Of a DNA stretch of 47,050 bases, positions 1-47,050 are shown in pieces. The notes under the pieces were generated by a model that was given only the letters and a program-made list of their open reading frames with translations, was not told the DNA's origin and did no database searches. Origin of the DNA: a virus; IMG/VR virus record IMGVR_UViG_3300045051_000179, positions 1 through 47,050 of that record. One strand, written 5' to 3'. Position 1 is the stretch's first letter; every line of letters starts with the position of its first letter. A program made the position numbers and the translations under genes.

Positions 1-22
1 TCGTGCCAGAGAATCCAGACTG

Positions 23-334
23 TCATGCTTCCTCTACCCATCCTCTCACAACATTGTAGCCTCGACTAAGAGCCTGCATCATTCGATGCCCTCCCACACT
101 GTTACTAGTATGGACAATGAATAGGCCCACGTCAGCAGGCTTGCCATCGAAGGCATCATTCTCTAGCCGTACGACCAGTGGCATGATGGTGCTCTTGCCA
201 CTCAGGTCATGGTCGAGATATACCTCATCCCACGCCTGCGCATAGAGGAGTCTAGAACCCTCCTTCAATGTCCGGGCGTAGACGGCTTCCATTCCGGTAA
301 AGGTTCTTTGGTCGTCTATTACGAGGCGACTCAT
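23..334 (-). CDS. cyclic-phosphate-processing receiver-like protein (cREC)
   Basis: 103 aa from the ATG at 334; a GTG at 349 is an alternative. The N-terminal RLVIDDQR strand with paired acidic residues, the central VYLDHDLSG and the later IVHTSN segment match the small receiver-fold (cREC) proteins common in phages, proposed to act on cyclic phosphates or nucleotides. Family assignment is from motif recognition. Odd point: the preceding 97 bases encode a protein-like stretch in another frame (252-431), so the true N terminus may be longer or the gene may be frameshifted. Confidence 0.62.
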   Translation of the reverse strand: MSRLVIDDQRTFTGMEAVYARTLKEGSRLLYAQAWDEVYLDHDLSGKSTIMPLVVRLENDAFDGKPADVGLFIVHTSNSVGGHRMMQALSRGYNVVRGWVEEA

Positions 335-431
335 CTTCTTGGTGCTCACGGAACTTAATGTCCCTTCTCTTGGCTAATCGATTGACTTCCCTAAGAGTAT
401 GACGGTCGATGTCAAGAATGTCAACGTTCAT
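252..431 (-). CDS. possible small ORF overlapping the cREC gene
   Basis: 59 aa from an ATG overlapping the stop of the upstream gene. The first 30 residues (MNVDILDIDRHTLREVNRL...) look helical and protein-like; the rest overlaps the cREC gene in another frame and looks like a shadow. It is either the displaced N-terminal helix of the cREC gene (frameshift) or a separate short gene. Confidence 0.3.
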   Translation of the reverse strand: MNVDILDIDRHTLREVNRLAKRRDIKFREHQEDESPRNRRPKNLYRNGSRLRPDIEGGF

Positions 432-642
432 CTTGTCCTCTGCGATTATTCAGCGCATCACGGAGCGCAGTAAGTGCTTCCAGCGGAGTCTCACCGGGCA
501 TATACCAAACAGTATAGCCCTTCTCATGGATGATATCCGCGAACCAATTTCCCCCTAGGGTGACACAGACCCTTCGTCCCTTGGCCTCCGGAAGCAACTG
601 GACCTCTCGAAAAACCCTACGAAGTTCCTCGTCGCTATTCAT
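421..642 (-). CDS. hypothetical protein
   Basis: 73 aa from ATG 642 (GTG 654 also possible). Alternating charged helix, then a RRVCVTLGGNWF strand and a second helix near the C terminus; no family recognised. It overlaps the 252-431 ORF at its 3' end and follows the next upstream gene by a few bases, so it is part of the leftward operon. Confidence 0.6.
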   Translation of the reverse strand: MNSDEELRRVFREVQLLPEAKGRRVCVTLGGNWFADIIHEKGYTVWYMPGETPLEALTALRDALNNRRGQDER

Positions 643-647
643 TTCTC

Positions 648-983
648 TCACCACTTCTGAGGATTGAGTTGGTACTTGCTTGGCTTTGCTCTGGCGCTTT
701 CAAGGATTTCGATCATCCTTGCTGGCGTCGTCTTATCCGGGTCGGGCTCATTGCGCCATAGCCAGATAGCCAGTTGCATCCTAGGGTCATAGAAGGCATC
801 CATGCCATCACCAAAGACCTCGAAACGGACACCAGTGCTGTTCCCAAAATCGTAGAACCTGATTACGAATTCACTTGTGCTCTTGTCGTCCTCGATAACG
901 ATGTTCAGTTCTTCCTTAGAGCCCCAATCACCATGAAGATTGGGCCACGCAACAGACCTCTGTGTATAGGTGAACTTGCTCAT
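648..983 (-). CDS. hypothetical protein, immunity-protein-like fold possible
   Basis: 111 aa; ATG 983 overlaps the upstream stop as TGATG and has an AAGGA ribosome-binding site. Rich in Trp, Phe and Tyr with alternating strands (FVIRFYDFG, VRFEVFGDGMDAF) and a helical C terminus. No signal peptide or membrane segment. Function unknown. Confidence 0.65.
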   Translation of the reverse strand: MSKFTYTQRSVAWPNLHGDWGSKEELNIVIEDDKSTSEFVIRFYDFGNSTGVRFEVFGDGMDAFYDPRMQLAIWLWRNEPDPDKTTPARMIEILESARAKPSKYQLNPQKW

Positions 984-1312
984 CAAATCCTTCCAGTCAA
1001 TTTCTTGCCGATCCAGACTAACATTTCCTTGAAGCCATCATTGACATTGCGTCCGGGTCGGAGCCATAGGCCCTTTCCGGTACCACCGAAGAAGTCCTTC
1101 TCTTTTCCGATTGGCTCTCGGTATTCATACTTCCAGCGCTTGAACAATGGCCTAGTCACCATGCCAACGAGGAAGGCAAGGGGCCAGAGTAGTATCCAGA
1201 TTATGTTCGATGGGCTTCTCTTAATGATCCACCATTCACTACTAAGTAGCATACCTAGAACGATCAGGTAGACGATGGCAAATGACGCCACGACCAATGG
1301 TAAGAGGTTCAC
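983..1312 (-). CDS. small membrane protein
   Basis: 109 aa from a GTG overlapping the upstream stop (GTGA). Residues about 4-24 and 36-53 are hydrophobic and should span the membrane; a basic and aromatic tail of about 50 residues follows and probably faces the cytoplasm. No family recognised. Confidence 0.65.
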   Translation of the reverse strand: MNLLPLVVASFAIVYLIVLGMLLSSEWWIIKRSPSNIIWILLWPLAFLVGMVTRPLFKRWKYEYREPIGKEKDFFGGTGKGLWLRPGRNVNDGFKEMLVWIGKKLTGRI

Positions 1313-1521
1313 TGCATCTGCTCCAATAGGTTACGAGAAATATCTCGCATCTTCGTGACTCGTTTGATTTGCTCATCATGACCCTGCCCTGCCGGTCGAT
1401 CCCAATAGGCAGAGCCAAGGACATTGAGACGCTTCCACTCGGCAATGGCGTCGGCCTCAGCCAAAACCAAGATACGATATAGGGCATCTTCGAATTCATC
1501 TGGAACTGTAAGGGTCTTCAT
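1309..1521 (-). CDS. hypothetical protein
   Basis: 70 aa; the ATG at 1521 is preferred over 1545 because AGGA lies six bases before it. Acidic N terminus, predicted helices throughout, no cysteines. Overlaps its downstream neighbour by four bases. Confidence 0.6.
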   Translation of the reverse strand: MKTLTVPDEFEDALYRILVLAEADAIAEWKRLNVLGSAYWDRPAGQGHDEQIKRVTKMRDISRNLLEQMQ

Positions 1522-1522
1522 T

Positions 1523-1750
1523 TTATCCTGCCCTGAAACTCGCATGCACTACACCCTGTTCTCCTGCGACAGTCAATTGCTCTACAGTAGCCTCGGACCA
1601 CACCCTCCTATGCCAAGGGGTAGGGCTACGACCCGCGACCGCCTCCGCAGTAGCGATTGCCCTAGCCTCGTCAATAGACTTCGCACGAATGACGAATGAG
1701 TCGTACTCATCGTATTCCCACACAGTGGCAGAGACAATCCAAAGTTTCAT
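1523..1750 (-). CDS. hypothetical protein
   Basis: 75 aa. An N-terminal strand (MKLWIVSATVWEYDEYDSFVIRA), then a helix SIDEARAIATAEA: the strand-helix pattern seen in many small phage proteins that carry an 'A..SidEA...A' helix. No catalytic motif visible. Function unknown. Confidence 0.65.
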   Translation of the reverse strand: MKLWIVSATVWEYDEYDSFVIRAKSIDEARAIATAEAVAGRSPTPWHRRVWSEATVEQLTVAGEQGVVHASFRAG

Positions 1751-1751
1751 A

Positions 1752-2141
1752 TTACCTCACATCAACGTCGGGAACAATGACCGAAGGCTTGAACACGACG
1801 CGGTAGTGGTCCTTGCTGACATTAGCAGAATCCAACTGCTCCACAAAGTATGTCACGTTGTCGGAGAGACCAAGGAAGTTCTTCTTGTATTCGCCCCTAC
1901 CAACCTCACAGGTGACAGACAACGTACCAGCGGCGTCGTTGTTTCCAAGGGAGCAATAGCCCTCGATGGTGAGCATGTACTCACCAGTAATGCCGTTGTA
2001 GAAGACGATCCTACGCAGGACTTCGAACTGGTCGGCAGCCTTTGATACGTTCTCTGATACGACATCGGCATCATTCTTACAACCGGCGACAGAAAACACA
2101 ATGAACAGACCCATCACAAGGGTCAGCAACTTCTTCTTCAT
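1752..2141 (-). CDS. beta-sandwich lipoprotein
   Basis: 129 aa. Signal peptide MKKKLLTLVMGLFIVFS followed by lipobox VAGC (cleavage before Cys21), so it should be exported and lipid-anchored. The mature part has the FEVLRRIVFYNG, IEGYCSL and VTCEVGRGEYKK segments typical of a lipoprotein family recurrent in actinobacteriophages and named beta-sandwich lipoprotein in annotations. Its role is not established; superinfection interference is a guess from its surface location. Confidence 0.75.
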   Translation of the reverse strand: MKKKLLTLVMGLFIVFSVAGCKNDADVVSENVSKAADQFEVLRRIVFYNGITGEYMLTIEGYCSLGNNDAAGTLSVTCEVGRGEYKKNFLGLSDNVTYFVEQLDSANVSKDHYRVVFKPSVIVPDVDVR

Positions 2142-2521
2142 GTAGGAAAATCTCCTTCCGTCCAGTCGTACTTTGATTTCTTCGGTTGCACAGGCCCACA
2201 GCAGCCATCACAACCATGAACTCCCCAACCAGCCTCTTGGTTCGCCCAATTGAGATAGGCCACACTGTCAGGATTAGGATGCCCGACTCCGTGCTTGCAG
2301 ATATCCTCGATCAGTGCCGATGATCGGAGCACCTGAGGACTGCCTGTCAACTTGTGCAATGATGGCTTATGGATAACACAGTTCTTCGGTGCGCCCTGAG
2401 CACGAGATGCCTTGCACTGCACCTTGGTATGAAGACGCCCACCGCTAGCAACATATTCCGGCAATGAGATAGACATCTCACCGAGAATAGAAGCATAGAG
2501 ATATGGGTCAATGTGGGTCAT
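2138..2521 (-). CDS. Cys/His-rich hypothetical protein
   Basis: 127 aa from ATG 2521 behind GAGGAAA (spacing 7); upstream in-frame starts would overlap the next gene. Metal-binding candidates: VQCKAS, KNCVIH, DICKHGVGHPNPDS and HGCDGCCG near the C terminus, a pattern seen in conserved phage proteins of unknown function. Probably binds zinc. Confidence 0.68.
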   Translation of the reverse strand: MTHIDPYLYASILGEMSISLPEYVASGGRLHTKVQCKASRAQGAPKNCVIHKPSLHKLTGSPQVLRSSALIEDICKHGVGHPNPDSVAYLNWANQEAGWGVHGCDGCCGPVQPKKSKYDWTEGDFPT

Positions 2522-2534
2522 ATAGATTTCCTCA

Positions 2535-2852
2535 TCAGAAACAGTAGTCACAGGTACAATGAGCGTGGCCTTCCATCTTGCCTGTCTCTGGATTATACCA
2601 TCGAGACCATGACTGGCAATGATAGGTGTAACCATACGCCTTGTCTTCGGTCAAATCGTATCGACCAGTGTAGTGTCCGGGCATCATCTCTCCGGGCTTA
2701 TGTCGCTGACACGAGGTACAAGCGGCAACGTCAGCATCGACAGCAGCCTTCATCTTCTCGACCTCGGCCCTGTTGTAGGTCTGCTTAGTCGAGCGACCAT
2801 ACTTGTAGCCAAGGGAATGCCAGACAGGTACAGCCGGGATATGAAGGCCCAT
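2535..2852 (-). CDS. zinc-binding hypothetical protein
   Basis: 105 aa. A coiled helix (RAEVEKMKAAVDADVAAC) is followed by ACTSCQRH and a C-terminal HAHCTCDYC, giving likely zinc sites. It overlaps the next downstream gene by one base. Function unknown. Confidence 0.65.
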   Translation of the reverse strand: MGLHIPAVPVWHSLGYKYGRSTKQTYNRAEVEKMKAAVDADVAACTSCQRHKPGEMMPGHYTGRYDLTEDKAYGYTYHCQSWSRWYNPETGKMEGHAHCTCDYCF

Positions 2853-3055
2853 CAGTTGACCCTCTTAAGCGTAATCTCGTACAGGCCAGCGCCAATGGAC
2901 TTGCCTACCAACGACCATTTATATCCCTGAGCCATGATCCGGCCCTGAGAATGAAGCATGATGGCTCGATAGTTCTTCGTCTCGGTGACGAGTCGCCAGT
3001 AATATGGATTGAACGCGGCCCTGTCCAGTTCTCGGTCTATCTGCTCTGTGGTCAT
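2852..3055 (-). CDS. hypothetical protein
   Basis: 67 aa; ATG 3055 chosen because GGAGGG precedes it and it overlaps the upstream stop by four bases. Ends with a strand (AGLYEITLKRVN). No family recognised. Confidence 0.62.
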   Translation of the reverse strand: MTTEQIDRELDRAAFNPYYWRLVTETKNYRAIMLHSQGRIMAQGYKWSLVGKSIGAGLYEITLKRVN

Positions 3056-3357
3056 GACACCCTCCCTACTCGAATTGGTCCCGACCATCCGCACGATGGG
3101 CAGAACTGGCCATCGGCGTAGGCGAATGAGCAGTTGGGGCAAGGCTCGATGATGGGTCGAGTCGTCTCACCATGAATGGCCTTGACCGTCTTCTCGACGA
3201 TGAGGACAGGCTCGGTCACGACTCGCTTCTTCCGGGCGACCGGAGAGGGTTCGACCTTGACGGTCCTGACTGCCTTAATCTTCGCTCCATGCGCGGCATG
3301 GGCAGTCCCATCCTTGTTCACATGTCCCTTGCGGGGCTTACCTTTTGGCCACGGCAC
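3052..3357 (-). CDS. basic protein with C-terminal zinc ribbon
   Basis: 101 aa from a GTG with AGGA upstream. Residues 1-60 are strongly basic and probably unstructured (KGKPRKGHVNKDG); residues about 73-90 carry CPNC...CPSC, a zinc ribbon. Nucleic-acid binding is likely by inference. It is the first protein gene after the structured RNA region and may share its promoter. Confidence 0.65.
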   Translation of the reverse strand: MPWPKGKPRKGHVNKDGTAHAAHGAKIKAVRTVKVEPSPVARKKRVVTEPVLIVEKTVKAIHGETTRPIIEPCPNCSFAYADGQFCPSCGWSGPIRVGRVS

Positions 3358-3414
3358 TGGTCAGTTCCTTTCTGAACTGTAATGCTTTTGGTTTACCTGC
3401 CTACACCAACGTAT

Positions 3415-3721
3415 TGCGACTCTAGCCGGGAGTCCAACCCGGAACGTTGCCTTCTATGGCCCCTCGGCCACTCCCTTACGGGCTCCACCCTACTCGTGAG
3501 CGCCTCCATGGGCTGGTAAGCCTAGGCTAGATCGCGAGCCACCATATTCTCTATGATGCACCTTGGCAGGATTTGTATGTCGCGAGAGGCCCGGTTCCCA
3601 ATTGTCCATAGCGCCGGGATTACTTGGACCTCTCGCTTATGATTGACACGGATGACCGGCTCATGGTGGGCTTGTACCACCCTCTAACGGTTCACGTCGC
3701 GTTCGTCAGCGATCCGTGTCT
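3415..3721 (-). ncRNA. promoter-driven structured non-coding RNA region
   Basis: About 300 bases without a plausible gene, transcribed from the promoter at 3756-3728. It contains strong stems: GACACGGAT pairing with ATCCGTGTC around a cloverleaf-like unit with a 5-bp/7-nt arm (GGTGG..CCACC); GCGAGAGG pairing with CCTCTCGC; TGGCC..GGCCA; and CCGGG-TTGGACT-CCCGG, which resembles a T-arm. The acceptor-like ends and arms suggest tRNA-like RNAs, but no canonical anticodon loop or CCA end can be read, so I do not call tRNAs. Confidence 0.6.
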
Positions 3722-3727
3722 GCATCA

Positions 3728-3756
3728 ATCTTAACGGTTCATCCCCTGTCTGTCAA
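3728..3756 (-). promoter_or_regulatory. sigma-70-type promoter
   Basis: Leftward TTGACA (3756-3751), 17-base spacer, TAAGAT (3733-3728). Start of transcription expected near 3721, at the edge of the structured RNA region. Confidence 0.7.
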
Positions 3757-3810
3757 GTCAATCGAGGCCATCGATACGAGTGATGATTGTTAAGGTTTGA
3801 TTAAGGTTTC

Positions 3811-4017
3811 TCAACTATTGTTATGCCCTTGCTCATAGCCATACACATAATCAGCATTGTTTGCCCACTGCTGATTGAAGTTTCGACCGTCATCAGCGCC
3901 ATCCAGATACCCTATATCTTCCAAATGAAAACGGTTGATGTGTTTACCAAGACGACGGACTAACTTCTTCTCCATCCAGCAATAGGGACATTCTTTCTTC
4001 GGGCGATGGTCGGTCAT
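3811..4017 (-). CDS. C2H2-type zinc finger-like protein
   Basis: 68 aa from ATG 4017 (TGATG overlap with the upstream stop). CPYCWMEKKLVRRLGKHINRFH gives a Cys-Cys-His-His pattern of a single zinc finger; the C-terminal half is polar. Possible DNA- or RNA-binding protein. It lies upstream of the RNA promoter and has no visible promoter of its own. Confidence 0.65.
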   Translation of the reverse strand: MTDHRPKKECPYCWMEKKLVRRLGKHINRFHLEDIGYLDGADDGRNFNQQWANNADYVYGYEQGHNNS

Positions 4018-4217
4018 CGCAGTTCCCAATCCTCGATCATATTTCGAGTAACGTGCGGGGGAAAGGTGGCTAATACGGCGTTGTCCGTGAGCCTACTCCA
4101 CTTATCGAACTCAATATCTTCGTCGGCCAATAGGCCAGCCAATTCCTGATAGTCATCTTCTGAGATGTCGAAGATCAACTCGACTCGGAGTTGGCGAGGT
4201 AGCGTTGTTCTAGTCAT
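4014..4217 (-). CDS. hypothetical protein
   Basis: 67 aa with a strand-helix-strand pattern (RVELIFDISEDDYQELAGLL) and an acidic middle. Four-base overlaps on both sides. No family recognised. Confidence 0.62.
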   Translation of the reverse strand: MTRTTLPRQLRVELIFDISEDDYQELAGLLADEDIEFDKWSRLTDNAVLATFPPHVTRNMIEDWELR

Positions 4218-4462
4218 ATTTTCACCCTCCCACTACCGATCATTGCGATCCGCCATGGACAGGTTGGAACATGGTAGGCAATGTCGTTCCTGTTGCCCCA
4301 CACGCAGACACAACCGGGCTTACCGAGTGTCTCTCCCTCGGGCCGCTTGCCACCGGTCATCACATCGTATTCAACGGCTGCCTGCGTGGCGATATTGGCA
4401 TCGACCCATCCGCCTGCCCTGCGAATAGCATCGAACAGAACAGTCCCATCAATCTTGGTCAT
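4214..4462 (-). CDS. hypothetical protein
   Basis: 82 aa. N-terminal helix FDAIRRAGGWVDA; two cysteines in PGCVCVWG and one in PTCPW could bind a metal. Overlaps both neighbours by four bases. Confidence 0.6.
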   Translation of the reverse strand: MTKIDGTVLFDAIRRAGGWVDANIATQAAVEYDVMTGGKRPEGETLGKPGCVCVWGNRNDIAYHVPTCPWRIAMIGSGRVKI

Positions 4463-4752
4463 GACCAGATGCCTCCATATCGAAAGGGTTCGTCCTTCTG
4501 GCGAGCAGGGCAGTGTTGAATATGAAGCGCATCAGCAGTGTAGGATGCCCGACATACGCAGCCTGTTATCGGATGCCTTGGCCTGTCTCGCGGAGGAACG
4601 TATGACCATGTTGGTCCGGGCACAAAGCGCTGGACAGCCTCGCCCAATTTCCCGAATGAAAGGTGCCTGAATGGACGGGCCTGCCGATCCCAAGACCGCG
4701 ACCGAATAGCAGCAGCCCCATTACGGGCGACTGTACTAGGTGAGAGTGTCAC
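4459..4752 (-). CDS. hypothetical basic protein
   Basis: 97 aa from a GTG overlapping the upstream stop. Arg- and Pro-rich (DRQARPFRH, PPRDRPRHP) with scattered CVCR and HCPARQ cysteines near the C terminus. Composition is less protein-like than its neighbours, but the overlap pattern supports it. Confidence 0.5.
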   Translation of the reverse strand: MTLSPSTVARNGAAAIRSRSWDRQARPFRHLSFGKLGEAVQRFVPGPTWSYVPPRDRPRHPITGCVCRASYTADALHIQHCPARQKDEPFRYGGIWS

Positions 4753-4961
4753 GGAATGTTCCTCACATAATCCTCTGCATCCAACTTGGTAATGATGTCA
4801 CGCAGGCCATGCATGTAGTCGAACAGCGGGTTCTCCCCATACACGTTAACAAGACGCTGGTGGATGAAGACAAGAAGCCTGACCTCTCGGCTTACGGTTC
4901 TACCCTCCAAAATACGATCCACCAAATCATTATCAAGGTCATTGAGATTTCTGCCAGTCAT
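4749..4961 (-). CDS. hypothetical protein
   Basis: 70 aa, predicted all-helical (LDNDLVDRILEGRTV, VRLLVFIHQRLVNVY). No cysteines. Overlaps neighbours by four bases. Confidence 0.62.
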   Translation of the reverse strand: MTGRNLNDLDNDLVDRILEGRTVSREVRLLVFIHQRLVNVYGENPLFDYMHGLRDIITKLDAEDYVRNIP

Positions 4962-5173
4962 CGAAGCCTGCTCGGGACCAAGGCCCTGAACGTCGCTGTC
5001 TCTACCGCTGGATACTCCGGCCCACCAAGGAAAGAATAGTGCCAGACAGGAGGCGTCTGGAAGGTCGCCAGAGGGTCTACGATATTGCGTGGACCGTTCC
5101 GACGAAATCCAAGGCGTCTGATACTAACTCGCGCCATCTGCTTGTCTGTTGAATAACTGTAGCGACTAGACAT
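4958..5173 (-). CDS. hypothetical basic protein
   Basis: 71 aa from ATG 5173, with GAGG nine bases upstream; ATG 5179 is an alternative. Arg/Ser-rich N terminus, Pro-rich middle. Function unknown. Confidence 0.5.
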   Translation of the reverse strand: MSSRYSYSTDKQMARVSIRRLGFRRNGPRNIVDPLATFQTPPVWHYSFLGGPEYPAVETATFRALVPSRLR

Positions 5174-5411
5174 CTTCATCAACCTCGCGTACTGCTGACC
5201 TAATGATTTCGATGGGCCTAATGATATTGTTCATCAACTTAAAGCGAGTCGCGGTGAGGTCGTTGACCTCGGCAACGGTTCCCCAGTCAAGAGAGTAAAT
5301 GATACGCTCCTTAAGATAGCCCTTAAGGTCGTGAGCGTTCATCGACAACTCGCTCAGCATCGCAGTAAGGTCAACGTCCTCTCCTGCCCGACGAGCGCTG
5401 TATGTACCCAT
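5166..5411 (-). CDS. hypothetical protein, TAG stop
   Basis: 81 aa, mostly helical and acidic at the C terminus (REVDEDV). It ends in TAG and overlaps the following start, which supports TAG being a true stop here. Confidence 0.6.
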   Translation of the reverse strand: MGTYSARRAGEDVDLTAMLSELSMNAHDLKGYLKERIIYSLDWGTVAEVNDLTATRFKLMNNIIRPIEIIRSAVREVDEDV

Positions 5412-5750
5412 TTACTTGCCCTCCTCTCTGGCTGCTTTCTCTGTCTTTAGGATGGTGATGAATGCCTTGCCACTGAAATCAAATCCACAGGGCAGGTGTT
5501 GCATGAAGCAATCACCTGTTGGGCTACCGCACTTAGTGCATCGATAGCCGCGCTGAAACTCGGGCTCGCCATCGAGCAAGGTATCTGGCGCAAACGTATG
5601 AGTAGGATGTGTTCCACGGACATGGAACAAGCCGCGTCCGAGTCGATCAGACTTCCGGATAGACTCATGGGCCATCCACTCGGCATCGAACCAATCGTCT
5701 GTTCGATGCACTACGTAGCCATGATAGTCAACGACATTAAAGGTCGTCAC
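5412..5750 (-). CDS. zinc-ribbon hypothetical protein
   Basis: 112 aa from GTG 5750, preceded by GGGAGG and overlapping the upstream stop as GTGA; upstream in-frame ATGs would run far into the next gene. Trp/His-rich N-terminal half, CTKCGSPTGDC near residue 75 as a metal knuckle, basic C terminus. Confidence 0.62.
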   Translation of the reverse strand: MTTFNVVDYHGYVVHRTDDWFDAEWMAHESIRKSDRLGRGLFHVRGTHPTHTFAPDTLLDGEPEFQRGYRCTKCGSPTGDCFMQHLPCGFDFSGKAFITILKTEKAAREEGK

Positions 5751-5929
5751 TTCGATCCCTCCCAATGCCGACGACACACAAACTCTGTTGACCCATCTGG
5801 TCCCTTGTTGCCAAGCATCCAAGCGTTCTTGCAGTAACGCTTCACTCTAGGCAACCAGCGCTGACAACGATCCTCATCAGCGTATCGACAGTCATCTGAG
5901 TAGTGGAGTGTTCCTTCGGGAACGGCCAT
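5747..5929 (-). CDS. Cys-rich small protein
   Basis: 60 aa with Cys in DDCRYADEDRCQRW, RYCKNAW and VCRRHW: four cysteines plus His, a probable zinc-binding fold. Function unknown. Confidence 0.62.
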   Translation of the reverse strand: MAVPEGTLHYSDDCRYADEDRCQRWLPRVKRYCKNAWMLGNKGPDGSTEFVCRRHWEGSK

Positions 5930-5932
5930 GAT

Positions 5933-6349
5933 TCACCCCCACATCGAAAAGAGATACCAACCGGGAGTCTTGACCTCCAAGCCAAGTGCCTTCTGCGCTT
6001 CGAGAAGGCTCTCATCCCAATATCGAGTCCGACTTAGGAGAGTTGGAACTTTCTGAGGATAGCCACGATTGGCTCGTGTCACTGATCCCCTAGCGGCAAG
6101 GAAGTACATCGGGTAATCATAGGAGCAGTGATATTCAATCTCTACTCCTGTCTTCTCCTCGGCTGCTTGCTTGCGGTCGAAGTAGGTCTCATCACCATCG
6201 GTCCATTCATCAGTGAAGCCAGCCAGTTTTTCGAGCAATCTGCTCTCTAGGGCCTCGCCAATATCGTCTACATCTTCGAGCCAGTCGAGGTCAATGTCAT
6301 CGCCTAGGTCAACACCATAGGCGAGGATGGCATCTGTTGAGACTCCCAT
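5933..6349 (-). CDS. conserved phage hypothetical protein
   Basis: 138 aa from ATG 6349. The N terminus MGVSTDAILAYGVDLG is a recurrent opening in a family of phage proteins of unknown function; acidic middle (DDIDLDWLEDVDDIGEA), aromatic C terminus (TPGWYLFSMWG). No catalytic motif identified. Confidence 0.7.
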   Translation of the reverse strand: MGVSTDAILAYGVDLGDDIDLDWLEDVDDIGEALESRLLEKLAGFTDEWTDGDETYFDRKQAAEEKTGVEIEYHCSYDYPMYFLAARGSVTRANRGYPQKVPTLLSRTRYWDESLLEAQKALGLEVKTPGWYLFSMWG

Positions 6350-6350
6350 T

Positions 6351-6638
6351 TTATCGACTCCTCTCCGGGTCGTTGGCTTCGCAGTAAACAAGCAGGCCAA
6401 TCGCAGCGGCCCTTAGGCTCTCGATAGTGAAATCTTCCTTCGCGACAACACCGGGCCGGAACTGCATCAGGAGATGCTTGCCTGTCTCATGGTTTGGCTG
6501 AACACTACCGAGTTCTCCAAGCCCAAAGTTTTCTGAATATGTCCAAGGTCGATCAACACCACTAGGATAGAACTCATCAAACAGGTCCCTTGCAGCCTGC
6601 CTGATAGCATCGTACTCAGGGTCAACTCCAACAGTCAT
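6351..6638 (-). CDS. hypothetical protein
   Basis: 95 aa, acidic and helical ends with an aromatic middle (DRPWTYSENFGLG). Overlaps the upstream gene by four bases. Confidence 0.6.
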   Translation of the reverse strand: MTVGVDPEYDAIRQAARDLFDEFYPSGVDRPWTYSENFGLGELGSVQPNHETGKHLLMQFRPGVVAKEDFTIESLRAAAIGLLVYCEANDPERSR

Positions 6639-6919
6639 ACTTCAATCCCCTTAGTGCCTGCCTCTAGGATATACTGGTCCTCGGTCGTCCGAGTACCATC
6701 AGCAGAGACATATTCAATGAGGACGCTGGCCCGAAGGGTCTGTGACATCGAACGCTCTACTACTATTGCGACAGACCGATTTGGCTTGATGTCGAGTGCT
6801 TCGTAAAGAGCGTTCCGAAAGGCATTGGATGCCTGTATGAAGTTCGACACTAAGTCTACTGCATTGTGTGACGCAACAGACGATCCTTCACGCTTGAAGT
6901 AGTGGATGCTCTTATTCAC
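6635..6919 (-). CDS. hypothetical protein
   Basis: 94 aa. Helical N-terminal half (AVDLVSNFIQASNAFRNALYEAL), strand-rich C-terminal half. No family recognised. Confidence 0.6.
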   Translation of the reverse strand: MNKSIHYFKREGSSVASHNAVDLVSNFIQASNAFRNALYEALDIKPNRSVAIVVERSMSQTLRASVLIEYVSADGTRTTEDQYILEAGTKGIEV

Positions 6920-6922
6920 TTC

Positions 6923-7318
6923 TCAGAACAGCCGATCCTTGATGGCCTTTGCAATGTGCTTGCAGTAGCCAGCAGCGTCAAGACCAGATGCGAAGATAAA
7001 GGACTTGCAGGTGCACTTGTAGGTGAACTGCGGGTATCCGAACTTATTCTCGGTTCGAGTCACGTCATAGAACTTGAACCAATCAGAGTCACTTCGGACC
7101 TTGACAGTCTTTACTGTCGTCGGGGAGTACGGAGGCGGAAGAAGAACGCTATTGATTGCTCTGATGTCTGTCTCAACAGCAGCAAGGTCGGCCTTCTTCT
7201 GGACAACTGCTGCCTCGGCGGTCGCAAGTTCTCCCTTGATGACATCACGCTTCTTGACGAGCGTCGGCAGGATAGATGAAAGAGTGTCCTTCGAAAGGTT
7301 TGATAGGGTAATGCTCAC
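6923..7318 (-). CDS. coiled-coil protein with SWIM zinc finger
   Basis: 131 aa. Residues about 10-55 form a coiled coil (SSILPTLVKKRDVIKGEL and following). Residues about 85-125 carry CTCK...YCKHI, the CxC-n-CxH pattern of SWIM zinc fingers, which bind DNA or proteins. The fold call rests on the Cys/His pattern; the role in the phage is unknown. Confidence 0.7.
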   Translation of the reverse strand: MSITLSNLSKDTLSSILPTLVKKRDVIKGELATAEAAVVQKKADLAAVETDIRAINSVLLPPPYSPTTVKTVKVRSDSDWFKFYDVTRTENKFGYPQFTYKCTCKSFIFASGLDAAGYCKHIAKAIKDRLF

Positions 7319-7587
7319 TTGTTCTCCTTGTTCTGCCTGCGATCCGGCAGGCCAAATGCTAGTCTCCCACCACGGGTGTCGAGGTCAATGTAATCCTCGC
7401 CCTTGACAACTTCTCCACCGAAGATGTCAAACAGGTGCGTGCCATAAGGAAGGGTGTCGAATTTCTCAGGAGTGAGAAGTTCAATAATCCTGCCATCTTT
7501 GAGCAGCCACGGGACAATGAGTTCATCACCGTCTTGGTAGGCGCTCGACACCTTAAGGCCGTTCACTACGATATCTGCTGAACTCAC
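7315..7587 (-). CDS. hypothetical protein
   Basis: 90 aa, strand-rich with acidic patches (FGGEVVKGEDYIDLD) and a polar basic tail. Overlaps both neighbours by four bases and is co-transcribed with the 404-aa gene. Confidence 0.62.
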   Translation of the reverse strand: MSSADIVVNGLKVSSAYQDGDELIVPWLLKDGRIIELLTPEKFDTLPYGTHLFDIFGGEVVKGEDYIDLDTRGGRLAFGLPDRRQNKENK

Positions 7588-8798
7588 TTGTTCTCCTTCT
7601 CCATCTTACACCGGGTCAGGACAGTCGTTGGACGATTAGTGAACTTGTCCAATTCATGTCCTTTCACAGTACCAGTCAGGACGTACTCGACGCCTTCCTC
7701 AATCTCGCTCGTGGCCGGTGACCATGAAGCCCACCATAGCAAGTCATTGGTCCCGCTGGTCATCCGAATGAGGTACCGCTCGAAGCGGTCGAACGCATCC
7801 GACACCTTGCGCTTTCCTGTGACCCGAACAGGGACGGTGATGCGCTCGCCAATCTGACCAATCCACTCACTCACACCCTTGCCCTTCGATTTGCGATCCA
7901 TGGCCCGAAGGCCCTGAATGACAGCCGATGCAAGGGTACCCACGTGTCGCCACTGAATACCCTTGGCGGTCACGAGGTCGATAATCTTCGACTCATACTC
8001 GTTGTACGGGTCGAGCGAAGGGATGGCAGCAAGGGTGAGTTCAACAATCTTGTCGGACTCATCAGTCTTAGGGTACTTGCCAACGAAGTATTCCAGTGCC
8101 TTGCCCTTGGCTGACATGTACTCACGGACCAGTTCAGCGGTGCTGGTTCGATCATCTTCCTCGGCGCGAGCCTTGGAGATGTAGAACCCTTCCTTGCCCA
8201 CGATCCGGGCCGAGATATCAAGGACGTACTCTGGCGGGTAGAACTTGGTAGCACTGCCTGCCCATCCAGAAACCTCATCATCATTGAATGAAAGGGATTG
8301 GTACGCTTCATACATGGCAATGAGGGCTTCGGGTGAATGTCCAAGGAAGTCACGAAGACAGTTACGGCCAACCTGACGCACGATACCAGACCCAACATGC
8401 CGCACAAGGAAGGTCTCATTGCGTCGGCGTGAGGTTTCGCAGTGGTCACAATAGTCGTACTGGTCAATTTCAGGAAGGTCGCCCTCGATACCGGGAACCT
8501 TGTCGATGACAGGCTTAGCCTTGCCCTCGGCATCCTCGATGAATGACACGACACCGATCAGTTCCCAACCAGAGAACTTAATCGGCTCACCCTCGATGAT
8601 GGCCTCGACCCATTTGATGAACTGGCCCTCGATGGCCTTGCCTTCCTCATCAAAAATAGGGCGTTCCATCGTCGCACCCATAATGAGTTGCGGCGCAGGA
8701 AAGCCCTTCTTGGCGGCACGCTTAGCGATCCGAGACACACGCTCGGCAACGATATCAAGTGCATCTTCGGGCACGAAGGCCCTGCTCAGTTCATTCAT
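7584..8798 (-). CDS. large conserved phage protein with Cys4-like knuckle
   Basis: 404 aa, the largest leftward gene. Residues about 115-155 contain YCDHCETSRRRNETF, then VGRNCLRDFLGH, a metal-binding module with a conserved VGxxCLxDFLG turn found in phage and plasmid proteins of unknown function. The final 60 residues look like an OB-type strand region (VEYVLTGTVKGHELDKF). The promoter at 8833-8805 places the transcript start at or within a base of the ATG, so it is probably translated from a leaderless mRNA. A nucleic-acid role is inference. Confidence 0.72.
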   Translation of the reverse strand: MNELSRAFVPEDALDIVAERVSRIAKRAAKKGFPAPQLIMGATMERPIFDEEGKAIEGQFIKWVEAIIEGEPIKFSGWELIGVVSFIEDAEGKAKPVIDKVPGIEGDLPEIDQYDYCDHCETSRRRNETFLVRHVGSGIVRQVGRNCLRDFLGHSPEALIAMYEAYQSLSFNDDEVSGWAGSATKFYPPEYVLDISARIVGKEGFYISKARAEEDDRTSTAELVREYMSAKGKALEYFVGKYPKTDESDKIVELTLAAIPSLDPYNEYESKIIDLVTAKGIQWRHVGTLASAVIQGLRAMDRKSKGKGVSEWIGQIGERITVPVRVTGKRKVSDAFDRFERYLIRMTSGTNDLLWWASWSPATSEIEEGVEYVLTGTVKGHELDKFTNRPTTVLTRCKMEKENK

Positions 8799-8804
8799 GA
8801 GAGA

Positions 8805-8833
8805 ATTATACCACCTTTCGGGATGGCTGTCAA
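8805..8833 (-). promoter_or_regulatory. consensus sigma-70-type promoter, leaderless
   Basis: Leftward TTGACA (8833-8828), 17-base spacer, TATAAT (8810-8805). The ATG of the 404-aa gene begins at 8798, six bases after the -10, so the message should have no leader. Confidence 0.8.
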
Positions 8834-9156
8834 GAGGCTGTTAGCAACTGCTGGATTGCCTTGACGATAGCCTCTCGCTCGGTGTCACCCGAAGTATCCG
8901 TCCAGTAGTGGTCGTTGTAGGAGTTGTAAATCCAACGATGGTCGTCTGTCTGTCTCGGTCGCCAGCCATCGGGCATTACTAGATACGCCCACCACTTGCC
9001 GCCCTTAGCCTGTGATGCATGAAGGGTGGCAGGCGGGAACAGAGACGCCATCACATCGGAGACAAGAGGTCTCGTATGCCCGCTCGTGTTATACCTCTCG
9101 GCCAATCGCTCGATACGATCAGCAATGCTTTGCAGTTCTTGCTGGATGCTGCTCAC
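8830..9156 (-). CDS. hypothetical protein
   Basis: 108 aa from GTG 9156 overlapping the upstream stop. N-terminal coiled helix (IQQELQSIADRIERLAERY) and a Trp/Tyr/His-rich second half. Its 3' end overlaps the promoter of the next transcription unit. Confidence 0.62.
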   Translation of the reverse strand: MSSIQQELQSIADRIERLAERYNTSGHTRPLVSDVMASLFPPATLHASQAKGGKWWAYLVMPDGWRPRQTDDHRWIYNSYNDHYWTDTSGDTEREAIVKAIQQLLTAS

Positions 9157-9426
9157 TCATTCTCCCTTGTGCTCGAAGGTCTTCCGGTGCAGGACGATGT
9201 TCTTGCCCTTGACGGTGATGGTAATTTCCTCGGCAGGAACAACGAGTTCCTCGGTTATCATCTTGGAGGTCTGGCTAGTGTAGATATCTACGGTCTTCCA
9301 GATGCCATTAGATTGGGTGGCCGGTGCTTCTGCCCTGCCTGCTCTCTTACCCTCACCATATCCGATATACAGAGCGACAAAGACGAGGATTACAAGAGCA
9401 ATCGCCGTCACTACATCAGAATTCAT
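9157..9426 (-). CDS. membrane-anchored hypothetical protein
   Basis: 89 aa from ATG 9426 behind GGAG. Residues about 5-23 (VVTAIALVILVFVALYIGY) form a transmembrane segment; the remainder is a polar strand domain. Confidence 0.65.
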   Translation of the reverse strand: MNSDVVTAIALVILVFVALYIGYGEGKRAGRAEAPATQSNGIWKTVDIYTSQTSKMITEELVVPAEEITITVKGKNIVLHRKTFEHKGE

Positions 9427-9605
9427 TCCACTCCCCTCAGTTGCTCGACGGTCCATTCACCACGAATGCTACGACCAGTTTCGACCTTGCCACAGGTCGA
9501 GCATCGATACCCGACAATCGTTCTTGGCCCGGTGATAGACTCATAGACGCTGACATTCACGATTGACCACGTGTGTTTATGTCGATTACCAAACGGCCAC
9601 TTCAT
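9423..9605 (-). CDS. small zinc-knuckle protein
   Basis: 60 aa from ATG 9605. WPFGNRHKHTW at the start and RCSTCGK in the second half form a recurrent actinophage pattern (WPF...HxW...CSxCG). Probable zinc binding; function unknown. Confidence 0.65.
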   Translation of the reverse strand: MKWPFGNRHKHTWSIVNVSVYESITGPRTIVGYRCSTCGKVETGRSIRGEWTVEQLRGVE

Positions 9606-9655
9606 GACCCACACCCGATAACAAGGAAGATGAAGATGAGAATGATGAACGGCAT
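9602..9655 (-). CDS. 17-aa hydrophobic peptide
   Basis: ATG 9655 overlaps the upstream stop (TAATG) and the TGA overlaps the next start (ATGA). The peptide is almost entirely hydrophobic (MPFIILIFIFLVIGCGS), a minimal membrane peptide. The exact start and stop overlaps are the main support. Confidence 0.5.
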   Translation of the reverse strand: MPFIILIFIFLVIGCGS

Positions 9656-9873
9656 TACTTGGACGCCTCGATAATCCGAGTCAGTGTATCGCGAACCTGA
9701 ATAGCCTGCTCGCGGTTGATGAAGATAGATGCCTCTTGGTGGAGCGGATGCCGTTGTTCTTGGATGAGGAGATATACCGCAGTCCCGTTTCCGATAAAGG
9801 ACGGCTGTACTGCGAGAAGGTCATCATGGAGGCTAGACTTGATGTCTAGGAACTGGTCATCACTAGCGGCCAT
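9655..9873 (-). CDS. hypothetical protein
   Basis: 72 aa, mixed strands and a C-terminal helix (REQAIQVRDTLTRIIEA). No cysteine or recognised motif. Overlaps the upstream gene by one base. Confidence 0.62.
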   Translation of the reverse strand: MAASDDQFLDIKSSLHDDLLAVQPSFIGNGTAVYLLIQEQRHPLHQEASIFINREQAIQVRDTLTRIIEASK

Positions 9874-10550
9874 TACTTCGTAACCTCCTGATTGTGCTTC
9901 TCACGAAGCCTGACATTCATAGCCTCGACAACCTCGACCGCCTTGGACAGGGCCTCGGCGTAGAGTCGAGCCAGTTTGGGCGTCATCTCGGATGAGACAG
10001 ACGACCGAAGGCTGGCAGGATAAGTGACATCATCGTAAGGACTCTCATCCCTGACGCTGATTTCGAATTGCTGGTTAGCGCGAACCCAACGCTCCTCGTC
10101 AGGATGCTCAATAGCATAGGCATCACGACGAGCAAGGTCTTCCGCATCATAGGCGACCCACTTGCGGACGAGCCCATCGTAATATCGAGTCTCCTCCTCG
10201 TAGGAGAGAAGGTACTCGGGCTCGTTGTCTCGACGCTCCCAATACGTCTTGGCAATCCCTGCCTGACGCTCATGCTCAGCGATATCTCGTTGAACCTTCT
10301 CGGCTGCCTGCTCGACTGTCTTGCGCTCGGCACGGAGGGCTAGAGCACGCTTGGTCACAGGCTCGATGGGCACCCAACCCCACTTCAACTGATAGTTGCT
10401 GCGCTTCTCCGGGCCGGGACCATGGATACCACAACGGGTCTTCTCGTGGGCCAATGCCTGCTGCTCAGGGTCGGTCGGGTCAGTGACAGACAAGTCAGAG
10501 CGCTGGTACTTAGCCTCATGGTTGCACTTGTAATTGCCACACTTGGTCAT
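9873..10550 (-). CDS. long helical protein with N-terminal Cys knuckle
   Basis: 225 aa. CGNYKCNHEA at residues 4-13 and KTRCGIHG near residue 40 probably bind zinc. Most of the rest is charged helix with coiled-coil character (RALALRAERKTVEQAAEKV). No enzyme motif seen. Confidence 0.65.
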   Translation of the reverse strand: MTKCGNYKCNHEAKYQRSDLSVTDPTDPEQQALAHEKTRCGIHGPGPEKRSNYQLKWGWVPIEPVTKRALALRAERKTVEQAAEKVQRDIAEHERQAGIAKTYWERRDNEPEYLLSYEEETRYYDGLVRKWVAYDAEDLARRDAYAIEHPDEERWVRANQQFEISVRDESPYDDVTYPASLRSSVSSEMTPKLARLYAEALSKAVEVVEAMNVRLREKHNQEVTK

Positions 10551-10720
10551 CAGAACCCACCCTCATTAGTCTCGTATGCGAGGTTGTCTTCGAAGTCATC
10601 ATCGACCTCGATATCATCCTCTGGATTATAGGGGTAATGGTCGCCTTCGTCAAGGTACAATCCGCAGAATGCACAGGTATCGTACCTCGATCCGAAGACA
10701 GGAACGAATTCGTGCTTCAT
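10550..10720 (-). CDS. acidic zinc-knuckle protein
   Basis: 56 aa from ATG 10720; its TGA overlaps the start of the 225-aa gene. CAFCGLYLDEGDHY then a strongly acidic tail (DDIEVDDDFEDN). Small DNA-mimic-like composition, function unknown. Confidence 0.65.
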   Translation of the reverse strand: MKHEFVPVFGSRYDTCAFCGLYLDEGDHYPYNPEDDIEVDDDFEDNLAYETNEGGF

Positions 10721-10908
10721 GCCTTCTTCCGATCCACAACAATCGCTACGATGCGCCGAACATCAATGGTCAGGATGATGCGCTTAGCGTCGTTGTTCCA
10801 TTCCAGTTTGCTTATCACGCCACCGTTGTGCGTTGCAACGATATGCGTGTCGGGCAACTCGATAACCTGTCCGCTATCGAGGTAGATAAAGGTTGTTTCG
10901 TTCTTCAC
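10717..10908 (-). CDS. hypothetical protein
   Basis: 63 aa from GTG 10908, overlapping the upstream stop as GTGA with AGGAG just before; ATG 10923 is an alternative. All-strand pattern (TTFIYLDSGQVIELPDTHIV), possibly a small beta barrel. Confidence 0.6.
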   Translation of the reverse strand: MKNETTFIYLDSGQVIELPDTHIVATHNGGVISKLEWNNDAKRIILTIDVRRIVAIVVDRKKA

Positions 10909-11159
10909 TTCTCTCCTACCCATGCATTCAGGCGTGCCGACACAAGGGCATCATCAAGCGAACGATGGCTGATGAGCCCGCTGATGTCGCCAGTCACAGT
11001 GTCGATAGTCGCAGCGTAGTATTTCTGCTCGTCTGTGACAACTGCGCCACCAGTACGATAACCATTTAGCCAGCGTGCAGCGATGAGACGGAACTCCTTA
11101 CCAGCGTAGCGCTCATCACCAATGGCCTTGACCTTATCGCCAATCACAAAGGTCTTCAT
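10905..11159 (-). CDS. hypothetical protein
   Basis: 84 aa. KTFVIGDKVKAIGDERYAGK opens like a KOW/SH3-type small barrel; helical C terminus. Function unknown. Confidence 0.6.
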   Translation of the reverse strand: MKTFVIGDKVKAIGDERYAGKEFRLIAARWLNGYRTGGAVVTDEQKYYAATIDTVTGDISGLISHRSLDDALVSARLNAWVGEK

Positions 11160-11350
11160 GGGTTGACCTCATCGAAGATGACATCACCGGGAAGCGTTAC
11201 CTCAACGACACTCAGTTCAGTACCGAATGTCCCGAAGCCGGTCTCGAAGTCCTTCGCGAAACCCTCTGCCTGTTCGCGAAACCCGAAAGGTCCGAAAGCC
11301 TCCGGCTCGCCGTCTGCATCCTCGGCGTCGGTCACAATCACGACAAACAT
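11156..11350 (-). CDS. hypothetical acidic protein
   Basis: 64 aa from ATG 11350 (TGATG overlap). Strand FVVIVTD, acidic Gly/Phe-rich loop, helix EQAEGFAKDF. No family recognised. Confidence 0.6.
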   Translation of the reverse strand: MFVVIVTDAEDADGEPEAFGPFGFREQAEGFAKDFETGFGTFGTELSVVEVTLPGDVIFDEVNP

Positions 11351-11625
11351 CACAAGTCTCCAATATCAATTGACTGATACCATGGCAACACGTCATCAAG
11401 CGTGCGCTGAAACAGAGCCCAATCGTCAGGCCATGCTCCAATCTCATTCCAGACTTCGACGGCTGCCTTGCAGACAGCAGCAACCTTCTCGGGGTCACCT
11501 GTCTTTCGAGCGCGAGTCAGTGCTGCCTTCTGCTTGGGGAATTCCTTCTGCATCCGGGCATAGTCAATGGGCTTGCGGGCGGGACGATTAGCCTGACGTG
11601 CAAGAGCATCTGCAATAAGGGTCAT
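11350..11625 (-). CDS. hypothetical helical protein
   Basis: 91 aa from ATG 11625 (ATGA overlap with the upstream stop). Lys/Arg/Ala-rich helices followed by a Trp-rich C terminus ([16 protein letters not shown]). Function unknown. Confidence 0.62.
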
Positions 11626-11798
11626 CGCTGCGTCACCCATCCTGCCTCGATCAGACGCATAGCCATCCGACCATACGTACCCTGCAACGTCCAAGCCATG
11701 CCTGTATCAACAAGGTACTGGAACAATTCAATAACGCCATCCATATCGAGTTCGCCAGCCTCGAAATCCATGATGGCTCCGATCAAATCAAAGTTCAT
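11622..11798 (-). CDS. hypothetical protein
   Basis: 58 aa, helical and acidic ([23 protein letters not shown]). This EGELD..E.ieLFq.L.dtG pattern recurs in small phage proteins. Function unknown. Confidence 0.65.
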
Positions 11799-11800
11799 TG

Positions 11801-12049
11801 TCAAACCTCAAACACAATGATGGAGTCAGTACCGGGGATGACATAGCCGTACGGGAAGTCATCCTCATTCAGCATACCAGCCTTGGCCACTGCCTGATAA
11901 TCAAGTTCACGACCGTAGATGACAACCATGCCCTCCTTGGTGATGCCAAGGTGACCATCGACCCGGAAGGCTACGTCACGCATTGCTTCGAACATAGCCT
12001 TGGTGAAGGGCTGTGAGGGCTGGTAGTCAGAGAATTCACCACGACTCAT
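11801..12049 (-). CDS. hypothetical protein
   Basis: 82 aa; aromatic N terminus, Gly-containing strands in the middle ([16 protein letters not shown]), acidic end. No motif recognised. Confidence 0.6.
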
Positions 12050-12285
12050 TCCAGAATTTCCTCCGCGATAAGGCGGAACCGAAACTCCCTAGGCGCGGGC
12101 TTAGACTGGCCAAGCGCAGGATACGCATCGACAAGCGCATCGACAATCTCTTGGGCCTTGGCCTCGGAGATATTACTACAAACGATGGCAGCAGTGTTGC
12201 TGGAGTCGCTGATGTCGAAAGCGGCCTCTCCGTTGGTAATCGGAAGGATGCGCAGTGTCACGCCCTTACGAAGTTCAATACTCAC
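12046..12285 (-). CDS. hypothetical protein
   Basis: 79 aa; strand pairs, then helix AKAQEIVDALVDAYP. Four-base overlaps with both neighbours. Confidence 0.6.
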   Translation of the reverse strand: MSIELRKGVTLRILPITNGEAAFDISDSSNTAAIVCSNISEAKAQEIVDALVDAYPALGQSKPAPREFRFRLIAEEILE

Positions 12286-12548
12286 AGGTTCAGCCCTGCC
12301 TTTCGAATTGCTGCGTACGCTGGACGCGACTCGTGCGTGTACCCTGAGGCATGCTCGATACCGGCGAGAAACGCATAGGCAATCTCGGCAACGGCTCGGG
12401 TATTGAGGTCATCGGTCGCCGTGTTTTCGAGGTAGTCACGAAGACCAGCGATCCTGTCGCCTTCCTCGGTATTCACGTCACCGGTCTTGTTGCCCTCGAC
12501 ATCGGCCAGAGCCTCATCGAGAGTGTCCAGAACTGGCTTGATGTTCAT
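12282..12548 (-). CDS. hypothetical helical protein
   Basis: 88 aa from ATG 12548 behind AGGAGG. Acidic helices with a His-containing C-terminal helix. No family recognised. Confidence 0.65.
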   Translation of the reverse strand: MNIKPVLDTLDEALADVEGNKTGDVNTEEGDRIAGLRDYLENTATDDLNTRAVAEIAYAFLAGIEHASGYTHESRPAYAAIRKAGLNL

Positions 12549-12556
12549 CGATCCTC

Positions 12557-12934
12557 CTAGATGAATGACTGACGGGCCATCAACTCGGCCCCAATGACAG
12601 TCGAGCAATCAAGACGACCATCATGGTCGGCGTGCTGAGGATTACGGAGGTCGCCGTACCTGTCTCGGCACAGGCTCTTGTCCTTGGGCGTGATGGAATT
12701 GAATGGCTTCCACTCGGGGTCATAGAGCGCTCGACGCATGACGCCGATCCCGACAGCCTTGGCAATCTGGCCAAGCAGGGTCGGATGCTCGTTGGCAAGG
12801 GCCGTAGCGAAAGCATCGAACCCGACGATACCAACTCCATTGATGAATGAGGACAGGCTATCAACGAGAGCCTTAGCCTTCTGCTCGGCCTCGTACTTCC
12901 GCTGCTCCTGACGTACCTCGAACGTTTCGTTCAT
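12557..12934 (-). CDS. hypothetical protein, first gene of a promoter unit
   Basis: 125 aa from ATG 12934 with AGGAG before it. An in-frame ATG at 12952 coincides with the expected transcript start, so a leaderless longer form (six extra residues) is also possible. N-terminal coiled helix; C-terminal CRDRYGDLRNPQHADHDGR contains His/Asp/Cys that could bind metal. Confidence 0.65.
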   Translation of the reverse strand: MNETFEVRQEQRKYEAEQKAKALVDSLSSFINGVGIVGFDAFATALANEHPTLLGQIAKAVGIGVMRRALYDPEWKPFNSITPKDKSLCRDRYGDLRNPQHADHDGRLDCSTVIGAELMARQSFI

Positions 12935-12958
12935 CGTGTCTCCTGTGTTCATACTGCC

Positions 12959-12987
12959 ATCATAGCGGCTTGCTCAGGACTTGTCAA
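12959..12987 (-). promoter_or_regulatory. sigma-70-type promoter
   Basis: Leftward TTGACA (12987-12982), 17-base spacer, TATGAT (12964-12959). It overlaps the 3' end of the upstream gene and serves the 125-aa gene. Confidence 0.72.
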
Positions 12988-13171
12988 TATCCCTTCGCTC
13001 AACCTCAATGACAAGTCGGCCATGAGTGTTGAGGGAGAAGACTTCCGTGACATCGGCATCAAACGACTCGCTCGGAGCGCTGGATGGAAAGACCACAACC
13101 TGAACCTGCCTGTATCCGCGAACGAATTGCTTTGCCTCAATAAGACGAGCAATCAGTTCATCAAGCGTCAT
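12974..13171 (-). CDS. hypothetical protein
   Basis: 65 aa. N-terminal helix TLDELIARLIEAKQFV and strands QVQVVVFP, LVIEVERR. This helix-strand layout ('DELI..L......G...V...') is common in small phage proteins. Function unknown. Confidence 0.65.
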   Translation of the reverse strand: MTLDELIARLIEAKQFVRGYRQVQVVVFPSSAPSESFDADVTEVFSLNTHGRLVIEVERRDIDKS

Positions 13172-13431
13172 TCCTCATCCTCCATATCCGTGAACAGTGA
13201 CTCAACAACTACCTCAGGAGCAATGCCCTTGCCAATCATCTTGGATAAGGCATCACCAGCAGCAGTCCATGAGTCGCCATAGTGTGACTCGCCAAGGACC
13301 CAATTGCCGAAGCCCTTGACAAAAACACTCTCACCACCGTCGAAGAAATGCTGCTCGACCGTGAAGCCAAGAGGCCCAAGGGCATGCAGCAAAGTTTCAT
13401 ACTTGATGTTGGTGATGTTGCGATCAGTCAT
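13168..13431 (-). CDS. hypothetical protein
   Basis: 87 aa; helix YETLLHALGPLG, strands and an acidic end (FTDMEDEE). Four-base overlaps on both sides. Confidence 0.6.
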   Translation of the reverse strand: MTDRNITNIKYETLLHALGPLGFTVEQHFFDGGESVFVKGFGNWVLGESHYGDSWTAAGDALSKMIGKGIAPEVVVESLFTDMEDEE

Positions 13432-13652
13432 CGATCCGTAGTCCTGACGGTGACGTATTCCACCCTTGCATTCTCCGGCGCAGGGTAGCCTTCCTCGGGA
13501 AGCAGGGCATACCAGACACCAGCAATACCCTGCGCCCTGTATTCTGCCGGGATAAAGTATGCCTTACCTCCACCCAATTGCATCAGGCGAGAGGTAGGAA
13601 TACCGGGCAGGACTTCACCTGTTCCTACCTTGATAACCTCGATGTCTCTCAT
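13428..13652 (-). CDS. hypothetical protein
   Basis: 74 aa from ATG 13652 (ATGA overlap). Strand-rich with Gly/Pro turns (LGGGKAYFIPAEYR). No motif recognised. Confidence 0.58.
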   Translation of the reverse strand: MRDIEVIKVGTGEVLPGIPTSRLMQLGGGKAYFIPAEYRAQGIAGVWYALLPEEGYPAPENARVEYVTVRTTDR

Positions 13653-13834
13653 GCTGTCCCAAGGAAGGTTGCATTCGGGCAATGCCCGTGGTCAGTCTCC
13701 CCGTCATGAAGACAGAGAATGTAGGTGGATGACTCATGGATATGGGGCTCGCATGAAGCGCTACAGGTGCATTCCTGCTCGGACATGGCGACCTGTTCGC
13801 GCTCGGCTTCGAAGCCCATGCTGCACTGGTACAT
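13649..13834 (-). CDS. Cys/His-rich small protein
   Basis: 61 aa with CTCSASCEPHIHES and LCLHDGETDHGHC, giving five or more possible metal ligands. Directly follows an upstream stop as TAAATG, with GGAGG nearby. Confidence 0.6.
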   Translation of the reverse strand: MYQCSMGFEAEREQVAMSEQECTCSASCEPHIHESSTYILCLHDGETDHGHCPNATFLGTA

Positions 13835-14050
13835 TTACGACTGCCCTCCAAAGACTTCCACGAACCTCTGGTACGTGGACTCATCCTGAGCGACCAGCGT
13901 GATGCCCTTGCCATTGACCGATCCTGACACGTAGCCAACCATCGGCCCATCACGAAGGTCACATCCGCAGGGACAGGGCCGCTGCGCCCTGACCGGTCGG
14001 TTCTGGTCCACGTTCGGACCCTGCCAAAGGGTGACTTCGACGGTGTTCAT
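13835..14050 (-). CDS. hypothetical protein with CPCGCD knuckle
   Basis: 71 aa from ATG 14050 with AGGAG upstream. RPCPCGCDLRDG at residues about 25-36 is a likely metal site; the rest is strand-rich. Confidence 0.62.
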   Translation of the reverse strand: MNTVEVTLWQGPNVDQNRPVRAQRPCPCGCDLRDGPMVGYVSGSVNGKGITLVAQDESTYQRFVEVFGGQS

Positions 14051-14985
14051 GCTGCAATCTCCTGCTCGCTCTCGATGTTCTCTGCCTTGATACCCTGCTC
14101 GCCAAGGATGTAATCGCATGCCTTTTGTGCTCTGCCAGCAGCGGTGATGACCAACTTCGGGTCGGCCTTAATCTTCTCGATCCAGCCGCCGATGTACGAA
14201 GCAGTGTCCTCGATGATGTCGTCAGGCAGCCCTGCCATTGAAGACAGGAAGGCAGTAGCAAAGTCAGCGGTCAATTCCTCGACACCATACTCATGCGTCC
14301 CGAAGAAATTTGCCATGTCACGGTTAAGTCGGTCCCTGTGACCAGTGCTATGCGAACCCTCATGAAACAGAGTCCGATAGAATTTGAAATTGGACAGGAA
14401 GTTTTCCTTCTTCGGCAGGTGAATACTATCCTCGCTCGGGACATAGTAGGCTCGGTCGCCACCATCGAAGTGAACAAGAGGCCGATCCTTGAAGCCCTGC
14501 CAAATCGCCTCAGCCTCGGCAATGGGGTCGAATTCAATGGCTCCCTCAACAGGTGCATTCAACGCATCGAGCGAAGCCTGAACCTTCTTGGGAAACTTGC
14601 ACCCTTCTGTTTGGGCCACATTAAAGACAGTGTAATATCGAAGCGTGAGCAGACGCTTGCGAACGGTCTTGCCCTTCTTCTCGTCAAACTCATCCTTCTC
14701 AAAGGGCTGCCAGAGAATGACGCTCATGCCCTTCTGGCCCGCAGTGACCTTGCCACCAAGGGCAACGGCCTGCTTGTAGGTCAGGAAGTATGGGGACTCA
14801 TATCCAAGCATGGACAGGAGCCAGAGGTTGATGCCACGGTAGGCAGTGCCACGGATGTTGCGCGGGATGTTTCCGGTGCGACCACCGATCCAACCCTTGC
14901 GCCACGGAACGATGCCACGATCAAGGGCATCAAGGATGCGGCTGGTAATGATTTCGTAAACGCTTGTCTTCTCGCCCTTCGTCAT
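14047..14985 (-). CDS. ArdC-like antirestriction protein
   Basis: 312 aa from ATG 14985 with GGAGG upstream. Residues 1-130 match the N-terminal ssDNA-binding domain of ArdC-type proteins (KTSVYEIITSRILDALDRG, VPWRKGW, NIRGTAYRGINLWLL). The C-terminal domain carries a zincin motif: HEGSHSTGH near residue 215, then a distal Glu in GVEELTADF. ArdC proteins of plasmids and phages bind single-stranded DNA and shield incoming DNA from host restriction; the metalloprotease part is often of unproven activity. HEGSH is intact, so the metal site should form. Confidence 0.88.
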   Translation of the reverse strand: MTKGEKTSVYEIITSRILDALDRGIVPWRKGWIGGRTGNIPRNIRGTAYRGINLWLLSMLGYESPYFLTYKQAVALGGKVTAGQKGMSVILWQPFEKDEFDEKKGKTVRKRLLTLRYYTVFNVAQTEGCKFPKKVQASLDALNAPVEGAIEFDPIAEAEAIWQGFKDRPLVHFDGGDRAYYVPSEDSIHLPKKENFLSNFKFYRTLFHEGSHSTGHRDRLNRDMANFFGTHEYGVEELTADFATAFLSSMAGLPDDIIEDTASYIGGWIEKIKADPKLVITAAGRAQKACDYILGEQGIKAENIESEQEIAA

Positions 14986-15191
14986 CGAACAACCTCCACA
15001 GGGTACAGGCCGAATGAATGCCACCGATCCAAGGTGAACCTCGGAGCACGCAGGGTCAGGACGAATTCCTCATCCCGGTCGCGGTCCCAAGTCTCGACCG
15101 TGGCCCGGTCGTACCGAAGCATGTCGAACAGGCCAGCCATGTCATAGGTCCGGTTGGCCCTGACCTTGACGGTGTAAGTAGGGAAATTCAC
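14982..15191 (-). CDS. hypothetical protein
   Basis: 69 aa, Arg/Asp-rich, strand-dominated (TYTVKVRANRTYDMAGLFDM, EEFVLTLRAPRFTLDRW). It overlaps the ArdC-like start by four bases and is probably translated with it. Confidence 0.62.
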   Translation of the reverse strand: MNFPTYTVKVRANRTYDMAGLFDMLRYDRATVETWDRDRDEEFVLTLRAPRFTLDRWHSFGLYPVEVVR

Positions 15192-15431
15192 TCAGTCCTC
15201 CAACTGGTAGATGTGCTGGACCTGAGACACGTTGACCGGACCAAGGTCCGGGTCGTTGAACCGGAAGCGCTCACCGATGCGGGGCTCGGCCCCGATGACC
15301 GGGCCGCTGTAGATGCGGTCGGTGGGCATGAGCGGGGAGTCGAAGGACACCCTGCCCTCAATGAACGTGCTATCGCCGGGGTATTTCTTGCCGACGTAGA
15401 CGCTCTGGCCGGTGACGATGATGACTCGCAC
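15192..15431 (-). CDS. hypothetical protein, first gene of a promoter unit
   Basis: 79 aa from GTG 15431 with GGAGGAAG upstream. Strand-rich (RVIIVTGQSVYVGKKYPG). It heads the transcript that continues into the ArdC-like gene. Confidence 0.65.
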   Translation of the reverse strand: MRVIIVTGQSVYVGKKYPGDSTFIEGRVSFDSPLMPTDRIYSGPVIGAEPRIGERFRFNDPDLGPVNVSQVQHIYQLED

Positions 15432-15471
15432 TTACTTCCTCCAATCAAGGGGGTCGATTGATGTGATGTAG

Positions 15472-15500
15472 ATATTAGCGGGTGACGGGACGGTTGTCAA
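15472..15500 (-). promoter_or_regulatory. sigma-70-type promoter
   Basis: Leftward TTGACA (15500-15495), 17-base spacer, TAATAT (15477-15472). Predicted start near 15465 gives a 34-base leader with a strong ribosome-binding site. Confidence 0.75.
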
Positions 15501-15504
15501 TACC

Positions 15505-15783
15505 CTACTTACCAAGAACGATCCCGATCCGCAGTTCTGCACCAGCATCAATGCCTTTGAGGTTCGGATGGATTTGCACCAGCACCTTGGTCAGGTCGCG
15601 AATGTACTGGACAAGTTCATCACGTTGAAGACGTGCCTTCTGCTCGGCACTCGCAGCCAGACTCAGGTTCGTATCAGCAATATCGAGCGCTCGCTTGGCG
15701 GCATCGAAGTCTTCAATCGGGACCGCCACCCAATTGCCCTTGAACCCCTTCTCATCACTGATAAGGACGTTTCGATTAAGCAC
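15505..15783 (-). CDS. hypothetical coiled-coil protein
   Basis: 92 aa from GTG 15783 with AAGGAG upstream. Helical middle with coiled-coil character (LAASAEQKARLQRDELVQYI). It has a gap after it, where the next transcription unit's promoter lies. Confidence 0.62.
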   Translation of the reverse strand: MLNRNVLISDEKGFKGNWVAVPIEDFDAAKRALDIADTNLSLAASAEQKARLQRDELVQYIRDLTKVLVQIHPNLKGIDAGAELRIGIVLGK

Positions 15784-16123
15784 GTTCGACCTTCTCCTTC
15801 CCATACAGCAGGGACAGCATGACCTGATAAGCATCGGTAATTCCGAAGCCGATGGACTCAATCGTATAGAACGATGTCGATCCATTCGCATCGACCAGCA
15901 GGACATCGCCCGTGCTCAGCGAGCGAACGTATGAGGGCCAGCGATTGTCCTCGTAATCGTAGCCGATCCGATTGCCAATCTCGAATGCCCTGTTGAGCGC
16001 AGCATCGATGTCGTCTGCCTTTATTCGGATAGTGACCTCGTGCGTGAGTTTGTCAGTACCTTCCTCGTACTTCCAGAAGCGACCCTCACCACTGTTGATG
16101 AGGGCTGCGACGGTGTAAATCAT
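15776..16123 (-). CDS. hypothetical protein
   Basis: 115 aa from ATG 16123 with GGAGG upstream. Contains IKADDIDAALNRAFEIGNRIG, a helix typical of the ubiquitous small phage 'A.dxdeAl..A..ig' proteins, followed by strands. Function unknown. Confidence 0.68.
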   Translation of the reverse strand: MIYTVAALINSGEGRFWKYEEGTDKLTHEVTIRIKADDIDAALNRAFEIGNRIGYDYEDNRWPSYVRSLSTGDVLLVDANGSTSFYTIESIGFGITDAYQVMLSLLYGKEKVERA

Positions 16124-16206
16124 GCAATCCTCCGTTCGATGTAATCGCCAATCGGACAACCGATGACGAAGAACAGGCTGATGACGATTATGACGATGCC
16201 GATCAT
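16120..16206 (-). CDS. 28-aa membrane peptide
   Basis: ATG 16206 and TGA 16120 both overlap neighbours by four bases. Residues 2-17 are hydrophobic (IGIVIIVISLFFVIGC), then a short charged tail. Probable single-span membrane micropeptide. Confidence 0.58.
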   Translation of the reverse strand: MIGIVIIVISLFFVIGCPIGDYIERRIA

Positions 16207-16406
16207 AGCAACTCCTTGATAAGTCTCATGGCTTCGGCAAAGTCAGGATGAGCGCTGTTGCGAATACCAAGATTGCGCGACAACCAACGCACATCGTTCT
16301 GCCGGAGTATCGGCACATCCATCTTATTGAGGATGACCTGTAACCTGATAACTCGCCAACGGTGCTGCATATGGCGGCTCAGGTCGTCGCCTAACTGCGC
16401 ATCCAT
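16203..16406 (-). CDS. hypothetical protein
   Basis: 67 aa, Arg/His-rich, helical (DDLSRHMQHRWRVIRLQVIL). No cysteines. Function unknown. Confidence 0.58.
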   Translation of the reverse strand: MDAQLGDDLSRHMQHRWRVIRLQVILNKMDVPILRQNDVRWLSRNLGIRNSAHPDFAEAMRLIKELL

Positions 16407-16576
16407 TACTGGTATTCGTACCTCACTACATCGTTCTTGCCACGACCAGTTACGATCATGTCACCGTACTTCAAGCACTTGGCGTCGGCCCGATACCGGA
16501 AGTTATGTCGAATGACATGATAGACGAGTGACTCTATCGTGTCAAGACAGAAGTCACACTTCACGGCTCGCTTCAT
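16406..16576 (-). CDS. zinc-finger small protein
   Basis: 56 aa from ATG 16576 (ATGA overlap). CDFCLDTIESLVYHVIRH gives CxxC plus two His; a further Cys lies at ADAKC. Probable zinc binding. Confidence 0.62.
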   Translation of the reverse strand: MKRAVKCDFCLDTIESLVYHVIRHNFRYRADAKCLKYGDMIVTGRGKNDVVRYEYQ

Positions 16577-16818
16577 CGTGACTTTACCGTGAGCCCACAT
16601 GCATTGCACGGGACCACATCATCCCGGTCGTGGTCGTAATACCACGGCTTGTCATCGGGCTCGACATACGTCGATCCGTCCAAGCGAGTGAAGATATTGT
16701 CAGGCAGGGACGACCAGCGGATGCCACACTTGGTGATATCGTCATCCTCCGTCCGTGCGTCGATGTCTAGCACATGCTCGGTGAGAGTATCGGGCTCGGT
16801 CCAGATGTATGCAAACAT
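16573..16818 (-). CDS. hypothetical protein
   Basis: 81 aa from ATG 16818 (TAATG overlap). Acidic, with strands and a C-terminal VPCNACGLTVKSR knuckle. Confidence 0.6.
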   Translation of the reverse strand: MFAYIWTEPDTLTEHVLDIDARTEDDDITKCGIRWSSLPDNIFTRLDGSTYVEPDDKPWYYDHDRDDVVPCNACGLTVKSR

Positions 16819-17048
16819 TAGATGTATTCCTCCATCTGCATCGAGCGAGTCATATCTCGCAACGTATGGCCGCATTCGAATTCTACTGATAGGTTCGCCC
16901 ACGATCCGTAATCGTCACCGACTACTTCACGAGTGGCGATGACCCGCAATGGACGATTGCATATCACGACTACATCATTGTTGCTCGTGATGACAGGGCA
17001 TGCATTCAATTCGACACTGTTGATTGACAGAGTTTCGATATCGCTCAC
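16818..17048 (-). CDS. hypothetical protein
   Basis: 76 aa from GTG 17048 (GTGA overlap, AGGAG upstream). Strand-rich with single Cys residues (NACPVI, VICNRPL, FECGHTL). No family recognised. Confidence 0.6.
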   Translation of the reverse strand: MSDIETLSINSVELNACPVITSNNDVVVICNRPLRVIATREVVGDDYGSWANLSVEFECGHTLRDMTRSMQMEEYI

Positions 17049-17314
17049 AGTGTTGCTCCTTCTCCACCAATCGGCCAATTCAGCCGACACTCACGACAGA
17101 CTAGACCACGATCCTCGATGGTGAGAATGTTCTCGCACTCGGTGCATTGTAGCGTCTTCTCGACCACCGGGATAACGTAGGTTCCGCCATCGGCTCGCTC
17201 GATAGGCGGGTTGTCGCTCGGCGCGACGATCCATGAGACAGGCACCTGACCCGTGCGATTGCGCAAGTCAAGGTCGCGAGCGATGTCTTGAAGGTCGAAG
17301 ATGTCGATGCTCAT
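17045..17314 (-). CDS. zinc-ribbon protein
   Basis: 89 aa. C-terminal LQCTECENILTIEDRGLVCRECRLNW has two CxxC knuckles about 15 residues apart, a rubredoxin/zinc-ribbon pattern, typical of nucleic-acid binding. N-terminal helix IFDLQDIARDLDLR. Confidence 0.68.
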   Translation of the reverse strand: MSIDIFDLQDIARDLDLRNRTGQVPVSWIVAPSDNPPIERADGGTYVIPVVEKTLQCTECENILTIEDRGLVCRECRLNWPIGGEGATL

Positions 17315-17538
17315 TTGTTCTCCAATCTCAGCACGGCATCGTGCATGCGATCCATGCTGGTCAGGCTCGGGCCGAAGCCCGTGAAGTCATGCTTGAATAG
17401 CGGCTTGCTGTAGTCGTAATCTCCCTTCGGAGGTGGAACGTGCCGCTCCGTCACGAGACTATCTTCGTAACACAGCCCACACCGAAACTCGTCACACACT
17501 TCAACCATTTGTGTGTGATGCACGGGACATTCAGTCAT
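17311..17538 (-). CDS. Cys-rich hypothetical protein
   Basis: 75 aa from ATG 17538. TECPVHHTQMVEVCDEFRCGLC gives four Cys and two His in the first 25 residues, a likely zinc site; the rest is polar. Confidence 0.6.
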   Translation of the reverse strand: MTECPVHHTQMVEVCDEFRCGLCYEDSLVTERHVPPPKGDYDYSKPLFKHDFTGFGPSLTSMDRMHDAVLRLENK

Positions 17539-17938
17539 CGTCTTCGACTTCTCCATGCTTGCGTTCGAATTCCTCAGCCGCTCGACGGCCAATCTCGTTC
17601 TCGATGTGGTCATACGCTCGGGCATGACCCTTCTCATCGAGCCTGCAATTGCGGACCCTGCACTTGAATGTTCGCTTGTCTGCCATCGTTGTACCTCGCA
17701 CTTCGATGAAGTCAATGATATCTCCGGTGTCAAGCATTGTCACGACCGCGATGCGATCTGCATTCTCGGTCGGCCCGACAACGATACGTGCATCCGGGTT
17801 ATGCTTGCGATTGATCGCTACTGCACTTGCGATGTAGCGATCTTGCTCGGCAAGCGCACCGTTGTATCGCCGCGTAGTAGCGACGACAATCTCAGGTGCG
17901 TTGCCGATGTTCTTGGAAGTGATGACTTGGTATTTCAC
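17531..17938 (-). CDS. hypothetical protein
   Basis: 135 aa from GTG 17938 (GTGA overlap). N-terminal mixed strands and helices (YNGALAEQDRYIASAVAINR); C-terminal part has KCRVRNCRLDEKGHARAYDH, an HxxxYDH/Cys pair that looks like a small zinc finger, and an acidic end. The two halves could once have been separate genes. Confidence 0.6.
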   Translation of the reverse strand: MKYQVITSKNIGNAPEIVVATTRRYNGALAEQDRYIASAVAINRKHNPDARIVVGPTENADRIAVVTMLDTGDIIDFIEVRGTTMADKRTFKCRVRNCRLDEKGHARAYDHIENEIGRRAAEEFERKHGEVEDDD

Positions 17939-18012
17939 CTGTAGTACACCACAATCAGCGCTGCGACAAACAGCACGACTGGAATGTAGATTGCTAGACG
18001 AGACAGTTTCAC
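17935..18012 (-). CDS. 25-aa membrane peptide
   Basis: GTG 18012 and TGA 17935 overlap both neighbours as GTGA. Hydrophobic core LAIYIPVVLFVAALIVVYY with basic ends, a probable single-span micropeptide. Confidence 0.58.
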   Translation of the reverse strand: MKLSRLAIYIPVVLFVAALIVVYYR

Positions 18013-18215
18013 CAGTCAACTCCTAATCTCGCTGCCGCAGCAGCATTCTCTGCGTCTGTACCTTCATCGTTTCGATGCAGCGCAATCATCCATGCAGGAC
18101 GTTCACGCATTCTCACCATGCCAGACGAATGCTCACGAGTAGAACGTCGATGACGCTTCGTGGATAGATGCGTCACGCCTCGTGTATTCGTCTGGCACGT
18201 GTAGCAGTATTTCAT
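18009..18215 (-). CDS. zinc-finger-like basic protein
   Basis: 68 aa. YCYTCQTNTRGVTHLSTKRHRR resembles a Cys2-His2 finger; the remainder is Arg-rich then Ala-rich. Possible nucleic-acid binding. Confidence 0.6.
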   Translation of the reverse strand: MKYCYTCQTNTRGVTHLSTKRHRRSTREHSSGMVRMRERPAWMIALHRNDEGTDAENAAAAARLGVDW

Positions 18216-18616
18216 CCGCCGACGACAGGCTTATCGGTGAGCCAGTACGAATTCGAAGGCTCGCCTGCAAGGCTGATGACCCTGCCAGTCAGGAACGAAT
18301 AGATGGAGTCCTGACCGAACGCTCGACCGACGATGACGGCTGAGCCGTAATCAGGCAGGATGACCACCGGGTCGATGTGGACGATGCCGTTGTCGATCCA
18401 CGTTCCGATGTACTCAGCGCCATAGACACCCTGCACTTGGTCTTCGATGGCCCACGTGATGCGTGTGAGCAGGTCGAGAGAGTCACGCACAGGTAGCGTG
18501 ACAGCCGACCCACGCACGACCGCCACGGCATATCCGCTTGTCGGATTGACAGGCGTGAGGTCGGATGCGCGGAAGGTTCCGCCTCCGTTCTCGATTGTGT
18601 ACTGCGCTGCATTCAT
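18212..18616 (-). CDS. hypothetical protein
   Basis: 134 aa, strand-rich throughout with a helix around DLLTRITWAIEDQVQG. Opens AAQYTIENGGGTFRASDL, a start shared by a family of actinophage proteins whose role is unknown. Confidence 0.65.
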   Translation of the reverse strand: MNAAQYTIENGGGTFRASDLTPVNPTSGYAVAVVRGSAVTLPVRDSLDLLTRITWAIEDQVQGVYGAEYIGTWIDNGIVHIDPVVILPDYGSAVIVGRAFGQDSIYSFLTGRVISLAGEPSNSYWLTDKPVVGG

Positions 18617-18912
18617 GCTCGCGCCCTCCTATTGAGTTCGTCCCATGCCACCGTGCTGACGCCATCGTACTTACTATGTGTCCACTCTTGCAGCAATTCA
18701 TCAGTGACGCTGCGTGCATTCACTTCGGCAAGAGTCGTCGCGGATACCTCGTCGCGATACTCTTTCAGTTGCGAGCCACTGATGAATGTGCCCATGTCGA
18801 ATTCGCTGCCACACAGAACGCACGATCCATCATGCAGTTCATCGGGCAGATACCGACCGTCATTGATGCGCTCATAGAAGCACACCTGACAGATGAAATT
18901 CCAGCGTGCCAT
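18613..18912 (-). CDS. zinc-ribbon hypothetical protein
   Basis: 99 aa from ATG 18912. ICQVCFYERINDGRY and GSCVLCGSEF give two CxxC pairs in the first 40 residues; the C-terminal half is helical and acidic. Confidence 0.65.
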   Translation of the reverse strand: MARWNFICQVCFYERINDGRYLPDELHDGSCVLCGSEFDMGTFISGSQLKEYRDEVSATTLAEVNARSVTDELLQEWTHSKYDGVSTVAWDELNRRARA

Positions 18913-18913
18913 T

Positions 18914-19006
18914 TTACTTACTCCACAGGATGAACGATCCGACATGCCAGTGCCGGAAGTAGACGAATGAAAGGGTTACGAATATCAGGATAGCGATTAC
19001 TAGCAT
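18914..19006 (-). CDS. 30-aa membrane peptide
   Basis: From ATG 19006 to TAA 18914. Hydrophobic core LVIAILIFVTLSFVYF followed by an aromatic tail. Fits a tightly packed gap between two genes. Confidence 0.55.
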   Translation of the reverse strand: MLVIAILIFVTLSFVYFRHWHVGSFILWSK

Positions 19007-19011
19007 CGTTG

Positions 19012-19308
19012 TCAACTCCCGATGCGATGGATAATTCTGGACTCGACTCCGTACAGTCGCAGCGCACCGAACCGACGCAGTTTCCATGCGCGAGCGAAAC
19101 TGATGACCGGAAGCCTCCAATTAAAGGTGTGATACGTCTTCACGTACTCACAACCCGGACCCCAATTCGTCATGTCCTTGCGCTTCCGCACGTACCGGAA
19201 GACGATGAAGAACGTCGGGCTGTGTGATCCAGCCCTGCCCTCAGGGTCGAGCCCGACAGTGAATGGGCCGAAGTCGTGAAGCCGATACGTCATGCCTTGT
19301 CGTCGCAT
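19012..19308 (-). CDS. hypothetical protein
   Basis: 98 aa, basic and aromatic (TFFIVFRYVRKRKDMTNWG). ATG 19308 used; 19293 is possible. Function unknown. Confidence 0.58.
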   Translation of the reverse strand: MRRQGMTYRLHDFGPFTVGLDPEGRAGSHSPTFFIVFRYVRKRKDMTNWGPGCEYVKTYHTFNWRLPVISFARAWKLRRFGALRLYGVESRIIHRIGS

Positions 19309-19500
19309 CTATTCCTCCGTTTCGTAGTCGATGCCGACGTTTGATGCGATATCTGCATCAATTTCCGCGAGCCGCTGACGCAAGGCTCGACGTTCGAATG
19401 ACCGCTCGATGATGCCAAGGTCGTTGAGGTTATCCGATGTAAGGCGTCGGAGCAATTCCTCACGCTCACCTTCGAGCATGATGTAGTCGATGTCAGACAT
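19309..19500 (-). CDS. hypothetical coiled-coil protein
   Basis: 63 aa from ATG 19500; charged helix with heptad-like Leu spacing (LEGEREELLRRLTSDNLNDL) and an acidic tail. Confidence 0.6.
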   Translation of the reverse strand: MSDIDYIMLEGEREELLRRLTSDNLNDLGIIERSFERRALRQRLAEIDADIASNVGIDYETEE

Positions 19501-19705
19501 TCGAATTCCTCCGCTCGTTCGACTGCGCCTGAGTGTAGGTGCGATGCGTGACCGGGCATCGACCGTTGATGTGCAAGGCCGGAAGTGTGCCGCAATCGGG
19601 ACACTCGCGAGCCCACGTGAACGGTGCGAGCGCATCGTTGCCGGTGAGGTTAATGATGGTCCGACCGTCATTCGTTGACGGCATCGACTGGAAATTGATG
19701 CTCAC
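19493..19705 (-). CDS. hypothetical protein with CxxC and CPVTH
   Basis: 70 aa. RECPDCGTLPALHINGRCPVTHRTY forms a probable zinc knuckle in the second half. Confidence 0.6.
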   Translation of the reverse strand: MSINFQSMPSTNDGRTIINLTGNDALAPFTWARECPDCGTLPALHINGRCPVTHRTYTQAQSNERRNSNV

Positions 19706-19905
19706 TTAGCCGCTCCTGTTCCGATGTAGTTCTCGACCTCGCCCGACTTGACCGAAGCCACGTACAGGTCCGCAAGTCGCGCCATGCGGAGCAATTCCGC
19801 CTCCGCAACCTTGCGAGCCTCGACGGTTTCCGCGTTCGTGATGATTGCCAGCAGCGCGGGCAGGATACCGGCCCACGTCGGAGTGATGGTGATTGACTCA
19901 GGCAT
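19702..19905 (-). CDS. hypothetical helical protein
   Basis: 67 aa, Ala-rich helices (ARKVAEAELLRMARLADLYV). No motif. Four-base overlap with the next gene. Confidence 0.6.
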   Translation of the reverse strand: MPESITITPTWAGILPALLAIITNAETVEARKVAEAELLRMARLADLYVASVKSGEVENYIGTGAAK

Positions 19906-20101
19906 TGTGGCTCACCTTCTCGTACGCTTCCCTTGCGGACAGGACTTCTGTCTGCCAGAATGTGATATCCCACGGCGATGCGCACGGGCTCTTGCGTTCC
20001 TCCGCGAGCCGCAATTCCGCCGCGACTAGTCGGCTGGCCGCATCCTCAATGGCCCGCGCGCGCGGGTCGGTACCGGTGTCCGGTGTGTACTTGCGCTTCA
20101 C
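19898..20101 (-). CDS. hypothetical helical protein
   Basis: 67 aa from a GTG start; Arg/Glu/Ala helix in the first half, aromatic DITFWQTEV then a second helix. Function unknown. Confidence 0.55.
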   Translation of the reverse strand: MKRKYTPDTGTDPRARAIEDAASRLVAAELRLAEERKSPCASPWDITFWQTEVLSAREAYEKVSHNA

Positions 20102-20119
20102 AATGTGTATTCCTTCCTG

Positions 20120-20269
20120 CTACCAGTTTCGAACGATGACGACTGTGTATTCCGGGTGAAGCCGGAGGATGCGCCACTTTGCGATGCTCGCACTGCGAGC
20201 GGTCATGTGATAGGAGTACGTACTCCCGTTGACCTTAACTGTGTACTGACTGTTTGCGGCTGTTCGCAT
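20120..20269 (-). CDS. hypothetical protein
   Basis: 49 aa from ATG 20269. Strand-rich, basic (SQYTVKVNGSTYSYHMTARSA). It is followed by one of the few clear intergenic spaces of this block. Confidence 0.55.
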   Translation of the reverse strand: MRTAANSQYTVKVNGSTYSYHMTARSASIAKWRILRLHPEYTVVIVRNW

Positions 20270-20296
20270 TGCACCTTTCCTTTCGTGGATATGATC

Positions 20297-20316
20297 GTGA
20301 CACGTGATCGTGTCAC
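20297..20316. promoter_or_regulatory. inverted repeat, possible operator
   Basis: GTGACAC (20297-20303) and GTGTCAC (20310-20316) form a 7-bp dyad with a 6-base spacer; GTGTCAC recurs at 20322-20328. It lies in the 55-base gap upstream of the 49-aa gene. Repressor binding is a guess. Confidence 0.4.
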
Positions 20317-20324
20317 CTAGTGTG

Positions 20325-20525
20325 TCACTCTGTGGCATCGTCCGGTGCGAATTCGTCATTGAGCCAGAACGCGGAGTCAATCTCACGGCTGAGCGCTTCG
20401 GCTTCGCTCGGCGGAAGGTTGCCCCCAAGCCGAACGATGGATGATGTGTTGACCGCGAGGAAGGTATCGTTGACTTGCGTATCGTCAACGATGACGATGT
20501 AGACGGCTTGGTTCATCTGTTTCAT
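20325..20525 (-). CDS. hypothetical protein
   Basis: 66 aa; strand MNQAVYIVIVDDTQ then an acidic helical half (PSEAEALSREIDSAFW). Four-base overlap with the upstream gene. Confidence 0.6.
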   Translation of the reverse strand: MKQMNQAVYIVIVDDTQVNDTFLAVNTSSIVRLGGNLPPSEAEALSREIDSAFWLNDEFAPDDATE

Positions 20526-20824
20526 TCTCCCGTGAGGTCATGCACTCGATTGACCGCGAGTGCTTCCGGTGTAAACGCTTGCGATGATCGCCGGAGCATG
20601 TATGTAACGACCCGACGCTTGCGAATGATTGCCACGACCGTATCGCCGTTGCTCTCTCCCGCCCATGCGTTTCGAACGTCGCGATAAACTCGCAACGCGA
20701 TATCGCATCCAGCCGGTGCGGTCGTCGCATACGTTTCCGCAGCATCGACAATGGATCGTGCGCGTTCGAAACCTAGCGTCCCGACGATACGTTCTGTCGC
20801 GCGATCACTTCCATGGTATGTCAT
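20522..20824 (-). CDS. hypothetical protein
   Basis: 100 aa; Arg-rich mixed alpha/beta (ATERIVGTLGFERARSIVDA, ALRVYRDVRNAWAG, VVAIIRKRRVVTYMLRRS). The last stretch looks like a toxin- or mRNase-type core strand pair, but no family can be named. Confidence 0.58.
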   Translation of the reverse strand: MTYHGSDRATERIVGTLGFERARSIVDAAETYATTAPAGCDIALRVYRDVRNAWAGESNGDTVVAIIRKRRVVTYMLRRSSQAFTPEALAVNRVHDLTGE

Positions 20825-20967
20825 GACTTCCTCCCGGTCGTGAAGGTGAGGTATTGTGCTGGCGCGATGTGCGCGAACGGCTCGCGCTCATGCTGGCGAC
20901 GGTACGATGCGCTCATGAAGCGCTTTCCGCACGTCTTGCATGTCTTCGGATCGGTCTTCGTAATCAT
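20821..20967 (-). CDS. C2H2 zinc-finger small protein
   Basis: 48 aa with ATGA overlaps on both sides. CKTCGKRFMSASYRRQHE at residues 10-27 is a near-classical zinc finger. Probable nucleic-acid binding. Confidence 0.65.
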   Translation of the reverse strand: MITKTDPKTCKTCGKRFMSASYRRQHEREPFAHIAPAQYLTFTTGRKS

Positions 20968-21323
20968 GCCGTGCACCCTCCTGTCTTGATAACGTACTCG
21001 ATTGTGTCGATGACGTGATCCCGGCGCGGTAGGTTGTCATCGTTGCGACGGAACGCATCCGCCAGTTCTAGCAGTGTGGACACTTGCGCATCGGTCAGAT
21101 GACGACCGGACGACACGGTTTGTGGGCTGCTGAAGTGTACCCATCCGCGCCGCTCTAGGCCCTCCGACCATGTATCGTGAAAGCGCTCCGCGAAGTCATT
21201 GTGACCGCCGTATGTGACCGCGAAGAACCGCCCGTCAGGATCGATGAAAGCCGCATACACTGCGCACGGCTTGATCGGATGCCCGTAGTCGTTGTCTTGC
21301 GTCGATGCGATGCGAATACCCAT
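20964..21323 (-). CDS. hypothetical protein
   Basis: 119 aa from ATG 21323. N-terminal strands with Gly/His (FAVTYGGHNDFAERFHD), C-terminal helices (SSGRHLTDAQVSTLLELADA). No recognised catalytic motif. Confidence 0.6.
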   Translation of the reverse strand: MGIRIASTQDNDYGHPIKPCAVYAAFIDPDGRFFAVTYGGHNDFAERFHDTWSEGLERRGWVHFSSPQTVSSGRHLTDAQVSTLLELADAFRRNDDNLPRRDHVIDTIEYVIKTGGCTA

Positions 21324-21327
21324 TGTG

Positions 21328-21933
21328 TCACTCTCCCGTGCCACGAACGACGCACCATGTGATCGCCTGCAAATCTTGCACGCGCTCATTGACGAGTTTC
21401 GCAACCTCGCGATATGCATTTGCAATCGCGATGTATTCTCGACCGGTCGGGACTTTCCCGCATCCGTGAGTATTCGAACGGGTGCATGTGCATCCTTCGA
21501 AATTCGTCGCGATACGGTATGCCCAACGATCAACGGTTACCGCGTCATCGTCGCACAGGTTTCGCGTGAACGACACGATCTTGTAGTTGTTCCTGTCCTT
21601 TGTGAGGATGGCGTCGATATCAGTATCGTCGGTCGATGCAATGATCCGACGCACCTTTGATACGACCATGCGCAGCGTTCCACCGTTTCGCAGCGCATCG
21701 TATCCGTTCTCATAGTCGTTGATTGATTGCGCAGCGAGTGCAAGGTTTCGGGACCACGGTGTATTTATTGACGTAGCAGCGTAAATCGCCGCACACTGCC
21801 GAACGCGCAGACCTGAACGGTTTGCATGCTCGCGCATAATGCGTGCCATCGACGGATACCACGTTCGACCGTCGATGATATCCTGAGCGCTTGCGCGATC
21901 ATAGAATGATCGGATATTGGATACGTAGTCCAT
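21328..21933 (-). CDS. HhH DNA-glycosylase-like phage protein
   Basis: 201 aa. The pattern GRTWYPSMARIMREHA, ATSINTPWSRNLALAAQ, KIVSFTRNL and VTVDRWAYRIA matches an actinophage family of helix-hairpin-helix, glycosylase-like proteins (DUF7178 in some annotations); the VDRWA aspartate occupies the place of the catalytic Asp in HhH glycosylases. Activity is unproven. Its ATG directly follows the TAG of the upstream gene in the same frame. Confidence 0.58.
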   Translation of the reverse strand: MDYVSNIRSFYDRASAQDIIDGRTWYPSMARIMREHANRSGLRVRQCAAIYAATSINTPWSRNLALAAQSINDYENGYDALRNGGTLRMVVSKVRRIIASTDDTDIDAILTKDRNNYKIVSFTRNLCDDDAVTVDRWAYRIATNFEGCTCTRSNTHGCGKVPTGREYIAIANAYREVAKLVNERVQDLQAITWCVVRGTGE

Positions 21934-22059
21934 CTACTTTGCATCCTTTCCGCAGAATGGTGCATTTGCGCACACCGGCTGATTGAGTCGGTTCTCCGTG
22001 AATGTCGGACGATGGCAGACGACACACTTTCGTGTCTTTAGCGCACGGTTTCGAGCCAT
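21934..22059 (-). CDS. zinc-knuckle small protein, TAG stop in frame with the next gene
   Basis: 41 aa from ATG 22059 with TAGGAG upstream. CVVCHRPTFTEN then PVCANAPFC gives two metal knuckles. The TAG stop (21936-21934) is immediately followed by the ATG of the HhH gene in the same frame, so amber decoding would fuse the two proteins. Confidence 0.65.
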   Translation of the reverse strand: MARNRALKTRKCVVCHRPTFTENRLNQPVCANAPFCGKDAK

Positions 22060-22071
22060 GATCGTATTCTC

Positions 22072-22395
22072 CTACTCGCGATGCACATTTGGCACGCGCT
22101 GGAATGTATGGATTTCGAGCGTCCATACATTCCCGTGCGGGTCGAATGTAAAACCCTACGCTCGCAGCGTTGCGACGATGTGGTATACGTTTCGCCCGAC
22201 GCTATCGAGATACGCGACCTGATCACCAATTCCGGATTGGCTGTTAGCAATTGCCTCCGCGCCTAGATGGGTTTCGACCCTGTACGTACGATGATCGAGC
22301 AGGGTTGTATTCGTTTCCATGCACGCATCAATTAGCGTGAGGACGGCTTCATCGGGGGAGTTTGAATTGACGAATACGTGAGTTTGTGCGTTCAT
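22072..22395 (-). CDS. hypothetical protein with an internal in-frame TAG
   Basis: Residues 1-79 read from ATG 22395 to a TAG at 22158-22156; the same frame continues for 27 protein-like residues (GFTFDPHGNVWTLEIHTFQ...) to a second TAG at 22074-22072. The extension has no upstream start codon, and without it there is a 96-base gap in a region where genes abut. Decoding the first TAG by the phage's CTA tRNA would give a 107-residue protein. The alternative is a recent nonsense mutation. Function unknown. Confidence 0.6.
22101..22133. repeat. 12-bp perfect inverted repeat
   Basis: GGAATGTATGGA (22101-22112) and TCCATACATTCC (22122-22133) with a 9-base loop, inside the extension after the internal TAG. 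It would form a stable stem in mRNA from either strand and might influence decoding at the TAG 23 bases upstream. Confidence 0.6.
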
Positions 22396-22416
22396 GATAT
22401 TTAGTCGTCCAGTCCG

Positions 22417-22641
22417 TCAGCGTGACTTCGAAACTTCGATTACCACGATGTATGTCTTCACGACTCGCGCGGTGCGAGGAGTTTCGTAAAGAGCGACAAA
22501 CTCGTTGGCGAGTTTGATATAGGACTGTTCAGCGGAAACCACGAAACCGTTAATCCCATCCTTAACGAGTTGACGGGAAACGATCATTTCGGCGTGCACC
22601 TTGCACGTAGCATTTACGTGAATACTGGCCCTACGAGTCAT
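22417..22641 (-). CDS. hypothetical protein
   Basis: 74 aa from ATG 22641 with TAGGAG upstream. Mixed strands and helix (LVKDGINGFVVSAEQSYIKL). Among the first clear genes of the leftward block, next to the non-coding region. Confidence 0.6.
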   Translation of the reverse strand: MTRRASIHVNATCKVHAEMIVSRQLVKDGINGFVVSAEQSYIKLANEFVALYETPRTARVVKTYIVVIEVSKSR

Positions 22642-22662
22642 TGTATTCTCCTACCGTTTCGG

Positions 22663-22845
22663 CTAGTAACTAACTAGCACTAATTCATACCGGATATCCT
22701 GCCTCAGGTGACAGAATTTGTAGTTTCCGGTGACGGTATATCCTATCGCATCAATTCCCGTTACAGGAATTGTAGGATTGCCGCGCATGGATTTACGATA
22801 TCCGGAGTCTACTCGTCTGTCCGTGAGATATATTCTCCGGTACAT
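22663..22845 (-). CDS. doubtful ORF, TAG stop
   Basis: 60 aa, ending in TAG; a second TAG follows three codons later and the frame then runs into the 22641 start. The stretch IPVTGIDAIGYTVTGNYKF is protein-like, but no ribosome-binding site is visible. Confidence 0.3.
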   Translation of the reverse strand: MYRRIYLTDRRVDSGYRKSMRGNPTIPVTGIDAIGYTVTGNYKFCHLRQDIRYELVLVSY

Positions 22846-23602
22846 TGATTACTACGCTGTTCGATATCCTGCGACATTTCAATTCGCTTCAATATCGAAT
22901 ATCCCGAAGATACCACCTGATACCCTGCTGTTATCAATTCAGCCTGTCGGGATGATTTCAGCGATCAATACGAGAAGCATTGACCTACCGCTTTACTACC
23001 ATGCTTATTGATACTCGAAATCTACCGGTCCTCGATTGATTGTATCGATTAACGACTAATCGATAATCATTCTCGGGATTTACGATTTCGAATATTCGAG
23101 TTGTAAAGGTTCGAGGTTCAATCTTGCCCGTTGCTATGGCGGGTTCGGTCCTGCTAATCACTTTGTGACTCGTGACCCGTTCGCTTGGCTGAAACTGTAC
23201 CCGGACGGTACAGCGAGCCTGCGAGGGGTTGGCCGGTGTAGCAAATCCCCCACCCAAGGGAGGATTGGACCGTATTCGATTGAACCTTTCATATTGGAAG
23301 ATTGACGATCAATTGACCGTGCCGCAAGGCTATTCGAGCGGGATTGACCCTGTCTACCTGTTATTGTCTACATTGCGATTTCTTAACAATTCTCTTGATC
23401 CGCGACGGGAGGACCGCGCGACGCGATGCGCGATCAATCCTCCGCGCACGCGCGAGGGACCTTATACGAATTTCACAAAGCATTACATATCAAGCGTGAG
23501 GTGACTGTACTGTTATCCTATAGGCTATACGGTTTCTGTACAGCGTGATATCTCGACCGTGCCATTCCTATAAACTCTGCTTATAGGGTTTATTTCGTGC
23601 TC

Positions 23603-23616
23603 CTAAACCGGTTTAG
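23603..23616. repeat. 14-base perfect palindrome, copy 1
   Basis: CTAAACCGGTTTAG; an identical copy lies at 23704-23717, 101 bases away (near ten helical turns). Candidate binding site for a dimeric regulator or replication protein. Confidence 0.7.
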
Positions 23617-23703
23617 TCACGATCAATTTGGCCGTAGTGCCACGATCCGGTCATGCGCCATATCAGAACGTCACTTCAGAATTTCCGGGTCATGTAGGCC
23701 GTT

Positions 23704-23717
23704 CTAAACCGGTTTAG
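23704..23717. repeat. 14-base perfect palindrome, copy 2
   Basis: Second copy of CTAAACCGGTTTAG; both copies are preceded by C and followed by T in the same orientation-neutral context. Confidence 0.7.
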
Positions 23718-24252
23718 TAGGGGTCATCGGGCGGGATGGGCAGGATATAGAACGGCTGTTCTGCCCGTTCAGGATTTAGTCACAATATACTCTCTTTAAT
23801 AGGGTTTTGACGTGAAGGTTGCAAGGTTAATGGCCCCTGCTACATGCATATCGAGGGAATATAGAGGGTTTAGAACTGGAATAGTAAGAGTTTAGGGTGT
23901 CGTCGCATGTGTAGCGCTAAACTTGTACGAGTTTCGTGCGTGTGTGCACTCGCGAGCACGTTCTTAGAGGGTTTATGATCGTCGTTTGATACTCCGCGTT
24001 CATACCGGTATCATCCGGTATCGGGCTAGCCCCTCAATTTCGCTCCAAAACTACAGCATGAGTTTCCGACTAGCAGGTACAGAAAATACATCCATTTTCA
24101 AAAGTTGCCTGAATGTGGAAGCACAAGACCCTGAGTGTAAAGCATCCTTTACAACCTCGATACCGGAGAAGACCTCGATATTCCATTATCAGCGATCTTT
24201 ATCCATTATTTACCAGTTGGTTAAATACTAAAGGAGGATAAGCCCAGAGGAC

Positions 24253-24281
24253 TTGACAGTAGTCGGTATAGGTGGTATCCT
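24253..24281 (+). promoter_or_regulatory. sigma-70-type promoter
   Basis: TTGACA, 17-base spacer, TATCCT. First promoter of the rightward block, 47 bases before a 24-aa gene. Confidence 0.65.
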
Positions 24282-24327
24282 GTCTGGTGAACATCTTATC
24301 TCGGGCCGAACTCTGAAAGGAGCGCTC

Positions 24328-24402
24328 ATGGAGTTCTTTCTATGGATCATACTGATGTGGTTCATCTACTCAATCATCTTCAATGACGAGAATGTTGAGT
24401 AA
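24328..24402 (+). CDS. 24-aa membrane peptide
   Basis: ATG with AAAGGAG seven bases upstream. MEFFLWIILMWFIYSIIF is hydrophobic, followed by an acidic tail. The good ribosome-binding site and dedicated promoter support it. Confidence 0.62.
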   Translation: MEFFLWIILMWFIYSIIFNDENVE

Positions 24403-24446
24403 CCTTTTGTTAAGATTCCGTAAAGAAACCTTAACCAAACTGGCTC

Positions 24447-24475
24447 TTGACATCATGAGGCTATCCTGTTATACT
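24447..24475 (+). promoter_or_regulatory. sigma-70-type promoter
   Basis: TTGACA, 17-base spacer, TATACT. Serves the rightward operon beginning at about 24600. Confidence 0.75.
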
Positions 24476-24599
24476 TCTCTATCCTTATATATATAGAGGA
24501 GTAGTAACACTTCTTTGGGTGCTAACGCACTACTTTTCAAAAAAGGATGACCCTAAGGTTTATACCTTTGGCTTCATGATATCGGACGAGGAGGAAATT

Positions 24600-24839
24600 T
24601 TGATCGAGAACAAGCCATCGAGGGCAGCATTTGATCGGGCGGCAGAAAGAGCACGAGTGCTCCTCGCCAAGAGTGACGAAGCCATCGCAAAGGCCAAGGC
24701 CGACCCTAGCCTCGTCAACACCCTTGCAGCCGTGACAGCCGTTAAACTCTCTGGTTCTGCGGTCAATGCTCTCGCAGATGAGCAAGCCGCCTATGCGGCT
24801 GACGCAGCGACCTGCATAGCGAGACTCATCGATGGCTAG
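24600..24839 (+). CDS. hypothetical Ala-rich helical protein
   Basis: 79 aa from TTG 24600 with GAGGAGG five bases before; a GTG at 24519 in frame lacks a site. Nearly all helix (RAAFDRAAERARVLLAKSDE). Ends in TAG inside the next gene's start, so readthrough would only give shadow sequence. Confidence 0.58.
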   Translation: MIENKPSRAAFDRAAERARVLLAKSDEAIAKAKADPSLVNTLAAVTAVKLSGSAVNALADEQAAYAADAATCIARLIDG

Positions 24840-25506
24840 CGCAGGAAGCATCAACATCAATGTTCATATCACGTCCTCTGTCGGCGTAGGGCGCCCCAAT
24901 CTCGCCTTAAATCCTCACATCAAGGTCAGTCGTTATGTTGGCGATCCCCACACTACCTCAGCCAGTTCTTACGGCTATGGCTTGCCCGTTAATAGGTGGG
25001 TTACCGTCATTTCCGAGTTCTCGCTGAGCACTCCCGCTAAGATCGAGGACTTCATTGTCAGGCTCAGATCAGGTCTCCTCGGTCGGAACAACCAGCAGAT
25101 CGAGGCCGTCCGAAAGTTCGTAGACGGATCATATGATACTCTTGTCTCCGGCTACAATCTCGACAACCCTGAGGAGGTCGAGGAGTATCTCGTCAAGTTG
25201 CGAGCACAACTCCTTACCGGCGACAGAGAGAAGTTGTATGGGGAGAGCGATGAGTACCGAGAAAGATATGGCTACCGTATCTCTGGACGGCATGACTACA
25301 GGTACGACTACACGACTTGTTGCTGCCCAACGGATCATATCTGCTGCTGGCATGCCTGCTTTGATTTTCAGTACGGTGGGGAGTGTCACCATGACGTTCC
25401 TGAGCAGACATATGCGAACGTGTCATGGGACGGCAAATTGCGTCATTGCCCCGTCAGGTCTCATACTCCCTTGCCAGACTTCAGCCACACGCACAAGAAG
25501 GATTGA
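24832..25506 (+). CDS. hypothetical protein with Cys/His-rich C terminus
   Basis: 224 aa, ATG overlapping the upstream stop. Residues 1-135 are mixed strands and helices; residues about 160-200 are unusually Cys/His-rich (YTTCCCPTDHICCWHACF). From 25250 another frame (ATG with GGGGAG) is also protein-like, so the C-terminal frame is not certain. The stop abuts the next ATG, which favours this frame. Confidence 0.55.
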   Translation: MASAGSININVHITSSVGVGRPNLALNPHIKVSRYVGDPHTTSASSYGYGLPVNRWVTVISEFSLSTPAKIEDFIVRLRSGLLGRNNQQIEAVRKFVDGSYDTLVSGYNLDNPEEVEEYLVKLRAQLLTGDREKLYGESDEYRERYGYRISGRHDYRYDYTTCCCPTDHICCWHACFDFQYGGECHHDVPEQTYANVSWDGKLRHCPVRSHTPLPDFSHTHKKD

Positions 25507-25508
25507 TC

Positions 25509-25775
25509 ATGTCCAAGTTCTACCTACAGGATCGCGAGACGCATCAGGATATCGAGACTGGACCATCGACTACCTTGCACTTCAATGGATACATCAAAGG
25601 TATCATAGACCTGTGGTCGAAGTCCAATCCTGCCTTCTCGGCGGTCTCGATCAGCGTTTCAATTGGTCATGACTGGACGATGGACTCTGTCGCTACCCTT
25701 GATGCAATCGTGGAGCGCATGAGTACCAAGGAGTTTGCAGAGAAGATTGAAGATGCCATCTTCGGAGAAGACTGA
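25509..25775 (+). CDS. hypothetical protein
   Basis: 88 aa from ATG 25509. Strand-helix repeats (PSTTLHFNGYIKGIIDLW, VSISVSIGHDWTMDSV) with a C-terminal acidic helix. Resembles in layout the next gene, possibly a paralogue. Confidence 0.65.
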   Translation: MSKFYLQDRETHQDIETGPSTTLHFNGYIKGIIDLWSKSNPAFSAVSISVSIGHDWTMDSVATLDAIVERMSTKEFAEKIEDAIFGED

Positions 25776-26026
25776 TGCCCTGTAGGTTCGAGATAACCAT
25801 GGAATCAGATCGGTACTACCCGCAGGGAGGGTACCGAGAGATTGAGGTTATCGCCTCCGGAGATGTTGATCTGGTCGGAGAGATGCAACCCTATATCAAG
25901 TTCTACATCAATACCAAGGAACTCGGTGAGGAAGGGACGCAAATCGACAGGATCAAGGATGTTCTTCGGTCCAAGGAATTCTATCGCCGGATAAGAGCAG
26001 CATTGGAGATGATCAATCGTGAATAA
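25775..26026 (+). CDS. hypothetical protein
   Basis: 83 aa, TGATG overlap with the previous gene. Strand FEITMESD, IEVIASGDVDLVGEM, then a helix ending RIRAALEMI; the same layout as its upstream neighbour, and may be duplicated. Confidence 0.65.
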   Translation: MPCRFEITMESDRYYPQGGYREIEVIASGDVDLVGEMQPYIKFYINTKELGEEGTQIDRIKDVLRSKEFYRRIRAALEMINRE

Positions 26027-26156
26027 TTCCAAGAAGCGCCGACAGGCAAAGGAACGACCCAGCGTCGGACTCAACGAGAGCAGTGGTCCAAATCGCCACG
26101 AGCGTCGGACCATGATTGCTCTCGCCCGAAGATCAAGTCGGACTCAGCGCTCTTGA
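26019..26156 (+). CDS. small basic protein
   Basis: 45 aa from GTG 26019 overlapping the previous stop. NNSKKRRQAKERPS and NRHERRTMIALARR are highly basic; small proteins with an RHERR motif recur in actinophages. Nucleic-acid binding likely. Confidence 0.6.
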   Translation: MNNSKKRRQAKERPSVGLNESSGPNRHERRTMIALARRSSRTQRS

Positions 26157-26181
26157 CGCTAAGATCATCTTGTGGTATAAT
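26153..26181 (+). promoter_or_regulatory. sigma-70-type promoter
   Basis: TTGACG, 17-base spacer, TATAAT, overlapping the end of the small basic gene. Confidence 0.72.
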
Positions 26182-26222
26182 GAAGGAACTTCAGTAGAAA
26201 CCCCGCTATAAGAGGCTGATTC

Positions 26223-26426
26223 GTGCAAGAGGCATATGATGATTTCGTCAAGACGATGAACTTCGGGTTCCTCGGCATGGCGATCTGTTTTGGGTTCGCC
26301 CTTGCTGGCACACTCGTGTTCAGAATCTTCGTTCCAGACTATCCGATCCATAACGTATTCCCGGTCACGGCCTTCAATGTGGGGGCTTTTGTGATCGGGC
26401 GTCTTGTTCTCTGGGGCAAGTCGTGA
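26223..26426 (+). CDS. two-span membrane protein
   Basis: 67 aa from a GTG with AGAGG upstream. Hydrophobic segments about residues 14-34 and 46-63. First of three consecutive small membrane genes. Confidence 0.65.
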   Translation: MQEAYDDFVKTMNFGFLGMAICFGFALAGTLVFRIFVPDYPIHNVFPVTAFNVGAFVIGRLVLWGKS

Positions 26427-26596
26427 AGAATGACTTCGTGTACTACACTGTACTTGGATGGCTGAGTCTCATCCTCGCGGCGATAGTCATTTACTCTCTG
26501 GTGCTGCTCATCTCATGGGGTGTCATCCTCTGGGTGTTGCTCATTTTCCTAATTGGTACGCCTATCGCGTATTTTGTTGGAGCAGTGATTGATTGA
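26423..26596 (+). CDS. small membrane protein
   Basis: 57 aa from a GTG overlapping the previous stop. Two nearly continuous hydrophobic segments from residue 8 to the end. Co-translated with its neighbours. Confidence 0.62.
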   Translation: MKNDFVYYTVLGWLSLILAAIVIYSLVLLISWGVILWVLLIFLIGTPIAYFVGAVID

Positions 26597-26861
26597 CATG
26601 CTAGAGAAACTCAACACACTCATCACTCGCGTCGTACAGGGTGGATTGATAGTCTGGTCCATTCTACTCATCGGCTATGGTTTGATTCGTCTCGATCAGT
26701 TCGCTGTCGGTAGATGGGGAGAGCCAGTCAATCTGTTCCTGCTTGTTGTCTTCATCGGTATTCTTTTGTTCTACGTCATCGGATCGCTCTGGGAATGGGT
26801 GGCGGCTGAAGATGGCGAGGACGAGTATGAGACGTTCAAGCGACTGAGAGGCATTAAGTAG
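26589..26861 (+). CDS. membrane protein with acidic tail, TAG stop
   Basis: 90 aa from TTG 26589 (GGAG six bases before); ATG 26598 is the alternative. Spans about residues 17-31 and 45-63, then an acidic tail (AAEDGEDEYETF). Ends in TAG overlapping the next GTG. Confidence 0.62.
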   Translation: MIDMLEKLNTLITRVVQGGLIVWSILLIGYGLIRLDQFAVGRWGEPVNLFLLVVFIGILLFYVIGSLWEWVAAEDGEDEYETFKRLRGIK

Positions 26862-27133
26862 TGCCCCCTAAGAAGAAGGTCGCCGCTGATCGAGAGGAGA
26901 TTGAAGTCTCTTACACGGTCATTCCTGCCTTTGCCGTCAGGGCCGACAGTGACCGTCTTTCTGGCACGGTCGGGATTGGATTGACCGCTAGAGAGGCCAT
27001 CAACCACCTTCGAGCCGAGGTTAAGCGTAGATATCCAGAAGAATCCTATATCGTGAAGGAGAAGGCAACTAATGTTGACCTCTGGTCTGCGACTGGTTGG
27101 AGGGAGCCAACATATGATGATAAGCGAAGTTAA
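26861..27133 (+). CDS. hypothetical protein
   Basis: 90 aa from GTG 26861. Basic N terminus (PPKKKVAADREE), a VSYTVIPAF strand and helix TAREAINHLRAEVKRRYP. Function unknown. Confidence 0.62.
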   Translation: MPPKKKVAADREEIEVSYTVIPAFAVRADSDRLSGTVGIGLTAREAINHLRAEVKRRYPEESYIVKEKATNVDLWSATGWREPTYDDKRS

Positions 27134-27356
27134 ATGCCCGCACGGCAGAAATGCTGTCGATGGCAGGTATCAGGGCGTCTTTGCGGCACCATTCTATACC
27201 TGCAAGTGCTGTGGCGTCCACTTTCCATATATCGATAGCGGATCGTATTCATATTCCTCCACCGGAAAGGCGACAATCGAGAGCCGAACATGGACAAAGA
27301 ACCTTTGTTTCGAGTGCGGTGGGCATTATGAATACTGGGGAGACGCTGCGGCATGA
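27114..27356 (+). CDS. zinc-binding hypothetical protein
   Basis: 80 aa from ATG 27114 with GGAGGGAG upstream. KCPHGRN, YTCKCCGVHF and LCFECGGHYEYW supply several CxxC knuckles. Overlaps the previous gene by 20 bases. Confidence 0.65.
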   Translation: MMISEVKCPHGRNAVDGRYQGVFAAPFYTCKCCGVHFPYIDSGSYSYSSTGKATIESRTWTKNLCFECGGHYEYWGDAAA

Positions 27357-27634
27357 ACTTCGAGGTTGAAATTCCTTTTGATCCGGAAACAGAATCTATC
27401 TACTGCTCATTCTGCGGATCGAGACTAGAGAAATCTGGCCACATGTTCTCAGTCCACATGCTCTGTCCTAAGCATGGAGAGTTTACGATATCGCCAATTG
27501 TGATGAGTGAAAAGGGTAAGTGGTTTATTCTGACCGACAGGACTACAGCAAGTATGTGGGAAACCTGTAGAGTCGTTGATTCAAGACATAAAGACGGATC
27601 GCCATATGATCCGCGAGAAACGAGAGTAATATGA
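27353..27634 (+). CDS. zinc-ribbon protein
   Basis: 93 aa, ATGA overlap. IYCSFCGSRLEKSG and MLCPKHGEFTI form a zinc ribbon in the first half. It overlaps the thioredoxin start by four bases. Confidence 0.65.
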   Translation: MNFEVEIPFDPETESIYCSFCGSRLEKSGHMFSVHMLCPKHGEFTISPIVMSEKGKWFILTDRTTASMWETCRVVDSRHKDGSPYDPRETRVI

Positions 27635-27894
27635 TCAGTCTAAAGTATTTCACCGCGCCTTGGTGCGTGCCATGCAAGACCTTCGGCCCGATAATGGCTG
27701 AATTTGCCGCAAATAACCCTGACCTCGACCACGAGAGGGTCGATGTCGAGGCCGATCCTAGCGCCTCGGCCAGATACGAAGTTCTCTCTATCCCCACCGT
27801 CATCGTCTTTCAGGACGGCGTAGAAGCAGGTAGATTCTCCGGAGCACGAACATACGACTATGTTGAGCGTTTTCTCAACTCATTCACAGGATGA
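27631..27894 (+). CDS. trxA: thioredoxin
   Basis: 87 aa, a compact thioredoxin. APWCVPCKTFGPIM at residues 8-21 holds the redox-active CVPC; SIPTVIVFQDG carries the cis-proline loop before the last strands. Thioredoxin passes electrons to ribonucleotide reductase, and the class II reductase lies one gene downstream, so it is probably the dedicated reductant. Confidence 0.9.
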   Translation: MISLKYFTAPWCVPCKTFGPIMAEFAANNPDLDHERVDVEADPSASARYEVLSIPTVIVFQDGVEAGRFSGARTYDYVERFLNSFTG

Positions 27895-27900
27895 ACGTAC

Positions 27901-28341
27901 GTGGGATATGATCTAGTTCCTCGAAACAAGAAGGCCGAAGGATTTTACTTCGGTGCCTTCTCGTGGCCATTCTTTCTAGGGCATGCTGGTCTTATCTGGC
28001 CCGCTATCTTCAAGGGTCCGCGCTGGTTCGTAGTAAACGGGATTGATAAACGAGTTGAGAGTGACTATCCTAGTCTCATTTCGAACGACGGATTTCGTGT
28101 TACAGCCGAGGAAGCACGATGGTTGGGAAGGATTGCGTTTAATCTAGCCTCAATGAATGAAGTTCTCCTCGTAGAGACAAAGCCGACAGACCCCAAAAAT
28201 CAAACACGGGGCAGATTTATTGACGGTGAGTATTACAGCACCGAAGGCCCTGACTTCCGAACTTTCCGTGAAGATTGGAATGAGATTCTATACCGATTTT
28301 CGAAGTGGGCACCAACCTCGTCCGGATTCACAATTCACTAA
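27901..28341 (+). CDS. conserved phage hypothetical protein
   Basis: 146 aa from a GTG. Opens GYDLVPRNKKAEGFYFGAFS, a recognisable start of a phage protein family with no known function. Sits between thioredoxin and NrdJ. Confidence 0.68.
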   Translation: MGYDLVPRNKKAEGFYFGAFSWPFFLGHAGLIWPAIFKGPRWFVVNGIDKRVESDYPSLISNDGFRVTAEEARWLGRIAFNLASMNEVLLVETKPTDPKNQTRGRFIDGEYYSTEGPDFRTFREDWNEILYRFSKWAPTSSGFTIH

Positions 28342-28350
28342 AGGACCGCT

Positions 28351-30855
28351 ATGACTTCTATTGACATCACCCAGTACCCCGACACTGTTACCGAATTCGG
28401 TGGCAATGAGCAGCGTGCCACAGTCTTCCTTGATCGCTACTCTCTGAAAGATCAGCAGGGTAATCCCACTGAACGCAGCCCCAAGGAAATGTGGGCGCGA
28501 GTGGCAACAGCCATCAGCAACGACGATCTTGAGCGTGCTCAATTTCGTGATCTGCTCGATGGCTTTAAGTTTGTGCCCGGTGGTCGAATCTTAGCCGGTG
28601 CCGGAACTGGAACAGAAGTTACCTACTACAACTGCTTCGTGATTCCAGTTGAGACAAAGGCCCGTCGCCAGAACCGTTGGCCAGCCACGGAAATCAAGGC
28701 TGAAAATGAATTTGAGGAGTACGAGTGGCGAGTTCCGCCAATTCTTCCTGATCCCGGTTCTGACTCTCGTGAGGCGATCTTCGACACCATTGGCCTGATG
28801 GTAGACATCATGAGCCGTGGTGGTGGCGTGGGAATCAACTGGTCTGTCCTTCGTCCGAAGGGCGCACACCTAAAGAGAGTCAATGGAACGACATCTGGCC
28901 CGGTTTCGTGGATGGATGTCGCGTCCAAGGCAGTTGGCGTCGTGGAGCAGGGTGGCTCTCGTCGTGGTGCTGCCATGTTCATGTTGGATGACTGGCACCC
29001 AGACGTAGAGGAGTTCATCGATGCAAAGCGGAATTTCGGCGTCATCACTAACGCGAACGTTAGCGTTGCTGTATCAGACGAGTTCATGGCAGCCGTTGAA
29101 AGTGACAGTGACTGGGAACTTCGATTCCCCGACACAAGTGATCCTAGATATAACACTGACTGGGACGGAGACCTTGAGGGATGGATCGCTCGTGGAGGTA
29201 ATGTTGTCAATTACCGCACGGTGCGGGCCAAAGACCTTTGGAGAAGCCTTGCGGCTGCTGCTTGGGCTTCAGGAGAACCCGGTGTGGTCTTCTTGGGTCG
29301 ATACAATGGGAAGTCTACAGGACGTGGCGTGGAACGTATCATCAGCGTCAATCCGTGTGGGGAACAGGGTCTAGGCCCATATTCGGTCTGTAATCTAGGC
29401 GCGATGAATCTCGATGCATATGTTGAGCAGAAGAAGGATAAGAATGTCTTCAATTGGAAGCGCTTCCAAGATGATGTTCGAACTGCTACCGCATTCCTTG
29501 ACAACATCATCGACAAGACACATTACTTCATTCCCGAGAACGAAAAGGTCCAGAAGGAACTCCGTAGGATCGGGCTTGGCGTGATGGGTCTTGCTGATGC
29601 GTTGATTGGTCTTGGTCTCCGATATGGATCGCCCGAGGCGCAGGAATTCACGCACGAAGTCTTCACTGTCATGAAGGTTCAGGCAATCAAGGAGTCTGCG
29701 TCTCGGGCTGCGAGCCTAGGACCGGCTCCCGCTTGGCGTGACGAGATGACGAAGCGTCCATACTTCGATAGCCTTCGAGATACGCCGATGTTCTCGTCTG
29801 TTCGAAAGAACGGCCTGCGGAACATCTTCCTGCTCACGCAGGCTCCAACGGGCACAACGTCCCTGCTGGCAGGTGTGAATTCTGGCATCGAACCATACTT
29901 CGCGTTTGAATACACACGCAAGGACCGAACCGGTACGCACATCATGAAGGCTCCGGCTATTGAGAAATATGCCGCCAAGGAGAGCGCCACAAAGAGGCCA
30001 TGGCTCGTGACCTCTAATGATGTCTCCGCAGAGGAGCATGTCTACATGCAGGCTGCGGCACAGGATAACATTGACTCGTCTGTATCAAAGACGATCAATG
30101 CTCCGAACAGCCACACCATTGAAGATGTAGAACTAGCGTACACCTTAGCCTATATCAATGGCTGCAAGGGTATTGCTTATTTCCGAGATGGTTGTGGTCG
30201 AGACCAAGTTCTCTACAAGGATGGCGTTCCTGTTGTCAGCGATGAGAAACTGAAGGACGCGCTAGCAACAATTGAGAAGTTGGAATTCGAGAATGCGGAC
30301 CTATACGAGCAGATTGACTCTCTCGCCCCGTACGGAATATCCTATAGCCGTCCTACGGTCTTGCAGGGTGAGACCCACCGCATCGTAACCAAGGCTGGAA
30401 CCGCCTATGTCACAATCAACCGTGACCAGTATGACGGCAAGCCGGTAGAAGTCTTCTTCAATGTCGGCAAGGCAGGATCAGACCTGACGGCTATGTCAGA
30501 GGGTCTGGGTCGAATCGCGTCACTTGCCCTCCGTCATGGAGCCTCACTTGGTGGGGTTGCTCATCAACTCGAAGGTGTCGGAGGTAATGGTAATCTTCAG
30601 AAGTCTATACCGGCTGCTATTTCTGAGGCGCTGACCAAATCGAATCAGAAGAAGAACTTCAAGGTAGAGGTCAATAGCGAAGAAATCAAGAGCGTCAAAC
30701 TTGAGGATATCGGTGTATTTGATGCAGCCGACCATCCCGAATTACCAACGCTCTCTGTTTCTCGCGCCGACCTCTGCCCCGAGTGTGGCAATGCTTCCCT
30801 CGTCAGAGAAGAAGGATGTTCCAAGTGTCAAGTCTGCGGGTACAGTGCGTGTTAG
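28351..30855 (+). CDS. nrdJ: class II adenosylcobalamin-dependent ribonucleotide reductase
   Basis: 834 aa, a full-length enzyme. NPCGEQGLGPYSVCNLG (about residues 331-347) carries an active-site Cys and Glu, preceded by GGGVGINWS and GGSRRGAAM; TQAPTGTTSLLAGVNSG is the phosphate-binding loop. A TSCPD-like region follows (about 675-745), and the C-terminal CPECG...CQVCGYSAC (about 811-834) is the zinc/redox tail fed by thioredoxin. No beta-subunit gene is present, as expected for class II, which uses B12 to generate the radical and works with or without oxygen. Ends in TAG at its natural C terminus. Confidence 0.95.
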   Translation: MTSIDITQYPDTVTEFGGNEQRATVFLDRYSLKDQQGNPTERSPKEMWARVATAISNDDLERAQFRDLLDGFKFVPGGRILAGAGTGTEVTYYNCFVIPVETKARRQNRWPATEIKAENEFEEYEWRVPPILPDPGSDSREAIFDTIGLMVDIMSRGGGVGINWSVLRPKGAHLKRVNGTTSGPVSWMDVASKAVGVVEQGGSRRGAAMFMLDDWHPDVEEFIDAKRNFGVITNANVSVAVSDEFMAAVESDSDWELRFPDTSDPRYNTDWDGDLEGWIARGGNVVNYRTVRAKDLWRSLAAAAWASGEPGVVFLGRYNGKSTGRGVERIISVNPCGEQGLGPYSVCNLGAMNLDAYVEQKKDKNVFNWKRFQDDVRTATAFLDNIIDKTHYFIPENEKVQKELRRIGLGVMGLADALIGLGLRYGSPEAQEFTHEVFTVMKVQAIKESASRAASLGPAPAWRDEMTKRPYFDSLRDTPMFSSVRKNGLRNIFLLTQAPTGTTSLLAGVNSGIEPYFAFEYTRKDRTGTHIMKAPAIEKYAAKESATKRPWLVTSNDVSAEEHVYMQAAAQDNIDSSVSKTINAPNSHTIEDVELAYTLAYINGCKGIAYFRDGCGRDQVLYKDGVPVVSDEKLKDALATIEKLEFENADLYEQIDSLAPYGISYSRPTVLQGETHRIVTKAGTAYVTINRDQYDGKPVEVFFNVGKAGSDLTAMSEGLGRIASLALRHGASLGGVAHQLEGVGGNGNLQKSIPAAISEALTKSNQKKNFKVEVNSEEIKSVKLEDIGVFDAADHPELPTLSVSRADLCPECGNASLVREEGCSKCQVCGYSAC

Positions 30856-30977
30856 TCCTATTATCGGTTGACATTTTCAGGTTCTTTGGAGTTGTCATCT
30901 TCGCATATTGCCTCGGGTGGTTCGCCTCGTGGTTAGCCTATGTCGGAATCCCAAATTGGAAAGCAAGGAGAAAGTAA
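30849..30977 (+). CDS. 42-aa membrane peptide
   Basis: GTG overlapping the NrdJ stop. Hydrophobic VVIFAYCLGWFASWLAYVG with a basic end (WKARRK). Confidence 0.55.
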   Translation: MLVLLSVDIFRFFGVVIFAYCLGWFASWLAYVGIPNWKARRK

Positions 30978-31166
30978 GTGCAAACCTATCAATTGGCTCT
31001 CATGATGAAGAAGAAGCCAGAAGACGAATGGTTGATCGCACAGATCACCCTTCAGCCGAAGGATTACACGGATATCCCCGCTGCTGTTCATCGAGCAGTT
31101 GACCCAATGCTCTTGTCGATGCTAGAGAACGACAAGGACGGAAAGGTCTTCAACGTGAAGAAGTAG
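30978..31166 (+). CDS. hypothetical protein, TAG stop
   Basis: 62 aa from a GTG with AGGAG upstream. Strand QTYQLALMMKKKPEDEW then helix. The TAG overlaps the next GTG. Confidence 0.62.
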   Translation: MQTYQLALMMKKKPEDEWLIAQITLQPKDYTDIPAAVHRAVDPMLLSMLENDKDGKVFNVKK

Positions 31167-31354
31167 TGTACGATGTTACTGTGACCGTCAAACTTCCAGA
31201 TGGGGAGGAGGTTCGTGCCTTCTCAAGGGTGGATATTGATTCCTTTCCAGATAAAGAAGAAGCGATGGATGAAATTGGATCATTAATGATGCGAGAAGTC
31301 TACGAAGCCATTTTGGAGAAGAAGTCCCGAGTGTCCGTCCTGCACCTACCGTGA
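31166..31354 (+). CDS. hypothetical protein
   Basis: 62 aa from a GTG overlapping the previous stop. Strand YDVTVTVKLPDGEEVRAF then acidic helix. No family recognised. Confidence 0.6.
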   Translation: MYDVTVTVKLPDGEEVRAFSRVDIDSFPDKEEAMDEIGSLMMREVYEAILEKKSRVSVLHLP

Positions 31355-31387
31355 ATCCTATGTTCCACAATCCAGTTGGAGAATGTA

Positions 31388-31582
31388 ATGGCGATAACGC
31401 TTAACTACGACGATCCCGTAATCTTTGCAAAGTGCTCTGGCGAGTGCTGCAAATCCCGACCGGGGAAGAAAGTTGGTAACTACTTCGCCAAGGCATATAC
31501 CGAACGTCGATGGCGTCACGGTCCTGTCTGCGACAACTGCAACGCACCGATGGTGAAGTTGTATGAGGTTGAGCGTGAATAA
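31388..31582 (+). CDS. zinc-binding small protein
   Basis: 64 aa from ATG 31388 with GGAG seven bases upstream. AKCSGECCKSRPGKK and VCDNCNAP give metal knuckles on a basic background. Confidence 0.63.
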   Translation: MAITLNYDDPVIFAKCSGECCKSRPGKKVGNYFAKAYTERRWRHGPVCDNCNAPMVKLYEVERE

Positions 31583-31925
31583 GGGATATACCGACAACAA
31601 GTGGCGAGAATGCTGCTCTGCGTATGTCAAAGATAGCGGCGGGCTAATGATAGAATGGCTAGGAGAGGCCCTTAATCCTCGAAGGCAAAGTTCCATAATC
31701 CGTAGGAGAGTCTATCTTAGTAGTATCCTTTGGTTGCTCAAGATCGACCTTAATATCATCACCGGACGCTATGCATACAGGGACAATGGTCGCTGCCCTT
31801 GGCACAACATGACCGGAGTCTTCGGTTGGCAGAATTACCAAGGCGTTACGAAGGCAGTCAAGGACGATCCTGATTTCGAAGAACACCTAGGGCCGATAGA
31901 AATCATCCCAAAAGAGATGTTGTAG
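31575..31925 (+). CDS. hypothetical protein, TAG stop
   Basis: 116 aa from GTG 31575 with GAGG upstream. Arg-rich middle with a short hydrophobic patch (YLSSILWLLKID) and an aromatic C-terminal half. Not recognised. Confidence 0.55.
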   Translation: MNKGYTDNKWRECCSAYVKDSGGLMIEWLGEALNPRRQSSIIRRRVYLSSILWLLKIDLNIITGRYAYRDNGRCPWHNMTGVFGWQNYQGVTKAVKDDPDFEEHLGPIEIIPKEML

Positions 31926-31939
31926 GTAGTTAGTCCCAG

Positions 31940-31968
31940 TTGCAGGGATGTCTAATTCCTGATACACT
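31940..31968 (+). promoter_or_regulatory. probable promoter
   Basis: TTGCAG, 17-base spacer, TACACT, 50 bases before the surface-protein gene. Weaker match than the others. Confidence 0.5.
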
Positions 31969-32018
31969 AACGGCATAAGTGTCCAGTTTATGAGACACAG
32001 ACAATGTACGGAGGTACA

Positions 32019-32639
32019 ATGCGAAAGTTTGCATCTATTCTAGCCATTGGGCTTCTGCTGGCATCGACCAGCATTGCCCTTGCAACCAAGCCTGATACTA
32101 ATGGCCAGCATCAGGTTTGGGTTTGTAAGTACGTAGGCCAGCCCGGTGACTTCGAGACCCTCAAGCCCGGTAAGAACCCCATCATCGTTGATGTCGCCGC
32201 TGCCGACGCTTTTGTTGGAGCAGACTTCGCAGATGGCCAGACCCACTCATTTGTTATCGACCTAGCCACGGATGAAAACACCGGACAGGGCGAGAAGTAT
32301 ACAGGCGAGGCTACATGCCCAACGCCTGAGTCAACTCCTGCACCAACTGAAACGCCTTTCGTGACGCCGGAAGTTACTCCTGAGATTACGCCTGAGCCGA
32401 CCGTCAACCCAACTCCTGAGATTACACCAGAAGTCACGCCAGAGGTTACACCTGAAGTGACGCCCGAGGTTACTCCGGAGGCCCTACCTTCGCCTGATAC
32501 TGGTGGTGGCCCAACGCTTCCGCCGACCGATACCATTGATTCCGGCTCGACCCAGAGCAATAGCCCTCTAGCATTCATACTGTTGATGCTATCGGCTATC
32601 TCTGGTGCGTTTGCCGTCCTACTTCCTAAGAGGAGTTAA
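32019..32639 (+). CDS. secreted TPE-repeat protein with LPxTG-like cell-wall anchor
   Basis: 206 aa from ATG 32019 with ACGGAGGT upstream. Signal peptide RKFASILAIGLLLASTSIALA; a globular stretch with two Cys (about 35-95); a Thr/Pro/Glu repeat stalk (TPEVTPEITPE units, about 97-155); then LPPTDT, a hydrophobic segment and a KRS tail. That C-terminal trio is the layout of sortase substrates in Gram-positive bacteria, with LPxTD in place of LPxTG. Suggests a phage protein displayed on the host wall, perhaps blocking receptors. Anchoring is inference. Confidence 0.75.
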   Translation: MRKFASILAIGLLLASTSIALATKPDTNGQHQVWVCKYVGQPGDFETLKPGKNPIIVDVAAADAFVGADFADGQTHSFVIDLATDENTGQGEKYTGEATCPTPESTPAPTETPFVTPEVTPEITPEPTVNPTPEITPEVTPEVTPEVTPEVTPEALPSPDTGGGPTLPPTDTIDSGSTQSNSPLAFILLMLSAISGAFAVLLPKRS

Positions 32640-32640
32640 C

Positions 32641-33345
32641 TTGGAACCTGTAGTCCGTCTGCTCACGACCACTCAGCCAATTTTTGAGAAAACATTAACA
32701 GAAACTATCGATGACTACCAGCGCTTTGAGGCGTTCTATGTCTATCCGTATCTGAAGGATGAACTTGATATTGTTGAGTACGCGGGCAGATGGGACTACG
32801 GGGAGAATTCAATCTCAAAGATGGGGGATCGTAGCATCATCTCTCGATGGCTGGCCTCTGGCGAGGAGAGCATGATCGAGATGGTAGATGCTACGTTCTT
32901 CATCGAATGTAGTCGAGTGGTAACACACGAACTTGTTCGCCATCGACTGGCTTCTTATCAGCAGGAGAGTCAGCGTTTTGTTCGGTACGATGGAGTTGAT
33001 GTTGATGATCTATTTATCATGCCCGACGAACTTACAGAAGAACAAGCAGCGCTGATGAAGGTCTCGTTCCAGCAAGCGAAGGATGCCTATCTTGCCCTCA
33101 AGGCTGCTGGCGTCAAGAATCAGATCGCTCGCTATGTTCTACCGAACTCGACTCGTACGAGGATCATTGCCAAGATGGACCTCAGGGAGTGGCGTCATGT
33201 TCTTCGTCTTCGGGCTCATACATCCGCGCAGCCGGAGTTCAGGGTGATTGCTCTCAAGATTCTTGATATCTTGAATGGACGATACCCGGAGGTATTTGCC
33301 GATGTCAAAAAAGACATTGAAGCACAAGTCCGCGCAGCCCGCTGA
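32641..33345 (+). CDS. thyX: flavin-dependent thymidylate synthase ThyX
   Basis: 234 aa from TTG 32641, one base after the previous stop and five bases after AGGAG. RHRLASYQQESQRF (about residues 101-114) fits the ThyX signature RHRxxSxxxxSxR, with FAD- and dUMP-binding Arg/Ser. ThyX makes dTMP from dUMP using methylene-tetrahydrofolate and NAD(P)H. With NrdJ and thioredoxin it supplies DNA precursors. Confidence 0.94.
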   Translation: MEPVVRLLTTTQPIFEKTLTETIDDYQRFEAFYVYPYLKDELDIVEYAGRWDYGENSISKMGDRSIISRWLASGEESMIEMVDATFFIECSRVVTHELVRHRLASYQQESQRFVRYDGVDVDDLFIMPDELTEEQAALMKVSFQQAKDAYLALKAAGVKNQIARYVLPNSTRTRIIAKMDLREWRHVLRLRAHTSAQPEFRVIALKILDILNGRYPEVFADVKKDIEAQVRAAR

Positions 33346-33460
33346 ACAACAGAAAGGTCTGAGTCTTCTTGACTGGGCTATAGCCAAGCATACAGAATGG
33401 CAGTGTCCCGGTCGATGCTTCCCAATAGTTCATCGTCCTTGGATGCAGGTAATCCAATGA
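33302..33460 (+). CDS. small hypothetical protein
   Basis: 52 aa from ATG 33302, overlapping the ThyX end by 44 bases and ATGA-linked to the next gene. GLSLLDWAIAKHTEWQCPGRCF is protein-like. Basic N terminus. Confidence 0.5.
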   Translation: MSKKTLKHKSAQPAEQQKGLSLLDWAIAKHTEWQCPGRCFPIVHRPWMQVIQ

Positions 33461-33696
33461 TCACGATGTACCCACCGACTAAGCAGTGCAAGAACTGCTT
33501 CACATTCAAGACACTGGATAACTTCAGTCGCGATAAGTCGCGTGGCGACGGGCTGGACCGGAGATGCAAGCAGTGTCATAAGGACTATGACGCAGCAAGA
33601 AATGTTAAGGCATCTAAACAATTAAACAGCAGACAAAAGCCCTTCCAAAACTGGACAAATGAGGACATTGGGGCCTTTCGTGTCCCACAAAGGTAG
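33457..33696 (+). CDS. small double-CxxC zinc protein, TAG stop
   Basis: 79 aa from ATG 33457. QCKNCFTFKTLDNFSRDKSR followed by DGLDRRCKQCHKDY is the pattern of small phage zinc proteins related to the N-terminal part of HNH endonucleases; no HNH core is present. Possible nucleic-acid binding. Confidence 0.7.
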   Translation: MITMYPPTKQCKNCFTFKTLDNFSRDKSRGDGLDRRCKQCHKDYDAARNVKASKQLNSRQKPFQNWTNEDIGAFRVPQR

Positions 33697-33792
33697 TTCA
33701 CCCCGCCTATATTGAGTAGAGAGGGCTTTGTATCTCTGTGTCTGTTTTATAGTTGGCCCACCGGTCAGGGTGGCCGTGGGGAGAGCAACTGA

Positions 33793-34197
33793 ATGGACAA
33801 CCAAGCACTTGTTGCGCTTCTTGCCCAACTACCACTCGTGGGCGCTTTCTTCTTCGCGCTGCAAAAGAAGTGGATATACATTGGTACCAATGTCACCCAA
33901 CTCCTAGAAGAAAATGATCAGCAGATTGCTGACCGACAAAAACAAATCGAGACTCTTGCTACGTTCAATGCTGATCGTATCAAAGAGATTAAGGCTGAAC
34001 ACCAAGTCGAATTGGCAGCAGCGAACGCCCGTGCGGATCGAGAGCGTGAGGATCGCATCGCCGCAGATGAGCGCACCGCCAAGATGGCAGTCTCCTTAAC
34101 GGAGGCGACCAGTGTTATGGAGCGATCTGTTGCCCTACACGAACAGGCTGCTCTAGGAGCGGGCAATGCTGCACGACCAAGACGAACAACGCGCTAG
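33793..34197 (+). CDS. membrane-anchored coiled-coil protein
   Basis: 134 aa. Hydrophobic N terminus (ALVALLAQLPLVGAFFFAL) then about 80 residues of charged coiled coil and a short basic tail. The architecture fits a lysis-type (Rz-like) or structural membrane protein. TAG stop inside the next gene. Confidence 0.6.
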   Translation: MDNQALVALLAQLPLVGAFFFALQKKWIYIGTNVTQLLEENDQQIADRQKQIETLATFNADRIKEIKAEHQVELAAANARADREREDRIAADERTAKMAVSLTEATSVMERSVALHEQAALGAGNAARPRRTTR

Positions 34198-34366
34198 TCA
34201 TCAGGAAATAATCGATATCGCAGATGAAGCACTGTCCGTGGCAGGAGAGGCCATCAAGGTAGCACGAGAGAAACTAAAAGTTGCCCAGCGCAACTACGCA
34301 GACCGTATGCGCCTGCCAACCCTTGAGGCCCAAAATGGACAACGCAACCATACTCAGCATCTTTAA
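34166..34366 (+). CDS. hypothetical helical protein
   Basis: 66 aa from ATG 34166 with AGGAG upstream. Continuous helix (IIDIADEALSVAGEAIKVAR). Overlaps both neighbours. Confidence 0.6.
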   Translation: MLHDQDEQRASHQEIIDIADEALSVAGEAIKVAREKLKVAQRNYADRMRLPTLEAQNGQRNHTQHL

Positions 34367-34646
34367 CTCCATATCACTAAGCCTGTTTGTCACGATTAGT
34401 CTCCTTATTGCTGGTAGAATTGGCTATCGAGCACTGGTCTATCGTAAGGCTCAAGAGAAACTTCCGATCCTGCTTAAGAGAGACTTGTACCTGTTCTCAT
34501 CCATCGGACTGTTCATGATCCTGCTAGCCTTCATCAGGGTAGCCGGGATTCAGGGCTTACAGCAAAATATCTTCTGGCTAGCCTTTACGAACTTCCTGTT
34601 GCTTGGTCCATTTGCCTTTTGGGCCTACGTGGAGTGGACACAGTAA
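34335..34646 (+). CDS. three-span membrane protein
   Basis: 103 aa from ATG 34335 with GAGG upstream. Hydrophobic segments about residues 6-26, 48-64 and 78-95. Size and topology would suit a holin, but no family is recognised and no endolysin is adjacent. Confidence 0.6.
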   Translation: MDNATILSIFNSISLSLFVTISLLIAGRIGYRALVYRKAQEKLPILLKRDLYLFSSIGLFMILLAFIRVAGIQGLQQNIFWLAFTNFLLLGPFAFWAYVEWTQ

Positions 34647-35077
34647 TGGCTAAGTTCGAGGCTGAGATTCGCAGGATAGATCAGTTATCTGCGGCAGAGT
34701 CTCGTCGCGTCGATGGTATCCTCCGCGAGCGCGAGTTAGCCGTGAATGCAGCGCTAGTCTCTCAGGAGAAGGCAATTCAAGCCGCTCTTGCTGCATCCGA
34801 GAAAGCCGTAAGCAAGGCCGAGACCGCAACAGAGAAGCGCTTCGAATCAGTCAATGAGTTCCGTGGACAACTAGCGGATCAGACCGCTGGATTTCTATCA
34901 AGGGTCGAGTATCTTGCAGACCAGCGAGCAATGAACGAAAAGTTGGACGCTATCAAGGGCTTTCAGGGGAATCAGGTCGGGGCTAGTAGCGCGATTACCA
35001 ATGGCTGGAAATACATCCTATCCGTTGGCTCTTTGATAATCGGTATAGTTGGCATCTACATCGCCACTCATCCCTAA
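34646..35077 (+). CDS. coiled-coil protein with C-terminal membrane anchor
   Basis: 143 aa, TAATG overlap. Long charged coiled coil (RRIDQLSAAESRRVDGILRE onward) and a C-terminal span YILSVGSLIIGIVGIYIA. Similar proteins are encoded near lysis or tail genes of actinophages. Last gene before the RNA island. Confidence 0.62.
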   Translation: MAKFEAEIRRIDQLSAAESRRVDGILRERELAVNAALVSQEKAIQAALAASEKAVSKAETATEKRFESVNEFRGQLADQTAGFLSRVEYLADQRAMNEKLDAIKGFQGNQVGASSAITNGWKYILSVGSLIIGIVGIYIATHP

Positions 35078-35086
35078 AATTCCCTC

Positions 35087-35115
35087 TTGACAGGTCTTGC
35101 CAGAACGGCTATAAT
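35087..35115 (+). promoter_or_regulatory. consensus promoter P1 of the RNA island
   Basis: TTGACA, 17-base spacer, TATAAT. First of three near-identical promoters within 310 bases. Confidence 0.82.
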
Positions 35116-35121
35116 CGCACC

Positions 35122-35180
35122 CATGCAGTTCAGGAGTAGACGCCTGCCGACTGCCCCCCGGAAATAAGAAGGCCAAAATT
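35122..35180 (+). ncRNA. small structured RNA after P1
   Basis: Nested hairpin: GCAGT (35125) with ACTGC (35150), enclosing CAGG with CCTG. Short untranslated RNA between promoters 1 and 2; function unknown. Confidence 0.45.
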
Positions 35181-35185
35181 ACCTC

Positions 35186-35214
35186 TTGACAACGGTTAGG
35201 TAGACCGCTATACT
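35186..35214 (+). promoter_or_regulatory. consensus promoter P2 of the RNA island
   Basis: TTGACA, 17-base spacer, TATACT. Predicted start near 35221 coincides with the 5' strand of a 13-bp helix. Confidence 0.82.
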
Positions 35215-35221
35215 TCTCGAC

Positions 35222-35333
35222 AGCCCCTCGGAGATAGGGCGATACTGCTTGGAAGTAAGGCTTGTAGATGAAACAACCTTCATCTCCCCTGAAACCTACG
35301 ACCAACCCGAAACCGGTTGTTCTCCGAGGGGCT
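35222..35333 (+). ncRNA. 112-nt structured RNA closed by a 13-bp helix
   Basis: AGCCCCTCGGAGA (35222-35234) pairs perfectly with TCTCCGAGGGGCT (35321-35333). Inside is hairpin AGATGA..TCATCT, whose loop AACAACC is complementary to GGTTGTT near the 3' strand (possible pseudoknot). It starts exactly where promoter P2 should initiate. No reading frame. Not a known RNA to me. Confidence 0.65.
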
Positions 35334-35369
35334 CTAGAGGGGCTTGAAAAATTCTCCGAAAATAGGGTA

Positions 35370-35398
35370 TTGACAAACTGCCAGAAACATGGTAGAAT
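35370..35398 (+). promoter_or_regulatory. promoter P3 of the RNA island
   Basis: TTGACA, 17-base spacer, TAGAAT, about 150 bases before the first tRNA. Confidence 0.72.
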
Positions 35399-35404
35399 GC
35401 TCTA

Positions 35405-35552
35405 CTCAATCAAAAATCGTCTGGTGTAATAGGTCTTCGGGCTCTATGGAAAACGGGCGATCTGGTATCTAGGTACCACTCACGCTGAGATATGTCGTGG
35501 GCTAGGTCGTAATCCTAGAGTCTGAACTTCAACACTAACGTGAGAGTCAACC
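35405..35552 (+). ncRNA. structured leader before the first tRNA
   Basis: Contains CTCACG..CGTGAG enclosing CTAGG..CCTAG. No gene. Probably the 5' part of the long tRNA precursor. Confidence 0.4.
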
Positions 35553-35555
35553 AAT

Positions 35556-35629
35556 CAGGGTGTGGTGTAATGGCCGCGCCGCCGCTTTGGGAGCGGACGA
35601 TGGAGGTTCGATTCCTCTCTCCCTGACCA
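35556..35629 (+). tRNA. tRNA-Pro(TGG)
   Basis: Anticodon loop TTTGGGA gives TGG with G37, as usual for proline. T-loop TTCGATT, encoded CCA, one acceptor mismatch. Confidence 0.88.
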
Positions 35630-35630
35630 T

Positions 35631-35710
35631 AGATTCGAAACTAACTTAGATGGACTAAGAGCAGCCTCCAAATCTGCCAGTAAGGGGTTCGATTCCTCTC
35701 GTCTCTGCCA
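35631..35710 (+). tRNA. tRNA-Trp(CCA)
   Basis: Loop CTCCAAA, T-loop TTCGATT, encoded CCA. The D side is longer than usual and the 5' acceptor strand pairs imperfectly, so the 5' end is uncertain. Confidence 0.75.
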
Positions 35711-35711
35711 T

Positions 35712-35787
35712 AGCAGTCTTCATGGTAGGTACCCGACTGGCCTCATAAGCCAAGTCTTTAGCGGCTCAATTCCGCAGGCTGCAACCA
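35712..35787 (+). tRNA. tRNA-Met(CAT)
   Basis: Loop CTCATAA. Acceptor with a 1-72 A-A mismatch, a feature shared with initiator tRNAs, but the anticodon stem lacks the three G-C pairs. CCA encoded. Confidence 0.82.
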
Positions 35788-36100
35788 AATACTACGGATT
35801 GTTGCAACTCTCCGTATGAGTCAAGGGTCGCGAGGTACGCTCTATATGGGCTACCTAGAAGCAGGTGGATGAAAGAGAACAGGCCACTAAGGTGACTCAA
35901 CCTCGTCCTTGATAACCAAATACTTTACTCCGGCCCGATAAACGGAAGTCAGCAACGGGGTAGCCGGAACAAATCGAGTGAGTGACTCTAACAGGCTCGA
36001 TCAATCAAACGCTGGGGACACGAACGGTTCCCTTTCATAGATGTCGCGCATCTATGGCTCAACTAAAGAAAGGATGGTGTTCCATATGACTATACTCTAG
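35788..36100 (+). other. non-coding spacer with hairpins
   Basis: About 310 bases without gene or tRNA. Hairpins TACGGA..TCCGTA (35796), AGGTA..TACCT (35833) and CATAGAT-GTCGCGC-ATCTATG (36036-36056), the last a perfect 7-bp stem. Probably another untranslated RNA. Confidence 0.4.
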
Positions 36101-36114
36101 AAAGGAGGTAGTCA

Positions 36115-36306
36115 ATGGACGGCAAGACGGCTCTGGCTCTCTTGGGTGGCAAAAAGAAGTCACGCACGAAGCACAACAGTCGCAAGGTCGGAAGAAACTA
36201 CCGTTGGGGCGCTGGCCCGGACGGGAAATCGGAAACACATTCTCAGACCAAATATCGTCTTCGTCACGGTATCGGTCCCGGTCCTCGTAAGAGAGAGGCC
36301 AAGTAG
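36115..36306 (+). CDS. small highly basic protein, TAG stop
   Basis: 63 aa from ATG with AAAGGAGG upstream. Lys/Arg/Gly/His-rich throughout (GGKKKSRTKHNSRKVGRNYR), a likely RNA- or DNA-binding protein. Being the first protein gene inside the tRNA island, a role with RNA is tempting but unproven. Confidence 0.68.
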   Translation: MDGKTALALLGGKKKSRTKHNSRKVGRNYRWGAGPDGKSETHSQTKYRLRHGIGPGPRKREAK

Positions 36307-36352
36307 AATTTCATAAGATTTGCCGGAGTTGAACATAAGCAAACCGGCACAT

Positions 36353-36440
36353 GGAACTTTGGCTGAGTGGCTTAAAGTGCTCGCCCGGAAAGCGAGTGTG
36401 GGTAACACCACCGTCAGTTCGAAACTGACAGGTTCCGCCA
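36353..36440 (+). tRNA. tRNA-Ser(GGA)
   Basis: Acceptor GGAACTT/AGGTTCC, long variable arm, loop CCGGAAA with C at position 33 instead of U. CCA encoded. Confidence 0.9.
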
Positions 36441-36441
36441 A

Positions 36442-36504
36442 CGTTCTCAGGAGTGCTTTGGACACTCACGGCCTCGGCTGTCCGGTGAAATCCCGGCGAG
36501 AGCG
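36442..36504 (+). ncRNA. small repeated RNA element, copy A
   Basis: CGTTCTC pairs with GAGAGCG around GGAGT...GCTGTCCGGTGAAATCCCGGC. A second copy with compensatory differences lies at 39076-39141. Untranslated, between two serine tRNAs. Confidence 0.5.
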
Positions 36505-36509
36505 ACAAT

Positions 36510-36594
36510 GGAAGCACCTATGGGTGCAGTACGCGATTTGCTAAGTCGTGAGAGCCGCAAGGCTGTAGGGGTTCGAGTCCCTTTGCTTCCGCCA
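36510..36594 (+). tRNA. tRNA-Ser(GCT)
   Basis: Acceptor GGAAGCA/TGCTTCC, loop TTGCTAA, long variable arm, CCA encoded. Confidence 0.92.
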
Positions 36595-36595
36595 A

Positions 36596-36686
36596 GCGCC
36601 TAAAGTGTATGGTCGAAAGAAAGCACGCTGATCCTAGATATCTGTCGGATCAGAGGATGAAGGTCCGAATCCTTCGGGTTGCGTCA
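36596..36686 (+). tRNA. tRNA-like gene with expanded anticodon loop
   Basis: T-arm GAAGG-TCCGAAT-CCTTC and a 5-bp anticodon stem CTGAT/ATCAG are clear, but the loop is 16 bases (CCTAGATATCTGTCGG) and the 3' end is TCA. Either degenerate or carrying a 9-base insertion. Confidence 0.45.
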
Positions 36687-36688
36687 AT

Positions 36689-36773
36689 GGATGCTCGTAT
36701 AGGAGCACTTAACCGCCTTGAAAGCGGCGATCAGGTAACACTGGTAGGGGTTCGAGTCCTCTAGCATCCGCCA
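36689..36773 (+). tRNA. tRNA-Ser(TGA)
   Basis: Acceptor GGATGCT/AGCATCC, loop CTTGAAA, long variable arm, CCA encoded. Confidence 0.92.
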
Positions 36774-36865
36774 TCCTCGGTAAGGAAAGTCCATCGCGTG
36801 TGTACATGCGTAGGTGGTAGTAACGTCTTTGCAGAATCCTCGTAACAGAGGAGCCGGGGAGCAAT

Positions 36866-36951
36866 GGAATCTTGACAGAACGGTATTGTACCTGCCTCGA
36901 AAGCAGTGGTCACGTCAAGTGGTGTGGGTTCAAATCCTACAGGTTCCGCCA
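36866..36951 (+). tRNA. tRNA-Ser(CGA)
   Basis: Loop CTCGAAA, long variable arm, T-loop TTCAAAT, CCA encoded. Fourth serine isoacceptor in a row. Confidence 0.92.
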
Positions 36952-37009
36952 ATAATGAGTGCCGCTATGCACACAACATCAAGGTCCGAAGCATGCTTAA
37001 ATGAGGGGC

Positions 37010-37038
37010 TTGACAGTATTAGTCGAATGTGCTACGAT
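37010..37038 (+). promoter_or_regulatory. internal promoter of the RNA island
   Basis: TTGACA, 17-base spacer, TACGAT, 12 bases before tRNA-Pro(CGG). Confidence 0.7.
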
Positions 37039-37049
37039 ACAGCACGACA

Positions 37050-37124
37050 TCTGACCGTAGTGTAGCGGTAGCGTACTCGCTTCGGGAGCGAGAGGCAGAG
37101 GTTCGATTCCTCTTGGTCAGACCA
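37050..37124 (+). tRNA. tRNA-Pro(CGG)
   Basis: Perfect acceptor TCTGACC/GGTCAGA, loop TTCGGGA, T-loop TTCGATT, CCA encoded. Confidence 0.95.
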
Positions 37125-37126
37125 GT

Positions 37127-37201
37127 GGGCTGCTAGTGATAGCGGAAGCACGGGTGCCTTGCACGCACTTAGGAGGGGTCCGAGTCCCCTGTGGTCCACC
37201 A
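37127..37201 (+). tRNA. tRNA-Ala(TGC)
   Basis: Loop CTTGCAC, T-loop TCCGAGT, CCA encoded; acceptor has several G-U pairs. Confidence 0.88.
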
Positions 37202-37202
37202 A

Positions 37203-37277
37203 GGGCTTTTAGTGTTATGGGTAACACGGCGCTTTCGCAATGCGCAGGACAGAGTTCAAGTCTCTGATCGTCCACCA
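37203..37277 (+). tRNA. tRNA-Ala(CGC)
   Basis: Loop TTCGCAA, T-loop TTCAAGT, CCA encoded; two acceptor mismatches. Confidence 0.82.
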
Positions 37278-37279
37278 AT

Positions 37280-37363
37280 GGGCCAGATGGTAAGATGGGA
37301 AATCACGGCGCTGTAAACGCCTCGCCATAGGCTACGCGGGTTCGAGTCCTGCCTGTCCCACCA
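37280..37363 (+). tRNA. tRNA-Tyr(GTA)
   Basis: Loop CTGTAAA, long variable arm as in bacterial tyrosine tRNAs, CCA encoded. Confidence 0.92.
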
Positions 37364-37465
37364 ACATCCGAGAAACGCAGTTGGCTAGCACCTTCGAGCG
37401 TTTGGGGCGTAACACTTGCTAGAGTGGTAAGTCTTAGGGCCGCAGTGCCACCAGAGGATGATCAT

Positions 37466-37536
37466 GCCGCTGTCTGTTGGACAGAAGTCTGTTTCGTAAT
37501 CAGACTATGTGGGTTCAATTCCCAACTGTGGCTCCA
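37466..37536 (+). tRNA. tRNA-Thr(CGT)
   Basis: Loop TTCGTAA with a T-T pair closing the stem; T-loop TTCAATT, CCA encoded. Shorter than usual in the D arm. Confidence 0.75.
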
Positions 37537-37630
37537 TGGGCCTTCGGGTCACCGTCAAGGCGCTCGTCTAACGAACCGCCGACTCCATGGGCAGATGGTT
37601 CTCCCTTCGGGTTCGAGACCGGCCCTTCAT
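37537..37630 (+). other. tRNA-like remnant
   Basis: GGGCC and GGCCC ends could pair, and GGTTCGAGACC resembles a T-loop, but no cloverleaf or CCA can be assigned. Confidence 0.3.
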
Positions 37631-37706
37631 GCCTTCTAAGCACATCTGGATGTGCGCAATCTTGGTAAGATTGAGGAAGTGAGTTCGAATCTCACAGTTG
37701 GCTCCA
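37631..37706 (+). tRNA. tRNA-Thr(GGT)
   Basis: Loop TTGGTAA on perfect stem CAATC/GATTG; T-loop TTCGAAT; CCA encoded; two acceptor mismatches. Confidence 0.85.
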
Positions 37707-37707
37707 T

Positions 37708-37728
37708 GGCCCTTAACCGGTTAGGGCC
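37708..37728 (+). repeat. hairpin between tRNAs
   Basis: GGCCCT-TAACCGGTTA-GGGCC inverted repeat. No T-run, so a processing or boundary structure rather than a terminator. Confidence 0.45.
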
Positions 37729-37734
37729 TTCATA

Positions 37735-37808
37735 GCGGACAGGACAAATGGCAAGTCGTCAGTTTCATATGCTGAAGATACAGAGTTCGAATCTCTGGCC
37801 CGCCCCCA
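37735..37808 (+). tRNA. tRNA-Met(CAT)
   Basis: Loop TTCATAT, stem TCAGT/GCTGA, T-loop TTCGAAT, CCA encoded. Could be elongator Met or an Ile tRNA modified at C34. Confidence 0.82.
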
Positions 37809-37809
37809 A

Positions 37810-37885
37810 GTCACCTTGGCCAAATTGGCAAGGCACCTGATTCTCAATCAGGAAAGTGAGGGTTCGATCCCCTTAGGTGATACCA
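37810..37885 (+). tRNA. tRNA-Glu(CTC)
   Basis: Loop TTCTCAA on CCTGA/TCAGG, acceptor GTCACCT/AGGTGAT, CCA encoded. Confidence 0.9.
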
Positions 37886-37886
37886 A

Positions 37887-37961
37887 CCGAGATTGGTGTA
37901 ATCGTTAACACGAGCGCCTTCCAAGCCTTCGTTACGGGTTAGAGTCCCGTATCTCGGTCCA
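37887..37961 (+). tRNA. tRNA-Gly(TCC)
   Basis: Acceptor CCGAGAT/ATCTCGG perfect, loop CTTCCAA, T-loop TTAGAGT, CCA encoded. Confidence 0.88.
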
Positions 37962-37962
37962 A

Positions 37963-38036
37963 GGCTCCCTACCCGAGTGTTAAGGGGCCTGCCCGCAAAG
38001 CAGGAGCCGTAGGTTTAAGTCCTACGGGAGCCTCCA
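37963..38036 (+). tRNA. tRNA-Cys(GCA)
   Basis: Acceptor GGCTCCC/GGGAGCC, loop CCGCAAA with C33, T-loop TTTAAGT, CCA encoded. Confidence 0.9.
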
Positions 38037-38044
38037 ATTCCTAC

Positions 38045-38073
38045 TTGACAGGAGACAAGAAATGCTGTAGACT
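38045..38073 (+). promoter_or_regulatory. possible promoter overlapping the amber gene start
   Basis: TTGACA, 17-base spacer, TAGACT. It overlaps the ribosome-binding site and the amber codon of the next gene, so either the promoter match is fortuitous or the two signals share sequence. Confidence 0.5.
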
Positions 38074-38289
38074 CGTATTGATGTTAATGGCTTCATCGCT
38101 CGTCGTAACAAGGACGAGGGACGGGAAGACCCCGCTATTCGTATCACACAGGGAAACCAAACGTGGTACTGTAAAGAGGTCAAAATCCTAGGGCCATCAA
38201 CAATGATACAGGCTCCGGTTAATCGGGAGCAACCGAACAAACCATACATCTGGCTTGAGACGGAGGCTCCAATCGAATGGTCTAAGTAA
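38062..38289 (+). CDS. hypothetical protein with in-frame TAG at codon 3
   Basis: Reads ATG CTG TAG then TRIDVNGFIARRNKDEGRED and onward to a TAA at 38287. AGGAG lies six bases before the ATG. The body, with TWYCKEVKILGPS and IWLETEAP, resembles a family of small actinophage proteins that normally begin M-x-TRI-x-VN, so the TAG falls inside the natural N terminus. No other ATG, GTG or TTG precedes the conserved part. The amber suppressor tRNA starts five bases after the stop. If TAG is decoded, the product is 75 aa; otherwise translation stops at two residues. Confidence 0.7.
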
Positions 38290-38294
38290 CATAT

Positions 38295-38368
38295 GCTGCT
38301 GTCGCTTAATGGCAGAGCGGGAGTCTCTAAAACTCCTAGTCAGGGTTCGAGTCCCTGTAGCAGCGCCA
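38295..38368 (+). tRNA. amber suppressor tRNA(CTA)
   Basis: Perfect stem GGAGT/ACTCC with loop CTCTAAA: anticodon CTA, which reads UAG. Acceptor GCTGCTG/TAGCAGC, G73, T-loop TTCGAGT, CCA encoded, normal short variable loop. All canonical features are present, so it should be functional. The amino acid it carries cannot be told from sequence alone. Confidence 0.92.
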
Positions 38369-38370
38369 AT

Positions 38371-38445
38371 ACCCCTTTCGTTCAACGGAAAGGATGAAGC
38401 CCTGCGAAGGCTTCGATGCGGGTTCGATTCCCGTGGGGGGTGCCA
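38371..38445 (+). tRNA. tRNA-Arg(GCG)
   Basis: Loop CTGCGAA on AAGCC/GGCTT, T-loop TTCGATT, CCA encoded. Confidence 0.9.
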
Positions 38446-38446
38446 T

Positions 38447-38522
38447 ACCACTTTGGTCCAATGAATAGGATGCCTGCCTTCGAAGCAGGAAGGTGCGGGT
38501 TTGAATCCTGTAGGTGGTGCCA
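38447..38522 (+). tRNA. tRNA-Arg(TCG)
   Basis: Loop CTTCGAA on CCTGC/GCAGG, T-loop TTTGAAT, CCA encoded. Confidence 0.92.
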
Positions 38523-38523
38523 T

Positions 38524-38586
38524 GATCGAGTGGGTATACACGGGGTCGCTCCCGGTGAACGCGGTTCGAGTCCGTAATCGGTCAAC
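38524..38586 (+). other. tRNA-like remnant
   Basis: GATCGA/TCGGTC ends and a TTCGAGT T-loop are present, but the body is only about 63 bases and lacks CCA and a readable anticodon arm. Confidence 0.4.
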
Positions 38587-38589
38587 TAT

Positions 38590-38664
38590 CAGGCTGTAGT
38601 AGCAGCGGTAAAACTCGTCTCTGGGGGAGATGGATCGTCCGTTCGAATCGGACTAGCCTGACCA
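38590..38664 (+). tRNA. tRNA-Pro(GGG)
   Basis: Loop CTGGGGG on CGTCT/AGATG, T-loop TTCGAAT, acceptor CAGGCTG/TAGCCTG, CCA encoded. Confidence 0.88.
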
Positions 38665-38797
38665 ACACAGCAATCGGGTCATGCCCGGTTGTGGTGAATA
38701 TTCGTACCGACAAACCTGTCATTCTCCGAACTTCTAGAGAACGGCTAATGATGTCTCGGTACAGCCTATGGGACCGGTTATCCACGATAGGCCCAAT

Positions 38798-38872
38798 GGC
38801 TCTTTACCCAAGTGGTAAGGGGGTCGCCTGCAAAGCGATTTATCGTCAGTTCGATTCTGACAAGAGCCTCCA
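38798..38872 (+). tRNA. tRNA-Cys(GCA), second copy
   Basis: Loop CTGCAAA (normal U33, unlike the first Cys gene), acceptor GGCTCTT/AAGAGCC, CCA encoded. Confidence 0.92.
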
Positions 38873-38933
38873 TGGGAAATGATGAAGTTGCAAGACTGAT
38901 ACAACTTCTGATCCGCAAGTCAGTCATCCATGC

Positions 38934-38993
38934 CGGTTTTCAAGCGGTTCGCCAGTTCGGGGCGTATCAATAATGCATCCCGCACACACCGGC
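38934..38993 (+). other. structured spacer
   Basis: GCCGGT near 38934 can pair with ACCGGC near 38987, enclosing a GC-rich hairpin. No gene or tRNA. Confidence 0.3.
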
Positions 38994-38998
38994 CACAT

Positions 38999-39073
38999 AC
39001 CACTGTCGTTCAATGGACAGGACGAGCGTCTTCTAAACGTTCAATCAGGGTTCGATTCCCTGTGGTGGTGCCA
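38999..39073 (+). tRNA. tRNA-Arg(TCT)
   Basis: Loop CTTCTAA, T-loop TTCGATT, acceptor ACCACTG/TGGTGGT, CCA encoded. Confidence 0.92.
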
Positions 39074-39075
39074 AT

Positions 39076-39141
39076 GACCTATCGGAGTTCCCCCTTTGTG
39101 GGATCGCTGCTACGCAGTCAGGTGAAACCCCTGCGAGGGTC
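39076..39141 (+). ncRNA. small repeated RNA element, copy B
   Basis: GACC/GGTC closing pairs around CGGAGT...GCAGTCAGGTGAAACCCCTGCGAG. Shares GGAGT, a GCnG stem, GGTGAAAYCCC and GCGAG with copy A at 36442-36504. Confidence 0.5.
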
Positions 39142-39146
39142 TCTAT

Positions 39147-39223
39147 CTCAACTCAGCACAGTGGAATTGTGCAGGCGTTTCCTAAACGCAAGATCGACGG
39201 TTCGAGTCCGTCAGTTGAGGCCA
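39147..39223 (+). tRNA. tRNA-Arg(CCT)
   Basis: Perfect acceptor CTCAACT/AGTTGAG, loop TTCCTAA, T-loop TTCGAGT, CCA encoded. Confidence 0.9.
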
Positions 39224-39225
39224 AT

Positions 39226-39302
39226 GGTGGTCTTCGTCTATGTGGTGAAGATTCTGGCCTGTGAAGCCAATAAGGTGGGTTCGAGTCCCACAGATCACCC
39301 CA
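39226..39302 (+). tRNA. tRNA-His(GTG)
   Basis: Loop CTGTGAA; the extra 5' G (39226) faces C73, the histidine identity pair. CCA encoded. Confidence 0.93.
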
Positions 39303-39303
39303 A

Positions 39304-39379
39304 TGTTCCTTAGCGCAGTGGTTAGCGCACCGGTTTGACATACCGGAGGTCATCAGTTCGAATCTGATAGGTACAACCA
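39304..39379 (+). tRNA. tRNA-Val(GAC)
   Basis: Loop TTGACAT on CCGGT/ACCGG, T-loop TTCGAAT, CCA encoded. Confidence 0.92.
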
Positions 39380-39380
39380 A

Positions 39381-39454
39381 TGAGATATAGCGTAAAGGCA
39401 ACGTGCTTCTGTCACATAGAAGCGTTCACAGTTCGAGTCTGTGTATCTCAACCA
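39381..39454 (+). tRNA. tRNA-Val(CAC)
   Basis: Loop GTCACAT on CTTCT/AGAAG, perfect acceptor TGAGATA/TATCTCA, CCA encoded. Confidence 0.92.
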
Positions 39455-39455
39455 A

Positions 39456-39531
39456 GCACACGTAGTTCAGCGGCAAGAACGCCAGTGTTACATGCTGGGC
39501 GTCGAAGGTTCGAGTCCTTCCGAGTGTACCA
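39456..39531 (+). tRNA. tRNA-Val(TAC)
   Basis: Loop GTTACAT on CCAGT/GCTGG, T-loop TTCGAGT, CCA encoded. Confidence 0.92.
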
Positions 39532-39533
39532 AT

Positions 39534-39610
39534 CTTCACGTATTCCAATTGGCAGAGAAAAACGGCTCAAACCCGTTACAGTGGGAGTTCGAGTCTCCCG
39601 GTGAAGACCA
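39534..39610 (+). tRNA. tRNA-Leu(CAA), short variable loop
   Basis: Loop CTCAAAC on AACGG/CCGTT. The variable region is only five bases (ACAGT), unlike bacterial leucine tRNAs. A73, CCA encoded. Confidence 0.85.
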
Positions 39611-39612
39611 AT

Positions 39613-39733
39613 GCCCCCAGACCCGGCGACATCGTGCTACGCGAACACGACACGTCAAAGGGAGCGGCAATCACCTGTTCTGGTGTTAACGCTAGAGCAT
39701 GAGATTTCGGTTCAAATCCGAATGTGGGCACCA
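39613..39733 (+). tRNA. expanded tRNA-like gene (121 nt)
   Basis: Acceptor GCCCCCA/TGTGGGC and T-arm TTCGG-TTCAAAT-CCGAA with CCA are good, but about 45 extra bases lie between. Anticodon not assignable. Could hold an insertion or be degenerate. Confidence 0.4.
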
Positions 39734-39734
39734 A

Positions 39735-39810
39735 GCCCTAATAGGCCAAGTAGAGCCGCTCCCATTTATAGGGGAGTGCGTTGCAGGTTCATCTCCTGTG
39801 AAGGGCACCA
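39735..39810 (+). tRNA. tRNA with ambiguous anticodon (TTA or TAT)
   Basis: Acceptor GCCC/GGGC, D stem GGC/GCC, T-loop TTCATCT, CCA. Anticodon stem CTCCC/GGGAG encloses an 8-base loop ATTTATAG; a 7-base reading gives TTA, which would decode UAA. T37 in that reading is unusual. Confidence 0.5.
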
Positions 39811-39860
39811 AATACTCACCCATAGCCGTGATGGCTATCTCTTAGAAAGAGGAGGGCGTG

Positions 39861-40094
39861 ATGCCCAAGGAAGTTATACTCGACAGTCAGAACACTCCGA
39901 CCAAGATTCATGAATTTGCAACCCAAGTTCAATGGGGTATAGACGGAACCGTTGAGGTTGCAACTGTCAACCTCTCTAAGGAACAGTACACTAAGGAACG
40001 TGGCTGGTTCGTTTATCTCGATAGAAGTGCAATCAACAAACTGATCAAGACCCTGCGTAGGGCAAGGGATCAGGCATATGGTTCCGACGAATAG
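39861..40094 (+). CDS. hypothetical protein, TAG stop
   Basis: 77 aa from ATG 39861 with AAAGAGGAGG upstream. Strands (FATQVQWGIDGTVEVATVNL) and a C-terminal basic helix (AINKLIKTLRRARDQAYG). Inside the RNA island; function unknown. Confidence 0.68.
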   Translation: MPKEVILDSQNTPTKIHEFATQVQWGIDGTVEVATVNLSKEQYTKERGWFVYLDRSAINKLIKTLRRARDQAYGSDE

Positions 40095-40133
40095 AAGACA
40101 CGTCTGACGTGCTACCGAAGGAGGTAACCCGTC

Positions 40134-40199
40134 ATGATCGAAATTCTTATAGCAATCATACTCATCATCATTATCCTGCGACTACTTCATATCGTTTGA
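40134..40199 (+). CDS. 21-aa membrane peptide
   Basis: ATG with AAGGAGGT upstream. MIEILIAIILIIIILRLLHIV is almost wholly hydrophobic. Strong ribosome-binding site and adjacency to another membrane gene support it. Confidence 0.62.
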   Translation: MIEILIAIILIIIILRLLHIV

Positions 40200-40206
40200 G
40201 GTAGTC

Positions 40207-40401
40207 ATGGACCCCATACAAGAGACATATCACTTTTGCTCTGGGTACAGTGGGCTCTGGAAAGATTGCCCCAAGGTAAATCCAGACATGGTAGCAGCAG
40301 CCAACCACGCCGTAGTCGGCGCAGTTCTCCTCGTAATCATAGTGATCGGGGTCTTCTTGGTTGGTGTCGCAATGCTGATGATCTTCTCTGATGACAATTA
40401 A
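40207..40401 (+). CDS. small membrane protein
   Basis: 64 aa with GAGG upstream. Polar N terminus with two Cys, then one long hydrophobic span (AVVGAVLLVIIVIGVFLVGV). Precedes the RNase P RNA promoter. Confidence 0.65.
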   Translation: MDPIQETYHFCSGYSGLWKDCPKVNPDMVAAANHAVVGAVLLVIIVIGVFLVGVAMLMIFSDDN

Positions 40402-40442
40402 ACCCTTCTAAGGCATCCGTCAGGCCCCTCTCAACAAGGGGC

Positions 40443-40471
40443 TTGACAAAACTCTCTGATCCTGTTATACT
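40443..40471 (+). promoter_or_regulatory. promoter of the RNase P RNA
   Basis: TTGACA, 17-base spacer, TATACT; start predicted at about 40478, exactly at the first base pair of P1. Preceded by a GCCCCT..AGGGGC hairpin. Confidence 0.85.
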
Positions 40472-40477
40472 CTCGCT

Positions 40478-40815
40478 AGAGAGATGGAAAGACCATCGCG
40501 CATATCCGAATGACTTGTTCTTCGGTGAGTGAGGAAGGTCGGCGCTCCCAGTTGCAGTCTAGTGGTTAACGGCCACCTACCGCGAGGTACGACACGGCAA
40601 CAGTGACGAACCGAAGTAATGTTCGGGTGAAACGGGCGACAGGGTAGACGGAGAAAGTTGGGTACCTATTGGGGCGCAACGCTACGGTACCGGGTAACGA
40701 AATTGAGGCGTCTGGTAACAGCCGCTCAAGTTGGATGATGGTCCTTCAGTTGGGAGACGTTTCATACGTCGTTTGAACCAAGGTCTGACAAAACGCCGCC
40801 TAATGAAATCTCTCA
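40478..40815 (+). ncRNA. rnpB: RNase P RNA
   Basis: About 337 nt. P1: GAGAGAT (40479-40485) with ATCTCTC (40808-40814). P2: AGACC (40490) with GGTCT (40782). P4: AGG-T-CGGCG (40536-40544) with CGCCG-CCT (40794-40801), keeping the bulged U of the catalytic core, while its base pairs differ from Escherichia coli. P8 GTGG..CCAC and P9 TACC-GCGA-GGTA (GNRA loop) follow, then GGCAACAGTGACGAACCG, GGGTGAAACGG and CTGGTAACAG, matching conserved regions II, III and the P13/14 segment. RNase P removes 5' leaders from tRNA precursors, fitting an island of over 50 tRNA genes. No protein subunit is in this window; the host RnpA could serve. Confidence 0.9.
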
Positions 40816-40824
40816 AACTATATG
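40816..40824 (+). other. AACTATATG boundary motif, copy 1
   Basis: Directly follows the 3' strand of RNase P P1. One of eight related motifs in the island, most placed after the 3' strand of a helix. Confidence 0.55.
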
Positions 40825-40836
40825 CACCGAGGGGTC

Positions 40837-40866
40837 GCGGGTTCGAGTCCCGTTAAGGACGAGTTG
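40837..40866 (+). other. orphan tRNA 3' half
   Basis: Canonical T-arm GCGGG-TTCGAGT-CCCGT followed by TAAGGAC, without a 5' half next to it and without CCA. AAGGAC is complementary to GTCCTT at 40741, inside the RNase P RNA. Confidence 0.4.
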
Positions 40867-41300
40867 ATGGATTTGCTAACCGTATCTCCTTATAAACTCA
40901 GTGGTAGAGTTCCTCGGCAATTATGATCACGAGTGAATAGACCGGGACGGCTCATCGCCAAATCCGGAGCGTTCAGGTCCCGTAACCAGCCGGGTAGACA
41001 ACTTACTGACAAGACTATCAGATGACTCGTGATACTACATAGATGGAGCCTGATGGCAAGGGTAGTGACCCCGGCAAGCCATCAATAGGATCGATTGCGA
41101 GTTCTGTCGTCACAGCAGGACTTCCGGATGACGTACCCGGAGACTATATGCAGCGACTACGAGAGGACCACCTTCGGGTAAGACTTCGGTCGGGGTTTAC
41201 AAATCGCTGTACACTACATACACGGTACGGAAAGGTCTAAGTGCCCGTGCCAAGGCTGGATCGCACAACTAGACCTGTGCCAGCCAACTAAATAACAGGA
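40867..41300 (+). other. structured non-coding spacer
   Basis: No gene. Holds a D-arm-like ACTCAGTGGTAGAGT, hairpin TCCGG..CCGGA then GACTATATG (boundary motif copy 2), and a following stem CAGCGA..TCGCTG (41151/41206). Probably one or more untranslated RNAs. Confidence 0.45.
41123..41150 (+). other. hairpin plus ACTATATG boundary motif, copy 2
   Basis: TCCGG (41123) pairs with CCGGA (41137), immediately followed by GACTATATG. Confidence 0.6.
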
Positions 41301-41307
41301 GATGACT

Positions 41308-41454
41308 ATGCTAGACATTATCCTACTCGCAGTCGGTGCGATTCTATTCGCTCTGGATGCGGCTAACGTGAAGGTCGGCACTGTGAAACTTGTCTCACTC
41401 GGTCTTCTGGCTTGGATTCTTGTACCGCTTCTCGGAGCGCTCAAGGTCGGCTAA
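41308..41454 (+). CDS. small membrane protein
   Basis: 48 aa with AGGAG upstream. Two hydrophobic spans (LDIILLAVGAILFALDA and LVSLGLLAWILVPLL). Tiny holin-like topology, but no family evidence. Confidence 0.65.
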   Translation: MLDIILLAVGAILFALDAANVKVGTVKLVSLGLLAWILVPLLGALKVG

Positions 41455-41515
41455 CTACATTGCGTCCTAGTTTGTGGTGATGGGGACGGTATAAATTCAA
41501 TCCACATACATACAT

Positions 41516-41590
41516 TCCGGAATCGTCTAATCGGTAGGACGCAGGGCTCTGAACCCTGAAATCGAGGTTCGAGACCTCTATTCGGAACCA
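41516..41590 (+). tRNA. tRNA-Gln(CTG)
   Basis: Loop CTCTGAA on CAGGG/CCCTG, T-loop TTCGAGA, CCA encoded. Confidence 0.9.
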
Positions 41591-41591
41591 A

Positions 41592-41668
41592 GGGGACTTA
41601 GCACAATTGGAAGTGCACAACTCTGGCAGAGTTAAGGTTGCGAGTTCAAGTCTCGTAGTTCTCCACCA
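41592..41668 (+). tRNA. tRNA-Ala(GGC)
   Basis: Loop CTGGCAG, T-loop TTCAAGT, CCA encoded. Confidence 0.85.
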
Positions 41669-41765
41669 TCGGGTCTCAATGGCTCGTAGATTTTTGGGTT
41701 ACGTGTTCAGTTTCGTTAGTTCGTTAGTTCGTTCGTTTCGTTTCTTGGCCGCTATTGAGACCCGA
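41669..41765 (+). ncRNA. stem-loop RNA with 12-bp stem and purine-poor repeat loop
   Basis: TCGGGTCTCAAT pairs perfectly with ATTGAGACCCGA; the 73-base loop is almost free of A and contains repeats of GTTAGTTCGTT and TTTCG. Starts at the base after the CCA of tRNA-Ala. Not a tRNA and not coding. Confidence 0.6.
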
Positions 41766-41776
41766 CAACTAAATAT

Positions 41777-41862
41777 GGGGATTCATCGAACGACTCAGCG
41801 GTGAGACGCCGTGAAAACCGTCAGGTGTTTACATCTGACTCTGTGGCTGGTCCGCAATCCCC
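41777..41862 (+). ncRNA. tRNA-sized structured RNA without anticodon
   Basis: Ends GGGGATT and AATCCCC pair over 7 bp; inside is an 8-bp hairpin GTCAGGTG-TTTA-CATCTGAC and an arm TGTGG..CCGCA. Lacks a T-loop consensus, anticodon loop and CCA. Confidence 0.5.
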
Positions 41863-41871
41863 TACAAACAT

Positions 41872-41945
41872 GGCGCTTGAACATAGGGTTGAGTTGTTTG
41901 CCTTTCAAGCAATCGAAGCGGGTTCGAGTCCCGCAGGCGCTACCA
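41872..41945 (+). tRNA. tRNA-Glu(TTC)
   Basis: Loop CTTTCAA, T-loop TTCGAGT, CCA encoded. Confidence 0.9.
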
Positions 41946-41947
41946 AT

Positions 41948-42024
41948 GCTTGTCTACTCCAATAGGTAGAGAGAATAGGTCGAGAGCCTATGCAGTTCGG
42001 GTCCGAATCCCGAGGCGAGCACCA
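41948..42024 (+). tRNA. tRNA-Leu(GAG), short variable loop
   Basis: Loop TCGAGAG (C33) on ATAGG/CCTAT; five-base variable loop; T-loop TCCGAAT; CCA encoded. Confidence 0.88.
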
Positions 42025-42089
42025 TGAAGTTGGCAGTAACATACTTCTGCCCTAACGAGGCCCCGAAGGCTGAGCCCGACTTCGACAAT

Positions 42090-42166
42090 GCTTTTCTATC
42101 CCAATCGGTAGAGGAACAGCCCTCAGAAGGCTGCAAGTGTGAGTCCGAATCTCACGGAGAGCACCA
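42090..42166 (+). tRNA. tRNA-Leu(CAG), short variable loop
   Basis: Loop CTCAGAA on CAGCC/GGCTG; five-base variable loop CAAGT; D arm closely matches Leu(GAG) and Leu(TAA), suggesting duplication. Confidence 0.9.
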
Positions 42167-42168
42167 AT

Positions 42169-42253
42169 CGAGATATGCTGGAATTGGCATACAGGCTAGT
42201 CTTAGAAACTAGTGCCGAAAGGATTGAGAGTTCGACTCTCTCTATCTCGACCA
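42169..42253 (+). tRNA. tRNA-Leu(TAG), long variable arm
   Basis: Loop CTTAGAA on CTAGT/ACTAG, 13-base variable arm as normal for leucine, CCA encoded. The only class II leucine tRNA here. Confidence 0.92.
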
Positions 42254-42305
42254 TCCGCACGCTGTTGAAGTCAGATAGCAGTTAAAGTCTGCTGGTGTGG
42301 GTCAT

Positions 42306-42381
42306 ACCGTTGTAGCACAGTTGGAAGTGCGTCGGCTTGCCAAGTCGAAGGTCCGGGGTTCGAGACCCCGTAGCGGTACCA
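42306..42381 (+). tRNA. tRNA-Gly(GCC)
   Basis: Loop TTGCCAA, T-loop TTCGAGA, acceptor ACCGTTG/TAGCGGT, CCA encoded. Confidence 0.92.
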
Positions 42382-42383
42382 AT

Positions 42384-42456
42384 GCCTAGTGGTGTAACGT
42401 TAGCACGCCGTCCTGATAAGACGGAAGTTCCTTGTTCGACTCAGGACTGGGTACCA
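42384..42456 (+). tRNA. tRNA-Ile(GAT)
   Basis: Loop CTGATAA on CCGTC/GACGG, CCA encoded; T stem weak. Confidence 0.88.
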
Positions 42457-42457
42457 A

Positions 42458-42537
42458 CCTTATTGAGCACGGCTAGGTATGCGTGCAGGTCCCTGATAAG
42501 GACAAGGCCGAAGGTTCAATTCCTTCAATAAGGACCA
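42458..42537 (+). tRNA. tRNA-Ile(GAT), second copy
   Basis: Perfect acceptor CCTTATT/AATAAGG, loop CTGATAA, T-loop TTCAATT, CCA encoded. Confidence 0.9.
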
Positions 42538-42538
42538 A

Positions 42539-42615
42539 GCAGATGTAGTGTAGTGGTCTAACATCTCTCCCTGTCAAGGAGATGATCGCCAGTTCGAATC
42601 TGGTCATCCGCGCCA
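42539..42615 (+). tRNA. tRNA-Asp(GTC)
   Basis: Loop CTGTCAA on TCTCC/GGAGA, T-loop TTCGAAT, CCA encoded. Confidence 0.93.
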
Positions 42616-42617
42616 AT

Positions 42618-42693
42618 GGCTTCGAAGACAAATGGCATAGTTGTTCGATTGTCAATCGAAAGGGAGTGGGTTCAATCCCCATCGGAGCCGCCA
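42618..42693 (+). tRNA. tRNA-Asp(GTC), second copy
   Basis: Loop TTGTCAA on TTCGA/TCGAA, T-loop TTCAATC, CCA encoded. Sequence differs widely from the first Asp gene. Confidence 0.9.
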
Positions 42694-42694
42694 A

Positions 42695-42768
42695 GGTCTT
42701 GTAGTTTAACGGAAGAACAAGGGCGTTGTATCCCCTTGGTCACAGTTCAATTCTGTGTGGGACCTCCA
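42695..42768 (+). tRNA. tRNA-Thr(TGT)
   Basis: Loop GTTGTAT with a C-C mismatch closing the stem, T-loop TTCAATT, CCA encoded. Confidence 0.82.
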
Positions 42769-42771
42769 ACC

Positions 42772-42844
42772 GCTGATTAGTGTAACGGACAGCACGCCAG
42801 TCTTTGAAACTGGAAGAACGGTTCGATTCCGGTAGGTGGCATCA
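42772..42844 (+). tRNA. tRNA-Gln(TTG), TCA end
   Basis: Loop CTTTGAA on CCAGT/ACTGG, T-loop TTCGATT. The encoded end is TCA, so the host nucleotidyltransferase would have to repair it. Confidence 0.82.
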
Positions 42845-43226
42845 AACGGTCCCGTATCGCTATCCTGCAAGATAGGCGATCCTTCATTGCAGTGGAGTGT
42901 GGACTCCGGAATCGTCACCGGAGATTATATGCTAGATAGTCTGATGCGGATGCATCCGCTTAGGCCGGTCATGAACGGGCGTAGACTATCGAACAAAACG
43001 TCTACGGTTCCCATGACGTAAAAGATTCCGGGGGAATAAGCGTACAGTATCGCACTGCAAGGTGACCTGATACTCAGGCTATGCTCGACATAGACGATCT
43101 AAAGAGAGTGCGCAAAACGCAGCAAACGTGGTCGGAGGACCCGAATAAGTCCGTAACCCTTGTGGTAGACGGTGAAGGTGCGAACGGGCGGAAGCCTTTG
43201 GGTGAAAGTGGCTGCGAAATAAGGGC
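42845..43226 (+). ncRNA. large structured non-coding RNA region I
   Basis: About 380 bases. ATCGCTATC..GATAGGCGAT, hairpin CTCCGG..CCGGAG followed by ATTATATG (boundary motif copy 3), then GATAGTC..GACTATC (7 bp) enclosing GCGGAT..ATCCGC. No reading frame with a start signal. Density of perfect helices implies a folded RNA. Confidence 0.5.
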
Positions 43227-43255
43227 TTGACAAATGGTTGGCAACCTGCTACAAT
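43227..43255 (+). promoter_or_regulatory. internal promoter of the RNA island
   Basis: TTGACA, 17-base spacer, TACAAT. Drives structured region II and the tRNA-Phe to tRNA-Gln group. Confidence 0.8.
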
Positions 43256-43261
43256 ACGGCT

Positions 43262-43815
43262 AAGCCGATGAGGACACTCGAACCTCGACGGTACGCCCAA
43301 GGGGACCTTTCTGCTGACTCCCTAGTCGCGTCAGGTTGGGTGATCTGGAAACGGAATCACGTCGGAACTCTCCTAACCGACAAATCATTAACCGGTCGTA
43401 GGAGTGCTCAATCACTTCCCTTGGCAATTGAGAAGGCCATGGAGAACCCGACGCTGGCTTTGCGGAACCAGCAACTATATGTAAAGGGTGTCGTGCATGC
43501 TCCTGACAAGTGTGCTAGTCAGAGTCAGGTCTGATGATACGCGACTTCAGGAGCCACCCTGAAACTATATGATGGTAGGGCTGTGGAGCAACCCGAGTAT
43601 GACGCGATTACTTCTCGGGAACAGCGGTGAAGCAGCCCGTCGCGCTTTTCATTAGTCCGTTTGTGGGCGGTAACCGGACGTTAAACCGAAACCCTCGTTA
43701 TATAATGCGTCGATGTGGAAGTTACCTGCTAGTCACAGGACGACTCTCCCGGCTATCCCTTGACTAAGGATGGTGTTCCGACCGGCCCAGCAGAGGTCGG
43801 CTACGGAAGCGCAGT
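43262..43815 (+). ncRNA. large structured non-coding RNA region II
   Basis: About 550 bases from its own promoter to tRNA-Phe. GTCGG..CCGAC, GCTGG..CCAGC with AACTATATG, GTCGTG..CGCGAC, TTCAGG-AGCCAC-CCTGAA with ACTATATGATGG, then GGGCTG..CAGCCC enclosing CCCGAG..CTCGGG whose loop CGCGA can pair with TCGCG (pseudoknot). The tandem order helix, ACTATAT, helix is repeated. Large ornate phage RNAs such as GOLLD or ROOL are possible relatives, not verified. Confidence 0.5.
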
Positions 43816-43821
43816 AACAAT

Positions 43822-43897
43822 GCTTCTTTGGCTGAGTTGGTCAAAGCGGGGGCCTGAAAAACCTCATATCTCAGTTCGAATCTGAGAGGGAGCACCA
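43822..43897 (+). tRNA. tRNA-Phe(GAA)
   Basis: Loop CTGAAAA, T-loop TTCGAAT, acceptor GCTTCTT/AGGGAGC, CCA encoded. Confidence 0.9.
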
Positions 43898-43899
43898 AT

Positions 43900-43977
43900 G
43901 CTCGTCTATTCCCAATAGGCAGAGGAAAGCGTCTTAAACACGTTTCAGTCTGAGTTCGAATCTCAGGACGAGTACCA
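43900..43977 (+). tRNA. tRNA-Leu(TAA), short variable loop
   Basis: Loop CTTAAAC, five-base variable loop TCAGT, T-loop TTCGAAT, CCA encoded. Same body type as Leu(GAG) and Leu(CAG). Confidence 0.88.
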
Positions 43978-43978
43978 T

Positions 43979-44055
43979 AGATCGCTGGCGCAACGGTTAG
44001 CGCTCTTGTCTTATAAACAAGCGGTTTCTGAGTTCGAGTCTCAGGCGATCTACCA
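43979..44055 (+). tRNA. tRNA-Ile(TAT)
   Basis: Perfect acceptor AGATCGC/GCGATCT, loop CTTATAA on CTTGT/ACAAG, CCA encoded. Confidence 0.93.
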
Positions 44056-44056
44056 A

Positions 44057-44131
44057 CGTTTCTTCGCCAAGAGGAAAGGCAGTGGTTTCATAAGCCACTA
44101 TGCGATGGTTCGAATCCATCAGAAACGACCA
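44057..44131 (+). tRNA. tRNA-Met(CAT), third copy
   Basis: Perfect acceptor CGTTTCT/AGAAACG, loop TTCATAA, CCA encoded. Met or lysidine-type Ile cannot be told apart. Confidence 0.88.
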
Positions 44132-44137
44132 TGCGGG

Positions 44138-44197
44138 AGGAGAGCCAATCCCTCTCCTTCTGACAATTGCTCTGGATTGGAGAGTACAATGTCTAGA
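44138..44197 (+). repeat. hairpin spacer
   Basis: CCAATCC (44145) pairs with GGATTGG (44174) across a 22-base loop, between two tRNAs. Confidence 0.4.
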
Positions 44198-44200
44198 TAT

Positions 44201-44275
44201 GGGCCTCTAGCACGACGGTCGTGCATGCGTCTTTTAAACGTTAGGGTCGGAGTTCAAGTCTCCGGGGGCTCTCCA
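44201..44275 (+). tRNA. tRNA-Lys(TTT)
   Basis: Loop CTTTTAA, T-loop TTCAAGT, CCA encoded. Confidence 0.9.
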
Positions 44276-44276
44276 A

Positions 44277-44351
44277 TGCAATGTAGTTCAGCGATAGAAC
44301 TGGTGGCCGTTAACCATCGTGTCGTAGGTTTGAATCCTACCGTTGCAGCCA
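44277..44351 (+). tRNA. tRNA-Asn(GTT)
   Basis: Loop CCGTTAA (C33) on GGTGG/CCATC, perfect-type acceptor TGCAATG/CGTTGCA, CCA encoded. Confidence 0.9.
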
Positions 44352-44352
44352 A

Positions 44353-44427
44353 GGGTCATTAGCACAATGGTGGTGCAGAAGGTTCTTACCCTTCCGGATA
44401 TCGGTTCGAGCCCGATATGACTCTCCA
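44353..44427 (+). tRNA. tRNA-Lys(CTT)
   Basis: Loop TTCTTAC on GAAGG/CCTTC, T-loop TTCGAGC, CCA encoded. Confidence 0.92.
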
Positions 44428-44428
44428 T

Positions 44429-44504
44429 ACTCGCATCGACTAATTGTTAAGTCTACTCGCTGTTAACGAGGAAGATACAGGTTAGAATCCTGTGACGAGT
44501 GCCA
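44429..44504 (+). tRNA. tRNA-Asn(GTT), second copy
   Basis: Loop CTGTTAA, T-loop TTAGAAT, CCA encoded; two acceptor mismatches. Confidence 0.85.
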
Positions 44505-44505
44505 T

Positions 44506-44580
44506 AGGCAGATGACTACTGGTCGTCTAACTAGTCCCTTAAACTAGGATATCGGGGTTCGATTCCCCGTCTGCTTACCA
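44506..44580 (+). tRNA. tRNA-Lys(CTT), second copy
   Basis: Loop CCCTTAA (C33) on CTAGT/ACTAG, T-loop TTCGATT, CCA encoded. Confidence 0.9.
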
Positions 44581-44776
44581 TAGGGCGATGTTGTAGTCCT
44601 GATAGTTAACACCGCGCGGCGCTTGGCATCAGGTCACATTCTAGCCCTCTCCAACGAAGTTCCGTACCCCAGTGGACATCTTGCTTGCATGAGTGTTCGC
44701 GGCTTGCAACAGGGAGGCGTCCTGTTGACTTCGATCAAATCTTCTTCGGGGCAAGAAGTAAACAATGCTCCACCAT
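44581..44776 (+). other. non-coding spacer with tRNA-like start
   Basis: Begins GGGCGATG and reaches TAGCCCTCTCCA near 44653, which could be a decayed tRNA, but no T-loop or anticodon arm is visible. The rest is unassigned. Confidence 0.3.
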
Positions 44777-44851
44777 TCCCCTCTCGTCTAACGGTAGGAT
44801 TCGTGGCCTTGAACCATGTAGATGCTAGTTCGAATCTAGCATGGGGAACCA
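44777..44851 (+). tRNA. tRNA-Gln(TTG), second copy
   Basis: Loop CCTTGAA (C33) on CGTGG/CCATG, T-loop TTCGAAT, CCA encoded. Confidence 0.87.
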
Positions 44852-44852
44852 A

Positions 44853-44926
44853 CATCATTTAGTTTCACATCGAGAAGCGCCCGTGATCAAGGGAAGCGCA
44901 GGGTCACGATCCTGCAATGATGAACA
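44853..44926 (+). other. tRNA-like element with ACA end
   Basis: Perfect 7-bp acceptor CATCATT/AATGATG and an arm GCAGG..CCTGC in the T position, but an 8-base T loop without TTC, an 8-base anticodon loop and ACA in place of CCA. Confidence 0.45.
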
Positions 44927-45432
44927 TATTGTCGAGCCGTGATAGTAAAGGCCAAATATCCTGATCCATGCGCATGGCGTCAGGTGAAGCCCGGATCATA
45001 TAGGCGGCTTCCGGACCCCGTAACCGTGAACTATATAATTGGTCGTGAGCGGCGGTAACTGCTCTACTGGCATCCTTACCGGGATGGAGGAAGACGCGAC
45101 TCTGGATCAGGCATAACCAGAGACTATATAATGGCCTAGGTTAGCGCCTAGGTCAGGGATGTGCCGGAAATCTCCTACTGTGAGGCGGGAGAACAACGGG
45201 ACTACGGCAAGAGTTGACGCAAGAGGATATCGACCTGAACTGGGGGACAACGAACCAGCAGGCACGGGGACTTTTGCGGAAGGCATGCCAGTGCTGAACT
45301 TGTGTCGGGAGACTAACGTAGGGTTGTGGGTTAACTAGTTCACTGCTATTGACCAGCCACACGCGCACATATGGGTAGGCAACCCCATCGTCCAACTCAT
45401 TAGCACTGAGTCGAAATAGGCTAATACCATGG
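44927..45432 (+). ncRNA. large structured non-coding RNA region III
   Basis: About 500 bases up to the terminator. AACTATATAATTGG (45029) leads into GTCGTG..CGCGAC enclosing GAGC..GCTC and CATCC-TTACCG-GGATG; then CTCTGG..CCAGAG, ACTATATAATGG and CCTAGG-TTAGCG-CCTAGG. The same helix-motif-helix order as region II. No plausible gene. Confidence 0.5.
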
Positions 45433-45464
45433 AACCCTTCTCCTAACCGGAGAGGGGTTTTTTG
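45433..45464 (+). terminator. intrinsic terminator of the RNA island
   Basis: 11-bp stem AACCCTTCTCC with GGAGAGGGGTT (one G-U), loop TAACC, then six T. Ends the 10-kb RNA island before the ChaB gene. Confidence 0.88.
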
Positions 45465-45488
45465 TTGCCCGGAAATTGGAGGTATGAG

Positions 45489-45665
45489 ATGCCGTACAAT
45501 TCGATATCAGACTTACCTCAGTCAGTAAAGGACAACTACAGCAAGCGTTGCCAAAAGGTGTTCATGGAAGCATGGAACGCCAATCACGACAAGAACAAGA
45601 AAGAAAGCATGGCATTCGCAGCCGCGCACACAGCGGCCAAGAACTGCATGAAGGCAACATCGTGA
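45489..45665 (+). CDS. ChaB-domain protein
   Basis: 58 aa from ATG 45489 with GGAGG upstream. MPYNSISDLPQSVKDNYSK, a central helix and AFAAAHTAAKN match the ChaB family (named for a cation-transport regulator, common as a small phage protein); the domain's real function is unknown. It begins the structural/packaging module and its stop overlaps the next GTG. Confidence 0.82.
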   Translation: MPYNSISDLPQSVKDNYSKRCQKVFMEAWNANHDKNKKESMAFAAAHTAAKNCMKATS

Positions 45666-46327
45666 TCGAAGAACCCAAGCATGCCAATAGTCGTACCGCA
45701 AAGCGTGCGACTGAGGGCTCTCGAAAGAACTCTGGTGTAGCCCGATCAGATCGTATTGTCACGAATCGTGGTCGTGGTCGCCCGCCCGGAGTAAAGAACA
45801 AGCCAAAGTCTCTAGTCCCGACTGAATTGGCTAATGAACTCCTCCTGAAAATGGAGTCGATGGTTCCTCCGGAGCACTTCAAATACCTCAAGGGTGTCAT
45901 CAAAGACGGCAAGGCCGTATCGACCAAGCAAGAACTCGATACCCTGATTCTCCTGCTCAATAGGAATCTCTGGCCAGCCCTTGTTGCTGAGGGCCGACTG
46001 ACCAAGAGTTCCAAGGTCGAAGATATCGTCGATGTCGATCCTGACAAGGAAGACAAAGAAGATGATGAAAAGGGTCCAGTATTTCGTAAGGATGTAACTG
46101 AGCGCTTGAAGGTTCTCAATTCCCTCCTTACCCTCCGACATCAGATTGAAAAGAACGAGGTCAGCCCGGATGACGGCAGCCAGCCGCTCCTAACGATCTT
46201 CGCAAAGCGAGGCGTTTCTAGTCGCCTTGGAATTCTCATTGGTGAAGTAGAGCCGCCAAAGGCGCTCCCTGCTGTCACAGAAGAAAGAGTCGCGCATGAC
46301 GGCCAAATTGTCATTGACCCAGAGTGA
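45662..46327 (+). CDS. putative DNA-binding packaging protein (possible small terminase)
   Basis: 221 aa from GTG 45662, overlapping the ChaB stop. Basic N terminus with an AT-hook-like RGRGRPPGVK (about residues 37-46), helical middle, acidic linker (VDPDKEDKEDDEKG). Position just before TerL, and a DNA-binding tail, suggest a small terminase subunit; no sequence signature proves it. Confidence 0.5.
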   Translation: MIEEPKHANSRTAKRATEGSRKNSGVARSDRIVTNRGRGRPPGVKNKPKSLVPTELANELLLKMESMVPPEHFKYLKGVIKDGKAVSTKQELDTLILLLNRNLWPALVAEGRLTKSSKVEDIVDVDPDKEDKEDDEKGPVFRKDVTERLKVLNSLLTLRHQIEKNEVSPDDGSQPLLTIFAKRGVSSRLGILIGEVEPPKALPAVTEERVAHDGQIVIDPE

Positions 46328-47050
46328 TGCCCTCGGGTATCTCGTCTATCCTGCGGTCTGGCTCGAAACACTAACCGAACTCGATGGTGCTCCGTTTGTG
46401 CTTGAGCCCTATCAGGTTCGGTTTCTTAATGATCTGAGTTATTTCCGGATCGTTAACAAGAGCAGACAGATCGGATTCTCTACGGTTCTCGCCGGGGAAG
46501 CACTTGCAAGAGCGTCAACACAGGAGGGCTACCGGGCCAACATCGTCTCGATCAATCAGAAAGAAGCATCTGACAAGATCGAGATTGCGCGTAATCTCTA
46601 TCATTCGATCCCAGATGAATTCCGCGAGGGCAGTCCCAGTCTTAAGCCAATCCTCTATACGGATTCTGACACTGAACTTTCCTTTCATCGACCTCCTAAG
46701 ACCTCAACAATCATCAGTCAGCCTGCGTCTGCCGCTATTCGTGGTGGCCGCAAGGATATCTACTTTGATGAGTTCGCGCATATTCGAGACGCTGCCAAAT
46801 TGTATCGAGCCGCTACACCGGCCATTATTCGCGGAAACAGTCGTCTCACAATAATCTCGACGCCTCTAGGGCAATCTGGACTGTTCTACGACATCATGTC
46901 GGGGACCGACGCCTACAAGAATTACTCACGCCATGCAGTTCCGTGGTGGGAATGCTCTGCCATGGTGAAGCCCGGTTACTATGAAGAAGCGCTAGCCTAC
47001 GCTGCATCGATCCCCGGTAGTGAGGATCGTATCAGGAAGTACGGTAGCGA
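46296..47050 (+). CDS. terL: terminase large subunit (3' truncated by window)
   Basis: 251 codons visible from ATG 46296, which overlaps the previous gene by 32 bases; the gene runs off the window. NKSRQIGFST (about residues 52-61) is the Walker A variant of terminases, DIYFDEFAHI the Walker B with catalytic Glu, and TIISTPLGQSGLFYDI the coupling motif. This ATPase-nuclease packages phage DNA; the nuclease domain lies outside the window. Confidence 0.92.
   Translation, partial: MTAKLSLTQSDALGYLVYPAVWLETLTELDGAPFVLEPYQVRFLNDLSYFRIVNKSRQIGFSTVLAGEALARASTQEGYRANIVSINQKEASDKIEIARNLYHSIPDEFREGSPSLKPILYTDSDTELSFHRPPKTSTIISQPASAAIRGGRKDIYFDEFAHIRDAAKLYRAATPAIIRGNSRLTIISTPLGQSGLFYDIMSGTDAYKNYSRHAVPWWECSAMVKPGYYEEALAYAASIPGSEDRIRKYGS

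Follow-up and report, generated by a model that had tools for sequence, protein, structure and literature searches.

The window, by which we mean the whole analysed stretch of 47,050 nucleotides (positions 1 to 47,050 of the IMG/VR record IMGVR_UViG_3300045051_000179), comes from a tailed phage whose record encodes a portal protein, a tape measure protein, tail proteins and a DnaB helicase. A terminase gene, as an additional phage marker, lies just outside the window at 47241-47681, and ribonucleotide reductase as well as Thy1 are encoded inside it. On the plus strand, the window contains an island of tRNA genes at 35556-44851, in which ARAGORN with default settings recognizes 47 tRNAs and about six weaker candidates can be added. 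The original prediction of more than 50 phage tRNAs is plausible when these candidates are included, whereas the default search alone stays at 47. Within this island, at 40478-40815 (+), the phage carries a gene for an RNase P RNA, which by its match to the Rfam model RF00010 and by its helix map is of the bacterial class A type without P13-P14 and with an enlarged P19. A sigma-70 type promoter with 11 of the 12 consensus positions (TTGACA-17 nt-TATACT, 40443-40471, +) ends 6 nt 5' of P1, in agreement with the promoter that had been claimed to initiate at P1.

When positions 40380-40900 were compared with all Rfam families using cmscan, RF00010, the model of bacterial class A RNase P RNA, matched 40480-40817 (+) from end to end (model positions 1-367 of 367) with 93.9 bits and an E-value of 2.1e-29 in this 521-base search, and it is the single RF00010 match in the virus record, which comprises 111,050 bases in all (E = 1.1e-30). 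The boundaries proposed originally, 40478 and 40815, are correct within a few bases. Since the curated gathering cut-off of RF00010 is 100 bits and the RNA of the window stays 6 bits below it, a default Rfam scan misses the RNase P RNA and reports only the tRNAs. The minimum free energy of the RNA gives no signal by itself (z = -0.5), and the evidence for an RNase P RNA is the covariance-model score together with covariation rather than folding energy. For the latter, related phages were found in three ways, via the portal protein, via a conserved RNase P motif and via a clade-specific RNA pattern, while a query with the helicase found none. In all six related phage contigs the RNA is located between tRNA-Leu(CAA) and tRNA-Gln(CTG); the tRNA-Gln found immediately 3' of the RNA in the relatives lies at a distance of 700 nt in the window. 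Five of the six relatives pass the RF00010 cut-off, with G053 as the exception, and five have promoters with 10 of 12 consensus positions at a nearly equal distance from P1, whereas that of G053 has only 8 of 12.

The helix map comprises 63 pair positions in five distinct members of the clade; their strands were placed by visual inspection, with the known RNase P fold as the guide. Among these members 311 of 315 pairs are canonical (99% paired), and 32 of the 63 pair positions, including some in P4, have changed on both sides, whereas only 71% of the pairs are canonical in a control in which the 5' strand of one member was paired with the 3' strand of another. The helices P1, P2, P5, P7-P9, P12, P16 and P18 are present and supported by covariation. 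The predicted P1 and P2 helices were both found on the plus strand as GAGAGAU/AUCUCUC (40479-40485 with 40808-40814) with two-sided changes in six of seven pairs and as GACCAUC/GAUGGUC (40491-40497 with 40737-40743) with such changes in three of seven pairs, respectively. P5 (CUCC/GGAG, 40545-40548 with 40650-40653, +) reads CAAC/GUUG in G053, and the expected GNRA loop of P9 is a GCGA within the hairpin UACC-GCGA-GGUA (40578-40589, +), of which all four pairs show two-sided changes in the relatives. P4 with its bulged U at position 40539, which had been described as covarying and is formed between CR-I and CR-V, is AGG-U-CGGCG/CGCCG-CCU in the window (40536-40544 with 40794-40801, +) and is paired differently in G004, as AAG-U-CCCCG/CGGGG-CUU, with the bulged U kept. 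The original prediction of an RNase P RNA in the tRNA island is thus borne out by a significant covariance-model match and by P1, P2 and P4 pairing that is maintained in related phages through compensatory changes. These data also bear on the question whether the gene could be a passenger, or a host rnpB copy in decay, that was acquired along with tRNA genes and has no selected function. For such an origin it could be argued that the copy in the window scores below five of the six relatives and that incomplete tRNA-like pieces are found near it, but half of the pair positions have changed on both sides and 99% are still paired, and the promoter and the position are conserved over divergent members, so that this reading is already disfavoured and we regard it as very unlikely. 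Moreover, the clade-specific RNA pattern has no match in a collection of genomes of 84,980 species, and therefore a recent capture is not indicated. Separately, the CR-I string of the window has 18 exact matches in bacterial genomes, none of them with a paired CR-V except L305, which we attribute to chance and rejected as an RNase P RNA due to its lack of an RF00010 match and its location in a coding region.

Compared with bacterial class A rnpB (RF00010), the phage RNA shares P1-P5, P7-P9, P12, P15-P18, the bulged U of P4 and the GGU of L15 over a full-length model match, but it is located in a tRNA array, has no P13-P14, has an enlarged P19 and carries a compensated A-U to G-C change in P4 (AAG/CUU to AGG/CCU). 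The P16/P17 hairpin is located at 40661-40691 (+) according to the helix map and the RF00010 alignment, and L15 GGU at 40693-40695 (+) is aligned to CGGGUA of RF00010 and corresponds to the element with a role in CCA pairing (PMC4919922). P13-P14 of the specificity domain are absent, as 43 model positions are deleted, and this is also the case in most other aligned phage RNAs. The possibility that the 43 positions comprise P15/L15, and with it the loop that binds CCA, was rejected, as the alignment shows P13-P14 deleted and L15 kept. Since the loss of P13-P14 is described as not unusual (PMC8172020), we do not take these helices as defining class A. The enlarged P19 region (40744-40787, +) is specific for the clade and contains a conserved UUGG/CCAA (GUGG/CCAC) pairing and a capping stem. 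In the window and its relatives this region shows the conserved motif GUUGUGGGAG...UGAACCAC with variable capping loops (e.g., GAAA, UUCG, GCAA), which is possibly a kink-turn-like element. The P10/P11 pairing is weak in the RNA of the window, the adenines of J5/15 are kept, and in the CR-V ACAG the usual G is an A, likewise in G009 and G036.

No RnpA (PF00825) was detected in the own record or in 25 other RNA-bearing records, 26 in total, which may be fragments; therefore, the host protein is probably used, although the own record is incomplete and a phage RnpA could lie outside its sequenced part. Without a phage RnpA the RNA has to compete for that of the host, and this would also suit a non-catalytic decoy that binds host RnpA or pre-tRNAs and thereby lowers host RNase P activity and the host tRNA supply; so would the changes at two positions that are normally conserved, from A to G in P4 and from G to A in CR-V. 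However, both strands of P4, its bulged U, L15 GGU and the J5/15 adenines are kept and the changes in P4 are compensated, all of which would be needless for a pure protein decoy, and within the clade the RNA is always found amid phage tRNAs, which themselves depend on RNase P. We therefore consider a decoy function unlikely.

Maturation of the phage tRNAs appears to be the best-supported role for the RNA of the window, and the array has the features expected of a substrate. Among the 47 tRNAs recognized by ARAGORN, 44 have CCA encoded at the 3' end, 30 have U at position -1 and 25 are separated from the preceding tRNA by a spacer of only 1-3 nt, so that the latter would be separated mainly through cleavage by RNase P. 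In bacterial RNase P, L15 GGU pairs with the 3' CCA of the tRNA, and for both this contact and that between the U at -1 and the J5/15 adenines a role in recognition is described (PMC4919922). The suggestion of a poor match between host rnpB and the phage tRNAs found no support, as the encoded CCA, the mostly present U at -1 and L15 GGU are ordinary bacterial features. A special substrate specificity is therefore not indicated, and the benefit is more likely to lie in dosage or in not depending on host rnpB. In the six relatives, the P1 end is located 6-9 nt 5' of tRNA-Gln, and hence freeing the tRNA-Gln would also make the 3' end of the ribozyme. Judging from the sequence, we consider it quite probable that the phage encodes a functional RNase P RNA, which would be transcribed from its own promoter within the tRNA array, would team up with host RnpA and, as a holoenzyme, would cut the 5' sides of the phage tRNAs, thereby parting those of them (about half) that are packed with 1-3 nt spacers. 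The same cleavage would also free the ribozyme from the shared transcript, at the tRNA-Gln 6-9 nt 3' of it in the six relatives and at flush tRNAs in other phages, and the phage would gain fast tRNA maturation, or a maturation independent of host rnpB, during infection. As a separate observation on the array, the tRNA at 38295-38368 has the anticodon CTA, is labelled Pyl by ARAGORN and is likely an amber suppressor; the lengths of the open reading frames give no sign of a recoded stop codon.

To estimate the breadth of the phenomenon, IMG/VR was scanned with motifs and the matching records were searched with RF00010, which matched in 46 records besides the own record. With the window included and identical cores removed, there are 35 loci with an RNase P RNA near at least three tRNAs, 34 of which have covariance-model support (all except L155). 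A tRNA is adjacent downstream in 15 of these loci, upstream in 19 and on both sides in nine. At least two records with the RNA among tRNAs, G033 (340 kb) and G036 (98 kb), encode a T4-type portal protein and a terminase, and beyond these phage markers are shown for few of the other array-bearing records. As all records are metagenome assemblies, a bacterial RNA gene could in principle have been wrongly joined to a phage contig, and some viral contigs with few or no tRNAs (e.g., L117, L118, L133) may be prophage edges beside a host rnpB. For the gene of the window we consider such an assembly artefact extremely unlikely, since seven contigs, of which five also encode a terminase, share the position of the RNA in the array, and 16S rRNA was found in none of 30 records and RnpA in none of 26. 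The genome of Microcystis phage MaAM05 (MW495066.1, L088) has an RF00010 match of 251.8 bits; it was not counted as phage evidence, because it has no terminase or T4 portal match while the housekeeping genes glyS, engB and fabI are present, and it may not be a phage. BLASTN searches of the phage RNAs against GenBank phages gave only pieces of bacterial chromosomes, unannotated faecal contigs and chance matches. Tentatively, we suggest as one possibility that a self-releasing operon of tRNAs and RNase P RNA exists in large phages from several lineages that are not related to each other; its ribozyme, transcribed between tRNAs in the manner of a spacer, would release itself as well as the tRNAs with the help of host RnpA only, making the tRNA supply independent of host rnpB. 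A tmRNA gene and an RNase P RNA occur together on one viral contig in G083, G033, G081, L030 and L056.

RNase P RNA is among the few near-universal ribozymes and is regarded as a cellular gene, and phages are assumed to borrow the function of RNase P from their hosts; the tRNAs of T4 are classic RNase P substrates and are matured by the host enzyme. While the ribozyme class is known, its carrier, its placement and its apparent breadth are new. In the incomplete body of full-text literature that was searched, we found no report of a phage-encoded RNase P RNA, so that a prior description is possible. In the megaphages of PMC8172020, Rfam found only tRNAs and one tmRNA, and the main text of PMC7162821 on huge phages covers tRNAs, synthetases and other factors and does not mention RNase P there. 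The RNA described here resembles the tRNA arrays and tmRNA genes of such phages in being an RNA of the translation machinery in a tRNA-rich region of a large phage (PMC7162821, PMC8172020). The RNase P RNAs of the Candidate Phyla Radiation are divergent, require lowered thresholds and lack P13, P14 and other helices (PMC8172020); they are similar to the RNA of the window in the sub-threshold score and the missing P13/P14, but they are the single essential copy of the cell, whereas the latter is carried by a phage. Phage copies would add the enzyme of tRNA maturation to the tRNAs, synthetases and tmRNA that make up the translational self-sufficiency of phages, and would imply a selective pressure, perhaps from host RNase P being in short supply or from a defence of the host that acts on tRNA processing. 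Furthermore, they offer a large number of divergent natural ribozymes for studies of structure and function and make it possible to test directly why phages carry tRNAs.

Other elements were noticed in the same island. A candidate Y RNA-like element (YrlA, RF02553) at 40815-40931 begins exactly at the end of the RNase P RNA and scores 28.4 bits (E = 6e-4 in 721 bases; the RF02553 cut-off is 69); it has T-arm-like and D-arm-like parts and a minimum free energy that is not unusual. There are four copies of the string ACTATATG in the window (40817, 41143, 43474 and 43564), each in a non-tRNA gap of the island and sometimes with a stem 3' of it, and none of 100 shuffles reached this number. A Ro60/TROVE protein is not found in the own record, but such proteins are present in four other viral records that bear an RNase P RNA (G048:158401, G009:1373, G039:105932 and G083:33721).
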